A stretch of DNA of 48,064 nucleotides from Gemmatimonadota bacterium (GTDB lineage: Bacteria > Gemmatimonadota > Gemmatimonadetes > Gemmatimonadales > Gemmatimonadaceae): positions 1 through 48,064 of the forward strand of contig JAJPIS010000120.1 of assembly GCA_021324635.1 (NCBI GenBank), read 5' to 3'. The notes under the pieces were generated by a model. It was not told the DNA's origin. It ran no database searches and saw nothing but the letters and a program-made list of their open reading frames with translations. Below are positions 1 to 48,064 of this stretch, one piece after another; the first letter of the stretch is position 1, and each line of letters begins with the position of its first letter. Position numbers and translations under genes: made by a program.

Positions 1-72
1 ACCGATCTGCAACCGCAGGCCGACCGGTTGGCCGCCAGGCCGACTTGCGTGCCCCAATCCGGGGCGAACGCA

Positions 73-144
73 CTGGGGCGGCAGGACTCGAACCTGCAAC
101 TTCCCGGTTAACAGCCGGGCGCTCTGCCATTGAGCTACACCCCA
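73..144 (-). tRNA. tRNA-Asn (anticodon GTT)
   Basis: Read on the minus strand this folds as a full cloverleaf: a 7-bp acceptor stem (TGGGGTG with CGCCCCA, one G-T pair), a D arm, an anticodon stem CCCGG/CCGGG around the loop CTGTTAA, and a T arm with GGTTCGAGTCC. The anticodon is GTT, which reads AAC/AAU, so the tRNA carries asparagine. The discriminator base is G, as is usual for tRNA-Asn. No CCA is encoded after it, so the 3' end would be added by tRNA nucleotidyltransferase. Confidence 0.95.
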
Positions 145-249
145 ATCCGGCCCCGAGGCGGCGCGGAGGGATCGGTAACCTAGCGCCCCGGTCGGCCCTG
201 AGGGAGTCCGCCGGTCCCCGGCACCGCATGCGGGCGAACGGCGGTCCGT

Positions 250-292
250 GGGAGCCCGCGAGACGCGCACGGGGAGCCCACGAGACGCGCAC
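250..292. repeat. two-copy 22-bp tandem duplication
   Basis: A 21-bp unit starting GGGAGCCC and ending GACGCGCAC occurs at 250-270 and again at 272-292 with one mismatch (G to A) and a 1-nt spacer. It lies between the tRNA and the 3' end of the minus-strand secreted-protein gene. I see no gene in 145-341. Confidence 0.6.
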
Positions 293-341
293 GATGCGTC
301 CCGCGGTGCCCGCAGCGCTGCGCGCTGGCGCGTCCGGCCCC

Positions 342-1298
342 TCAGCGCGCCGCGGTGCGCGCGGCTGGGAGCGGCGAGACGGTCGACTGGATGGTCTGCT
401 GGATCGGCATGCTCTCGATCCCGGAGTCCGGGACCGCCATCCGCATCTGGTGCGTCTGATTGGTCGACTCGCCGAGGAACACACCGGACGTGCCGACGTA
501 GGCCACGCCGCGGATCGTGCCGTCCGCCGACAGCTCGACGTGGTGCGTCGCGTCGGTGGCCGTCCCGGTCGTCGCCAACGTCGCACTGCGCTCGACGCGC
601 CAGGCGGGCTGGCCCGCGTAGGTGGTGTCTCCCGTCACCCTGGAGGTGCTCACGGTCAGCGTGGTCGTGTTGAAGCCGCTCTTGGTCACCGTGTCGCGGG
701 TGCTGTCCACCCAGGCCGTCCCGGGATGCACGTCGGCGCTCGGGAAGGGAACGAGGAACCGGCGGAACGCCCGATACAGCGCCGTCTCCACGCCCGGCGG
801 TGTCCCCGGCGGCGGCGCGAACGCATACACGCGTCCCTGCGGCGAGATGAGCCCCGTGAGCTTGGCGCCCTGGATGCCGGCGACGCTGGGCGGCGGTGCA
901 TCGAGCGTCGCCGTCACGTACACGGTGTCGATCGCGACCGCGATCGACATGGTGTCCCGCGCCCGACGCGCCAGTGTGACGGTCACGTCCATGGTCGTCG
1001 TCTGCGAGAACTCGAACGGCGCCCGCCCGCCGGCCTGGTTCTGGGTCCGCTTGACGACGGTGACGAGGCGGTAGCGATGCGTGCCGGCCGTGTATGCGAA
1101 CGGCGCCGCGCGCGACGCGCGGGCCGGGTCGGGCGCCGTCGTCGCGTGCCCCGCGGGCGATCCCGTCCGCTCGGCCGCGGCCGCGGCCGGTCGGGTGCCG
1201 CCGACACCCGCTCCCATGACCACGACCGCGATCGCCATCGCCATCGCGACCCGAGGCGTCAGCCGCCGCCCCGCCGAGCATGCAGAGTGTAGCATCAC
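342..1298 (-). CDS. secreted hypothetical protein
   Basis: A 318-residue protein with an N-terminal signal peptide: a basic stretch (RRLTPR), a hydrophobic run around residues 18-33 and an Ala-rich likely cleavage region near 38-42. The mature part is rich in Thr, Val and Ser with alternating hydrophobic residues, consistent with a beta-rich periplasmic or outer-membrane-associated protein. I see no catalytic motif and do not recognise a family. A run of six or more G lies about 6 nt before the ATG on the minus strand and is a good ribosome binding site. It diverges from the LytS-type kinase gene at 1507. Function unknown. Confidence 0.8.
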   Translation of the reverse strand: MMLHSACSAGRRLTPRVAMAMAIAVVVMGAGVGGTRPAAAAAERTGSPAGHATTAPDPARASRAAPFAYTAGTHRYRLVTVVKRTQNQAGGRAPFEFSQTTTMDVTVTLARRARDTMSIAVAIDTVYVTATLDAPPPSVAGIQGAKLTGLISPQGRVYAFAPPPGTPPGVETALYRAFRRFLVPFPSADVHPGTAWVDSTRDTVTKSGFNTTTLTVSTSRVTGDTTYAGQPAWRVERSATLATTGTATDATHHVELSADGTIRGVAYVGTSGVFLGESTNQTHQMRMAVPDSGIESMPIQQTIQSTVSPLPAARTAAR

Positions 1299-1506
1299 GA
1301 TCCCCCCCGTGGGCCACCCTGGGCCTCCCCTAAGTTACCGCAGGACCGCCCGGGAATCGGCGAGGCCCCGGCGGCGTCATATCCTGGGCCGCTCGGCCGT
1401 TCATTCTTCCGGCTGCCGTCTGTCGTCATCCCTGCCCTCGTGCCCCTGCCGTCGTGCACCGCTTCCGCCGTGACCGGCCGGCTCGCAATATGGAGAGATA
1501 TCTGAC

Positions 1507-3009
1507 GTGAGCGCGGGGATGGTCCAGCTTTCCTCGCCTGAGCTTGCGCCTCCCGCGGCGGGCGACGGCGTGGTGCGTTCCGGGCACGAGTCACCGGCCG
1601 GCCCGGCGGGCGCGCGGCCCGTGGGGCCGCCCGGCGGGTCGGCCAATGGGCCGCTCACTGGGCCGCCTGGCGCGTCACCCGCCGGCGCGCCCGATCGCGT
1701 CCGCTCCGGCGGGCCGGAGCGCCTGATCGCCGGTGCGGCCGGCGCGGGGCTGGCGGAGGGGTCGCCCGCGGTCGGGATGGGAGAGCCGCTCGCCGAGCTG
1801 CGGGACCGCGCCGAACGTCGCCTCAATGGCGTTCGGGCCGCCGTGCTCGCCCTCCTCGCCACGGCCGCCCTCGCCTACGCCCCGACGCTCACGCCCGCGC
1901 TCCGGCTCGTCAATGTCGCGATCCTCGTGCCGACGCTCGCCTGGACACTCGGCCAGTATCTCGTCTGGTACCGCCGGCCGCGGCTCCCGGCCTGGATCAC
2001 GGTCGCCAATCCGGTCGTCGACATCACCGCGGTCACCGCCAGCATGGCGGGATACGCGCTCGCCGGCTCCGCGGCTCTCGCCCTCCGGGCCCCGATGTTC
2101 CTCGCGTACTTCGTCATCCTCGCGGCTCGCCCGGTCGCGTCCTCCACCCGCCGCACGGCCGCCGTCGCGAGTCTCGCGGTCGCCGAGTACGGCGCGCTCC
2201 TCTGGGTCCTCGTCCATGCCCACCGCGTCGCGCTCACCGCCAGCCCGCTGGCGGCCGCCGGCGGACTCAGCGTCGCGCCGCTCGACGAGGGCGCGAAGTT
2301 GCTGCTCCTCACCGTCGCCGGCGCCGTCGCCACCTATGCCACCGCCTGGCAGGAGCGGCTCGTGCTCGCCTACAATCTCGCGTCGCGCGAGCGCGAGCGG
2401 CTCGAGGTGCGGCTCACCCGCGCCCAGCTCGAGCGCCTCAAGCACCAGCTCCAGCCACATTTTCTCTTCAACGCGCTCAACGCCATCACGGCCCTCATCC
2501 CGACCGACGCCCGCGCGGCCCAGCGGACGGTGCACGGACTCGGTCAGCTCCTGCGCCTGTCGCTCGACAGCGCGGAGGAGCACGAGGTCCCGCTGTCACG
2601 GGAGTTGGAGCTGCTGGGACACTATCTGGACATCCAACACATCCGGTTCCAGGACCGGATCGCGGTCCGCGTCGATGCGCCGCCCGAGCTCGCGCAAGCG
2701 ATCGTCCCCAACCTGCTGCTCCAGCCACTCGTCGAGAACGCGATCCGGCACGGCATCGGCCCACGCGCCGCCGGCGGGCGGATCGAGGTCGTGATCAGCC
2801 GCGACGGACCCTGGCTCCGCCTGCGCGTCGCCGACGACGGCGTCGGCGCGGCCATCGACGCCGACGGCACACTCGCGCGCGAAGGCGTGGGCCTCGGCAA
2901 CACTCGCGCGCGGCTGCGCCACCTGTACGGTGACCGGCAGCGCCTCATCGTCTCGACCACGCCCGGCACCGGGTTCACCGTCGACATCGCCCTGCCATTC
3001 CGCGAATGA
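1507..3009 (+). CDS. LytS/YehU-type sensor histidine kinase
   Basis: A 500-residue membrane sensor kinase. Residues 1-90 are a Pro/Gly/Ala-rich extension; hydrophobic segments (roughly 108-126, 134-155, 165-205, 215-237, 262-280) form about six membrane spans; a short coiled coil (284-312) leads to the HisKA_7TM/LytS-type phosphoacceptor region with KHQLQPHFLFN (His318). The C-terminal ATPase domain shows the N box (PLVENAIRHG), DDGVG and GLGNTRARL. The GTG start at 1507 has GGAGAG about 7 nt upstream; an ATG at 1777, just before the first span, is an alternative that would remove the low-complexity extension. Its stop overlaps the next ATG (ATGA), so it is co-translated with the LytTR regulator, its presumed partner. 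The signal sensed cannot be read from the sequence. Confidence 0.93.
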   Translation: MSAGMVQLSSPELAPPAAGDGVVRSGHESPAGPAGARPVGPPGGSANGPLTGPPGASPAGAPDRVRSGGPERLIAGAAGAGLAEGSPAVGMGEPLAELRDRAERRLNGVRAAVLALLATAALAYAPTLTPALRLVNVAILVPTLAWTLGQYLVWYRRPRLPAWITVANPVVDITAVTASMAGYALAGSAALALRAPMFLAYFVILAARPVASSTRRTAAVASLAVAEYGALLWVLVHAHRVALTASPLAAAGGLSVAPLDEGAKLLLLTVAGAVATYATAWQERLVLAYNLASRERERLEVRLTRAQLERLKHQLQPHFLFNALNAITALIPTDARAAQRTVHGLGQLLRLSLDSAEEHEVPLSRELELLGHYLDIQHIRFQDRIAVRVDAPPELAQAIVPNLLLQPLVENAIRHGIGPRAAGGRIEVVISRDGPWLRLRVADDGVGAAIDADGTLAREGVGLGNTRARLRHLYGDRQRLIVSTTPGTGFTVDIALPFRE

Positions 3010-3953
3010 CTGCCCGCGTCCCGTCCTCGTCGGCCGCGTCCGCCGCGTCGCAGTCGCCGCCTCCCCCCGACGCGGCCGCGACGACAGCGGCATCCGCAGA
3101 GCCTGCACCTGCGTCCGCGCCGGCGTCGGCGGCGGCCGCCGCCGCACGCCCGCTCCGCGTCCTCATTGTCGACGACGAGCCGCTCGCGCGCGCCCGCCTG
3201 CGCGAGCTGCTGGCCGACGATCCCGATGTCGAGGTCATCGCCGAGTACGCCAATGGCGCCGACGCCGTCGCCGGCATCCCGCGCGACGCGCCCGACCTGG
3301 TCCTGCTCGACATCCAGATGCCGGAGCTCGATGGCTTCGCGGTCGTCCGCGCCGTCGGGCCGGAGCGCATGCCGGCGGTCGTCTTCGTCACCGCGTCGGA
3401 CGCGCACGCCGTGCGCGCCTTCGAGGTCCACGCCGTCGACTACGTGCTCAAGCCGGTCGATCGGGATCGCCTGATCGAAGCGGTGCGCCGCGCCAAGCAC
3501 CGGATCGCCGGGGCCGGCGCCGGGACGGCCGGCGACCAGGAGGTCCGGGACCGGCTCGCCCGGCTCATCGCCGAAGTCTCGGCCGCGGTCGCCAGCGGCG
3601 CGGGCGCCCCACGCGCCGGCACGGGCCGGCTCGCCGTCAAGAGCGACGGCCGCGTGCTCTTCGTCCGCACCAGCGACGTGGATTGGATCGAGGCGATGGA
3701 CAACTATGTCCGACTGCACGCCGGGCGCGACGTCCACGTCATGCGCGAGACGCTCTCGCACCTCGAGGAGCGCCTGCCCCGCGGCACCTTCCTGCGGATC
3801 CACCGCTCCACGATCGTGAACGTCGAACGCATCCGCGAAGTCCAGCCGTGGTTCGCGGGCGACTACGTCCTGATCCTCACCGACGGCACCAAGTTGACGA
3901 CCGGCCGGCGCTATCGCGCCGCCGTCCAGGCGCTGCTCGAGCGCCCGCTCTGA
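3006..3953 (+). CDS. LytR/AlgR-type response regulator with LytTR DNA-binding domain
   Basis: A 315-residue regulator. Residues 1-48 are an Ala/Ser/Pro-rich tail; a receiver domain (50-165) has the acidic pair DDE (56-58), the phosphoacceptor Asp102 in LLDIQMPELDG, a Thr switch residue in FVTASD and Lys in YVLKPVD. A LytTR domain follows (about 210-312) with the typical IHRSTIVN and TDGTKLTTGRRY segments; such domains bind direct repeats upstream of target genes. It overlaps the kinase stop by 4 nt. LytTR regulators next to LytS kinases usually control envelope or transport genes; no target site in this window can be assigned with confidence. Confidence 0.94.
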   Translation: MTARVPSSSAASAASQSPPPPDAAATTAASAEPAPASAPASAAAAAARPLRVLIVDDEPLARARLRELLADDPDVEVIAEYANGADAVAGIPRDAPDLVLLDIQMPELDGFAVVRAVGPERMPAVVFVTASDAHAVRAFEVHAVDYVLKPVDRDRLIEAVRRAKHRIAGAGAGTAGDQEVRDRLARLIAEVSAAVASGAGAPRAGTGRLAVKSDGRVLFVRTSDVDWIEAMDNYVRLHAGRDVHVMRETLSHLEERLPRGTFLRIHRSTIVNVERIREVQPWFAGDYVLILTDGTKLTTGRRYRAAVQALLERPL

Positions 3954-3957
3954 CCGA

Positions 3958-3982
3958 CCGGCCGGCGGGGATCGCCGGCCGG
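3958..3982 (+). terminator. GC hairpin just after the LytTR regulator
   Basis: Perfect 10-bp arms (CCGGCCGGCG and CGCCGGCCGG) flank a 5-nt loop GGGAT, starting 5 nt after the stop codon of the regulator. There is no T tract after it, so it may act with Rho or as an mRNA 3' stabiliser rather than as a strict intrinsic terminator. In the rest of 3983-4244 I see only GC-rich sequence and G-rich runs, with no gene. Confidence 0.5.
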
Positions 3983-4244
3983 CTGGTGAGCTCGGCGAGC
4001 GCGGCGCCGCTCGCCCCCCCGGTCCTGTCATTCGCCCCTGGCGGATGCGCCGGCCGCCTTGCGTCCACTACTGTTCCGTCCACGACTGCGGGCCATGCTG
4101 CAACAGCACCGGGTCAGGCGGGGACGGGGGATGGGGGATGGGTCCTGGGGGCAGGGGTGGGGATCCGCGCGTGTGCGCACGTCATCGATGCAGACAATCA
4201 CTCGGCTGGTCGCGCCGAGCATCCATTTTTTCGTCGGGGCAGAG

Positions 4245-5171
4245 ATGGGACGGTCACCGGAGATCCGAGGACGTGGGGGTGAGCGGTCGCCGCACGCGCG
4301 CGGGCGCCTTGCGGCGCTCGGTGTCGGCGTCGGGCTCGTGGCGAGCGTCTGGGCCCAGGTCGCGGCCGCGCAGTGCCGCCCGCCCGCGAGCAGCAACGAG
4401 GCCAAGCTCCTCGCGTTCTACGAGGCGCCGATCGTCTTCTCGACCGTCGACGCGCCGGTCGCCAGCCGCTTCGGCGACGTCTCGCTGACCGGTGAGCTGA
4501 CCGGCGTGCCGTCGCCGAGCACCGCGTTGACGCGGACGAGCGTGTGCTTCGTGGCCAAGCAGGAAGGGTCGCACCTCGCCCCCGTGCTGCCGCGGCTGCG
4601 ACTCACGGTCGCGCTACCGGCCGGGTTCTCCCTCGAGGGGAGCTACCTCCCGCCCGTGACGGTGGACCGCGCGAAGCCCAATCTCGGCAGCCTCGCGCTC
4701 GCCTACGCGCACGCGCTGATCGTGCCGCCGGCGGGCATGTCGGGGACGGTGGTCACCCTCGGCCTGCGCGCGCACGGCACGATGGGGGGCGTCACCGGCC
4801 CGATCACCTGCGCGCCGGGTGTCCTCCAGCAGACCAACCCGGTCCAGCCGTGCTACGGCACACGCCCGTCGTCCGACACGTTCCATCCGACCTCGGTCGG
4901 CGGGGAGGGCACGGTCGGCGTCGCCCATGGTGTCGTGACCGCCTTCGGCGGCGTGGGCTACACCTGGCTCGCTCCGCACTTCCGCGTGGGCTTTACCGAC
5001 CTCAATGGTGCCACGGACCGGACGCTCGTCGAGGTCGATCTCCAGCGGGCGGCCCTGCTGGGCGGCGTCAGTGTCCGCATCGCCGGCCCTCTCGACGCCG
5101 CGGGCGAGGTGTACTCCGTCCCGGCGGATGTCACCACGTGGCGCCTGTCGGCCCGGTACCGGCTGCCGTAG
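4245..5171 (+). CDS. exported hypothetical protein, possible outer-membrane-type beta protein
   Basis: From the ATG at 4245 the product is 308 residues: a basic N-region (to about residue 24), a hydrophobic core GVGVGLVASVWA and a likely signal peptidase I site after AAAQ, leaving a mature N-terminal Cys-Arg-Pro. The mature protein has four Cys and many short alternating hydrophobic stretches (for example LRLTVALPAGFSLEG, VTLGLRAHGTMGG, WRLSARYRLP), ending in a hydrophobic/aromatic strand, as in outer-membrane beta barrels. I do not recognise a named family. In-frame upstream starts exist (ATG 4188), but 4245 gives the most normal signal peptide. Confidence 0.75.
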   Translation: MGRSPEIRGRGGERSPHARGRLAALGVGVGLVASVWAQVAAAQCRPPASSNEAKLLAFYEAPIVFSTVDAPVASRFGDVSLTGELTGVPSPSTALTRTSVCFVAKQEGSHLAPVLPRLRLTVALPAGFSLEGSYLPPVTVDRAKPNLGSLALAYAHALIVPPAGMSGTVVTLGLRAHGTMGGVTGPITCAPGVLQQTNPVQPCYGTRPSSDTFHPTSVGGEGTVGVAHGVVTAFGGVGYTWLAPHFRVGFTDLNGATDRTLVEVDLQRAALLGGVSVRIAGPLDAAGEVYSVPADVTTWRLSARYRLP

Positions 5172-5332
5172 TCATGCGGCCGGCGACCAGCCCGCCACGC
5201 GGGCCCACGAACGGCTCGGACCACGTGCGCCGCCCGCCGCCGGGCCACGCGACCGACGGCGCCGCGCCCGGGGCGCCGTCCACGGGCCGGGACCCGGTCG
5301 TGCCACCCGGCGGCGGCCGCAGGCGCCCCGGC

Positions 5333-5650
5333 ATGATGACGCTGCTCCGCTGGGCCGTGGCGCTCATCTTCCTCGGGGCCGGCGCGGCGAAGCTCGTCGG
5401 CATTCCCTCGACCGTGGCGCTCTTCGAGGCCGTGGGGTTCGGCCAGTGGTTCCGGATCGGCGTCGGATCGGTCGAGGTCGTGGGTGCTGCGCTCCTCGCC
5501 TCGCCGCTGACCGCGCTTCCCGCGGCCGTCGGGCTGTCGTTGTTGATGGTGGGCGCGGCGGGGACGGAGGTCGTCGTGCTCCACCGGCCTCCCGTGCTTT
5601 CCGGGGCGATGCTCCTTGCCCTGCTGATGGTCGCCTGGCACGAGCGGTGA
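5333..5650 (+). CDS. DoxX-like small membrane protein
   Basis: A 105-residue protein with four predicted membrane spans: LLRWAVALIFLGAGAAKLVG, VGSVEVVGAALLAS, ALPAAVGLSLLMVGAAGTE and GAMLLALLMVAW. The GxAKLxG end of the first span followed by a conserved F-x-x-x-G-F-G-Q-W-F segment is the DoxX/DoxX-like pattern. Members are often linked to thiosulfate or thiol redox metabolism, which fits the sulfurtransferase downstream, but a promoter and leader separate the two. Tandem ATGs lie at 5333 and 5336; an in-frame ATG at 5174 would add 53 mostly Pro/Arg/Gly residues and looks less likely. Confidence 0.75.
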   Translation: MMTLLRWAVALIFLGAGAAKLVGIPSTVALFEAVGFGQWFRIGVGSVEVVGAALLASPLTALPAAVGLSLLMVGAAGTEVVVLHRPPVLSGAMLLALLMVAWHER

Positions 5651-5681
5651 GTCGGCCTCGCCGGCACCCGCTGTCCGCCGC

Positions 5682-5710
5682 TTGACCCCTCCCTCCGCGC
5701 TGAGTAGCCT
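5682..5710 (+). promoter_or_regulatory. sigma-70-type promoter of the leader peptide/sulfurtransferase unit
   Basis: A -35 box TTGACC (5682-5687) and a -10 box TAGCCT (5705-5710) are separated by exactly 17 nt. Counting 7 nt from the end of the -10 box puts the transcription start on the A of the ATG at 5717, so the transcript should be leaderless. This is the best promoter I can see in the window. Confidence 0.75.
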
Positions 5711-5716
5711 ACGGCC

Positions 5717-5794
5717 ATGCACGTCCGCGGAACCTGTTGTCGCCTCCTCACGGCCGCTCTCATGCGGCCGGGCCGGCACGCGGGCGTGAGCTGA
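5717..5794 (+). CDS. leaderless Cys-Cys leader peptide (attenuator peptide)
   Basis: A 25-codon ORF starting exactly at the predicted transcription start. The peptide begins MHVRGTCCRLLTAAL and ends GVS. Codons 7 and 8 (5735-5740) are tandem TGT Cys codons, notable in a GC-rich genome where TGC would be expected. It lies between a consensus promoter and an intrinsic terminator, upstream of a sulfurtransferase gene, and its 3' half contains one arm of the competing hairpins. Known parallel: leaderless polycysteine short ORFs act as cysteine-responsive attenuators upstream of sulfur genes in mycobacteria. The most likely role is that ribosomes pause on the Cys codons when charged tRNA-Cys is scarce. 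The peptide itself probably has no separate function. Confidence 0.7.
   Translation: MHVRGTCCRLLTAALMRPGRHAGVS
5751..5778 (+). promoter_or_regulatory. attenuator segments 1 and 2 (pause/protector hairpin)
   Basis: Segment 1, CGGCCGC (5751-5757), pairs perfectly with GCGGCCG (5764-5770) across a 6-nt loop. Segment 2 extends to 5778: GGCCGGCA (5771-5778) is the exact complement of TGCCGGCC (5816-5823), which overlaps the 5' arm of the terminator. Pairing 1:2 and pairing 2:3 therefore compete. Segment 1 begins 10 nt after the second Cys codon, within reach of a ribosome stalled there. Confidence 0.6.
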
Positions 5795-5815
5795 TCTGCT
5801 TCCATCCTCCGCACC

Positions 5816-5850
5816 TGCCGGCCGCTCATCAGGGCGGCCGTTTTGTTTTT
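5816..5850 (+). terminator. intrinsic terminator of the sulfurtransferase leader (attenuator segments 3 and 4)
   Basis: CGGCCGC (5819-5825) and GCGGCCG (5834-5840) form a perfect 7-bp GC stem with an 8-nt loop, followed by TTTTGTTTTT (5841-5850). This is a rare T tract for this sequence and a textbook intrinsic terminator. It lies 22 nt after the leader-peptide stop codon and 50 nt before the sulfurtransferase start, so it would cut off transcription of that gene unless segment 3 is captured by segment 2. Confidence 0.85.
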
Positions 5851-5899
5851 CCGTGAGCGTGGCACCGGCCGCCGTACCCTTCACATCGGAGCTGCATCC

Positions 5900-6835
5900 A
5901 TGGCACCCGCGACTGTGACTCCACTGGCCTCACCGACCATTACGGCCGGCGCCGTCGACCCGGCGATCGCGGCCAAGCAGTACGCGCACCCGGAAGTCCT
6001 CGTGACCACGTCCTGGCTCGCCCAGCATCTGAACGACCCGTCCATCCGCGTGATCGAGAGTGACGAGGACGTATTGCTCTACGACACCGGCCACATCCCT
6101 GGGGCGCAGAAAGTCGATTGGCATCAGGATCTCAACGACCCCGTCGTGCGCGACTATCTCTCACGGGAACAGTTCCAGTCGCTCCTGCGGCGGCTCGGGA
6201 TCGACGACTCGACCACCGTCGTCTTCTACGGCGACAAGAACAACTGGTGGGCGACCTACGCGTTCTGGGTCTTCCAGCTCTTCGGCTTCACCAACGCCGC
6301 GATCCTCGACGGCGGCCGCAGCAAGTGGGAGTCCGAGTCCCGCCCGCTGGTCACCGAGGTGCGCCGCTACGCTCCGACACACTACGTCGCGAGGGAGCGG
6401 TCGGACGAGCGCATCCGCGCCTTCTTCGACGAAGTCCGGCAGCACCTGGGGTCGCGTGGCAAGCTCGTCGATGTCCGATCGCCGCAGGAGTACACCGGCG
6501 AGAAGCTCCACATGCCCGACTACCCGCAGGAGGGGACACTCCGGGGTGGGCACATCCCGAGCGCCAGGAGCGTGCCCTGGGCCCGTGCCGCCAACGCGGA
6601 CGGCACGTTCAAGCCGGCCGCCGAGTTGCGCGCGATCTACGAGGCGGAGCAGGGCCTCCGGCCGACCGACGATGTGATCACCTACTGCCGCATCGGCGAG
6701 CGCTCCTCGCACACCTGGTTCGTGCTCACGTATCTCCTCGGCTACCCACGGGTCCGGAACTACGACGGCAGTTGGACCGAGTGGGGGAACGCCGTGCGGG
6801 CGCCGATCGAGAAGGGCGCGGGCGCGGCGGCGTAA
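5900..6835 (+). CDS. thiosulfate sulfurtransferase (tandem rhodanese)
   Basis: A 311-residue protein with two rhodanese domains (about 34-150 and 175-305). The first, inactive repeat has the [13 protein letters not shown] segment; the second carries [25 protein letters not shown] and the active-site loop with Cys263 in CRIGERSS, which takes the sulfane sulfur. Length and motifs match CysA/SseA-type thiosulfate:cyanide sulfurtransferases. It has no signal peptide and so should be cytoplasmic. The ATG at 5900 has CGGAG 8-9 nt upstream; no start upstream of it shows conserved sequence. The Cys-Cys leader peptide and terminator upstream suggest induction by cysteine shortage. Confidence 0.94.
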
Positions 6836-6873
6836 CGGGGACGGCGTAACGGGGACGGCGTAGCGGGGACGGC
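6832..6873. repeat. three 14-bp tandem repeats at the sulfurtransferase stop codon
   Basis: The unit GTAACGGGGACGGC occurs at 6832-6845, 6846-6859 and, with one change, 6860-6873. The first copy contains the TAA stop of the sulfurtransferase, so the array begins inside the gene end and repeats the stop region. Confidence 0.85.
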
Positions 6874-6890
6874 GTCGCGCGTCGGGTTGC

Positions 6891-6990
6891 ACGACGCAGC
6901 ACGACGCAGCACGACCCGGCACGACCCGGCACGACCCGGCACGACCCGGCACGACCCGGCACGACGCAGCACCACCCGGCACGGTGTAGC
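6891..6990. repeat. ten-unit array of 10-bp tandem repeats
   Basis: Ten contiguous 10-bp units in perfect register: two ACGACGCAGC, five ACGACCCGGC (6911-6960), one ACGACGCAGC and two degenerate units. It fills the gap between the sulfurtransferase and the TetR control region. The units are close to one helical turn in length, so any protein contact would repeat on the same DNA face. It has no spacers, so it is not a CRISPR. Confidence 0.92.
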
Positions 6991-7030
6991 CCAGCCGCGG
7001 CGCACGCCAGCGGACGCGCGTGGGGCCGTC

Positions 7031-7054
7031 CGAGGGGTACCGGGGTACCCCTCG
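7031..7054. promoter_or_regulatory. 24-bp palindrome upstream of the TetR gene
   Basis: Perfect 11-bp arms, CGAGGGGTACC and GGTACCCCTCG, separated by GG. It may be a terminator hairpin for the upstream unit (no T tract follows) or a regulator binding site. It lies 9 nt upstream of the proposed -35 box of the TetR promoter. Confidence 0.5.
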
Positions 7055-7062
7055 CCGGCGCC

Positions 7063-7098
7063 TTGCGATATATCGAGGGCCATTTTACGATATATCGC
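7063..7098 (+). promoter_or_regulatory. promoter of the TetR/efflux operon overlapped by paired palindromic operators
   Basis: TTGCGA (7063-7068) and TACGAT (7086-7091) are 17 nt apart and form a plausible sigma-70 promoter. The 10-bp palindrome CGATATATCG occurs twice, at 7066-7075 and 7088-7097, covering parts of both boxes; together they form 11-bp inverted arms (7065-7075 and 7088-7098). AT-rich palindromes placed on both boxes in GC-rich DNA are the expected arrangement for autorepression by the adjacent TetR-family protein (inference). Confidence 0.6.
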
Positions 7099-7124
7099 AC
7101 GTAATAACGGGCGTTCAGCTATAT

Positions 7125-7140
7125 GCAAGCACTTACTTGC
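7125..7140. promoter_or_regulatory. inverted repeat in the 5' region of the TetR gene
   Basis: GCAAG and CTTGC arms are separated by CACTTA, 6 nt before the proposed TetR start codon. The site is short, but its size and place fit a TetR-family operator or a small 5' UTR structure. Confidence 0.4.
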
Positions 7141-7145
7141 CTTCG

Positions 7146-7964
7146 ATGGGGTCCGCCGCTAGGTTCCGCCCCCATGCTTTCGACGAGTTGTTCGGGATCG
7201 ACCGCCGGATCTGGCGTGTCCCGCACGCCGCGCGCGCGTACTCCAGCGCCGAGGATGACGTGACGGTCGGTCGGGGGAGGCTGCTCGACGCGGCCGCCCG
7301 CGTCTACGCCGAGATGGGCTTTCGCGGCGCGACGACGCGTCGGATCGCCGAGGAGGCCGGCGTCAACGAGATCACGATCTTCCGCCAGTTCGGCTCCAAG
7401 GAGGCGCTGATCGAGGAGGCGCTCCGGCTGCATGCGGGTCGGCTGCGTGTCCCCGAGCTGCCGCCCGTACCACGGAATCCGGCCGTCGAGCTCTCGGTCT
7501 GGTGCGAGGCGGTGCTCGCCTATCTGGATGACAATCGCACGCTGATCCGCCGCGTGATGAGCGAGATGGACGAGCGGCCGGCCGCCGTCCCGGGCGTCTG
7601 CCATGGTGCGATGCAGGCCGGGCAGCAGTTGCGGGCCTACGTCGCTCGGCTCATCCCGTGGGGCCTCGGTCCGGCCGGTCCCGCGGGCGCGGCCGCCGGG
7701 CATCCCGCGACCGCCAACGGCGCCGCGGGCGCCGCGGGCGTACCGGGCGGCGAGGCGGATGTGGAGGCCGCCATCTCCATGCTCATGTCGGCGCTCTTTG
7801 CCGACGCCATGGGCCGGGAGGTGATGCCGGCGATGTATCCGGCGCCGCGGGACGCCGCAGCCGCCGCGTATGTCGGCGTCTTCCTGCGCGCCCTCGGCCT
7901 CGCGCCCCCGCGCCGCCGCTCGGACGTCCCGTCACTGCCCCGCGCTGCCGCGAGATCCGCCTGA
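7146..7964 (+). CDS. TetR/AcrR-family transcriptional regulator
   Basis: A 272-residue regulator. The N-terminal DNA-binding domain runs from about residue 41 (GRGRLLDAAARVYAEMGF) through the helix-turn-helix GATTRRIAEEAGVNEITIFRQFGSKEALIEEAL, the hallmark TetR pattern. The C-terminal ligand domain is divergent and has an Ala/Gly/Pro-rich loop. The 42 residues before the domain are longer than usual, so a later start is possible. Its stop overlaps the start of the outer-membrane channel gene (TGATG), so it is the first gene of the efflux operon and probably represses it, being relieved by a pump substrate. Confidence 0.9.
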   Translation: MGSAARFRPHAFDELFGIDRRIWRVPHAARAYSSAEDDVTVGRGRLLDAAARVYAEMGFRGATTRRIAEEAGVNEITIFRQFGSKEALIEEALRLHAGRLRVPELPPVPRNPAVELSVWCEAVLAYLDDNRTLIRRVMSEMDERPAAVPGVCHGAMQAGQQLRAYVARLIPWGLGPAGPAGAAAGHPATANGAAGAAGVPGGEADVEAAISMLMSALFADAMGREVMPAMYPAPRDAAAAAYVGVFLRALGLAPPRRRSDVPSLPRAAARSA

Positions 7965-9814
7965 TGCGACCAGCCGCACGCCACACGGCACGCCACACCG
8001 CGGCCGGCCTCGTCGTGTTCGGGCTGGCGGCGTGGTCCGCCCCCGCCGCCGCGCAGTCCTCGAGCGCCCCCGCCGTGCCCGCCGCCCCGGCCGCCTCGGC
8101 CGCCCCCGCCGCCCCCGCGCCCCAGGGCTCGTCCCCCGCTGCCGCACCGGTCGCGCGCGCGGCGCAGGGGCCGGCGGGGATCTCGCTCGCCGAGGCGGTT
8201 CGGATCGCCGTCGCCAAGAGCGAGGCGGTCCGGATCGCGTCCGTCGGCATCACGCGCGCTCGGGGCCAGGTGATGGAGGCCCGGGCCGGCTGGTACCCAC
8301 AGCTCTCGGCGACGGCCGGGTACACGCGCACGCTCCAGTCCCAGTACTCGGCCTTCAACCGCGTCACGGCCGGCGTCGACACGGCCCGCTCGGCACTGAG
8401 CACGCTGTGTGCGCCGCACATCGATTCCCTCTCGACCCCGGCGCAGCGCCAGGCGGCGTTCAACGCCGCCCAGTCCTGCCCGTCCAATGCCGGTGGGCTG
8501 AACTTCAGCAGCGTCGGCTTCGGCGCGCTCAATCAATTCACCTTTGGCCTCGCGTTCTCGCAAACGCTCTTCAACGGCCAGGTGCTCGCGCAGAGTCAGG
8601 CCGTGTCGTCGCCGCGTCGGGCGGCCGAGATCGAGCTCCGGGCCCAGCGCGCGCAGGTCACGTTCGATGTCACCCAGGCGTACTACGACGCCGCGCTCGC
8701 CGACCGACTCGTCGCGATCGCCGAGTCCACGCTCGCCGAGGCCGACCGCACGTTCCAGCAGGCGCGGCTCGCGCGGCGAGTCGGCACGCAGAGCGACTTC
8801 GACCTGCTCCAGGCGCAGGTCACGCGCAACAACCAGGTGCCGGTCGTGATCCAGCGGCGCAGTGACCGCGACATCGCGTACTACCGCCTCGCGCAGTTGC
8901 TCAAGCTGCCGCTCGACACGCCGATTCACCTGACGACCGATGTCGAGGACTCGACCGCTGCCCCCGACGGCGTGCGCCTGACCTCGCTCGCGACCCACGT
9001 CGGGGCGGACGGCGTGGTGGCCAGCGTCGATACGATGACCGTGCCGCCCGACACCGCCGCCGACCGCCGCTCGACCGTGCGCGAGCAGGTCGAGACGGTC
9101 AAGGAGGATGCGGCCCTGAGCCGCGCCGCGTCGGCGGAGCATCTCCCGGCGCTGACGCTCACGTCCCAGTACCAGCGTGTCGCGTACCCGGTGAACCTGC
9201 CGTCCTTCGCCGATTTCCTGACCAACTGGAATGTCGGTGTCCTGCTCTCGGTGCCGATCTTCACCGGGCGTCGCATCCACGGCGACGAGCTCGTCGCCGA
9301 GGCGAATCTCGCCGAGGCGCGGGCGCGCCTCCAGCAGACGCGCGAGCTCGCCGCGCTCGACGCCCGCACCGCGATCGCGACCCTTCGCCAGTCGGAAGCG
9401 GCGTGGACCGCGAGCGTCGGCACCGTCAGCCAGGCGGCACGCGCGTACCAGATCGCCGAGCTGCGCTACCGGGAGGGCATCTCCACCCAGACCGAGCTCA
9501 CCGACCAGCGGATCGCCGAGCAGCAGGCGCTCGCCAACCGGGCGCAGGCCGCCAGGAACTTGCAGGTCGCCCGCGTGCGCCTCGCGCTGCTCGCCGATCT
9601 GCCGCTCGGCAACACCGGGGCGGCCGGGGCGAGTGCGGCCCAGAGCGCCGCCCAGGGCGCCCCGTCGACCACGGTGCCGCAGCCGGGCACGACGCCCGGC
9701 GCTGCGCCGACGACGCCGGGTGGCCCGGCCATCCCCGGTCAGCCGTCCGCCACCGGTGGGCCGACCACGACCACGTACACGACCTCCGGGCAGCCGGGGA
9801 GCAGCGTCCCATGA
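7964..9814 (+). CDS. TolC-family outer-membrane efflux channel (RND pump 1)
   Basis: A 616-residue protein with a signal peptide (basic start, hydrophobic VVFGLAAWSAPAAA, likely cut after AAAQ), an Ala/Pro-rich linker and two coiled-coil outer-membrane-efflux repeats (about 70-330 and 380-560), seen in long heptad helices such as FDVTQAYYDAALADRLVAIA and the repeated RVGTQSDFDLLQAQ / REGISTQTELTDQR segments that TolC proteins share. It exports substrates through the outer membrane with the adaptor and permease encoded next. The last 70 residues are a Pro/Gly/Thr tail not usual for TolC. It overlaps the next start by 4 nt (ATGA). Confidence 0.93.
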   Translation: MRPAARHTARHTAAGLVVFGLAAWSAPAAAQSSSAPAVPAAPAASAAPAAPAPQGSSPAAAPVARAAQGPAGISLAEAVRIAVAKSEAVRIASVGITRARGQVMEARAGWYPQLSATAGYTRTLQSQYSAFNRVTAGVDTARSALSTLCAPHIDSLSTPAQRQAAFNAAQSCPSNAGGLNFSSVGFGALNQFTFGLAFSQTLFNGQVLAQSQAVSSPRRAAEIELRAQRAQVTFDVTQAYYDAALADRLVAIAESTLAEADRTFQQARLARRVGTQSDFDLLQAQVTRNNQVPVVIQRRSDRDIAYYRLAQLLKLPLDTPIHLTTDVEDSTAAPDGVRLTSLATHVGADGVVASVDTMTVPPDTAADRRSTVREQVETVKEDAALSRAASAEHLPALTLTSQYQRVAYPVNLPSFADFLTNWNVGVLLSVPIFTGRRIHGDELVAEANLAEARARLQQTRELAALDARTAIATLRQSEAAWTASVGTVSQAARAYQIAELRYREGISTQTELTDQRIAEQQALANRAQAARNLQVARVRLALLADLPLGNTGAAGASAAQSAAQGAPSTTVPQPGTTPGAAPTTPGGPAIPGQPSATGGPTTTTYTTSGQPGSSVP

Positions 9815-10995
9815 TTTCCAGCCGACGATCCCCCATCTCTCTCCGCGCACGCCGTCGGGTCGCGGTCGCCGGCACTGCCGGCGCCGCCGGCGCCGCCGGC
9901 GCGGCCGCCCTGACGCTCACGCTCCTCGCGGGCTGCGGGCGCGGCGTCGGCGCCTCGGCCGAAGCCGCACAGCAGGGCGCGATCCAGATCGGCCCCGAGA
10001 ACATCGCCATCGTGACGGAAGGCATCGTGCGGAGCGGCCCGGTGATCTCCGGGACGCTGGCGCCGATCCGGGATGCGCAGCTCCGGGCACAGGTCGGCGG
10101 ATCGGTGCTCGACATCCGCGCCGAGCAGGGACAGCACGTCGCGGCCGGGCAGGAGCTCGCCCACATCGACGCCGCCGGCATCCGTGATGCCTATCTCTCC
10201 GCGCGCTCGGCGGTCAGCTCGGCGCAGACGGCGGCCGACTACGCCGCGCGGCAGGCGCAGCGCTACGACACCCTGTCCGCTGCCGGCGCCGTGTCGGACC
10301 GGGACCGTGAGACCGTCGTCCAGGCCAACGCGCAGGCGCAGGCGGCGCTCAGCGACGCGCGGGCCCGGCTCGTCGCGGCCCAGAAGCAGCTCGACTACAC
10401 CGTCGTGCGGGCGCCGTTCGCCGGCGTCGTGGCCGAGCGCGACGTGAGCGCGGGCGACGTCGTCCAGCCGGGCACCATGATGTTCTCGGTCGTCGACCCG
10501 TCCGTGCTCCAGCTCCAGGTCTCGGTGCCTGCCGAGCAGATCGCGTCGGTCCACGTCGGGCAGCCGGTGTCCTTCACCCTCAACGGATACGGCGACCGCA
10601 GCTTCTCCGGGGCGGTCTCGCGGATCAACCCGGTCGCCGACGCGAGCACGCGGCAGGTGCAGGTGTACGCGGCCATCCCCAATCCGGGGAACAGCCTCGT
10701 CGCGGGCCTCTACGCCACCGGGCGCATCGTGACCGACAGCAGCCGCGGACTGGTCGCCCCCCTGGCCGCGATCGACACGCGCAACCTCCGCCCGGTCGTC
10801 GAGCGGGTGCGGGGCGGGCGGGTCGAGCGCAGGGACGTGCAGCTCGGCCTGCGCGACGCCCAGACCGACCGCGTGCAGATCGTCGCCGGCGTCGCACGCG
10901 GCGACACCCTGCTCCGCGGCTCGGCCCAGGCGATCACCCCCGGCGCCGCCATCCGGGTGACGGCGATCACCGATACGACGACCGCCGAGAGGTAG
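9811..10995 (+). CDS. RND efflux periplasmic adaptor lipoprotein (pump 1)
   Basis: A 394-residue membrane-fusion protein. A basic N-region, an Ala/Gly repeat and the lipobox LLAGC (Cys42) indicate a lipoprotein. Next come a lipoyl/barrel-sandwich half (IRAEQGQHVAAGQELAHID), an alpha-hairpin (about 110-165), the second lipoyl half (TVVRAPFAGVVAERDVSAGDVV), a beta-barrel domain (VSFTLNGYGDRSFSGAVSRI) and a membrane-proximal domain. It bridges the inner-membrane permease and the outer-membrane channel. Short GC-rich repeats encode the AAGAAGAAG stretch of the signal peptide, which could be length-variable. Confidence 0.94.
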   Translation: MISSRRSPISLRARRRVAVAGTAGAAGAAGAAALTLTLLAGCGRGVGASAEAAQQGAIQIGPENIAIVTEGIVRSGPVISGTLAPIRDAQLRAQVGGSVLDIRAEQGQHVAAGQELAHIDAAGIRDAYLSARSAVSSAQTAADYAARQAQRYDTLSAAGAVSDRDRETVVQANAQAQAALSDARARLVAAQKQLDYTVVRAPFAGVVAERDVSAGDVVQPGTMMFSVVDPSVLQLQVSVPAEQIASVHVGQPVSFTLNGYGDRSFSGAVSRINPVADASTRQVQVYAAIPNPGNSLVAGLYATGRIVTDSSRGLVAPLAAIDTRNLRPVVERVRGGRVERRDVQLGLRDAQTDRVQIVAGVARGDTLLRGSAQAITPGAAIRVTAITDTTTAER

Positions 10996-10997
10996 CC

Positions 10998-13900
10998 ATG
11001 TTCGTCTCCGACTTCGCGATCCGGCGGCCGATGGTGACCATCGTGACGATGGTCGCCCTCGTGCTCTTCGGCATCGTCGCCCTGTTCAACCTCGACGTCG
11101 ACGAGTTTCCGGACATTCAGCAGCCGATCATCTTCGTCGCCGTCCCGTATCCGGGCGCGTCGCCCTCGCAGGTCGAGCGTGAAGTCGTGGATCGCATGGA
11201 GGAGCAGATCAACGCGATCAGCGGGATCGACGAGATCGATTCCAAGTCGACCGATGGGTTCGCGCAGATCACCGTCCAGTTCGTCTTCAGCAAGAATCCC
11301 GATCAGGCGGCGCAGGATGTCCGGGACGCCATCTCCGAGATCCGCGACAAGCTGCCCACGGAGATGAAGGAGCCGGTCATCAAGAAGCTCGACCCCAGCG
11401 CGCTGCCGATCGTGTCGTTGGCCGTCACCTCGCAGACGCTGACGCCCGCCGAGCTCACCATCCTCGCCGACCCGGGGATCACCAAGGAGCTGCGGGGCAT
11501 CAACGGCGTCGCGCAGGTCACGTTGTCGGGCGGTGTCGACCGCACGATCGCGGTCAACGTGCGTCCGTCGGACCTCGCCGCCGCCCACGTCAGCGTCGCC
11601 GACGTGGTCGACGCGCTCAACTCCCAGAACCTGGCCGCGCCCGTCGGCAGCGTCACCGGTGACCTGACCGAGAAGCAGATCCGCCTCATCGGCCGGCTCC
11701 AGTCGCCGTCGGATTTCCTGAACCTCGTCGTCGCCAATCGCAACGGGCAGCTCGTGCGGCTGGGACAGGTCGCGGACGTCAGCGACACCTCGGTCGAAGC
11801 GCGGTCGGTGGCCCTCCTCGACGGGCAACCCGGCATCGGGCTCGACATCACCAAGTCCAAGGGCGTGAGCACGACCCGGGTGGCCGACGCCATCAAGGCC
11901 CAGGTGCGGGCGCTCCAGCCCACCCTGCCGCGCGGAGTCAAGGTGTCGATCATCCGCGATGCCGGCGTTCGGGTCCGGAACTCCGTGCGGAACGTCGAGG
12001 AAGCGCTCGTCGAGGGCGCCCTCCTCACCGTGTTCGTCGTCTTCCTCTTCCTCAACAGTTGGCGCTCGACGGTGATCACCGGGCTCGCCCTGCCGGTCTC
12101 GACGCTCGCCGCCTTCATCGCCGTCTGGGCGTGGGGATTCACCCTCAACACGATGTCGCTCCTCGGGCTGTCGCTGGCGATCGGCATCCTGATCGACGAC
12201 GCGATCGTTGTCCGCGAGAACATCGTCCGGCACATCGAGCTCGGGGAGGATCACGTCACCGCCTCGCACCGGGGCACGGACGAGATCGGGCTCGCGGTGG
12301 CGGCGACGACCTTCTCGATCGTCGCCGTCTTCGTCCCGGTCGCCTTCATGACCGGGATCTCCGGGCAGTGGTTCAAGCCGTTCGCGCTCACGATCGCCTG
12401 CGCCGTGCTGGTGTCGCTGTTCGTGTCGTTCTCCCTCGACCCGATGCTGTCCGCGTTCTGGCCCGACCCGCAACTCGAGGCGCACCAGCTCCGGAACCCC
12501 ATCGCACGCACCCTCGCCCGGTTCAACGCGTGGTTCGACCGCCAGGCCAACGCGTACAAGCGTCTCATCGGGTGGGCGCTCGACCATCGCTGGACGATGG
12601 TCGGCATCGCCGTCGGGTCGTTCGTCGGCGCGATCGCGCTCCAGATCCTGGTTGGCGGCGGCGGCTTCATCCCGGACAGCGACCGGTCCGAGTTCGACAT
12701 CCAGGTCCAGACACCGCCCGGCTCGAACCTCGACTACATGCGCCTCGAGCTCGAGCAGATCGGCCGGATCGTGCGTGCCCACAAGGAGGTCGCCTACACC
12801 TACGCCACCGTCGGCGATTTCGCGGGATCGGGGCGCGTCGACCAGGCCGACATGTACGTCCGCCTCGTGCCCAAGGCGGACCGATCGGTCTCGCAGAACG
12901 TCCTGTCGGCCGAGATTCGGGCCGAAGTGTCGAAGGTCGCCGGCGTCACGGCCTATGTCTTCTCGAACGGCTTCGGCGATACGCGGAAGCAGATCGAGCT
13001 TCAGATCCGCGGCAACGACGAGAAGACGATCAGCGCGTTCGCCGACCGCGTCCTGGCGGCCGTGCGGACGGCGCCGCACGCGGGCGATGTCGGCCTCTCG
13101 ACGGTCGGCCAGCGTCCCGAGCTGCAGGTCGACCTCAACCGCGGGCTGGCGGGCACGCTCGGCGTCACCGTCGGCCAGGTGGCGCTCTCGCTGCGGCCGG
13201 CCTTTGCCGGGCTCCACGCCGGCGACTGGGTCGATCCGACCGGGAAGACGCGGGACGTCACGGTGCGGCTCGCGCCGGAATCCCGCGCCAACATCACGGA
13301 TCTCGAGCAGCTCCCACTCGTGCTCACCCCCGGCGGCCCGGGCGTGCCCGGCGCGGCCGCCGCCGGCGCTCTCACCACCATCCCGCTCGGACAGGTCGCG
13401 CGCATCACGACGACCCTGGGCCCGGCCGAGATCGACCACCTCGACCGCGACGAGGTGATCAGCGTCGGCGCGAACCCCGTCGGGAACTCGCTCAGCGAAG
13501 TGTCGCGCGAGATCAAGGCGCGGACGGACAGGCTCGTGCCACCGCCCGGCGTTCGGATGACCCAGGGTGGGCAGGTGAAGGACCAGTCGACCGTGTACGC
13601 CAGCATCTTCGTCGCCCTGGGCGTGGCGGTGATGCTCATGTACCTCATCCTCGTGGTGCAGTTCGGATCGTTCCTCGATCCGTTGGCGATCATGCTCTCG
13701 CTCCCGCTCTCGCTCATCGGGGTGGTGATCGCGCTCATCGTCACGCACCAGACGTTGAACATCATGAGCCTGATCGGGGTGATCCTGCTCATGGGCATCG
13801 TCGCCAAGAACGCGATCCTCCTCGTCGACTTCGCCAAGTGGTCCAAGGAGGAGCGCGGCATCTCGACCCGCGAGGCGCTGATCGAGGCCGGCCGGATCCG

Positions 13901-14261
13901 CCTCCGTCCGATCCTCATGACGACCGTCGCGCTCATCGCCGGCATGATCCCGGTGGCGATCGGCATCGGCGAGGGGGCGGATTTCCGCGCGCCGCTCGGC
14001 ATCGCCGTCATCGGCGGCGTCATCACGTCGACCCTGTTGACGCTGCTCGTGATCCCGACCTTCTACGAGATCCTGGACGAATGGCGTGATGCGCTCCTGC
14101 GCGGCTTCGGCCTCGGCCACCAGGCCGGCGCCGGCGACCGCACGCCGTCGCCAGCGGGCGCGACGGCCAGTGTGCGGGCCGGCCCCTCCGCCGCCGGCCC
14201 GACGGCCGGGCACGCTCCCGGCCTCGCGCATCCCAGGCCCGGAGGGGCCATCGGCGACTGA
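10998..14261 (+). CDS. RND efflux permease, HAE1/AcrB family (pump 1)
   Basis: A 1087-residue inner-membrane proton-driven pump. It starts FAIRRPMVTIVTMVALV, has two periplasmic porter domains and twelve membrane spans, and keeps the proton-relay residues: adjacent Asp pair in GILIDDAIVVREN (fourth span) and Lys in MGIVAKNAILLVDFAKW (tenth span). The length is slightly above the usual 1020-1050 because of a C-terminal Ala/Gly/Pro tail of about 50 residues. It lies 2 nt after the adaptor stop and completes a tripartite pump under the TetR regulator. Substrates cannot be read from the sequence; the family exports drugs, dyes and other amphiphiles. Confidence 0.96.
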   Translation: MFVSDFAIRRPMVTIVTMVALVLFGIVALFNLDVDEFPDIQQPIIFVAVPYPGASPSQVEREVVDRMEEQINAISGIDEIDSKSTDGFAQITVQFVFSKNPDQAAQDVRDAISEIRDKLPTEMKEPVIKKLDPSALPIVSLAVTSQTLTPAELTILADPGITKELRGINGVAQVTLSGGVDRTIAVNVRPSDLAAAHVSVADVVDALNSQNLAAPVGSVTGDLTEKQIRLIGRLQSPSDFLNLVVANRNGQLVRLGQVADVSDTSVEARSVALLDGQPGIGLDITKSKGVSTTRVADAIKAQVRALQPTLPRGVKVSIIRDAGVRVRNSVRNVEEALVEGALLTVFVVFLFLNSWRSTVITGLALPVSTLAAFIAVWAWGFTLNTMSLLGLSLAIGILIDDAIVVRENIVRHIELGEDHVTASHRGTDEIGLAVAATTFSIVAVFVPVAFMTGISGQWFKPFALTIACAVLVSLFVSFSLDPMLSAFWPDPQLEAHQLRNPIARTLARFNAWFDRQANAYKRLIGWALDHRWTMVGIAVGSFVGAIALQILVGGGGFIPDSDRSEFDIQVQTPPGSNLDYMRLELEQIGRIVRAHKEVAYTYATVGDFAGSGRVDQADMYVRLVPKADRSVSQNVLSAEIRAEVSKVAGVTAYVFSNGFGDTRKQIELQIRGNDEKTISAFADRVLAAVRTAPHAGDVGLSTVGQRPELQVDLNRGLAGTLGVTVGQVALSLRPAFAGLHAGDWVDPTGKTRDVTVRLAPESRANITDLEQLPLVLTPGGPGVPGAAAAGALTTIPLGQVARITTTLGPAEIDHLDRDEVISVGANPVGNSLSEVSREIKARTDRLVPPPGVRMTQGGQVKDQSTVYASIFVALGVAVMLMYLILVVQFGSFLDPLAIMLSLPLSLIGVVIALIVTHQTLNIMSLIGVILLMGIVAKNAILLVDFAKWSKEERGISTREALIEAGRIRLRPILMTTVALIAGMIPVAIGIGEGADFRAPLGIAVIGGVITSTLLTLLVIPTFYEILDEWRDALLRGFGLGHQAGAGDRTPSPAGATASVRAGPSAAGPTAGHAPGLAHPRPGGAIGD

Positions 14262-14276
14262 CACGGCGACCGGCGA

Positions 14277-14282
14277 TACCTT
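14277..14282 (+). promoter_or_regulatory. -10-like TACCTT placed for a leaderless start
   Basis: TACCTT ends 7 nt before the ATG at 14289 (6 nt between), so transcription would start on the A of the start codon. No convincing -35 box is seen. No ribosome binding site lies in the 6-nt gap. Confidence 0.45.
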
Positions 14283-14288
14283 TCCGGC

Positions 14289-14990
14289 ATGCCGTCGTTC
14301 CTGTACCAGCTCGGCGCGTTCTGGGTGTGCGCGACGCTCGGCGCGATCAGCATCATCGTCGAGGAGTTCGCGCCGGTCGCCGGCGGGGTGGCGGCGCACG
14401 AGCGGCACCTGCCGCTGGTCTGGGTCGCGCTGAGCTGCGCGCTCGGGAGCTGGATCGCCGACATCGGTCTCTACTTCCTGGGCCGCTGGCGCGGGGTCTG
14501 GGTGCGGCACCGCTGGCCGCGCCTCGCACGGCCGCTCACGCGCACGCTCATGGGTGTCCGCCGCGCGCCGTGGCGCTCGTCGCTCGCGGTTCGCTACGCG
14601 TACGGTCTGCGGCTGACGCTCCCGATCGCGTGCGGCGCCGCGCATGTGCCGCTAGCCGAGTATCTGGCCGGGAGCGCGATCAGCGCCTTCACCTGGGCGA
14701 GTCTGTTCACCGTCGTCGGCTGGGTCTTCGGGCGTTCGGCGGCGATCGTCCTGCACCACGTGCGGCGCTACGAGGACGTCGTGGGGTTGGCCCTCGCAGG
14801 ATTGCTCGGTCTTCTCGTCCTGCTCTACGTGCGTCGCCCAGGGCAGCAGCCCGACGATCCGGCGGCCCGTGCCTTCGAGCGGGAGCTCGATGCGCTGAGC
14901 GGTGAGTATCCCTCGATCGAGGCGGACGACCCGGGCCGCGAGGACGACGACGAGGAGGCGCCGCCCCGCCGCGGGCGGCGGCGCGCCTAA
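14289..14990 (+). CDS. DedA/VTT-domain family membrane protein
   Basis: A 233-residue integral membrane protein with about five hydrophobic segments. The core resembles the DedA (SNARE-associated, VTT) fold: a glutamate-containing first segment (IIVEEFAPVAG), a G-x(3)-D-x(2)-LYFLGRWRG segment, RYAYGLRLTLPIACGAAHVPLAEYL corresponding to the conserved R-F-x-P-x-R-x(3)-P-x-x-A-G motif in a divergent form, and a final Gly-rich span. DedA proteins support membrane potential and lipid flipping. The charged tail (ExDDPGREDDDEE then basic residues) is soluble. It is probably leaderless (TACCTT immediately upstream). Confidence 0.78.
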   Translation: MPSFLYQLGAFWVCATLGAISIIVEEFAPVAGGVAAHERHLPLVWVALSCALGSWIADIGLYFLGRWRGVWVRHRWPRLARPLTRTLMGVRRAPWRSSLAVRYAYGLRLTLPIACGAAHVPLAEYLAGSAISAFTWASLFTVVGWVFGRSAAIVLHHVRRYEDVVGLALAGLLGLLVLLYVRRPGQQPDDPAARAFERELDALSGEYPSIEADDPGREDDDEEAPPRRGRRRA

Positions 14991-15034
14991 CGACGAGCCG
15001 GCGCCGGCCGTGGCTCGCCGGCGTCCTGTCGGCG

Positions 15035-16234
15035 GTGATCCCCGGGCTCGGGCACGTGTATGCCGGGCGCCCGATGCGCGGCGCCGCCGCCTGGGGGCTC
15101 CGCCAGGTCGCCGGGCTCCCCCTCCTCGCGCTCGCCGTCACCCTCCGGCCGCGCTGGGGCATGGGGGCGCTGGTCGCCGGCACGATCGGGATCCTGGCCG
15201 CGGTGGCGGCCGACGCCGCGGCGGTCGCGCGCGCTGCCGGACCGGCCTATCGGCGCCGCTGGTTCAATAGCGTGCTCGTCTACGCGTCGGCCGCCGCCGT
15301 CGCGCTGGGGGCCGGGCTCGGCTGGCGTCTGCTCGTCGACAGCCGGATCGCCGATCCCGTTCGCCTTCGCACCGACACGATGGCGCCCGCACTCCTCGCC
15401 GGGGACCGCGTGCTCGTCGTCCCGCGGCGCGGTCGGGGCGTACGCTGCGGCGAGGTCGTCGCCTACGAGATGTGGGAGACGCAGTACGTCAAGCGCGTCG
15501 TCGGGCTACCGGGCGACACGATCGCGATGCGCGGCGGCCGGCTCGCGATCGACGGCCGGCCGATCGCCGAGCCCTACGCGCAACACGCGGGCGAGGGCGA
15601 GCGTGAGGACGCCCGCTTCGGCTGGCAGCGGTCCTACGTCGTCCCCTCGAGTGGCGATCCCTCCACGCCGACGCTCGCGACCTGGGGTCCACTCGTCATC
15701 CCGCCCGGGCATTACTTCGTGCTCGGCGACAACCGCGGCCAGAGCGTCGACAGCCGCTATCACGGCTTCATTGCCGGCAGCGCGATCGTCGGGCGCCCGG
15801 TGTTCATCTTCTTCTCGCGCGACCCGGTGTCGGGGCGGCTGCGCTGGTCGCGGCTGGGGCTCGGCGTCGTCCAGGGTCAGTGCGCGCGGGCGTCGGCGCC
15901 GGCCGCGGCGGTCGTCTCGGCCGTGACGACGCGCGAGAGATCGCCGAGCGACGGCAGGAGGATCACCGCGCCGACGGCGAGCGCGCCCGCGACTCAGCGC
16001 GCGCCGACCGGCTCGCGCGCCGTCCGGCGGGGTTCCTCGCCCGCCGAGCTGGCCGCGCCGACGGCGCCGGCCGCGCGCTCGTCCGGCGCCTCATCCATCG
16101 ACGGATACCGGAAGTCTCGGGGCGGCGCGAAGGTCTCCTTGACCGCCCGGGCGCTGATCCATCGCACGAGGTTGAGCTTGGACCCCGCCTTGTCGTTCGT
16201 GCCCGACGCGCGCCCTCCGCCGAACGGCTGCTGA
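15035..16234 (+). CDS. signal peptidase I-like protein with Thr in place of the catalytic Ser
   Basis: A 399-residue frame (GTG start; no ATG upstream in frame). Residues 1-70 form a polytopic N-terminal module (IPGLGHVYAGRPMRGA, then hydrophobic stretches) not found in ordinary LepB; a further span at 80-100 leads to the S26 peptidase domain. Box B reads DTMAPALLAGD, so the usual Ser-Met-x-Pro nucleophile is Thr115 (codon ACG). Box D, YVKRVVGLPGD, keeps the general base Lys153, and box E, VLGDNRGQSVDSR, is intact. The peptidase domain ends near residue 285; the remaining 110 residues have no stop and run 241 bp into the 3' end of convergent pruA, so the true C-terminus is uncertain. Confidence 0.72.
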   Translation: MIPGLGHVYAGRPMRGAAAWGLRQVAGLPLLALAVTLRPRWGMGALVAGTIGILAAVAADAAAVARAAGPAYRRRWFNSVLVYASAAAVALGAGLGWRLLVDSRIADPVRLRTDTMAPALLAGDRVLVVPRRGRGVRCGEVVAYEMWETQYVKRVVGLPGDTIAMRGGRLAIDGRPIAEPYAQHAGEGEREDARFGWQRSYVVPSSGDPSTPTLATWGPLVIPPGHYFVLGDNRGQSVDSRYHGFIAGSAIVGRPVFIFFSRDPVSGRLRWSRLGLGVVQGQCARASAPAAAVVSAVTTRERSPSDGRRITAPTASAPATQRAPTGSRAVRRGSSPAELAAPTAPAARSSGASSIDGYRKSRGGAKVSLTARALIHRTRLSLDPALSFVPDARPPPNGC

Positions 16235-17721
16235 CCCACGACGGCGCCGGTCGGTTTGTCGTTGATGTAGAAGTTGCCGGCGGCGTTGCGTAGCGCCTCG
16301 GCGGCCTGCCCGACCGCGGCCCGGTCGCGCGCGAACACCGCGCCCGTCAGCGCATAGGGGGACGTGCGGTCCACCAGGGCGAGGGTCTCCGCCCACCGTG
16401 CGTCGGGGTACGGGTGCACCGAGACGACCGGTCCGAAGATCTCCTCGCACATGATCCGCGCCCCGGGATCGCTGCTCTCGACGAGGGTCGGCTCGACGAA
16501 GTAGCCGACCTCGTCCCGCGCCCCGCCGCCCTGCACGATCGTCCCGGCCCGGCGTGCTTCGGCGATGTACCCGGTGATCTTCGCGTACGCCCGGGCGTCG
16601 ATCACGGCCCCCATGAAGGTCCGGAAGTCGGCGACGTCGCCGACCCGGATCTCCCGCATCATCGCGACCGCGCGGTCGCGGACGTCGGGCCAGAGCGACG
16701 TCGGCACGTACACGCGGCTGGCGGCGGAGCACTTCTGGCCCTGATACTCGAAGGCGCCGCGCACGATCGCGACCGCCAGCGCCTGCGGGTCGGCCGACGC
16801 GTGGGCCACGATGAAGTCCTTGCCCCCCGTCTCCCCGACGACCCGGGGGTACGAGCGGTAGCGCGACATCGTCGACCCGATCGTCTGCCACATCGCGTTG
16901 AACACGGCGGTACTGCCCGTGAAGTGGACACCGGCGAGGTCGTGGTGACCGAGCGCCACCTGGGAGATCGCGGCCGCATCGCCGGGGACGAAGTTGATCA
17001 CGCCCGGGGGCAGTCCGGCGGCTTCCAGGAGCCGCATGAGGTAGTAGGCCGAGAGCATGGCGCTCGACGCCGGCTTCCACACAACCGTGTTGCCCATCAA
17101 CATTGGCGCCGTCGGGAGGTTCCCGGCGATCGACGTGAAGTTGAACGGGGTGACCGCGTACACGAATCCCTCGAGCGCGCGGTAGTCGAGCTGGTTCCAG
17201 GCGCCGGCGCCCGGAGGGCTGAGCGGCTGGTCCTCGTAGAGCTGCTGCGCGAACGCCGGATTGAAGCGCCAGAAGTCGATCAGCTCGGCGGCCGCATCGA
17301 TCTCGGCCTGAAACGCCGTCTTCGACTGACCGAGCATCGTCGCGGCGTTGAGCGTGTCGCGGTGCGTGGTCGCCAACAGATCCGCCGCGCGCAGCAATAC
17401 GGCCGCCCGCTCGGCCCACGGCCACCGGCTCCACTCCCGATGAGCCTCGGCGGCGGCGTCGATGGCCCGCGCCGTCAGCTCCGGCGTCGCCTGGTGCCAG
17501 TCGGCCAGGACGTGGCGGTGGTCGTGCGGCATCACCGCCTGACGGACATCGCCGGTGCGGATCTCGCGCCCGCCGATGATGATCGGGATGTCCACCCGCT
17601 CGGCAGCCATCGCCGCGAGCCGGGCCTTGAGGGAGCGGCGCTCGGGCGAGCCGGGGGCGTACGATCGAACGGGCTCGTTCACGGGCGCGGGGACGCGCGG
17701 GACGCCGGCGAAGGTTGTCAT
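15994..17721 (-). CDS. pruA: L-glutamate gamma-semialdehyde dehydrogenase (1-pyrroline-5-carboxylate dehydrogenase)
   Basis: A 575-residue aldehyde dehydrogenase that oxidises glutamate semialdehyde to glutamate with NAD, the second step of proline breakdown. Glu297 (VVGETGGKDF) and the catalytic Cys331 (GQKCSAASR) are present, as are the NAD-binding FTGS and EEIFGPVVSV segments, NDKPTGAVVGQQPFGGGRASGTNDK near the end, and the P5CDH-specific N-terminal region. The last 35 residues after PSMDE are a low-complexity extension antisense to the signal peptidase tail. No proline dehydrogenase gene lies nearby. TAGCTT sits 6 nt before the ATG, so it is probably leaderless. Confidence 0.95.
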   Translation of the reverse strand: MTTFAGVPRVPAPVNEPVRSYAPGSPERRSLKARLAAMAAERVDIPIIIGGREIRTGDVRQAVMPHDHRHVLADWHQATPELTARAIDAAAEAHREWSRWPWAERAAVLLRAADLLATTHRDTLNAATMLGQSKTAFQAEIDAAAELIDFWRFNPAFAQQLYEDQPLSPPGAGAWNQLDYRALEGFVYAVTPFNFTSIAGNLPTAPMLMGNTVVWKPASSAMLSAYYLMRLLEAAGLPPGVINFVPGDAAAISQVALGHHDLAGVHFTGSTAVFNAMWQTIGSTMSRYRSYPRVVGETGGKDFIVAHASADPQALAVAIVRGAFEYQGQKCSAASRVYVPTSLWPDVRDRAVAMMREIRVGDVADFRTFMGAVIDARAYAKITGYIAEARRAGTIVQGGGARDEVGYFVEPTLVESSDPGARIMCEEIFGPVVSVHPYPDARWAETLALVDRTSPYALTGAVFARDRAAVGQAAEALRNAAGNFYINDKPTGAVVGQQPFGGGRASGTNDKAGSKLNLVRWISARAVKETFAPPRDFRYPSMDEAPDERAAGAVGAASSAGEEPRRTAREPVGAR

Positions 17722-17727
17722 ACGGGA

Positions 17728-17733
17728 AAGCTA
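17728..17733 (-). promoter_or_regulatory. -10-like TAGCTT placed for a leaderless pruA start
   Basis: On the minus strand TAGCTT is followed by 6 nt and then the pruA ATG (A at 17721), so the transcript would begin at the start codon. There is no clear -35 box and no ribosome binding site in the gap. Confidence 0.45.
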
Positions 17734-17801
17734 TGGGGGCCAGCGGAGCCGCCACACCCCCCGGGGCCCGATGCGCGGCGGGACGCGGCGGTACACGGCG
17801 G

Positions 17802-17807
17802 TACACT
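17802..17807 (+). promoter_or_regulatory. -10-like TACACT before the BNR lipoprotein gene
   Basis: TACACT is followed by 5 nt and the ATG at 17813. It is part of a direct repeat (CGGCGGTACA at 17786-17795 and 17796-17805) in the 91-bp gap between divergent pruA and this gene. Confidence 0.35.
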
Positions 17808-17812
17808 TCGGC

Positions 17813-18745
17813 ATGCGCGTACGAGTGGCGTCGGGCGCCGCCCTGCTCCTGGCGGCCGGCGTGGTGGGCTGTGCGCCGGAAGCGGTCCGGTGGACCGGTG
17901 ATGCCGTCCCGCTGCCGGGATCGCTGGGAGCGGGACGCACCCTCGTCCTGCTCGGGGCGCCCACGCGGCCGACGCCGGCTGTCGCGGCCGTCATCGCGCC
18001 CACACGGGGGCTGCCGGCACTCGGTCCCGGAGCCTGCCTGGGCTCCGTGCGCTGGGCCAGGGCGGGAGCCACCGACGTCGCCGTCGCGTGGTGGGTGGCC
18101 CGCGCCGACAGCAGCGTCGCGCTCCGCGTCGCGCGCACACGCGATGATGGCGCCCACTGGGAGGACCTGCCGCCGGCGGATACGCGTGACCGGGGCGTGC
18201 GAGGGTGCGCCCGGCCGGCCCCGTCGCTCGCCTACGACCCCGCCCACGGCGCCACGCACCTGGCGTACTACCTCGAGCCGGCGGATGGGGCCGGCGTGTT
18301 CTACGTGCACGCGCAGGATCCGTCTCCGACCGCCGCGCCGGTGTTTCACGCACCGGTGACGATCGTCTACGGCGGAACTCCGGTCGAGGCGAGCGTGGCG
18401 GCCGCGGGCGACCTGGTGGCGGTGGCGTACGTGGACCCGAACGGAGCCGTCTCGAACGTGGACCTGGCGCTCTCACGCACCGCAGGGCACATCTTCGAGC
18501 CACGCGTCGACGTGTCCGGCCGCGACGTTGCGGCCCGCAGTCCGGCCGTTGCGCTGGCCGATGGCACCGTGGCCGTGGCCTGGACGGAGCACGGCGTCCA
18601 GCCGGAGAGCGGCGCCGCCGAGGTGAGCGCCGGCGCGGACGGTGGCGCGCGGCGCGTCGGGCGGGGCGACGCGCGCACGATGGTGCAGATCGGCACCGTG
18701 GCGGGCACCGGGTCAGCACCGGGTGAGCGGGGAGGCGACGGATGA
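17813..18745 (+). CDS. BNR/Asp-box-type lipoprotein of unknown function
   Basis: A 310-residue protein with a lipoprotein signal (MRVRVASGAALLLAAGVVGC, lipobox Cys20). The mature part shows an Asp-box, TRDDGAHWEDL, and several WVARAD / LSRTAGHIF segments that look like degenerate repeats of a six-bladed BNR/sialidase-type propeller. Such folds bind or cleave glycans, but no sialidase catalytic set is seen, so an enzymatic role is not claimed. It should be membrane anchored and periplasmic. Its stop overlaps the following ATG (ATGA), so the lipoprotein is co-translated with a receiver-domain protein, an unusual pairing. Confidence 0.8.
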   Translation: MRVRVASGAALLLAAGVVGCAPEAVRWTGDAVPLPGSLGAGRTLVLLGAPTRPTPAVAAVIAPTRGLPALGPGACLGSVRWARAGATDVAVAWWVARADSSVALRVARTRDDGAHWEDLPPADTRDRGVRGCARPAPSLAYDPAHGATHLAYYLEPADGAGVFYVHAQDPSPTAAPVFHAPVTIVYGGTPVEASVAAAGDLVAVAYVDPNGAVSNVDLALSRTAGHIFEPRVDVSGRDVAARSPAVALADGTVAVAWTEHGVQPESGAAEVSAGADGGARRVGRGDARTMVQIGTVAGTGSAPGERGGDG

Positions 18746-19428
18746 AAGCCTTGGTGGCCGACGATGACGAAGGCATGCGACTGCTCGTCGAAGCCGTGCT
18801 CCGGGAGGCCGGGCACGAGGTCGTGACGGCCAGCGACGGCGCCGAGGCGTGGACGCGCTTCGAGCAGGACCCCGTGCCGCTCGTCGTGCTGGACTGGCAG
18901 ATGCCGGGCCTCAGTGGGATCGAGGTCTGTGAGCGCGTGCGGGGCGGGCCCGCGGCCCGTGACACCTTCGTGCTGATCATCACCGCCCGGGGTGCGAGTG
19001 CCGATCTGCTGCGGGTGCTGGACGCGGGCGCCGACGATTACCTGTCGAAGCCGCTCAGTCCGGAGGCGTTGAAGGCGCGGATCATCATCGCCGAGCGGCG
19101 GCTCACGGCCGATCGCGCGCGGCGGGACGCCGAAGAGGCGCTCGCCCGGGCGCAGTGGCTCGCCGGGATCGGGGAGACCGCGCTCGCGCTCCAGCACGAG
19201 ATCAACAATCCGCTGACGGCGCTCCTGGGGAACGCGGCACTGATCACCGGCGGGCTCGCCGCCCCCGACGAGACCGACGCGCTCATTCGGGTCATCGCCG
19301 AGCAGGCGACGCGCATCGCCGCCGTCGTGAAGCGCCTCGGAGCGCTCCGGGAGCCCCGCTCCGTCCGCTATGTCGGCGCATCGCGCATGCTCGATCTGAG
19401 TGGTGAGGGGGACAAAGACCACCACTGA
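18742..19428 (+). CDS. receiver domain fused to HisKA dimerisation domain, no ATPase domain
   Basis: A 228-residue protein. Residues 1-118 are a receiver domain with DDD (7-9), phosphoacceptor Asp51 (VLDWQMPGLSG), Thr in IITARG and Lys in YLSKPLS. After a helical linker (118-140) comes a HisKA segment with an H box, His152 in ALQHEINNPLTALLGNA, the NtrB-like HEINNPL form. The frame ends about 70 residues after the histidine without N, G1 or G2 boxes, so the protein cannot autophosphorylate alone. It may be a phosphotransfer partner acting between another kinase and Asp51, or a truncated hybrid kinase. No ATPase-domain remnant is visible downstream. Confidence 0.85.
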   Translation: MKALVADDDEGMRLLVEAVLREAGHEVVTASDGAEAWTRFEQDPVPLVVLDWQMPGLSGIEVCERVRGGPAARDTFVLIITARGASADLLRVLDAGADDYLSKPLSPEALKARIIIAERRLTADRARRDAEEALARAQWLAGIGETALALQHEINNPLTALLGNAALITGGLAAPDETDALIRVIAEQATRIAAVVKRLGALREPRSVRYVGASRMLDLSGEGDKDHH

Positions 19429-19592
19429 CGGGCTCCTCCCTCTGGGATTCCCCCTGGGATTCCCTTGCGCCGCGCACGGTGAGATGTACTTTGCACCGCG
19501 TCTGCGCCGCATCCGCGGATGCGAGAATCGGAGCGCGCAGCTCGGGCTACCACCAGGTCTGCTGTAGTCTCACTTCCGAGGAGCGACACCCG

Positions 19593-19949
19593 ATGGCCAC
19601 AAAAAAGAAGAAGGCCGCCAAGAAGGCGACGAGACGTCCGGCAGCACGGAAGTCGGCAGCTCGGCGCCCCGCGAAGAAGGCCGCATCCAAGCGGAAGCCG
19701 AACGCGGCATTCATGAAGCCGATGCAGCCCGATGCGCAACTGGCCGCCGTCGTCGGATCGCAGCCCATGCCACGGACGGAAGTCACGAAGAAGCTCTGGG
19801 GCTACATCAAGCGGAAGGGGCTCCAGGACCAGAAGGAGCGCCGGATGATCAACGCCGATGACGCGCTCAAGCCCGTGTTCGGCGGCAAGACGAAGGTCTC
19901 GATGTTCGACATGACGAAGCTCGTCAACCGGCACCTGAAAGACGCCTAA
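19593..19949 (+). CDS. SWIB/MDM2-domain protein with histone H1-like lysine-rich tail
   Basis: A 118-residue protein. Residues 1-36 are almost entirely Lys, Ala and Arg with AAKKA / RRPAKKA repeats like the tail of histone H1 or Hc1; residues 37-118 form a SWIB domain (AVVGSQPMPRTEVTKKLWGYIKRKGLQD, then INADDALKPVFG and FDMTKLVNRHL). SWIB domains are best known from eukaryotic chromatin remodellers and from Chlamydia. The tail should bind DNA without specificity, so a nucleoid-associated role is likely (inference). The ATG at 19593 has GAGGAG about 9 nt upstream; TAGTCT at 19565-19570 is a possible -10 box. Confidence 0.92.
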   Translation: MATKKKKAAKKATRRPAARKSAARRPAKKAASKRKPNAAFMKPMQPDAQLAAVVGSQPMPRTEVTKKLWGYIKRKGLQDQKERRMINADDALKPVFGGKTKVSMFDMTKLVNRHLKDA

Positions 19950-19964
19950 CGCGCTCGCGCCTGC

Positions 19965-19987
19965 GGGCGCCGGCGTCGCCGGCGCCC
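19965..19987 (+). terminator. GC hairpin after the SWIB gene
   Basis: Perfect 10-bp arms GGGCGCCGGC and GCCGGCGCCC flank the loop GTC, starting 16 nt after the stop codon. No T tract follows. It probably separates the SWIB transcript from lepB. Confidence 0.55.
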
Positions 19988-20018
19988 GGTGCCTGCTCCA
20001 CGACGCCCTGGGACGACA

Positions 20019-20840
20019 ATGGCATTGATGGCCGGCTCCCCGCCTGGTGGGCGTGGGCGGGGCTCCGGCCCGGCAGCGGTCGGCGCGCCCGGCCGCGCGA
20101 CGCGCGGCGCCGGGTCGACGGGGCGCACACCACGCCGCCCGGTCTGGGAGAATCTCAAGTCGATCGTCGGCGCGGTCCTGATCTTCCTGTTCGTCCGCGC
20201 GTTCCTGGTCGAGGCGTACCGCATCCCATCGAGCAGCATGGTTCCGACGCTCCTCGTCGGTGACTGGCTGTTCGTCAACAAGCTCGTGTACGGGCCGCAC
20301 ATCCCGCTCACGAAGCTGCATCTGCCGGGGTACGCCGACCCCGCACGCGGTGACGTGGTCGTCTTCATCTCCCCGCCGCAGGTCGACCAGCCGGATGACC
20401 CCACGCCGACGCTGGTCAAGCGCCTCTGGGGGATGCCGGGCGACACGGTCTACATGCGCCACGGCCTGCTCTACATCGACGGCAGGCCGTATCCGCAGGG
20501 CCCGGCGTTCGCGGAGAACGAGAAGCAGCCCGACGAGCCGAATCCGCTCTTCGATTGGCAGCGCCCGTACGGGCTGCTCACCTCACGCTTCGGCCCTGCC
20601 CCGGCGCAGCCGACGCACGACGAGTGGGGGCCGCTCGTGGTGCCACCCGCCCACTATCTCATGCTGGGCGACAACCGGTACAACTCGAAGGACAGCCGAT
20701 ACTGGGGGTTCGTGCCCCGCGAGAATCTCCGCGGCCGGCCCCTGTTCGTGTATTACTCGTACGATCCCGACGCCGGGCTCCCCTTCTTCCGCGCCTTCAC
20801 CGAAATCCGCTGGCGTCGCCTCGGGCACTGGATCCGGTAG
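20019..20840 (+). CDS. lepB: signal peptidase I
   Basis: A 273-residue canonical type I signal peptidase that removes signal peptides from exported proteins on the outer face of the inner membrane. After a Gly/Arg-rich cytoplasmic tail, one membrane span (SIVGAVLIFLFVRAFLVEAY) is followed by box B, IPSSSMVPTLLVGD, with nucleophile Ser73, box D with Lys134 in LVKRLWGMPGD, and box E, MLGDNRYNSKDSRYWG. All catalytic elements are present, in contrast to the paralogue at 15035. A GTG at 19989 is an alternative start but lies close to the hairpin of the previous gene. Confidence 0.94.
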   Translation: MALMAGSPPGGRGRGSGPAAVGAPGRATRGAGSTGRTPRRPVWENLKSIVGAVLIFLFVRAFLVEAYRIPSSSMVPTLLVGDWLFVNKLVYGPHIPLTKLHLPGYADPARGDVVVFISPPQVDQPDDPTPTLVKRLWGMPGDTVYMRHGLLYIDGRPYPQGPAFAENEKQPDEPNPLFDWQRPYGLLTSRFGPAPAQPTHDEWGPLVVPPAHYLMLGDNRYNSKDSRYWGFVPRENLRGRPLFVYYSYDPDAGLPFFRAFTEIRWRRLGHWIR

Positions 20841-20922
20841 GGTCCCGGATTTGCACGGGTCGGGGCCGGCACGCCGCCCTCGCGTCGTGTCCCTTCCCGC
20901 CCTCAGCCGAGGTGCCGACGCC

Positions 20923-21561
20923 ATGGCCGTTCGCCTCCAAGAGATCCACCCCGCGGTCGTTCACTTCCCGATCGTGCTTCTCCCGATCGCGGTCGGCGCT
21001 GATCTCGTCGGCCGCCTGGCGGACCACGAGGGCCTTCGCGAGGCCGGGCGACAGCTCATGCCTGCGGTCGCCGCCTCGGCGGCCGTATCGGCCGTGAGCG
21101 GACTCATCGCTCAGGAGGAGGTGGAGGCCGGCGGTCGGGCCAAGGACATCCTGGTCACGCATCGCACGATCAACCTCGCGGTCGCCGCGACGTCACTCGC
21201 GATGGCGACCTGGCGCTGGCGCCGCCGCCGTCCGACCGCGGGATATCTGGGGCTGGGGCTGGCGGCGATCGGGCTCGTAGGGTACACGGCCTATCTCGGC
21301 TCGAAGATGGTCTACGAGTACGGCGTCGGCGTCGATGCGGCGGGTGGGATCCGGCCGGGTGGCGGGGCACCACTCTCCCGCGGCCACGCGGCCGCCGCTC
21401 TCCGCACGGCTGCCGGCGACATGGCCCGTGGTCTCCCGCACGCCGTCTCGGACGCGGCCCGCGGACAGATCCTGCCCGCCTGGCACGGCGCGGGCGATCG
21501 GCCGGGCCGCGGGAGCGCCGAGGGGCCGGCGCCGAGGGTCGAGCGGAGCGAGCGACGCTGA
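20923..21561 (+). CDS. DUF2231-family membrane protein
   Basis: A 212-residue protein opening with the family signature IHPAVVHFPIVLLPIAVGADLVG (the H-P-x(3)-H-F-P motif at residues 8-14), followed by three further hydrophobic spans (AVAASAAVSAVSGLI, INLAVAATSLAMATW, YLGLGLAAIGLVGYTAYLG). DUF2231 proteins resemble heme- or electron-handling membrane proteins, but the function is not established. The last 60 residues are Gly/Ala/Arg rich and end inside a tandem repeat, so this C-terminus has probably been extended. The ATG at 20923 follows GAGGTG. Confidence 0.85.
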   Translation: MAVRLQEIHPAVVHFPIVLLPIAVGADLVGRLADHEGLREAGRQLMPAVAASAAVSAVSGLIAQEEVEAGGRAKDILVTHRTINLAVAATSLAMATWRWRRRRPTAGYLGLGLAAIGLVGYTAYLGSKMVYEYGVGVDAAGGIRPGGGAPLSRGHAAAALRTAAGDMARGLPHAVSDAARGQILPAWHGAGDRPGRGSAEGPAPRVERSERR

Positions 21562-21601
21562 GCGAGCGGCGCTGAGCGAGCGACGCTGAGCGTGCGGGCG
21601 G
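21546..21601. repeat. 14-bp tandem repeats at the DUF2231 stop codon
   Basis: The unit GAGCGAGCGACGCT occurs at 21546-21559, 21560-21573 (one change) and 21574-21587, with a degenerate fourth copy to 21601. The gene's TGA stop spans the junction of the first two units. Confidence 0.85.
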
Positions 21602-21667
21602 CATGCGTGCCCCCCGCGCGAATTCCGTCTTCCTGCGGTCGCCGGCGTCCTGTACCTTTGGCCGCAC

Positions 21668-22204
21668 ATGGTCGCCTACTTCCCGCGACATACGATCGCC
21701 TGGAAGGTCGAGGAGCCGGCGGCGTTCCGAGCGATCACGCTCTCCGTCGTCGAGAGCGGCCTCCTCGCCGGCGTCCTGCTCCGCCTCGTTCGGGCCCTCG
21801 CCCTCGCCTATATCCCCGAGTCGCGGTGGGTGCTCGCCGGCGGCGCGATCGCCGTGCTCGCGCTGGCGCTCTGCGCGGCTGCGGCCGCCCACCTGGCGAA
21901 CTATCCGATCCGGCATTGGGTGTGGCGCGCGCCCGCGTTCGCGGTGATGGCGGTCGTAGGCAAGATGGCGACCAGCCTGATCCTGATCGCCGCCCACCGG
22001 GAGCGCCTGGGGTCGGCCCGCGCCGACTGGGACGACTGGCCATCGATGGCAGCCCGCGCCTTGCTCTGGGACCTCGTCCTCATCTGCGTCTTCGCGCTGC
22101 TCCTCGCTGCCGTCGTGCAGATCGTCCGCTCGGCCCTTCTTCGTCACGAGCACCGGGCGTCCACCGTCGTCGCCGTGCACGAGGGTCGCACCGAGCCGTC
22201 GTGA
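21668..22204 (+). CDS. membrane protein of unknown function upstream of thrB
   Basis: A 178-residue protein with four hydrophobic spans (residues about 25-45, 55-80, 88-110 and 130-158). The spans are rich in Ala, Leu and Val. I recognise no family. Its stop codon overlaps the GTG start of thrB (GTGA), so it is the first gene of a tight three-gene unit with homoserine kinase and threonine synthase. A link to threonine or homoserine movement is possible from context only. TGTACCTT at 21651-21658 is a possible extended -10 box. Confidence 0.75.
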   Translation: MVAYFPRHTIAWKVEEPAAFRAITLSVVESGLLAGVLLRLVRALALAYIPESRWVLAGGAIAVLALALCAAAAAHLANYPIRHWVWRAPAFAVMAVVGKMATSLILIAAHRERLGSARADWDDWPSMAARALLWDLVLICVFALLLAAVVQIVRSALLRHEHRASTVVAVHEGRTEPS

Positions 22205-23142
22205 CCGCCCGCGGACTCCACCGGGCCCGCGTGCGCGTCCCGGGCAGCTCGTCCAACCTCGGCGCCGGCTTCGACTGCCTGGGCGTCGCGCTCGCGCGAT
22301 ACCTCACGGCCGAGTTCACGCCGGCCGGCCCGCAGGAGCCGGTCGCGCTCCGGATCGAGCGGCGCGGCACGCTGCACGCGCTCGACGACCGCGCCGATGA
22401 TCGCGATCTCCTCGTGCGCGCGTTCCGCGCGTCACTGGACATCCTCGGCGCGCCGTCGCCCTCGGGCGCGCTCACGGTCGACTCGGAGATCCCGGTCGGA
22501 CGCGGTCTCGGGTCGTCCGCGGCGGCGGTCATCGCCGGCATCGCACTCGCCGCCGGAGCCGCCGGCGTGTCGACGGAGGTCGGCGCCGCCCTGCGTACTG
22601 CGCAACAGTTCGAGGGGCATCTCGACAACGCCGCGCCGTCGCTCCTCGGTGGCCTCGTCGCCGTCGCCCACGGCGACGACGGCGCGCCGCACGCGTTCTC
22701 GCTGCCGCTCGACCCACAGGTGGGCTTCGCCTTCGCCGCGCCCGGCGCGGAGCTCGCGACCGAGCGCGCCCGCGCCGTTCTGCCACGCACCGTGCCCTTC
22801 GGTGACGCGATCCACAACCTCGGCGCCGTCGCGGCGCTCACCCGCGCGCTCGCCGTGGGCGACCGCGAGCTCCTCCGGCTCGGGTTCTCCGACCGGCTGC
22901 ACGTGCGCCACCGTGTCGCCCTCATCCCCGGTGCGCAGGAGGCGCTGGCCGCCGCGCTCGCGGCCGGTGCCTGGGGCGCGACCGTGTCCGGCGCCGGCTC
23001 GGGACTGCTGGCCGTCAGCGACCCCGATCGCGCGTTCGACGTGGCGGACGCGATGGCGACCGCGTTCCGCCGCGCCGCCGGTCCGCACGGGATCGTCTTC
23101 TTCGCCGCGCAGCCGGACCTGGAGGGAACGCGCCATGTCTGA
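22201..23142 (+). CDS. thrB: homoserine kinase
   Basis: A 313-residue GHMP kinase that phosphorylates homoserine with ATP in threonine synthesis. It has the N-terminal VRVPGSSSNLGAGFDCLGVAL segment of homoserine kinases, the ATP-binding glycine loop PVGRGLGSSAAAV (GHMP motif 2), EGHLDNAAPSLLGG, and the C-terminal TVSGAGSGLLAV motif 3. The length is typical. The GTG start overlaps the previous stop, and the end overlaps the threonine synthase start by 8 nt, so the enzymes of two consecutive steps are co-translated. Confidence 0.95.
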   Translation: MTARGLHRARVRVPGSSSNLGAGFDCLGVALARYLTAEFTPAGPQEPVALRIERRGTLHALDDRADDRDLLVRAFRASLDILGAPSPSGALTVDSEIPVGRGLGSSAAAVIAGIALAAGAAGVSTEVGAALRTAQQFEGHLDNAAPSLLGGLVAVAHGDDGAPHAFSLPLDPQVGFAFAAPGAELATERARAVLPRTVPFGDAIHNLGAVAALTRALAVGDRELLRLGFSDRLHVRHRVALIPGAQEALAAALAAGAWGATVSGAGSGLLAVSDPDRAFDVADAMATAFRRAAGPHGIVFFAAQPDLEGTRHV

Positions 23143-24274
23143 GGCGAGGCCCGCGGTCGTGCCCGAGCGCCCCGCCGGCCCCGCGCCGACAGTCGGAGCG
23201 GCAGCCGACATCGCGGATCGCGCCGAGCGGCGGGGAGTCATCGCGCGATACGCAGCGCTGCTCCCGATCACGCCCGCGACGCCGGCCCTCACCCTGGACG
23301 AGGGCGACACGCCGCTCATCCATGCGCCGCGACTCGCCGACTGGGTCGGCGTGGCCGAGCTATGGGTCAAGTTCGAGGGAACGAACCCCACGGGATCGTT
23401 CAAGGATCGCGGCATGGTCGTGGCGGTCGCCAGGGCGGTCGAGGCGGGCACGCGCACGCTGCTGTGCGCCTCGACCGGCAACACGGCGGCCAGTGCGGCG
23501 GCGTACGCGGCGCGGGCCGGTGTGCAGGCCGTGGTTCTCCTCCCGGGCGGCCGGGTCGCGGGCGCGAAGATCGCGCAGGCGCTCGCCTATGGCGCGCGGG
23601 CGATCGCGGTCGACGGCGGGTTCGACGCCGCCCTCGATGCGGCCCGGGCGCTGGCGGCCGACTACCCGGTGGCGCTCGTCAACTCCGTCAACCCGCACCG
23701 CATCGCCGGTCAGGCGACGGCGGCCTACGAGATCTGCGACGCGTTGGGGGGCGCCCCGGACGTGCTCGCGCTTCCGGTCGGCAACGGCGGCAACATCACG
23801 GCCTACTGGGCGGGCTTTCGCCGATATCGAGCCCTGGGACGGACGACCGCCCTCCCGTCGATCCTCGGCGGTCAGGCCGCCGGCGCAGCGCCGCTCGTGC
23901 TCGGCCATCCGGTGGCGCAGCCGGAGACGATCGCGAGCGCGATCCGGATCGGCCGCCCCGCGAGCTGGGACAGCGCGGTAGAGGCCGCGCGCGAGTCCGG
24001 CGGCGAATTTCGCGCCGTTGCGGACGCGGCCATACTCGACGCCTATCGCGCGATCGCCACGCGGGAGGGGATCTTCTGTGAGCCGTCCTCGGCCGCCGGG
24101 GTGGCCGCGCTCCGGGCGAGCGTCGCCGCCGGGCGGGTCGGGCGGGCGAGCCGAGCCGTCTGCGTCTGTACCGGGCACGGGCTCAAGGACCCCCAGTTCG
24201 CGCCGCAGCTCGGCGCCGACGCTCCCCTCGTCGCACCGTCCGCCCAGGCGCTCGCGGCCGCCCTCGGCCTCTGA
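23135..24274 (+). CDS. thrC: threonine synthase
   Basis: A 379-residue PLP enzyme converting O-phosphohomoserine to threonine. The PLP lysine is Lys90 in NPTGSFKDRGM; the phosphate-binding glycine loop PVGNGGNITAYWAGF, CASTGNTAASAAAYAA and EPSSAAGVAALR segments all match fold-type II threonine synthases. The N-terminal 40 residues are a variable tail. The ATG at 23135 has GGAGGGA upstream within the 3' end of thrB. Confidence 0.95.
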   Translation: MSEARPAVVPERPAGPAPTVGAAADIADRAERRGVIARYAALLPITPATPALTLDEGDTPLIHAPRLADWVGVAELWVKFEGTNPTGSFKDRGMVVAVARAVEAGTRTLLCASTGNTAASAAAYAARAGVQAVVLLPGGRVAGAKIAQALAYGARAIAVDGGFDAALDAARALAADYPVALVNSVNPHRIAGQATAAYEICDALGGAPDVLALPVGNGGNITAYWAGFRRYRALGRTTALPSILGGQAAGAAPLVLGHPVAQPETIASAIRIGRPASWDSAVEAARESGGEFRAVADAAILDAYRAIATREGIFCEPSSAAGVAALRASVAAGRVGRASRAVCVCTGHGLKDPQFAPQLGADAPLVAPSAQALAAALGL

Positions 24275-24324
24275 CGGGCGTACGAGGCGTCCACGGAGCC
24301 AGGGGAACGTCCTTCGCCCCCCAC

Positions 24325-24351
24325 GGGTTATCTTCTCGCACGGCATAACCC
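24325..24351 (+). promoter_or_regulatory. inverted repeat upstream of the bacilliredoxin gene
   Basis: GGGTTAT (24325-24331) and ATAACCC (24345-24351) are 7-bp arms 13 nt apart. TTATCT or TATCTT inside it could serve as a -10 box. It may be an operator or a 5' hairpin; no regulator can be named. Confidence 0.4.
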
Positions 24352-24371
24352 ACACGAGGAAGGACATCAGC

Positions 24372-24821
24372 ATGTACGATGAACGCTTGGTCGCGCCAAT
24401 GCGCCACGAGTTGACGCGTCTCGGGATCGAGGAGTTGCGTACGCCCGAGGCGGTCGACGCCGCGCTCGAGCAGACGCCGGGGACGACGCTCGTCGTGGTG
24501 AACTCGGTGTGCGGATGCGCGGCGCGCAACGCTCGGCCGGCGGTGGCGCTGGCGCTCCGCCACCCAACCCGACCGGATCGACTGACGACCGTCTTCGCGG
24601 GGCAGGACACCGAGGCCACGCGCCAGGCTCGCTCGTATTTCACCGGGTACGCGCCGTCCTCCCCCCAGATCGCACTGCTCAAGGACGGACGGCTGGTCTT
24701 CATGTTGGAGCGCTATCAGATCGAGGGGCGCACTGCGGTCGAGATCGCCAACGATCTGGTGCAGGCGTTCGACCGGTACTGCCAGCCCGGGACACCGGTT
24801 CCGCAGGCCGCGAGCGCCTGA
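24372..24821 (+). CDS. BrxA/BrxB-type bacilliredoxin
   Basis: A 149-residue thioredoxin-like protein with the family CGC motif (Cys47-Gly48-Cys49 in VNSVCGCAARNARP) and the YFTGYAPSSPQIALLKDGRLVFMLERYQIEG segment typical of YphP/BrxA. Bacilliredoxins remove bacillithiol from oxidised protein thiols; whether this organism makes bacillithiol is not shown here. The ATG at 24372 is preceded by GAGGAAGGA about 8 nt upstream. Cytoplasmic. Confidence 0.92.
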   Translation: MYDERLVAPMRHELTRLGIEELRTPEAVDAALEQTPGTTLVVVNSVCGCAARNARPAVALALRHPTRPDRLTTVFAGQDTEATRQARSYFTGYAPSSPQIALLKDGRLVFMLERYQIEGRTAVEIANDLVQAFDRYCQPGTPVPQAASA

Positions 24822-24944
24822 CGGCCGCCGGGCGGCACGCCCGGGATACGGAGGCCTCCGACGGCCAGCTGCGGCGCGCCGCGGCTGGCCGTCGGTATCT
24901 TTGCCCCAGGGGGCGCCCGCCGCCCGGTCTCTGACTCCGTTCCC

Positions 24945-25613
24945 GTGCGGATTCTCATTGTCGAGGACGATCCGGAGCTCGCCGCCATCCTGGCGCAGGG
25001 GTTCGGGGAGCACCATATCGAGGTCGTGGTAGCCCGCACCGTCGGCCACGGGCGGGAGCGGGCCGTGCTCGGCACGTACGAGGTCATCGTGCTGGACGTT
25101 CTCCTCCCTGATGGCAGCGGCTTCGATCTCTGCGCCGCCCTCCGGGCGCGGCGCATTGCGACACCGATCCTCATGTTGACCGCCCGCGATACCGTCGACG
25201 ACCGTGTGCGGGGGCTCGAGGCGGGCGCGGACGATTACCTCGTCAAGCCGTTCGCGTTCCGCGAGCTGCTCGCGCGCGTCCGGGCGCTCGCCCGCCGCCA
25301 CCCGGCGCTCGCCCCCGAGCAGGTCCGGATCGCCGATCTCGCGGTCGACCTCGCGGCGCGCCGGGTCGAGCGCGCGGGACGCCCGATCGCGCTCACCGCC
25401 CGTGAGTTCGCGCTCCTCGAGTTTTTCGCGCGGCACGAAGGCGCCGTCGTCGATCGAGCGGCGATCGCGGCCCACGTGTGGGACGACAATCACGACCCCT
25501 TCACGAATGTGCTCGAAGTCCTGGTTCGGCGCCTTCGGCGCAAGATCGACGACGACTTCGACCCCAAGCTGATTCACACCATCCGCGGTGCCGGGTACCG
25601 GTTCGGTGTCTGA
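24945..25613 (+). CDS. OmpR/PhoB-family response regulator for RND pump 2
   Basis: A 222-residue regulator: receiver domain (1-118) with EDD (7-9), phosphoacceptor Asp51 (VLDVLLPDGSG), TARD and YLVKPFAF; then a winged-helix DNA-binding domain (about 125-222) with ALTAREFALLEFFARHEGAVV and VLVRRLRRKIDDDFDPKLIHTIRGAGYRFG. It is followed by its kinase with overlap, then by the efflux genes, an arrangement known for CusRS/CzcRS-type control of efflux. GTG start. Confidence 0.94.
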   Translation: MRILIVEDDPELAAILAQGFGEHHIEVVVARTVGHGRERAVLGTYEVIVLDVLLPDGSGFDLCAALRARRIATPILMLTARDTVDDRVRGLEAGADDYLVKPFAFRELLARVRALARRHPALAPEQVRIADLAVDLAARRVERAGRPIALTAREFALLEFFARHEGAVVDRAAIAAHVWDDNHDPFTNVLEVLVRRLRRKIDDDFDPKLIHTIRGAGYRFGV

Positions 25614-27024
25614 CGCCGGCGCGTCGCCCGACCGGGCCGGCGCCGGCGCCGTCGCCGCCCCCGTCCCTCCGTCCCCGAGCGCCGAGGCCGGGTGGACCCG
25701 GGCCGCCCCTCGAGCGGGGCCGTGGCGGGCCCGCACGCCCCCCGCGCGGGGCGCCCTGCGGCGGCTCCGGCTCCAGCTCACGGCGTGGTACGTCGGGACC
25801 TTCGCGCTCATTCTCTTCGTCCTGGGCAGCGCCCTCTTCGCGACCATCGCGCACGTCATTGCCGCCGATCTCGATGCGTCGCTCCACGCGGCGGCGCGCG
25901 CCGTGGCGCAGGCCGCCCAGATCCGGGAGGTCGAGGCCATCTCGGCCAAGGGGGCCGCGGTCGACGCGGTCGAGGAGCTGACGATCCCCGGCCGGTCGCT
26001 CTACCTGTTCGACTCGACCGGCACTCCCCTCATGCCCAGGGGCGCGAGCGACCCCGTGGTCGCGACCGCGCGCCGGGCGGCCACCGCGGGTGTCGCCGAC
26101 CACCACTTCGAGGAGGCCACCGGCGGCGCCGGTACGGCGCGACGCGACTTGCAGGCGCACGCGGAGCGGTTCACGCTGCGCAGTGGGCGACGCTACGTCG
26201 CGGCGGTCGTCGCCGACCGGGTCGAGCTCGAGGATCGCTACGCGACGTTGATCGCGGCGCTCGCCGGCGCCGCCGTCGCCGGGCTGCTCCTGGTCGCGGC
26301 CGGCGGCTGGTTCCTGGCCGGCAAGGCGACCGAGCCGGTCGAGCGGACGCTGGCGCACATGCGGCAGTTCATGGCCGACGCGGCCCACCAACTGCGGACC
26401 CCCGTCGCCGTGCTGCGGAGTCGAGCCGATGTGGCGCTCCAGCGCGAGCGCGACCCGGCGGCCTACGTCGAGGCGCTGACGGCAGTCGGCCTCGAGGCCG
26501 AACGCATCGGTGGCATCGTCGATGACCTGCTCACCCTGGCGCGCGCCGACGCCGGCGAGCGACCCATCGTCAGGGCACGCGTCTATCTGGACGACGTGGC
26601 ACTCGACGCGGTGGATGGCGTGCGCATCCTCGCCGAGCGCCGGGGTGTCGAGGTCGCCGTCCCGGAGTTCGAGGAGGCGGCGGTCGATGCCGACCCGTCG
26701 CTCCTGCGTCAGCTCGTGGTCATCGTCCTCGACAACGCGATCAAGTTCACTCCCACCGGCGGGCGCGTCTCACTCCGCGTGCGGGCGGACGATGGCCGGG
26801 CGACACTCGCGGTGGAGGACACGGGCGTCGGCATTCCGCCCGACGAGCTGCCACACGTCTTCGATCGCTTCTATCGCGGGGGCGGCGCCCGCGCCGGCGG
26901 CGATGGGGCGGGCCTCGGGCTCTCGATCGCTCGGTGGATCGCCGAGGCGCACGGCGGGACGATCGAGATCGCGTCCGCGGTCGCCCAGGGAACCCGGGTC
27001 GTGATCCGACTGCCCAGGGGGTGA
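25606..27024 (+). CDS. sensor histidine kinase for RND pump 2
   Basis: From the GTG at 25606 the protein has 472 residues: a Pro/Ala-rich cytoplasmic tail, a first span (YVGTFALILFVLGSALFATIAHVIA), a periplasmic sensor region of about 120 residues, a second span (LIAALAGAAVAGLLLVAAGGWFLAG), then HisKA with FMADAAHQLRTPVAVL (His261) and a complete ATPase domain: VIVLDNAIKFT (N box), VEDTGVGIPPDEL, FDRFYRG (F box) and GLGLSIARWIAEAHGG. A GTG at 25588 would add six residues. No HAMP domain is obvious. It overlaps the regulator gene by 8 nt and is its presumed partner. Confidence 0.93.
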   Translation: MSDAGASPDRAGAGAVAAPVPPSPSAEAGWTRAAPRAGPWRARTPPARGALRRLRLQLTAWYVGTFALILFVLGSALFATIAHVIAADLDASLHAAARAVAQAAQIREVEAISAKGAAVDAVEELTIPGRSLYLFDSTGTPLMPRGASDPVVATARRAATAGVADHHFEEATGGAGTARRDLQAHAERFTLRSGRRYVAAVVADRVELEDRYATLIAALAGAAVAGLLLVAAGGWFLAGKATEPVERTLAHMRQFMADAAHQLRTPVAVLRSRADVALQRERDPAAYVEALTAVGLEAERIGGIVDDLLTLARADAGERPIVRARVYLDDVALDAVDGVRILAERRGVEVAVPEFEEAAVDADPSLLRQLVVIVLDNAIKFTPTGGRVSLRVRADDGRATLAVEDTGVGIPPDELPHVFDRFYRGGGARAGGDGAGLGLSIARWIAEAHGGTIEIASAVAQGTRVVIRLPRG

Positions 27025-27079
27025 CCGCTCGCGACGAGGCAACGCCGTCCCCTGTAATCGTCCTGACAGCTACCCCGGC

Positions 27080-27085
27080 TAGCAT
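27080..27085 (+). promoter_or_regulatory. -10-like TAGCAT placed for a leaderless efflux-channel start
   Basis: TAGCAT ends 7 nt before the A of the ATG at 27092. It lies in the 67-bp gap after the kinase gene, so the pump genes may have their own promoter, the expected target of the OmpR-type regulator. CTGACA at 27063-27068 is too close to be a standard -35 box. Confidence 0.4.
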
Positions 27086-27091
27086 GGGATC

Positions 27092-28582
27092 ATGCCCGTC
27101 GCCATGCGCCACGCACGGGGCGCCCCTGGAGCCGCATGCCGGATGGTGGTCGCTGCGGCTGTCACCCTGTTCGCCGGCCGCTCCGTCCACGCCCAGGGCG
27201 CGGCCGGGCCCGACACGGTCGCGCTCCGAGGGCTCCAACCCCTCCAGCCGCTCAGCCGGGAAGCCGCCGCCGACGCGGCGCTCACGCATGGTGCCCGTGC
27301 GGCGCTCGCGCGGGCCGATTCGCTCGTCGCCGGGGCGACGCTGCTGTCGGCCCGAGCCTACGCCAACCCGACCGCCAACCTGACCTACACGAGGGACACC
27401 CCGCACTATCACGGGATCCTCAGCTTCCCGTTCGACTATCCGTGGGTCCGGAGCGTGCGCGTCCGCTCGGCCGAGGCGGGGCTTCGGTCCGCGTCGTACC
27501 GCTACGCCTTCGAGCGGGCGGCGGTTCGGTTCGAGACGGACACCATGTACACGCGGGCGCTCGCGGCCGCCGACCGGAGCCGCCTCTCGCGGCGGAACGC
27601 GCTCGACGCCGACAGCCTGCGGCAGCTCGCCGTCGTTCGCCGCGACGCCGGCGATGCGAGCGACATGGACGTCGAGCTGGCGACCGTGAACGCCCAACAG
27701 CAGGCGAACGCGGCGACCGCCGATTCGCTCGCGGCGATCGGCGCGGTTCTCGACCTCCAGTCCGTCGTGGGCCTGCCATCCGATCGGACCGCCGTCGTGC
27801 TCACGGACTCGCTGACCCTACCGGCGCCGGCCGACGCGCTGGCCCCGGACAGCGGACCCGCCGAGGCGGCGGCGTCGCCGGGTTCGGGCGGCGTGCGGCA
27901 TCCCGCGCGCTCCACGCGCGCTCCGGCGAGCGGGTCGCCGTCGCCGGCCGTGACGTCCGCTGTGACGTCCGCTGTGACGTCCGCTGCGACGCCGGCCGGA
28001 CCCGTGGCCGCGCCGGGCGTGGCGCCTGCCGGCCCTCCGGCGTCGACGACCATCCCGTTGCAGGTTGCCGCTGCCCAGGCGGCCCTCGAGGCCGAGCAGT
28101 CGAGCCTCGCGCTCGCACATCGCAGCGTGCTGGGCCAGCCTGCCCTCCAGGCGGGGGTCGAAGGGGGCGATCCGACCCAACCCTTTCCGCTCCCGACGTT
28201 CGGGCTGTCGATCCCGTTCCCGCTCTTCAACCACAACGGCGGCGAGGTCGCGCTGGCGGTCGCGAGCCGTGACCGCGCCCTTGCGGAGCTCGAAGTGACC
28301 CGGCGTGCGAGCGCCGCCCAGGTCGCGCAGGCCGTCCGCGAGCAGACCGCCGCCCTCACGCGCGCTCGGCGCGACCGTACCGTGCTCGATCTTGCGACCC
28401 ACGTCGTGGCGCGGTCGCTCACCGCCTTCGCCGAGGGGGCGAGCGCTCTCCCGGCCGTGCTCGAGGCCCAGCGCAGCGCGCGTGATGCGCTCGCGCAGTA
28501 TGTCGATGATGTCGCCGCCGCCAACAACGCCACCGCCGCGGTGCGCCTGTTCACCCTGACGGTCCCGCCCTCATCCCGATGA
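27092..28582 (+). CDS. TolC-family outer-membrane channel (RND pump 2)
   Basis: A 496-residue outer-membrane efflux protein with a signal peptide (hydrophobic MVVAAAVTLFAG, likely cut after VHAQ). Two coiled-coil repeats are seen: about 40-240 (TMYTRALAAADRSRLSRRNALD) and 330-490 (PTFGLSIPFPLFNHNGGEVALA, then a long helix with EVTRRASAAQVAQAVREQ). PTFGLSIPFPLFN is a good match to CzcC/CusC-like channels. The halves are separated by an unusual linker of about 80 Pro/Ala/Ser residues that contains a 12-bp tandem repeat. Its stop overlaps the adaptor ATG. Confidence 0.9.
   Translation: MPVAMRHARGAPGAACRMVVAAAVTLFAGRSVHAQGAAGPDTVALRGLQPLQPLSREAAADAALTHGARAALARADSLVAGATLLSARAYANPTANLTYTRDTPHYHGILSFPFDYPWVRSVRVRSAEAGLRSASYRYAFERAAVRFETDTMYTRALAAADRSRLSRRNALDADSLRQLAVVRRDAGDASDMDVELATVNAQQQANAATADSLAAIGAVLDLQSVVGLPSDRTAVVLTDSLTLPAPADALAPDSGPAEAAASPGSGGVRHPARSTRAPASGSPSPAVTSAVTSAVTSAATPAGPVAAPGVAPAGPPASTTIPLQVAAAQAALEAEQSSLALAHRSVLGQPALQAGVEGGDPTQPFPLPTFGLSIPFPLFNHNGGEVALAVASRDRALAELEVTRRASAAQVAQAVREQTAALTRARRDRTVLDLATHVVARSLTAFAEGASALPAVLEAQRSARDALAQYVDDVAAANNATAAVRLFTLTVPPSSR
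27950..27997 (+). repeat. 12-bp in-frame tandem repeat in the efflux channel gene
   Basis: GTGACGTCCGCT is repeated three times (27950-27985) with a degenerate fourth unit to 27997, encoding VTSA repeats in the interdomain linker. Changes of copy number would keep the frame. Confidence 0.85.
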
Positions 28583-29766
28583 CTTCCCGCCTCTCGCTGC
28601 TGCCGGCGCGGCTCGCCGTCTGTGCCGTCGCCATCTGTGCCTGGATGCTCGCCATCGGCTGTACCGGGGCGAAGCGAGCGGCCTCGCCGGGCACGGTCGC
28701 GACCGCGGACAGCGGGGGAAAGGCCGGGAGCGGCGATTCCGCGGCGGCGGAGAAGGCCGACAGGAGCGACGCCGCGCCGGCCGCCCAGGGCGCCGACGAG
28801 GCACCTGCTCCCGTGGTCCATGCCAGGACGGCGACGGCCACGGTCCAGCCGTTCGTCGAGTCGCTCACCGCCATCGGTGTCGTCGCCGCCCGGCCGGGGC
28901 GCTACGCGGAGCTCTCCGCTCCGGCACCGACCCGCGTCACCCGCATCTTCGTCGGCGCCGGCGATGTCGTGAGCCCGGGCGCGCCGCTCGTCGAGTTCGA
29001 CCGGGCGCCGTTCGACGCCGCGGCGGCGAGCGCCACCGCCATGCTCACCGTCGCGCAGCACGCCTACGACCGCGCTCAGCGCCTCGCCGCGGCCGGGATC
29101 GTCCCGCGCAAGGATGTGGACCAGGCGGCGGCTGACCTCGCCCAGGCTCAGTCCAGCCTCGTGACGGCGCGGCGCGCCCAGGAACTGTCGACGCTCCGCT
29201 CCCCGCTGAGCGGCGTCGTCACGCATCTGTCGGCGATCCTCGGCGCCGCGGTCGACCCGGCCCAGCCGGTCGTCGGTGTCGCCGACCCGAGCGCGCTCGA
29301 CATCGTGCTGAGCCTCTCGCCGAGTGACGGTGCCCGCGTCCGTCCCCGCGACTCGATCGCCGTCACGGCCGGACAGGGCGGCCCGTCCGGTGAGCCACTC
29401 GGGACCGGGCTCGTCACCGCCGTCAACGCGGCGCTCGACACCGCCTCGCGGACGCTGGCGGTCCGCGCGCGCATGGTGCGCCCGACCCGTGCGCTCAGGA
29501 TCGGGGAGACGGTCTCCGGGCGCATCACGGTCGCGGTCCACCCGCGCGCGATCGTCGTGCCGGTCCAGGCGCTGGTGCCGGACGGCGACCAGCTCAAGGT
29601 GTTCGTCGTCGGCAAGGACGGCCTGGCCCACGCCCGTTCGGTCACGGTCGGTGGACGCACCGAGACGCTCGCCGAGATCACGGACGGCCTCCGGCCCGGC
29701 GAGGTCGTCGTCACCGAGGGAGCGTACGGGGTCGAGGACAGCGCCAAGGTGGTCCCGGTCACATGA
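28579..29766 (+). CDS. RND efflux periplasmic adaptor lipoprotein (pump 2)
   Basis: A 395-residue membrane-fusion protein. The signal ends in the lipobox LAIGC (Cys28) and is followed by a Gly/Ala/Asp-rich linker (30-75). Lipoyl halves (PTRVTRIFVGAGDVVSPGAPL and STLRSPLSGVVTHLSAILGA) flank a short alpha-hairpin (about 150-190); beta-barrel and membrane-proximal domains follow, with the typical VVPVQALVPDGDQLKVFVV and LRPGEVVVTEGAYGVED segments. No metal-binding His-rich tail is present. ATGA overlaps on both sides couple it to the channel and the permease. Confidence 0.93.
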   Translation: MTSRLSLLPARLAVCAVAICAWMLAIGCTGAKRAASPGTVATADSGGKAGSGDSAAAEKADRSDAAPAAQGADEAPAPVVHARTATATVQPFVESLTAIGVVAARPGRYAELSAPAPTRVTRIFVGAGDVVSPGAPLVEFDRAPFDAAAASATAMLTVAQHAYDRAQRLAAAGIVPRKDVDQAAADLAQAQSSLVTARRAQELSTLRSPLSGVVTHLSAILGAAVDPAQPVVGVADPSALDIVLSLSPSDGARVRPRDSIAVTAGQGGPSGEPLGTGLVTAVNAALDTASRTLAVRARMVRPTRALRIGETVSGRITVAVHPRAIVVPVQALVPDGDQLKVFVVGKDGLAHARSVTVGGRTETLAEITDGLRPGEVVVTEGAYGVEDSAKVVPVT

Positions 29767-32700
29767 AGCTCTTCGATCTGCTCGCGGCACAGCGGCGGTT
29801 CATCTACATGATCGTGCTCCTGCTCAGCGCCGCCGGCGTCTGGGCGGCGACGCAGCTCCCCTCCGCGATCTATCCCGAGCTCACGTTCCCGCGCATCACG
29901 ATCGTCGTCCAGGGCTCGACGCTGGGCGCCCGGCAAGTCGTGTTCGCGATCAGCCGGCCGATCGAAGAGGCCGTGAGCGTCGTGCCGGGCGTCATCCGCG
30001 TGCAATCGAAGTCGATCCGCGGGTCGAGCGAGATCAATGTCACCTTCACGTCCGGCACCGACATGGTGTACGCGCTCCAGCTCGTGCAGGCGCGCGTCAA
30101 CCAGGCCCGCCAGGACCTCCCACCGGGCGTCGACGTCGAGGTCGAGCGTCTCACGCCATCGCTCTTCCCCATCCTCTCCTACAACCTCGAGGGCGGCGAC
30201 GCGGCCACCCTGTACGATGTCGCGCGCTACCAGATCAAGCCCGTCGTCTCCCGGGTGCCCGGCGTCGGCCGCGTCGATGTGCAGGGGACGGACGTGCGCG
30301 AGATCGAGGTCGTGTGCGATCCCGCCCGGCTCGCCGGGCAGGGCGTCTCGTACGACGACGTCGGCGCCGCGATCCGCCAGGCGACGGCGGTCGACGCGGT
30401 TGGCCGCGTCGCCGAGGACTACAAGCAGTATCTCATCGTCACCGATCAGGAAGCGCACACGCCCGAGGATATCGGCGGCATCGTGGTCTCGTCGGCTGGC
30501 TCCGGCATGCATGTCCGCGACCTCTGCCGGGTCGCGACGGGCACCGAGGATCACACCCGTATCGTGGCGGGCGACGGCAAGCCCGCGGCCCTGATCAACA
30601 TCACGCGCCAGGTCGGCGGCAACACCGTTGCCCTCGCGGACAGCGTTGCCGGCGTCATGCGGGCGCTCGCGCCCGCGCTCCCGCCCGGCGCTCGGCTCAA
30701 ACCCGTCTACGATCAGGCCGCGCTCGTGCGCGATGCCGTCACATCGGTGCGGGACGCGATGCTGATCGGGGCCGCGCTGGCGGTGGTGATTCTCCTCGTC
30801 TTCCTCCGCCACGGCGTCATCACGGCGATCAGCGCCACCTCGATCCCGCTCACGCTGGCGATCACGGTGTTCCTGATGCGGCTGGCCGGCGAGACCTTCA
30901 ACCTGATGACCCTCGGCGCGATGGCGATCGCGATCGGGCTGGTCATCGACGACGCGGTCGTGATCACCGAGAACATCGCCCGCCATCTCGCCCTCGTCCC
31001 CGACCGGCGCCGGGCGATCCGCGACGCGGTGCAGGAGCTGATCTGGCCGGTCTCGACGTCGACGATCACGACGGTCGTCGTCTTCCTCCCCCTCGGCCTG
31101 CTCCAGGGAGTCGTCGGGCAGTTCTTCATCGCCCTCTCGGTCACCCTCACGATCGCCGTGCTCGTGTCGCTCCTCCTGGCGCTGACGATCATTCCGCTGC
31201 TCGCATCGCAGTTCGTCACGGCCGCCGACGCCGAGCATGCGGCGGTGGGATCTCCCGGCCTGCTCGCCAGGGTGGGACGCGGCATCGACAGCCTCGCCGA
31301 CCGGTATGAGCGGACGTTGGGCGGCGTGCTGCATCGTCCGGCGGTGCTCATCGCCGTCGCCGTCGCCCTGCTCGCCGGCGGCGTGGTCGCGTACCAGTTC
31401 GTGGGGACGGGGTTCCTGCCCGAGATGGACGAAGGGGCGTTCGTCCTCGACTACTTCACGCCTGGCGGGACGGCGCTCGCCGAGACCGATCGAGAGGTGC
31501 ACATCGCCGAGCGCATCCTCATGAGCACGCCCGAGATCGCGGGCATCTCGCGGCGGACCGGGGCCGAGCTGGGGCTCTTCGCCACCACGCAGAACACCGG
31601 GGACGTCGTCGCCCGGCTCGTGCCGCGGGGGCAACGCGACCGCGGGATCGCGGAAGTGATCGCCGACGTGCGGACCCGGATCGCGACCGCCGCGCCCCGG
31701 CTCCACATCGAGTTCGTGCAGATCCTCTCCGACGTCATCAACGACCTGGCCGGGGCGGCGCGTCCCGTCGAGGTGAAGATGTTCGGGGACCAGCTCGATC
31801 AGCTCGAGGCGTACGCGCGGCAGCTCGCGCCGCCGATGGCCAAGGTGCCCGGGATCGCCGACCTCTTCTCCGGCGTGAGCGAGCCGACGGCCGAGATGCT
31901 GCTCCGCATCAACGAAGCCGAAGCCTCGCGCATCGGCATGACGCCGCAACAGGTCGCGGCCGACGTGAGCGGCTCGCTGCTCGGCGTCATCTCCGGTGAC
32001 ATCCGGCGCGACGACCGAACCATCAACGTGCGGGTCCGCGCGCCGGATTCGGTGCGCTTCGACCCGTTGCGGCTCGGAGCGCTCCCGATCATGGGCCAGG
32101 CGCGGCGGGCGACGCCCCTGGCGTCGCTGGCGGCCGTGCGCGCCGTCGACTCCCGGGCGCAGTACACGCGGGAGAACCAGCAGCAGATGATCGCCATGAC
32201 CGCTGACTTCGACCAGCGCTCGCTGGGCTCCGTCATGTCCGACGTCAAGGCGGTGCTCGCCGCCCATCCGCCCCCACCCGGCATCCGGGTGGAGCTCGGC
32301 GGGCAGTACGCGGGACAGCAGCAGGCCTTCCGAGCGCTCCTCATCGTGCTCGCCCTCGCCGCGGTGAGCGTCGTGACGGTGATGGTCGTCCAGTTCGAGT
32401 CGTTCGTCGAGCCGCTGATCATCGTCCTCGCGGCGCCGGTGTCGTTCGTCGGGGCGATCCTGCTGCTGCTCGTCACCGGCACGCCGCTCAACGTGTCGTC
32501 CTACATGGGCCTCATCCTGCTCGTCGGACTCATCGTGAAGAACGGGATCATCCTCCTCGACTTCACGCGCCTGCGGATGCGGACCGAGGGCGTCGCACTC
32601 GAGATCGCCGTCCGGGAGGCGGCGCGGACGCGGCTGCGGCCGATCCTCATGACGACGCTCTGCACCCTCTTCGGCCTGCTCCCGCTGGCGCTCGGCATTG

Positions 32701-32855
32701 GCGCCGGCAGTGAGCTCCAACGACCTCTGGCGCTGGCCGTGATCGGGGGCCTGGCCCTCTCCACGCCGATCACGCTGTTCGTCGTCCCGACGCTCGTCGT
32801 CGCCGTACGCGGACGCGGCTTCCGCCTGCCGGTCGACTCGGCGGCGGGGCGCTAG
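29763..32855 (+). CDS. RND efflux permease (pump 2)
   Basis: A 1030-residue RND transporter of normal length, starting in the first membrane span (RRFIYMIVLLLSAAGVWAATQLPSAIYPELTFPRI). The fourth span carries the proton-relay Asp pair (AIGLVIDDAVVITENIARH) and the tenth the Lys (GLIVKNGIILLDFTRL). The GTGFLPEMDEGAFVLDY segment after the seventh span is shared with CzcA/CusA-type and with MdtB-like pumps. The methionine cluster needed for copper or silver transport is not evident, so a metal substrate is not claimed. The RR-HK-channel-adaptor-permease order makes a complete inducible pump. Confidence 0.95.
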   Translation: MKLFDLLAAQRRFIYMIVLLLSAAGVWAATQLPSAIYPELTFPRITIVVQGSTLGARQVVFAISRPIEEAVSVVPGVIRVQSKSIRGSSEINVTFTSGTDMVYALQLVQARVNQARQDLPPGVDVEVERLTPSLFPILSYNLEGGDAATLYDVARYQIKPVVSRVPGVGRVDVQGTDVREIEVVCDPARLAGQGVSYDDVGAAIRQATAVDAVGRVAEDYKQYLIVTDQEAHTPEDIGGIVVSSAGSGMHVRDLCRVATGTEDHTRIVAGDGKPAALINITRQVGGNTVALADSVAGVMRALAPALPPGARLKPVYDQAALVRDAVTSVRDAMLIGAALAVVILLVFLRHGVITAISATSIPLTLAITVFLMRLAGETFNLMTLGAMAIAIGLVIDDAVVITENIARHLALVPDRRRAIRDAVQELIWPVSTSTITTVVVFLPLGLLQGVVGQFFIALSVTLTIAVLVSLLLALTIIPLLASQFVTAADAEHAAVGSPGLLARVGRGIDSLADRYERTLGGVLHRPAVLIAVAVALLAGGVVAYQFVGTGFLPEMDEGAFVLDYFTPGGTALAETDREVHIAERILMSTPEIAGISRRTGAELGLFATTQNTGDVVARLVPRGQRDRGIAEVIADVRTRIATAAPRLHIEFVQILSDVINDLAGAARPVEVKMFGDQLDQLEAYARQLAPPMAKVPGIADLFSGVSEPTAEMLLRINEAEASRIGMTPQQVAADVSGSLLGVISGDIRRDDRTINVRVRAPDSVRFDPLRLGALPIMGQARRATPLASLAAVRAVDSRAQYTRENQQQMIAMTADFDQRSLGSVMSDVKAVLAAHPPPPGIRVELGGQYAGQQQAFRALLIVLALAAVSVVTVMVVQFESFVEPLIIVLAAPVSFVGAILLLLVTGTPLNVSSYMGLILLVGLIVKNGIILLDFTRLRMRTEGVALEIAVREAARTRLRPILMTTLCTLFGLLPLALGIGAGSELQRPLALAVIGGLALSTPITLFVVPTLVVAVRGRGFRLPVDSAAGR

Positions 32856-32881
32856 GACGGGGCGGGGATCCAGATCGGGGT

Positions 32882-32902
32882 CGGGCCGACGGGATCGGCC
32901 CG
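32882..32902 (+). terminator. hairpin after RND pump 2
   Basis: CGGGCCGA (32882-32889) and TCGGCCCG (32895-32902) form an 8-bp stem with loop CGGGA, 26 nt after the permease stop. No T tract. Confidence 0.5.
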
Positions 32903-32969
32903 GCGCGCCGCGGCACCGCCCGGCACGTCACGTGCAACGGCTGGCGGCCACTTCTACGGGGGTGAGCCG

Positions 32970-33500
32970 ATGGAGCGCAGCGATCAGTACGGCGGTTCCA
33001 CGAGTGGTGCGTCCGCGGGGAGCGGGGCGTCCACCAGCGGGAGTGGGTACTCGGAGTCCCAGAGCGGCGGCATGTCGTCGCAGCAGGGCGGGGCAGGGGG
33101 GCAGTCCTCGGGCAGCCTCGCCGACCAGGCGCAACGCAAGGTGCAGCAGGGGAAGGAGGCCGTGTCGCAGCGGGCCGGCCAGGTCCGGGAGAAGGCCTCG
33201 GAGCTCAAGGCGACGCTCGCGGACAAGCTCGAGGCCGGTGCGGACAAGCTGCGCCAGCGCGGGCAGGAGACCGGCGGGCAGTTGGCGACGGCAGAGGGCG
33301 GCAGTGCGGCGACAGCCGCCGGTGACCGCCTCGGTCAATACTCGGATTCACTCGCGAGCGGGATGGAGCGTACCGCCGGATGGCTTCGCGACGGAGACCT
33401 CGGCGAGACGATCACCACCCAGGTGCGTGAGCACCCGGCGCGCTCGTTGCTCATTGCCCTCGGCGTCGGGTACCTCGTGGGGCGGGCGTTGAAGGACTGA
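32970..33500 (+). CDS. low-complexity stress-type protein with YqjD/ElaB-like C-terminus
   Basis: A 176-residue protein. Residues 1-50 are Ser/Gly/Gln-rich; 50-100 form an amphipathic helix rich in Lys, Glu, Gln and Ala (DQAQRKVQQGKEAVSQRAGQ and LKATLADKLEAGADKLRQRG) similar to LEA or apolipoprotein-type repeats; the C-terminus ends in a short Gly-containing membrane segment, VREHPARSLLIALGVGYLVGR, as in YqjD/ElaB/DUF883 tail-anchored proteins. GGGGGTGAG lies just before the ATG. It leads a three-gene unit of envelope proteins likely produced in stationary phase or stress (inference from families). Confidence 0.82.
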   Translation: MERSDQYGGSTSGASAGSGASTSGSGYSESQSGGMSSQQGGAGGQSSGSLADQAQRKVQQGKEAVSQRAGQVREKASELKATLADKLEAGADKLRQRGQETGGQLATAEGGSAATAAGDRLGQYSDSLASGMERTAGWLRDGDLGETITTQVREHPARSLLIALGVGYLVGRALKD

Positions 33501-33513
33501 CCACGGAGGGCCA

Positions 33514-33972
33514 GTGAGCGACCACGATCTGCTGGGGGCGACGCCCGGCGACACGAGCGCCGGGGCCGGGCGGCGCGGATTGACGGCTCTCGTTCGGGAG
33601 CTCGCGGACGGGAGTGCCGACCTCGTGCGTCAGGAGGTGCGGCTCATCCGCCTGGAGATCGGCAGTCTGCTGGCCTCCGTCGCCCGGGGCTCGGTCGGTG
33701 TCGCGACCGGGAGCGTTTTTCTCCTCCTCGGGGGCCTGGCGTTTCTCGCCGGGATCATCTTCCTGATCGGTGAGCAGTGGATCGTGGGCCGGGTCTGGCT
33801 CGCGGCGCTCATCGTGTTCGTCGTCGCGAGCGCGGTGGCGCTCATCGTCGGATCGCGTGGTGCACGCCTGCTCTCACCCTCGCAGCTCGTGCCGAGTCAG
33901 ACGGCTGCCAGTCTCAAGGAGGACAAGGAATGGCTGAAACGACAGCTGACGTCCGACGCGACATCGAGATGA
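33514..33972 (+). CDS. YqjE/holin-3_6-type membrane protein
   Basis: A 152-residue protein with the family helix LTALVRELADGSADLVRQEVRLIRLEI (18-50) followed by two membrane spans (VGVATGSVFLLLGGLAFLAGIIFLIG and VWLAALIVFVVASAVALIVG). This is the phage-holin superfamily 6/YqjE pattern; despite the name these are housekeeping envelope proteins and no phage genes are nearby. GTG start with GGAGGG upstream. It sits 13 nt after the YqjD-like gene and overlaps the DUF3618 gene. Confidence 0.87.
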   Translation: MSDHDLLGATPGDTSAGAGRRGLTALVRELADGSADLVRQEVRLIRLEIGSLLASVARGSVGVATGSVFLLLGGLAFLAGIIFLIGEQWIVGRVWLAALIVFVVASAVALIVGSRGARLLSPSQLVPSQTAASLKEDKEWLKRQLTSDATSR

Positions 33973-34316
33973 CCCGTGAGCGCATGTCGACCACCCTGTC
34001 CCAGCTCGAGCGGAAGGTGAACGTCATGCAGATCGTGCGAGACCACCCGTGGGCGGCGCTCGGGATCGCCGCCGGAGCCGGATTGGCGCTGGGCCGGTCC
34101 GGGTCGGACATGAAGGCCGCGGCCGCCACCGTGGCCGCGACGCGAACCGCCCGCGGTCGCCTGGGCGGTATGCTCGACGACATCGTCGCGCGTCTCGTGC
34201 ACGGGGTGAACGAGGTCGTCCAGGGACAGATCGACGAGTTGGTGGCGGACCTCAAGGAGTCGCTGCGCGGCAGCTCGAGCGCCGCACGGCGGCGGACGGC
34301 GACCATCACCGGATAG
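33930..34316 (+). CDS. DUF3618-type envelope protein
   Basis: A 128-residue protein starting with the DUF3618 signature (TADVRRDIEMTRERMSTTLSQLERKV), then a region HPWAALGIAAGAGLALGRSG that can insert in or lie against the membrane, and a C-terminal amphipathic helix. AAGGAGG lies 9-10 nt before the ATG at 33930. It overlaps the YqjE-like gene by 43 nt and forms the third gene of this unit. Function not established. Confidence 0.88.
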   Translation: MAETTADVRRDIEMTRERMSTTLSQLERKVNVMQIVRDHPWAALGIAAGAGLALGRSGSDMKAAAATVAATRTARGRLGGMLDDIVARLVHGVNEVVQGQIDELVADLKESLRGSSSAARRRTATITG

Positions 34317-34348
34317 CGTCGGACCTCGCGAATCGGTGCGCGTGCGAT

Positions 34349-34384
34349 GAGGGCCGGCTGCCGGTGAACGGCAGGCCGGCCCTC
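34349..34384. terminator. bidirectional hairpin between converging genes
   Basis: GAGGGCCGGC-TGCCG pairs with CGGCA-GGCCGGCCCTC with one bulged C and a 5-nt loop. It lies between the DUF3618 gene (plus strand) and the NatB-like gene (minus strand) and could terminate both transcripts. Confidence 0.6.
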
Positions 34385-34408
34385 GCGCTCGTGCGGACCC
34401 GTCCACAC

Positions 34409-35695
34409 TCAGCCTGCCTGGCGTAACCATCGCCAGACCTCCCGCACGCCGGGTCGCTTGCCATACATGAGGAGCCCGACGCGATAGATGCGGGCGGCGA
34501 TCCAGACGGCGGCGGCGCACCCGGCGGCGACGCCGAGCAGCGTCCCGGCGACCTCGTACCAGGGGAGCTGGACGACCGTCATCCGCACCGGCATCAGGAT
34601 CGGCGCCGTGAACGGGAACCAGGACCCGAGTCGGGCGATCGTCCCCGTCGGCTCGAGCAGCGTCGGCGGAATGAGCACGACCGCGCAGACGACGATCATG
34701 GTGACCGGCAGCGCCGCTTGCTGGGCGTCGTCCTGGTTGCTGACCATCGCACCCATCGCGGCGAACAGCGCGGCGTAGGCGAGAAATCCGAGCACCAGCA
34801 GCAGCACGAGCGCTACGCCAGTGAGCACGTCCACCGATGGGAGGGGAATCGCCGGCGCGTCCATCCCGAAGCGCGCGAGCACCAGGGTGCGGCCACGGTA
34901 GACGATCGCCGACAGCGCGACCCAGGCTGCGACCTGCGTCAACGCCACCCCACTCACCCCGATGACCTTCCCCGCCAGCAAGGTATCCGGCGGCGCGCTC
35001 GCGACCACGACCTCCGCCACCCGGCTCGACTTCTCATCGACCACGCCGCGCAGGATGACATTGCCGTAGATCACGATCATGGTGTAGAGCAGGAAGCCGA
35101 GGCCATAGGCGAACATCGCGCTCAACTGACCGGAACCCCCGCGGCCACGGTCCGTGATGCGCTCCGCGTTGATCGTCGCCTCGACCCGTGTCAGGGCTCC
35201 GGCCCGCGACGGATCGAGCCCGGCCCGCTCGAGACGCTGGGCGAGGATGCTCTCGCGCACGACCGACTTGAGCAGCTCGATGTCGGCCAGCGCGGAGGCA
35301 TTCCGGCCGGCGTAGTGGACCTCGCCGGTCGCGAGCGCGCTGCTGTCGAGCGCGAGGTAGCCGATCCGTTCGTGGCGGATCACCTCCCGGGTCGCGCTGT
35401 CCTCGGCGACCGGCAGGTCGGCGCTCGAGACCTCCCGCACGACCGCCCGGAGACTGTCGCCCAGTGGCCCGCCCCGGAGAATGCGCGCGACCCGCCGGCC
35501 CAGGTCCGTCCCGGTCGCATCGAGGATGACGATGTGGCTCATCTCGACCGACGGTCTCGCTCGCCCCGTGAGAACGAGCGGGATGATGATGATCGAGCCG
35601 AAGAAGAGCGGCCCGGCGACCGTAGCCACCAGGAACCAGCGTGACCGGATCCGCTCGAGGTATTCGCGCCGGCAGACCGCCCAGAACTTCTTCAC
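34409..35695 (-). CDS. ABC-2 type exporter permease (NatB-like)
   Basis: A 428-residue permease starting VKKFWAVCRREYLERIRSRWF, the usual NatB/YhaP opening. One N-terminal span (FLVATVAGPLFFGSIIIIPLVLTG) is followed by an extracytoplasmic domain of about 180 residues, then FAYGLGFLLYTMIVIYGNVILRGVVDEKSSRVAEVVVASA, the conserved ABC-2 segment, and four or five more spans. GTG start at 35695. It lies 17 nt after the ATPase gene in the same operon. Family members export sodium, drugs or antimicrobial peptides; the substrate here is unknown. Confidence 0.9.
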   Translation of the reverse strand: MKKFWAVCRREYLERIRSRWFLVATVAGPLFFGSIIIIPLVLTGRARPSVEMSHIVILDATGTDLGRRVARILRGGPLGDSLRAVVREVSSADLPVAEDSATREVIRHERIGYLALDSSALATGEVHYAGRNASALADIELLKSVVRESILAQRLERAGLDPSRAGALTRVEATINAERITDRGRGGSGQLSAMFAYGLGFLLYTMIVIYGNVILRGVVDEKSSRVAEVVVASAPPDTLLAGKVIGVSGVALTQVAAWVALSAIVYRGRTLVLARFGMDAPAIPLPSVDVLTGVALVLLLVLGFLAYAALFAAMGAMVSNQDDAQQAALPVTMIVVCAVVLIPPTLLEPTGTIARLGSWFPFTAPILMPVRMTVVQLPWYEVAGTLLGVAAGCAAAVWIAARIYRVGLLMYGKRPGVREVWRWLRQAG

Positions 35696-35712
35696 GCGGG
35701 GAACCCCGGGCC

Positions 35713-36669
35713 CTATTCGGTGAAGCCGGCCTCGACACCGCGCGCGCCGACCGTGTCGAGGAAGATCTGGTGCAACGACGGGTGGACGAGCTCGAAGCGC
35801 TCGAGCCGCGCGCCAGCGTCGAGGAGACGGCGGAGCAGGTCGAGCGCGTCGGCGTCCCGGGCCAGCTCCACCTCGGCGACGCGATTCGAGTGATCCGCCC
35901 GGGCCACGAGCGCCCGGTCTCGAAGGACGGCCAGGACCTCCGCCGACGGGACGACGCCGAAACCGAGCGCGACGACACGCCCGCCATGCGTCATGCGGAC
36001 ACTGGTCACATCGCCATCGAGCACCTTCCGGCCGCGGGCGATGATGCACACCGCGTCGCACAACTGCTGAGCGCTGTCCATGAGATGCGTACTGAAGATG
36101 ACGGTCCGTCCGCTGGCCCGGAGGTCGAGGACGGTCTGCTTCAGCGCGTCGGCGTTGATCGGATCGAGCCCGCTGAACGGCTCATCGAGGATCACCAGGT
36201 CGGGCTCGTGCAGCAGCGTGCCGATGAACTGCACCTTCTGCTGCATGCCACGCGACAGCTCGTCGACCTTGGCGTCGCCCCAGTCGCGGTCGTCCGACGT
36301 CAGCCCGAAGCGCTCGAGCCACTCGTCGATCCGGCGGTCGGCGACCCGCGCCGGCACTCCCTTGAGCTCGGCGAGAAATCGGAGCACGCGGCGCACCTGC
36401 ATCTTCTTGTACAGGCCGCGTTCCTCCGGGAGGTACCCGATCCGATCGATCACGCCGGGCGCGCTCGTCGGCTGACCGAGGACCCGGATCGTGCCCTCGT
36501 CGGGCGCGATGATATTGAGCGCCATCCGGATCGACGTCGTCTTGCCGGCACCGTTCGGTCCGAGCAACCCGTACACCGTGCCCGCCGGGACGCTCAGCGA
36601 CAGGTCACTGACCGCGACGTGGCCGGCGTAGCGCTTGGTGACGTGGGACAGCTCGAGGGTCGCGGGCAT
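35713..36669 (-). CDS. ABC exporter ATP-binding protein (NatA-like)
   Basis: A 318-residue ATPase with Walker A GPNGAGKTT, the Q loop in YLPEERGLYKKM, signature LSRGMQQKVQFIGTLLHEP, Walker B LVILDEPFSGLDP and the H loop IFSTHLMDSAQQL. It has the C-terminal regulatory extension of NatA-type exporters. It starts at the ATG at 36669, in the 47-bp gap to the divergent wtpA-like gene. The partner permease follows directly. Confidence 0.93.
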   Translation of the reverse strand: MPATLELSHVTKRYAGHVAVSDLSLSVPAGTVYGLLGPNGAGKTTSIRMALNIIAPDEGTIRVLGQPTSAPGVIDRIGYLPEERGLYKKMQVRRVLRFLAELKGVPARVADRRIDEWLERFGLTSDDRDWGDAKVDELSRGMQQKVQFIGTLLHEPDLVILDEPFSGLDPINADALKQTVLDLRASGRTVIFSTHLMDSAQQLCDAVCIIARGRKVLDGDVTSVRMTHGGRVVALGFGVVPSAEVLAVLRDRALVARADHSNRVAEVELARDADALDLLRRLLDAGARLERFELVHPSLHQIFLDTVGARGVEAGFTE

Positions 36670-36705
36670 CACGGGGCGGGGTCGCGGGGGAGCGGTCAGG
36701 AACGG

Positions 36706-36711
36706 TAATAT
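36706..36711 (+). promoter_or_regulatory. -10-like TAATAT placed for a leaderless wtpA-like start
   Basis: TAATAT, a near-perfect -10 hexamer, is followed by 5 nt and the ATG at 36717. No convincing -35 box is seen. It lies in the divergent region with the NatA gene. Confidence 0.5.
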
Positions 36712-36716
36712 GGGAG

Positions 36717-37787
36717 ATGCTGCTCTGTAGAGCCCGCTGGCGCGCGCCTCACGCGCCGCGCGCGCGTCCGGCCGATCGCCGGCGCCGGTGGCGCGGGTGC
36801 CCACCCGGGCGACGCCAGGCCGTGGCGCGGCGCCCGATGGCGTGGGTGGCGCTCAGCCTGGCCGGCCTCGTCGCCGGGCCGGTCGCCTGCCGATCCGACC
36901 GCGCCCGCGTCGGCCGTGCGACCGTGGCCTCGGATACCCTCGTGGTGTTTCATGCCGGCAGCTTGACGGTCCCGTTTCGCGCGGCGCTCGACAGCTTTCG
37001 CGCCGCGCACCCGGTCATTGTGCAGGACGAGGTGGCCGGCAGTCTCGAAACAGCCCGCAAGCTGACGGACCTGCACCGCATTCCGGATCTGATCGGCGTC
37101 GCCGACTACGAGGTGTTCCCCGATCTCCTGATGCCGCGCTTCACGACGTGGTACGCGACGTTCGCGCGCAATCGCATGGTGATCGCGTACACGGACCGGT
37201 CGAAGTATGCCTCGGAGATCACACCCGACAACTGGCCGACGGTGCTCACGCGTGCCGGCGTCGAAGTCGGGCGCTCCGATCCCAACCAGGACCCCAACGG
37301 GTATCGCACGCTCCTGACCCTCCAGCTCGCGGAGTCGTACTATCACCGACCCGGCCTGCTCCGGCGGTTGGCGCGCGACGCCCGCAATGTGCGCCCCAAG
37401 GAGGTCGACCTGGTGGGCCTGCTCCAGGCCGGAGAGCTGGACTACATCTGGTCGTACGAGTCGGTCGCCGTCGCCGCGCACCTCCACGAGGTGCGGCTTC
37501 CGTCGGCGATCGACCTGGGCCGCATCGCCGACAGCGCGCGGTATGCGCGGGCATCGGTGCGCGTCCAGGGGGCAACGCCGGGCGACACGGTCACCATCCG
37601 TGGCCAGCCGATCGTGTACGCGCTCTCGATCCCGCTCGCCGCGCCGCACCCAGCCGTCGCCGATCGCTTCGTGGCCTGGCTCCTCGGGCCCGCCGGGCGC
37701 CGGATCATGCGTGGCGCCAGGCTCGATGTGCTCGATACGGCGGTCTTCGTCGGCACCGGTGTGCCGCCGGCGCTTCGCGGTGGCTGA
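36717..37787 (+). CDS. tungstate/molybdate-type substrate-binding lipoprotein (WtpA-like)
   Basis: From the ATG at 36717 the product is 356 residues. Residues 1-40 are Arg/Pro rich, followed by a lipoprotein signal (MAWVALSLAGLVAGPVAC); GTG 36822 or ATG 36837 would give a normal-length signal and are alternatives, but only 36717 has a -10 box in place. The mature protein matches WtpA: LVVFHAGSLTVPF (oxyanion loop), DLIGVADYEVFP, and VGRSDPNQDPNGYRTLL, the family segment with an Asp that contacts the metal in Pyrococcus WtpA. ModA-type fold, periplasmic and membrane anchored. It delivers tungstate or molybdate to the permease encoded next, with an 8-nt overlap. Confidence 0.88.
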   Translation: MLLCRARWRAPHAPRARPADRRRRWRGCPPGRRQAVARRPMAWVALSLAGLVAGPVACRSDRARVGRATVASDTLVVFHAGSLTVPFRAALDSFRAAHPVIVQDEVAGSLETARKLTDLHRIPDLIGVADYEVFPDLLMPRFTTWYATFARNRMVIAYTDRSKYASEITPDNWPTVLTRAGVEVGRSDPNQDPNGYRTLLTLQLAESYYHRPGLLRRLARDARNVRPKEVDLVGLLQAGELDYIWSYESVAVAAHLHEVRLPSAIDLGRIADSARYARASVRVQGATPGDTVTIRGQPIVYALSIPLAAPHPAVADRFVAWLLGPAGRRIMRGARLDVLDTAVFVGTGVPPALRGG

Positions 37788-38577
37788 TCGCGCGCTGTAC
37801 CGGCTGGCGAGCGTCGTCACGGCGCTCGTCGCGTCGTGCTTCCTGCTCTTCCTCGCCGCGCCGGTCGGACAGTTGGTGTCCGCCGCGGGGGCGCGCGGGC
37901 TGGCGGAGCTCGGCAGCGACCCGGAGCTCCGCGACGCGCTCGCGCTCACGGCCGTCACGGCCACGATCGCCACCGTCGCCGGCGTCGTCGGTGGGACCCC
38001 GATCGCCTATCTCATCGCGCGGTACGCGTTCCGGGGCCGCGCACTGCTCGCCGCGGTGCTCGACCTGCCGCTGCTGATCCCGCACCCGGTGGCGGGCATC
38101 GCGCTGCTGCTCGCCCTCGGCCGGCAGAGCCCGATCGGAAACGCGCTCCTCGCAGCGGGGTTCCGGATCTCCGGCTCCCGCGCCGGCATCATCTGCGCGA
38201 TGCTGTTCGTGTCGGCGCCGCTCTACCTCAGCGCGGCGCGCGAGGCGTTCGCTCGCGTGGACCCGCGCTACGAGGCGGTCGCCCGCACCCTCGGCGATCC
38301 GGCATGGCGGGCGTTCCGGCGCGTGACCCTCCCGCTCGCGACCCGCGGGCTCGTGGCGGCCGCGGTCGTCATGTGGGCCCGCGCCGTGAGCGAGTTCGGG
38401 GCGATCGTGGTGCTCACCTACAACCCCAAAGTCGTGAGCGTCCTCAGCTACGATCGCTTCACGAGCTACGGTCTCCCCGAAGCGCTCCCCGTCGCCGCGG
38501 TCCTGGTGCTGCTGGCCCTGGTCCCGCTCACCATCCTCCGGGCGCTCCGCTACGAGCGCGGCGCCGGGGATTTCTAG
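37780..38577 (+). CDS. tungstate/molybdate-type ABC permease (WtpB/ModB-like)
   Basis: A 265-residue inner-membrane permease with about six spans and the BPD_transp_1 EAA-loop, YEAVARTLGDPAWRAFRRVTLPLATRG, that docks on the ATPase. DLPLLIPHPVAGIALLLALG and VSEFGAIVVLTYNPKVVSVLSYDRFTSYGL match molybdate/tungstate permeases. GTG start overlapping the binding-protein gene. The ATPase gene is not next, as is usual, but is 2.4 kb downstream. Confidence 0.92.
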   Translation: MADRALYRLASVVTALVASCFLLFLAAPVGQLVSAAGARGLAELGSDPELRDALALTAVTATIATVAGVVGGTPIAYLIARYAFRGRALLAAVLDLPLLIPHPVAGIALLLALGRQSPIGNALLAAGFRISGSRAGIICAMLFVSAPLYLSAAREAFARVDPRYEAVARTLGDPAWRAFRRVTLPLATRGLVAAAVVMWARAVSEFGAIVVLTYNPKVVSVLSYDRFTSYGLPEALPVAAVLVLLALVPLTILRALRYERGAGDF

Positions 38578-38639
38578 CGCCAGCGGAACACCGTCGGGCG
38601 AGGGAGGGAGCCGGCACGACGCATGCCCCCACCGGGTCC

Positions 38640-40418
38640 GTGCTCGTGTATCGGCGCCTCGACCGGTGGGTCCTGACCGAGAGCCTCGTCGACGATGTAT
38701 CGCGTGCCGCCGGTCGCCTCGCGCGGTCGACGACTGGCGACACGCTCGAGCGGCACGACGCGGCGGTCGGGTTGCTCATCGATCTGGGAGTCCTCGAGGC
38801 CGGTGCGGCCGATGCGCTCTGCCCGGAGGCGGACGGTCACGATGCGCGGCTGGACGCGGTCCGCGCGGCGACTCTCGCGGCTGCCCACGTGGTGGTGGAT
38901 TCCTGGGAAGGGCGGTCGCCGGGGACAGCCGTGTGCGCCGTGTCCGAGGCCGTGGGCAGGCTGACGGGCGTTCGCCTGCCATCGCGGATTCGCAGCGCCG
39001 TCCCCGAGGGGTACGCGTTCTATGGCCTCTACCCGGAGATGTACATCGACGCGGCGCAGTGCGTCCGCCGCACCCTGGATCCCGCACGGGCGCTGATCAT
39101 CGGGCTCCGCAGCATCGGAACGAGCCTCTCGGCGCTGGTCCACGCCACGCTCGCGGCGACTGGCTGTCCCACCCGCTCGTTGACCGTTCGCCCACGCGGG
39201 CACCCCTTCGACCGACGGGTGCGTCTCGACACGCAGTTGGGGGACGACATCGCCCACGCGGTCCGCGCCGGCGCCCACGTCGCGGTCGTCGACGAAGGGC
39301 CGGGGCTGAGTGGCTCGTCGATCGCCGGGACGGTCCGCGCGCTGATCGCGCTGGGTGTCGACATGGGCCGGATCATCGTCCTGCCGAGCTGGGACACGGA
39401 AGGCGCGTCGCTGTGCTCCGCCGATGCGCGGGCGCTGTGGCCGCGGCTGCGCCGGTTCCCGGCGAGCTTCGAGCGGAGCTGGCTCGCATCGGGGCGCTTT
39501 CGGCGCCTGCACTCGGCGGCCGCGTCCGAGGACCTGGGGGCGGGTCGTTGGCGCGCGCACGCGTTCCGCTCGGCCGGAGATTGGCCCGCCGTGCAACCGC
39601 AGCACGAGCGGCGAAAGTTCCTCATCCGAGTCGAGTCGGCGGCGCGTGCCGCGACGCCCGTGCGCGGCGAGTGGCGGCTCGTCAAGTTCGCCGGGCTCGG
39701 TCGCTACGGGGCGGCCAGGTTCGCGCGCGCCGACGCGCTGGCGGCAACCGGCTTCACACCCCGACCGATCGCCTGGCGTGCGGGCTGGTTGGTGCAGGAA
39801 TTCGTGCCCGGGCGGCCGCTCGTCCCGGGCGAGGGTGGGCTCCTGTTTGCCGATCGCTGCGCGCGGTATCTCGCGCACGTCGACCGCGCGTTCCGGACGG
39901 ACACGTCGCCCGATATCGACGCCCTGGTCGAGATGGTCGAGGCCAATGTGCGCGCATGCCGTGCCGCTGCCGGGATGACACCGCAGCTCCGCCGACTGCT
40001 CCGGCGGTCACGCGGCGCGGTGGCGGGCGCGCCCGCCGTGGCCGTCGATGGGCGCATGCTCCCGCATGAGTGGATCCGTACCCGTCGTGGCCTGCTCAAG
40101 ACCGATGCGCTCGACCATCACGATGATCACTTCTTCCCCGGCCCGCAGGATTCGGCGTGGGACGTCGCGGCCTGCTGCGTCGAGCTCGGGCTTCGCCGGC
40201 TGGCGCGCGCCCATCTCGTCGACACATTCGAGCGGATCGCGCGTGTGCGCGACCTCGCCCGGCGGCTGCCACTCCATCTCGTCGCCTACTCGGCGTACCG
40301 GTTCGGGTACATGACACTCGCCGCACAGGCGACCGCCGGGAGCGACGACGCGGCGCGACTCGCCGCCGGGTCGGCCCGCTACGCGCGCTGCCTCCGCCGG
40401 TTCCTCGCCGCCGCGTGA
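38640..40418 (+). CDS. phosphoribosyltransferase-like and APH-kinase-like fusion protein
   Basis: A 592-residue protein that I cannot assign to a named family. The N-terminal half (about 110-260) looks like a type I phosphoribosyltransferase: PEGYAFYGLYPEMY, ALIIGLRSIGTSLSAL and the PRPP-loop-like VAVVDEGPGLSGSSIAG (216-230). The C-terminal half (about 330-590) resembles small-molecule kinases of the APH type: WRLVKFAGLG (candidate ATP-contacting Lys349), LVQEFVPGRPL hinge, LPHEWI near the catalytic loop, and DHHDDHFFPGPQDSAWDVA with a metal-binding Asp. A nucleotide-like or phosphorylated small product is inferred. GTG 38640 is the first start in frame; its end overlaps the HAD gene (GTGA). 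Confidence 0.8.
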   Translation: MLVYRRLDRWVLTESLVDDVSRAAGRLARSTTGDTLERHDAAVGLLIDLGVLEAGAADALCPEADGHDARLDAVRAATLAAAHVVVDSWEGRSPGTAVCAVSEAVGRLTGVRLPSRIRSAVPEGYAFYGLYPEMYIDAAQCVRRTLDPARALIIGLRSIGTSLSALVHATLAATGCPTRSLTVRPRGHPFDRRVRLDTQLGDDIAHAVRAGAHVAVVDEGPGLSGSSIAGTVRALIALGVDMGRIIVLPSWDTEGASLCSADARALWPRLRRFPASFERSWLASGRFRRLHSAAASEDLGAGRWRAHAFRSAGDWPAVQPQHERRKFLIRVESAARAATPVRGEWRLVKFAGLGRYGAARFARADALAATGFTPRPIAWRAGWLVQEFVPGRPLVPGEGGLLFADRCARYLAHVDRAFRTDTSPDIDALVEMVEANVRACRAAAGMTPQLRRLLRRSRGAVAGAPAVAVDGRMLPHEWIRTRRGLLKTDALDHHDDHFFPGPQDSAWDVAACCVELGLRRLARAHLVDTFERIARVRDLARRLPLHLVAYSAYRFGYMTLAAQATAGSDDAARLAAGSARYARCLRRFLAAA

Positions 40419-40885
40419 CGCCACGACTCTGGATCTTCGACGCCGACGGCACGCTGCGCCGAACGACCGTGCCGGGTCGCGTGTGCCCACGCTCGCCCGG
40501 TGAGTGGGCGCTGCTGCCCGGCGTGCGGGCGGCGATCGCGCCGCTCGCCGCCGACCCGGCAGTGCTGTTCGCGATCGCGTCGAACCAGGACCAGGTGGGG
40601 TACGGGCATCTCTCGGCCGCCATGGCCGAGCGCCTCCTCCGGGATGCGCTCCGCGCGGCGACCGGCCGCGAGCCGCCGCTCGGTGCGATCGCGTTCTGTC
40701 CGCACCCGCTCGAGATCCCCTGCGCCTGTCGCAAGCCGAACCCCGGACTCCTGGAGTCGCTCCTCGGCCGGTTCGGCGTTCCGCCGTCGGCGGCCGTGTT
40801 CGTCGGCGACCAGCCGTCCGACCGGGCCGCCGCCATGGGCGCGGGCATCGCGTTCCGCTGGGCCGCCGAGTTCTTCGGCTGGTGA
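40415..40885 (+). CDS. HAD-IIIA phosphatase (HisB-N/GmhB-like)
   Basis: A 156-residue haloacid-dehalogenase-type phosphatase. Motif I, IFDADGTL (Asp9 nucleophile, Asp11 acid/base), motif II, IASNQDQVG, the zinc-type loop CPHPLEIPCACRKPNPG with its Lys, and motif IV, VFVGDQPSDRAAA, are all present, as in D,D-heptose 1,7-bisphosphate and histidinol phosphatases. It has no cap insertion beyond the zinc loop. It is translationally coupled (GTGA) to the phosphoribosyltransferase/kinase fusion, so it probably dephosphorylates a product of that enzyme (inference). Confidence 0.9.
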   Translation: MTPRLWIFDADGTLRRTTVPGRVCPRSPGEWALLPGVRAAIAPLAADPAVLFAIASNQDQVGYGHLSAAMAERLLRDALRAATGREPPLGAIAFCPHPLEIPCACRKPNPGLLESLLGRFGVPPSAAVFVGDQPSDRAAAMGAGIAFRWAAEFFGW

Positions 40886-40959
40886 CGCGGCCCGAGCCCC
40901 GCGCGATCGGCCCGCGCGATCGCCCGGCGCGCACTGCCGTGCGGGCGCCCTGGGGCGAG

Positions 40960-40965
40960 TACCTT
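40960..40965 (+). promoter_or_regulatory. -10-like TACCTT for the ATPase gene
   Basis: TACCTT is followed by 5 nt and an ATG at 40971 that opens a 7-codon ORF ending on the ABC ATPase start. It suggests an internal promoter inside the oxyanion-uptake operon. Confidence 0.4.
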
Positions 40966-40970
40966 ACCGC

Positions 40971-40994
40971 ATGCCCGCACGAGGGGTCGTGTGA
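40971..40994 (+). CDS. seven-codon upstream ORF coupled to the ABC ATPase start
   Basis: ATG CCC GCA CGA GGG GTC GTG TGA encodes MPARGVV. The stop overlaps the GTG start of the ATPase gene at 40991 (GTGTGA). With the -10-like box just upstream, a leaderless ribosome would translate these codons and could restart on the GTG. The coding role is speculative; the arrangement is clear. Confidence 0.35.
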   Translation: MPARGVV

Positions 40995-42094
40995 TCGAGT
41001 GCGTGTCGGTGGAAGCGCGCGTCGGCGCCTTCTCGCTTCGCGACGTGACCTTTGCCGTGCCGTCCGGCGGCTATGGCGTCGTGATCGGCCCCGCCGGGTC
41101 CGGGAAGACCACCCTCCTCGAGGTGCTCGGCGGAGTCATCCGGTCGACCACCGGCACGATTCGCCTGGGCGGCCGGGACGCGACGCGACTCGCGCCGGAG
41201 GCTCGCCGCGTCGGGCTGGTCTACCAGCACGCGTATCTCTTCCCGCACCTCAGCGTCGCCCGGAACATCGTGTACGGTGCATCCGGCGATGCCGGGGCGC
41301 GGGAGATCGCCACGCGGCTCGGTGCCGACCGCCTGTGGGCGCGCGACGTTCAGTCGCTGAGCGGGGGTGAGCGGCAGCTCGTCGCCCTTGCCCGCGCTCT
41401 CGCACGGCGCCCCGACGTGCTGCTCCTCGACGAGCCGTTCAGCGCGCTCGATCCACGCCGGCGGGCGCACGTCCGGCGGGAGGTGCGGGCGATCCACCGC
41501 GAGCTCGGGATGACCGTGTTGCAGGTCACGCACGATTTCGCGGAGGCGGGACTCCTGGGCGACGTCGCGATCCTGCTCGACGGTGGCCGGGTGCTTCAGC
41601 ACGGCGCGCCCGACGAGGTATTCCGCCGGCCCGCGTCACCGTACATCGCCGAGTTTCTGGGGGCGGAGAATGTGCTGGCCGGCACCGTCATGCCGTGCGA
41701 CGACGGCGGAGTGGCCGGAGAGGAGCTGGCCGCGGGCGGGGGTCCGGGCGGCGGCGCCGCCCACGCGTCATACCGTGCGCTCGAGTTCCGCGCTGCCGGC
41801 ACGTCGCTCACGATCGTGGCCGTTGGTGAGGCGGACCCCGGGCCGGGCCATGCGGTGATCCGTGCCGAGGAGATCGTCGTGTCGCGCGCTCCGGGCGCAT
41901 CGTCGGCTCGGAACAGCTTCCGCGGTCGCGTCATCGACGTCGCCACGACGGGCGCGCTGACCCGCGTCACCGTCGACGTCGACGGCCTCCCGCTCGTCGC
42001 CGCCCTGACGACTCGTTCCGCCCGGGAGCTGGCGCTGGCGCCTGGCGTCGATGTCTATGCGTCGTTCAAGGCCATGGCCGTGCACCTGTGTTGA
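40991..42094 (+). CDS. tungstate/molybdate-type ABC ATPase with C-terminal TOBE/Mop-like domain
   Basis: A 367-residue ATP-binding subunit: Walker A IGPAGSGKTT (34-41), Q loop VYQHAYLFPHLSV, signature LSGGERQLVALARAL, Walker B VLLLDEPFSALDP and H loop QVTHDFAEA. After residue 235 comes a linker rich in Gly/Ala, then a TOBE-like domain (about 305-365, NSFRGRVIDVATTGALTRVTVDVDGLPLVAALT) that in ModC/WtpC can sense the oxyanion. It should energise the WtpB-like permease at 37780. GTG start. Confidence 0.92.
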   Translation: MIECVSVEARVGAFSLRDVTFAVPSGGYGVVIGPAGSGKTTLLEVLGGVIRSTTGTIRLGGRDATRLAPEARRVGLVYQHAYLFPHLSVARNIVYGASGDAGAREIATRLGADRLWARDVQSLSGGERQLVALARALARRPDVLLLDEPFSALDPRRRAHVRREVRAIHRELGMTVLQVTHDFAEAGLLGDVAILLDGGRVLQHGAPDEVFRRPASPYIAEFLGAENVLAGTVMPCDDGGVAGEELAAGGGPGGGAAHASYRALEFRAAGTSLTIVAVGEADPGPGHAVIRAEEIVVSRAPGASSARNSFRGRVIDVATTGALTRVTVDVDGLPLVAALTTRSARELALAPGVDVYASFKAMAVHLC

Positions 42095-42169
42095 CGGCCC
42101 GGCGTGCCGCGGCGGCACCGGCGCGGGATGCGAGTCGCGGGCGGCATGACTGCCGGGTCAGACATCGGT

Positions 42170-42221
42170 GCGGGCGCACCCGTATGGGCGGCATGCATGC
42201 CGCCCATACGGGTGCGCCCGC
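42170..42221. repeat. perfect 52-bp palindrome between converging genes
   Basis: The two 26-bp arms meet with no spacer at 42195/42196 (GGCATG|CATGCC at the centre) and match without a single error. It lies 75 nt after the stop of the ABC ATPase and 12 nt from the stop of the minus-strand small protein. As RNA from either strand it forms a very stable hairpin, so it is probably a bidirectional terminator, although no T tract is present. Confidence 0.95.
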
Positions 42222-42233
42222 GCAGACGCGGCG

Positions 42234-42395
42234 TTACGGCAAGTAATCCCGGATGAACCGCCGGCCCGCGTACACCCCGCCGGCGGTGCCGACCATGCTC
42301 ACGAGAAAGGCCGCCATGAGGCCGCCGCGCTCGCCGAGCCACCAGCCGGCCGAGCCGCCGATCGTCGCGCCGATCGTCACCACCAAGCGTTCCAT
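42234..42395 (-). CDS. 53-residue two-span membrane protein
   Basis: A short gene at the end of the suf operon. The product starts MERLVVTIGATIGGSAGWWL and has two hydrophobic segments (about 5-19 and 26-42) rich in Gly and Ala, ending in RRFIRDYLP. A GGGAGAGG ribosome binding site lies about 4 nt before the ATG, which supports translation. The G-x(3)-G spacing suggests packed helices, somewhat like AtpZ/AtpI small proteins, but I do not assign it. The gap to the sufU paralogue upstream is 33 nt, so it is probably in the same transcript. Confidence 0.68.
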   Translation of the reverse strand: MERLVVTIGATIGGSAGWWLGERGGLMAAFLVSMVGTAGGVYAGRRFIRDYLP

Positions 42396-42428
42396 GTCGC
42401 CTCTCCCGGGGTCCTGCGAGGAGGACGA

Positions 42429-42929
42429 TCAGCGCTCCGGCGAGTGACCTGACGATGTGGCTTGCTGCACCGCGAGCCGGAGCGCTTCCCAGGGCAGCAG
42501 CGCGCAGGGCAGGCGCGCAGGGACGCGGGCGATCCCGCTCAATGCCCGGAGTGGGCCGAGCGTCTCGTCGGTCGCTGCCGCCGGATCGCCATGCAAGAGC
42601 GCCCGCAGGCGACCCTCGAGTGCTGACAGCTGGCCCGGACTCCGGCCCACGGCCAGGTCCGTCATCATCGAGGCCGACGCCTGGGAGATCGCGCACCCCT
42701 GTCCGGTGAAGCGGATCTCGCTGAGCTGCACGTTGTCGCCGGCACCCCGATCGAGCGTCACCGAGACGGTCACATCCTCACCGCAGAGCGGATTCCGCGC
42801 CGTCGCTTCTCCGTCCGGGTGTGGGAGCCGCCCCTTGCCGTGCGGCCGCCGATAGTGGGTGAGGATCAGCTCCTGATAGAGCGCCTCGCGCGCGGCGGTG
42901 TCTGGCCCGCTGGGCGAGGCGTCAGCCAT
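42429..42929 (-). CDS. sufU: second SufU-like Fe-S/zinc-dependent sulfur acceptor
   Basis: A 166-residue NifU/IscU-fold protein of the SufU type. Cys49 (NPLCGED), Cys79 (GQGCAISQASASMM) and Cys142 (ARLPCALLPWEAL) correspond to the three conserved cysteines, and the insert typical of SufU is present. The residue two after the first Cys, normally a zinc-binding Asp, is Glu51 here. SufU takes sulfur from SufS by zinc-ligand exchange. It overlaps the end of sufS by 8 nt. It is a paralogue of the copy at 44522 and is more divergent. Confidence 0.9.
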   Translation of the reverse strand: MADASPSGPDTAAREALYQELILTHYRRPHGKGRLPHPDGEATARNPLCGEDVTVSVTLDRGAGDNVQLSEIRFTGQGCAISQASASMMTDLAVGRSPGQLSALEGRLRALLHGDPAAATDETLGPLRALSGIARVPARLPCALLPWEALRLAVQQATSSGHSPER

Positions 42930-44172
42930 GCTCCACCGCGGCGCCCGCGGCCGACGCCGGTGGGTCGTCCGCGGGGGCGCCGAAGATCTCCTGGGCCGCG
43001 AGCACCCCGGCCACGAGCGCCTCCACATCGCCCTCGTCGTTGTAGACGAAGAACGACGCCCGCGCCGTGGCCGGCACCCCCATCGACCGCAGCAGCGGCT
43101 GGGCGCAATGATGACCGGCCCGGATGCAGACCTGGCGCTGGTCGAGGATCGTCGCGAGATCGTGCGCGTGGAGGCCGGCCACCGTGAAGCTCACCACGCC
43201 ACTGCGTCCGCCGGCCGGGGGTCCGTACACGCGCACGCCGGGGATCGCAGCGAGGCGGTCGCTGGCGAGAGTCGTCAGTCGGCGCTCGTGGGCACGCACC
43301 GCCGACATGCCGATCTGCGTCAGGTACGTGCACGCGGCTGCCAGCCCGACCGCGCCGGCGACGTTCGGCGTTCCCGCCTCGAGCTTGTGCGGCAGCACGT
43401 TCCACGAGGTCCGGTCGTCCCCCACGACCTCGATCATGTCGCCCCCGGTCTGGTAGGGCGGCATCTCCTCCAGGAGCGCGCGGCGTCCGATCAGCCCGCC
43501 GATGCCCATCGGCCCGCCCATCTTGTGCCCGCTGAAGGCGAAGAAGTCGGCCCCCAACGCGTCGACGTCGACCGCGAGGTGTGGCGCACTCTGCGCGCCG
43601 TCGACCACGACGACGGCGCCGACAGCGTGCGCCAGGGCCGCAACCTCGGCGACCGGGAGGATCGTGCCGATCGCGTTCGAGACGTGCGCAACGGCCACGA
43701 CTCTGGTGCGCGGCGTGATGAGCGACCGGAGGTGGTCGAGGTCCAACTCTCCCGCCGGGGTGAGCTCGGCGATGCGGAACGCGGCCCGACGCTCGATCGC
43801 GAGCTGCTGCCAGGGGACGAAGTCGGCGTGATGCTCGAGTCGCGTGACGACGATCTCGTCGCCGGCACGCACGTGGGAGCGCCCCCAGGCGGCGGCGACC
43901 AGATTGAGCGATTCGGTCGTGCCGCGGGTGAAGATCAGCCGGCGCGGGTCGTCGACGCCGAAGAACCGGCCGACGACCTGGCGAGCCTCCTGGTAGCACT
44001 CGGTCGCACGGGTCGAGAGGTCGTATGCCCCGCGGTGCGGATTGGCGTAGCTGGTCTCGTAGAAGGTCCGCTCGACGTCGAGCACGACGGCGGGCTTCTG
44101 CGCAGTGGCCGCCGAGTCGAGGTAATGGAGGTCCGGGTGGCGGGCCAGGAGTGGGAAGTCGGCGCGCCGCAT
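42922..44172 (-). CDS. sufS: SufS-type cysteine desulfurase
   Basis: A 416-residue PLP enzyme that removes sulfur from cysteine, giving alanine and a persulfide for Fe-S assembly. PLP Lys217 lies in AFSGHKMGGPMG; the active-site Cys356 lies in IRAGHHCAQPL, the group II (SufS) form. TRLEHHADFVPWQ, HVSNAIGTILPV and VVDGAQSAPH are also as expected. The ATG at 44172 overlaps the stop of the Rieske gene (ATGA). It is flanked on both sides, one gene away or directly, by SufU copies. Confidence 0.96.
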   Translation of the reverse strand: MRRADFPLLARHPDLHYLDSAATAQKPAVVLDVERTFYETSYANPHRGAYDLSTRATECYQEARQVVGRFFGVDDPRRLIFTRGTTESLNLVAAAWGRSHVRAGDEIVVTRLEHHADFVPWQQLAIERRAAFRIAELTPAGELDLDHLRSLITPRTRVVAVAHVSNAIGTILPVAEVAALAHAVGAVVVVDGAQSAPHLAVDVDALGADFFAFSGHKMGGPMGIGGLIGRRALLEEMPPYQTGGDMIEVVGDDRTSWNVLPHKLEAGTPNVAGAVGLAAACTYLTQIGMSAVRAHERRLTTLASDRLAAIPGVRVYGPPAGGRSGVVSFTVAGLHAHDLATILDQRQVCIRAGHHCAQPLLRSMGVPATARASFFVYNDEGDVEALVAGVLAAQEIFGAPADDPPASAAGAAVEHG

Positions 44173-44525
44173 CAGCGTCGCCTCGGCGCCACGAGCACGG
44201 CGCCGCCCTCGATCCGCACGGCGTACGTCGCGACATCCTCGAACGCCGGCCCGCGCCGGGCTTCGCCCGTCCGGCAGTCGAATCGCGCGCCGTGCCAGAC
44301 GCATTCGATCGAGCCATCGGGGAGGAGCTCACCCGCCGACAGCGCGTATTCCTCGTGGGAGCATCGGTCGCGGAGCGCGTGCACCGTTCCGCCGTCGTTC
44401 GCCAGCACCACCTGATCGCCGTCCGGCAACCGCACGCTCAGCAGCGTCCCCGGCGGCACATCGCTGACCGCGGCGACGCGCACGAACGTCACCGGGTCCG
44501 GGGGTGCCGAGGCGGTGCGCCTCAC
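44172..44525 (-). CDS. Rieske [2Fe-2S] ferredoxin in the suf operon
   Basis: A 117-residue Rieske-type protein resembling non-heme iron oxygenase ferredoxin subunits. The cluster ligands are Cys55-x-His57 (RCSHEEY) and Cys75-x2-His78 (ECVWHGARFD). It has no signal or membrane anchor. The GTG at 44525 overlaps the sufU stop (GTGA); a GTG at 44492 is an alternative. Rieske genes within suf operons are known in Actinobacteria; a role as electron donor or as cluster recipient is not proven. Confidence 0.92.
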   Translation of the reverse strand: MRRTASAPPDPVTFVRVAAVSDVPPGTLLSVRLPDGDQVVLANDGGTVHALRDRCSHEEYALSAGELLPDGSIECVWHGARFDCRTGEARRGPAFEDVATYAVRIEGGAVLVAPRRR

Positions 44526-44998
44526 GGCGCGCCGAAATCCGGCGGCGGCACCGACCGGAGCGGGGTGGCCGCCTCCTCGAGCGCCGCGTGCATCGCGTGC
44601 CAGGCCAGCGACGCGCACTTGACCCGGGCGGGATACTGCGACACACCGCCCAGCACCGCCAGCCGGCCCAGGGTCGGGTCCGGCGGGCTGCCGGCGGCCC
44701 GGCCCGTCACCAGCGCGTGAAATCGCTGGGCGAGCGTTTCGGCCTCATCGATCGTCCGCCCCGTCACGGCCGCGGTCATGAGCGAGGCCGACGCCTTCGA
44801 GATCGCGCACCCCGAGCCGACGAACCGGATCTCCTCGATCCGCTCCCCCGCGACCCGGACCCAGACCGTCACCTCGTCGCCGCACAGCGGATTGTGTCCG
44901 CGCGCGTGGCCGTTCGCATCGGCCAGGGGCCCGTAGTTGCGCGGCGCGCGATTGTGGTCGAGGATCACGCTCTGGTAGAGCTCGCGCACGTCGGGCAT
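44522..44998 (-). CDS. sufU: SufU Fe-S assembly sulfur acceptor
   Basis: A 158-residue SufU with Cys39 and Asp41 (NPLCGDE), Cys64 (GSGCAISKASASLM) and Cys128 (ARVKCASLAWHAM), the complete zinc site and sulfur-accepting cysteine, with spacing close to that of the Bacillus protein. It begins 7 nt after sufD. It is the canonical one of two sufU copies in this operon. Confidence 0.94.
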   Translation of the reverse strand: MPDVRELYQSVILDHNRAPRNYGPLADANGHARGHNPLCGDEVTVWVRVAGERIEEIRFVGSGCAISKASASLMTAAVTGRTIDEAETLAQRFHALVTGRAAGSPPDPTLGRLAVLGGVSQYPARVKCASLAWHAMHAALEEAATPLRSVPPPDFGAP

Positions 44999-45004
44999 GC
45001 GAGC

Positions 45005-46342
45005 TCACCCCGCCGCGAGCGCGGGCACACCGACGAACCGCTCGCGCACCAGCGACTCGAGCGTCTCGCGCACCGCCGGCGTGGCGATGCGCTGGAGCAC
45101 GTCGGCGGCGAACGCGTACGTGAGCAGTGTCCGCGCCTCCTCGGCCGCCAGCCCGCGACTCTTGAGGTAGAAGAGCGCCACCTCGTCGAGTCGACCCACC
45201 GTCGCCCCGTGCGTGCACTTCACGTCGTCGGCGAAGATCTCGAGCTGCGGCTTGGTGTCGACCTGCGCGTCGGTGGAGAGGAGGAGATTGTTGTTCGTCT
45301 GCTTACCGTCGGTCTTCTGGGCTTCCGGGTGGACGTAGACCTTCCCGTTGAAGACGCCGTGTGCCGCGCCGTCGAGAATCCCCTTGTAGACCTCGTGGCT
45401 GGCGCAGTTCGGGGCGCGGTGGACGATCCGCGTCTGGTGGTCGACGTGCTGCGCGTCGTCGGCGAGATACAGGCCGTCGAGCGTCACCTCGGCGCCCGGC
45501 GCCGCGAGATCGGTATAGATGTTGGCGCGCGAGAGCGACGCCCCGGTGGCGAACGAGAACGACGCGTAGTGGCTGTCGCGCGCCTGGCGGGCCTGCGACA
45601 GCCCGACGTGGAACGCGCGCTGGCTCTCGCGCTGGACCCGGATGTGCGCGATCCGGCTCCCGTCGCCGAGCGACAGCTCGGCGACGCTGTCGGTGAAGTA
45701 CGACGGATCACCGAGCCCGACGTAGCTCTCGATGAGGGTCGCCTGCGCGTGCGCGTCGGCGACGACGAGGATACGTGGGTAGGCGACGCCCCTGGCACCC
45801 TCGGCGTCGGTCAGGAAGAGCAGGTGGATGGGCGACTCGACGCTCACGCCGGCCGGCACATGCAGGAAGACGCCGTCGGTGAACAGCGCCGTGTTGAGCG
45901 CGGCGAAGGCGTTCCGCTCCGTGTCGGCGATCGTGGTGAGATGCCGCCGCAGCTCGGGGGTGTCGTTGGCCAGCGCGTCGGCGAGGCTGGCGACGCGGAC
46001 GCGGGCGGGGAGCCCCACCGTGGACGACAGCGACGCGGCGAAGCGCCCGTTCAGGAAGACCAGGCGCGGCCACTCCGCCCCGCGGAACGTGAACGGCTCG
46101 AGGTCGGCCGACGACACGTCGGCGACCGTCTCCGGGCCGCCGAGCCCGGCGAGCGGTGTGAAGTCGGCCTCGGCGATCGGGGCCGCGCTCGTGAAGTGCC
46201 AGTCCTCGTCGTGGCGGGTGGGGAACCCGAGTGCCTGGAACCGGTCCATGGCCGCGCGGCGGATCGGCGCCAGCCACGCCGGCGTCCGCCCGCCGTCGCG
46301 CGCGAATCGCTCGAACGCCTCGACGTACCCCTGGACGCTCAC
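45005..46342 (-). CDS. sufD: Fe-S cluster assembly protein SufD
   Basis: A 445-residue SufB/SufD-family scaffold subunit. The N-terminal helical part (RRAAMDRFQALGFPTRHDEDWHFTS) is the SufD-specific opening; the beta-helix core contains ADDAQHVDHQTRIVHRAPNCASHEVYKGILDGAAHGVFNGKVYV and the end carries LEIFADDVKCTHGATVG, with the Cys-x-His pair used at the SufB-SufD interface. GTG start overlapping the sufC stop (GTGA). Confidence 0.95.
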   Translation of the reverse strand: MSVQGYVEAFERFARDGGRTPAWLAPIRRAAMDRFQALGFPTRHDEDWHFTSAAPIAEADFTPLAGLGGPETVADVSSADLEPFTFRGAEWPRLVFLNGRFAASLSSTVGLPARVRVASLADALANDTPELRRHLTTIADTERNAFAALNTALFTDGVFLHVPAGVSVESPIHLLFLTDAEGARGVAYPRILVVADAHAQATLIESYVGLGDPSYFTDSVAELSLGDGSRIAHIRVQRESQRAFHVGLSQARQARDSHYASFSFATGASLSRANIYTDLAAPGAEVTLDGLYLADDAQHVDHQTRIVHRAPNCASHEVYKGILDGAAHGVFNGKVYVHPEAQKTDGKQTNNNLLLSTDAQVDTKPQLEIFADDVKCTHGATVGRLDEVALFYLKSRGLAAEEARTLLTYAFAADVLQRIATPAVRETLESLVRERFVGVPALAAG

Positions 46343-47132
46343 GCGCCGGTCCCGACCCCGACCCCGGCGGGAGCGGCCTCCGTCAGCCAGTCGTAGCCGC
46401 GCGCCTCCAGCTCGAGCGCCAGCTCCTTGCCGCCCGACCGGACGATGCGGCCGCCCGCGAGGACGTGCACTCGGTCGGGCACGATGTAGTTCAGGAGCCG
46501 CTGGTAGTGGGTGACGACGATCGTCGCGTTGTCGGGACGGCGGAGGGAGTTGACCCCGTGGGCGACGACGCGCAAGGCATCGATGTCGAGCCCCGAGTCC
46601 GTCTCGTCCAGGATCGCGAGCCGCGGCTCGAGGACGGCCATCTGGAGGATCTCGTTCCGCTTCTTCTCGCCGCCGGAGAATCCGGCGTTGACGAAGCGAT
46701 TGAGCATCGCGGGGTCCATGTCGACCAGCTTCAGCCGGTGCTCGACGAGCTCCAGGAACTCGATCGGGTCGATCTCGTCCAGCCCCTTGGCTTTCCGGAT
46801 CTCGTTGTACGCGGCGCGCAGGAAATACGCGTTCGTGACCCCCGGGATCTCGACCGGGTACTGGAAGGCGAGAAAGAGGCCGCGCTGGGCGCGCGTCTCG
46901 GGCTCCATCTCGAGCAGGTCCTCTCCGTCGTACGTCACGCGGCCGGCGGTGACCTCGTAGGCCGGGTGCCCGGCCAGCACCTGAGCGAGCGTGCTCTTGC
47001 CGGAGCCGTTCGGACCCATGATGGCGTGGACCTCTCCCGCGTTCACCGTCAGGGAGATGCCCCGGAGGATTTCGTTCTCGCCGATGGCGGCGTGGAGGTC
47101 GGTGATCTGGAGCACGGTGTTGTCGGTCGTCG

Positions 47133-47136
<4 letters not shown>
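46339..47136 (-). CDS. sufC: Fe-S cluster assembly ATPase SufC
   Basis: A 265-residue soluble ABC-type ATPase: Walker [13 protein letters not shown] loop [13 protein letters not shown], signature [11 protein letters not shown], Walker [13 protein letters not shown] and VTHYQRLL. These forms ([21 protein letters not shown]) are specific to SufC. It drives conformational change in the SufB-SufD scaffold. Its ATG overlaps the sufB stop. Confidence 0.97.

Positions 47137-48064
<928 letters not shown>

Follow-up and report, generated by a model that had tools for sequence, protein, structure and literature searches.

A perfect 52-bp palindrome between convergent genes of a Gemmatimonadota bacterium: a REP unit probably made symmetrical in place by template switching

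How does a perfect palindrome of 52 bp, with arms that meet without a spacer, come to lie between two convergent genes of a Gemmatimonadota bacterium (assembly GCA_021324635.1), and is it a signal, a repeat or an error? The window considered here is the whole stretch of 48,064 nucleotides of contig JAJPIS010000120.1. As the first-pass annotation had stated, positions 42170–42221 are their own reverse complement; this is the longest perfect hairpin of the window (loops of 0–8 nt), the runner-up having 12-bp arms, and under a single-base composition model the chance expectation for a 52-bp palindrome is about 1e-9. The placement between converging genes was also right: the stop codons of an ATPase gene (42092–42094, + strand) and of a small membrane-protein gene (42234–42236, - strand) are separated by 139 nt, inside which the palindrome lies. 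At 42429–44998 the - strand carries Fe-S assembly genes, with SufU (frame 42429–43028) and SufS (frame 42922–44304) named by NCBIfam and a frame at 44522–44998 having a NifU-like look, by eye only. The features of the site are the following:

40991–42094, + strand: ABC-transporter ATPase gene with a TOBE domain, ending 75 nt before the palindrome
42123–42221, - strand: whole array of repetitive extragenic palindromes (REPs), composed of linker, decayed unit, linker and palindromic unit (from the sequence and the family copies)
42139–42158, - strand: decayed core of a second REP unit in this array (from the sequence and the family copies)
42170–42221, no strand: perfect spacerless 52-bp palindrome with 26-bp arms (self-complementarity)
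42170–42174, no strand: GCGGG, family sequence bounding the putatively converted tract and pairing with CCCGC at 42217–42221
42175–42185, no strand: 11-nt tract, exact reverse complement of 42206–42216, putatively overwritten (0/11 consensus match)
42186–42205, - strand: REP core hairpin, the family unit (341 genome places with up to three mismatches)
42206–42209, - strand: REP tag position, here GTAT on the - strand, most other tagged copies having GTAG (copy comparison)
42206–42216, no strand: site-side flank, putative donor of the overwritten tract, starting with the altered tag (flank search, copy comparison)
42217–42221, no strand: CCCGC, partner of 42170–42174 (copy comparison)
42234–42395, - strand: convergent 53-codon membrane-protein gene, which also adjoins the ATPase gene in both congeners

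The palindrome is one copy of a REP family. A search of the own genome (4,086,648 bases) for the 20-bp core GGGCGGCATGCATGCCGCCC gave those 341 places against 3 for the reversed control, four of the 341 being exact. The tagged 24-mer, GTAG plus the hairpin, occurs at 236 places (140 + 96) with up to two mismatches, against 0 for its control, and at 0 places in each of 59 other genomes, which include two of the same genus. In a wider collection of contigs, where records of the own or a very near genome may be missing, the repeat 28-mer matched no stretch; a neighbouring protein matched 14 loci from several phyla at 32–52% identity. The usual form of the family, read by eye, is GTAG-GGGCGGCATTCATGCCGCCC followed by GCGAYTCGCATCCCGCACCGATGCC; it was taken from 79 places with up to four substitutions, a few of which are other hairpins or chance, coming from 25 of 27 sources, with two loci that duplicate the window site left out. 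Units of both orientations are strung into arrays (period about 46 bp), as in BIMEs. Of the 73 sampled cores, 65 either overlap no gene call or lie at the edge of a stretch, but this figure on gene context is unreliable, the crude caller having overlooked even the small convergent gene beside the palindrome. REP clusters are also found within a few hundred bases of the ends of contigs C1, C5, C9, C16, C23 and C24 (loci L020, L022, L017, L024, L013 and L014, respectively), where the repeat probably breaks the assembly.

The GTAG-tagged REPs and BIMEs described in PMC3733652 and PMC2817692 resemble this family in the short G+C-rich hairpin with GTAG at one end, the hundreds of copies, the arrays in two orientations, the confinement (here to 1 of 60 genomes searched) and a gene for a REP-associated tyrosine transposase (RAYT) that stands between inverted copies. 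The family differs from the consensus sequences compared in its own sequence, and from these systems in its long mosaic arrays with the above period, and the focal copy differs in its 26-bp arms and altered tag. The palindrome is largely an element of a familiar type, bearing an instructive scar.

To the left of the palindrome, 42123–42174 reads as family sequence, with GCGGGATGCGAGTCGC, the decayed core at 42139–42158 and then CAGACATCGGTGCGGG. The first-pass annotation had noticed a partial copy of the palindrome's centre near 42140; the relationship is real, but the sequence is a further, decayed unit of the array rather than a stray copy, and GGGCGGCATGACTGCC (42139–42154) occurs only once in the genome. 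Both congeners retain the two genes, separated by 46 and 12 nt where the window has 139 nt, and neither has such a palindrome, perfect hairpins with arms of at least 11 bp being absent there except for one inside a gene (L044). Since both congeners keep the convergent genes with shorter gaps and without the palindrome, the array is lineage-specific, as far as three genomes tell.

A candidate for the mobilizing enzyme is encoded in the same genome, whose single Y1_Tnp match is a gene on the - strand of locus L026 (Pfam PF01797, 26.8 bits, cut-off 23). It is flanked by inverted units of the family, GTAG-oriented at 648–1354 on one side and CTAC-oriented at 2091–2156 on the other. Its HxH motif and C-terminal tyrosine (H163, H165 and Y226), which we take to be the catalytic residues of the transposase, are invariant in five aligned sequences (the own protein and those of four relatives). 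In these residues and in its REP flanks it resembles the RAYT or TnpA-REP tyrosine transposases (NF047646, PF01797); the REP-specific model NF047646 is its best NCBIfam match at 77.4 bits, just under the cut-off of 80, and it is a predicted enzyme. Transposase matches were found in 13 of 60 genomes including the own one, four of the 13 at E above 1e-4, and in the three surroundings viewed (L055, L057 and L058) the gene of the relative lies between a hairpin pair of its own sequence. Judging from these flanks, the REP array would most likely have arrived through the genome's single RAYT. The suggestion that the palindrome may be a mobile or repeated element has gained support from the genome-wide core copies, from the absence of tagged copies in the 59 other genomes, from the REP-flanked RAYT gene and from the much shorter gaps in both congeners.

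The focal copy stands out by its arms. In the tract 42175–42185 it matches the family consensus ATGCGAGTCGC at 0 of 11 positions and pairs with the opposite flank at 11 of 11; in 56 other tagged copies, taken from the sample described below, the same tract retains at least five consensus matches in 54 and two in the other two, and it is paired with the opposite flank at 0–5 of 11 positions. The 5 nt beyond the tract are all paired in the focal copy and at 0–4 of 5 positions in the 56 others. Over the 20 nt outside the tract the focal copy matches the family at 16 positions and the others at 4–19, eight of them at 9 or fewer. In the focal copy the tract reads CGCACCCGTAT. Self-complementarity continues beyond the core for 0–2 bp in 72 of 73 sampled cores and for 16 bp in the focal copy only, which led to the rejection of long arms as a general REP trait for this sample. 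The sample comprises 795,793 bases, that is about a fifth of the genome, in 40 stretches, mostly contigs known to hold the repeat and hence biased toward them, plus the window; one of the 73 cores, at 21596 of the window, lacks family flanks and is probably a chance match. A wider repeat as the source of the extended arms was also rejected, as the site-side 19-mer has 7 places elsewhere in the own genome with up to three mismatches against 10 for a control. A double-sided tag without mismatch occurs at two places in the genome, the focal copy and C126:780–807, which extends 6 bp. The latter copy (L130:784), tagged on both sides, has a long right flank (CTACGGTCCGCGCACGCGACGG..) in common with L002:1501 (C15:1666), the core centre and left side being different. 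The identical exact core is found with ordinary arms in L002, L003 and L004, which have the precursor form expected under a conversion of one arm.

Since the tract has no match to the consensus and yet pairs fully with the opposite flank, which is site-specific, it most naturally reads as a copy of the site-side flank written over the element-side sequence, within limits set by two stretches that could already pair, the core stem and GCGGG/CCCGC. A change of this kind, in which one arm takes on the reverse complement of its partner, is the signature of quasipalindrome template switching (PMC7202029, PMC8794818). In the explanation that we prefer, with a probability of roughly three in four, the palindrome is the end unit of a REP array that arrived in this lineage, likely carried by the RAYT, and was afterwards turned into a perfect palindrome in place by a template switch. 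A small, decayed GTAG-tagged array would have entered between the two convergent genes in the own lineage, and an imperfect palindrome would then have become a perfect one, in place, by a replication template switch. During synthesis of the - strand, the growing 3' end, having reached the far base of the strong REP hairpin, would have folded back, copied 11–16 nt of its own 5' flank and realigned to the proper template via the 5-nt match CCCGC, giving perfectly pairing arms. The direction of donation is suggested by the family comparison; alignments of the flanks with the congener gap gave scores that 416 of 2000 shuffles reached for the right flank, no better than chance, and 1165 of 2000 for the left. 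It counts against the explanation that the eight comparison copies (of 56) with at most 9/20 matches are off the outer consensus too. Additionally, the template switch leaves the central CATGCATG to be accounted for, either by a change of its own or by a core variant already present in the family (four exact places in the genome).

Known cases of such switching are alike in that copying from arm to arm removes the imperfections of an inverted repeat. There the change was a 4-bp insertion in a reporter, whereas here the process is inferred from the comparison of repeat copies, not observed, and concerns an 11-nt tract in a natural REP. Among the papers searched, none joins repetitive extragenic palindromes with template switching, and none, judged by title, treats such palindromes in Gemmatimonads.

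A first alternative is a functional bidirectional terminator, termination in both directions having been proposed as a likely role; that a perfect hairpin was selected for this between two convergent genes appears rather improbable. The palindrome does sit between two 3' ends, and RNA of 131 nt from the two strands reaches folding energies of -89.6 and -83.2 kcal/mol, a stability that none of 200 shuffles attained. REPs are mostly located between convergent and unidirectional genes in REP-rich genomes (PMC3733652), and other long hairpins occur in the sample, some of them near gene ends as placed by the crude gene caller. On the other hand, the G+C-rich hairpin of an intrinsic terminator is followed by a T run, and neither strand has one after the stem here; a scan of 40000–45000 found 0 terminator-like sites, shuffles giving a mean of 0.7; the palindrome is absent from both congeners though they keep the gene pair; and the REP unit is present in hundreds of places in the genome. 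A canonical terminator was rejected as the main reading on the scan and on the absence from both congeners. A strong hairpin at two 3' ends may still have a passive effect on termination or mRNA decay. Against Rfam, the segment 41900–42500 had seven matches with E values of at most 1; every one scored far under its gathering threshold, five were to miRNA precursor models, which match long hairpins, and all were discarded.

An assembly or amplification artefact, such as a folded-back read or a collapsed repeat, is quite improbable. The genome is a draft of 127 contigs, several of which end in or near the REP repeat, and the core is self-complementary, both of which would favor such an error. 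However, a folded-back copy should continue further, and the symmetry ends after 26 bp, with the sequence returning in register to the family on the left and to unrelated sequence on the right; moreover, the outer joint of 5 nt would presumably be too short for a k-mer hop by the usual assemblers. Judged from this anatomy, a fold-back artefact seems unlikely. The persistence of the palindrome had been considered noteworthy in view of SbcCD-type nucleases, an argument that has proved weak. SbcCD problems concern much longer palindromes. In the own genome SbcD has a partial match of 64.2 bits against a cut-off of 77.65, and the relevant passages of a review on palindromes (PMC7999016) give no length limit for SbcCD.

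Symmetric REPs have also been found in two genomes of the same order, G036 and G051, whose REP forms a perfect palindrome of 28 bp, tagged GTAG/CTAC at each end. This palindrome occurs at 52 and 51 places, respectively, with up to three mismatches (control 0) and is absent from the own genome, and the RAYT locus of G036 (L057) is flanked by two perfect copies, at 1332–1359 and 2148–2175. These REPs resemble the focal copy in being perfect and spacerless, with mirrored tags, and are RAYT-linked (L057); they differ in that the symmetry is a feature of many copies and stops at the tag or close to it (two flanks checked), whereas in the window it belongs to one copy and runs 12 bp past it. That the focal copy would likewise be an active transposase substrate on both strands, as its mirrored tag and these related genomes might suggest, is highly improbable, given that only two places in the own genome have a mismatch-free tag on both sides, that the arms continue past the tag into non-family sequence and that the tag is altered to GTAT, changes of bases three and four having abolished cleavage in one REP system (PMC8266576). 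Another REP system tolerated tag changes (PMC8266576), and the GTAT-tagged copy is, by analogy with the two, probably but not surely an immobile relic.

The same arrays contain a second hairpin family, GGTG(N)CAGGGGCAAT..ATTGCCCCTG(N)CACC, which has 47 places in the own genome and none in the 20 relatives searched. Its 14-nt outer arms are perfectly paired in 16 of 16 sampled copies (L078:14732–14770, L081:11913–11951, L102:9454–9492 and 13 others), which carry five arm sequences; the remaining 71 of the 87 loose candidates show at least three mismatches and are chance-like.

With the template-switch explanation, the palindrome becomes the readable record of a two-step history in which a REP array enters a gene border and one of its units is then made symmetrical, and the locus adds a RAYT/REP system from a high-GC lineage. 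A broader idea, which we consider distinctly less likely than not, is that REP hairpins are hot spots of replication template switching, and that this process, not selection, makes or keeps arms perfect in this lineage. The site in the window would show one conversion, and the paired arms of the second family fit what arm copying would produce; selection or a recent spread from few founders would also fit them. Should conversions of this kind turn out to be frequent, template switching would leave a natural record in REP arrays. The complementary changes seen in REP stems would then have a non-selective explanation, where Nunvar et al. (PMC2817692) suggested selection.
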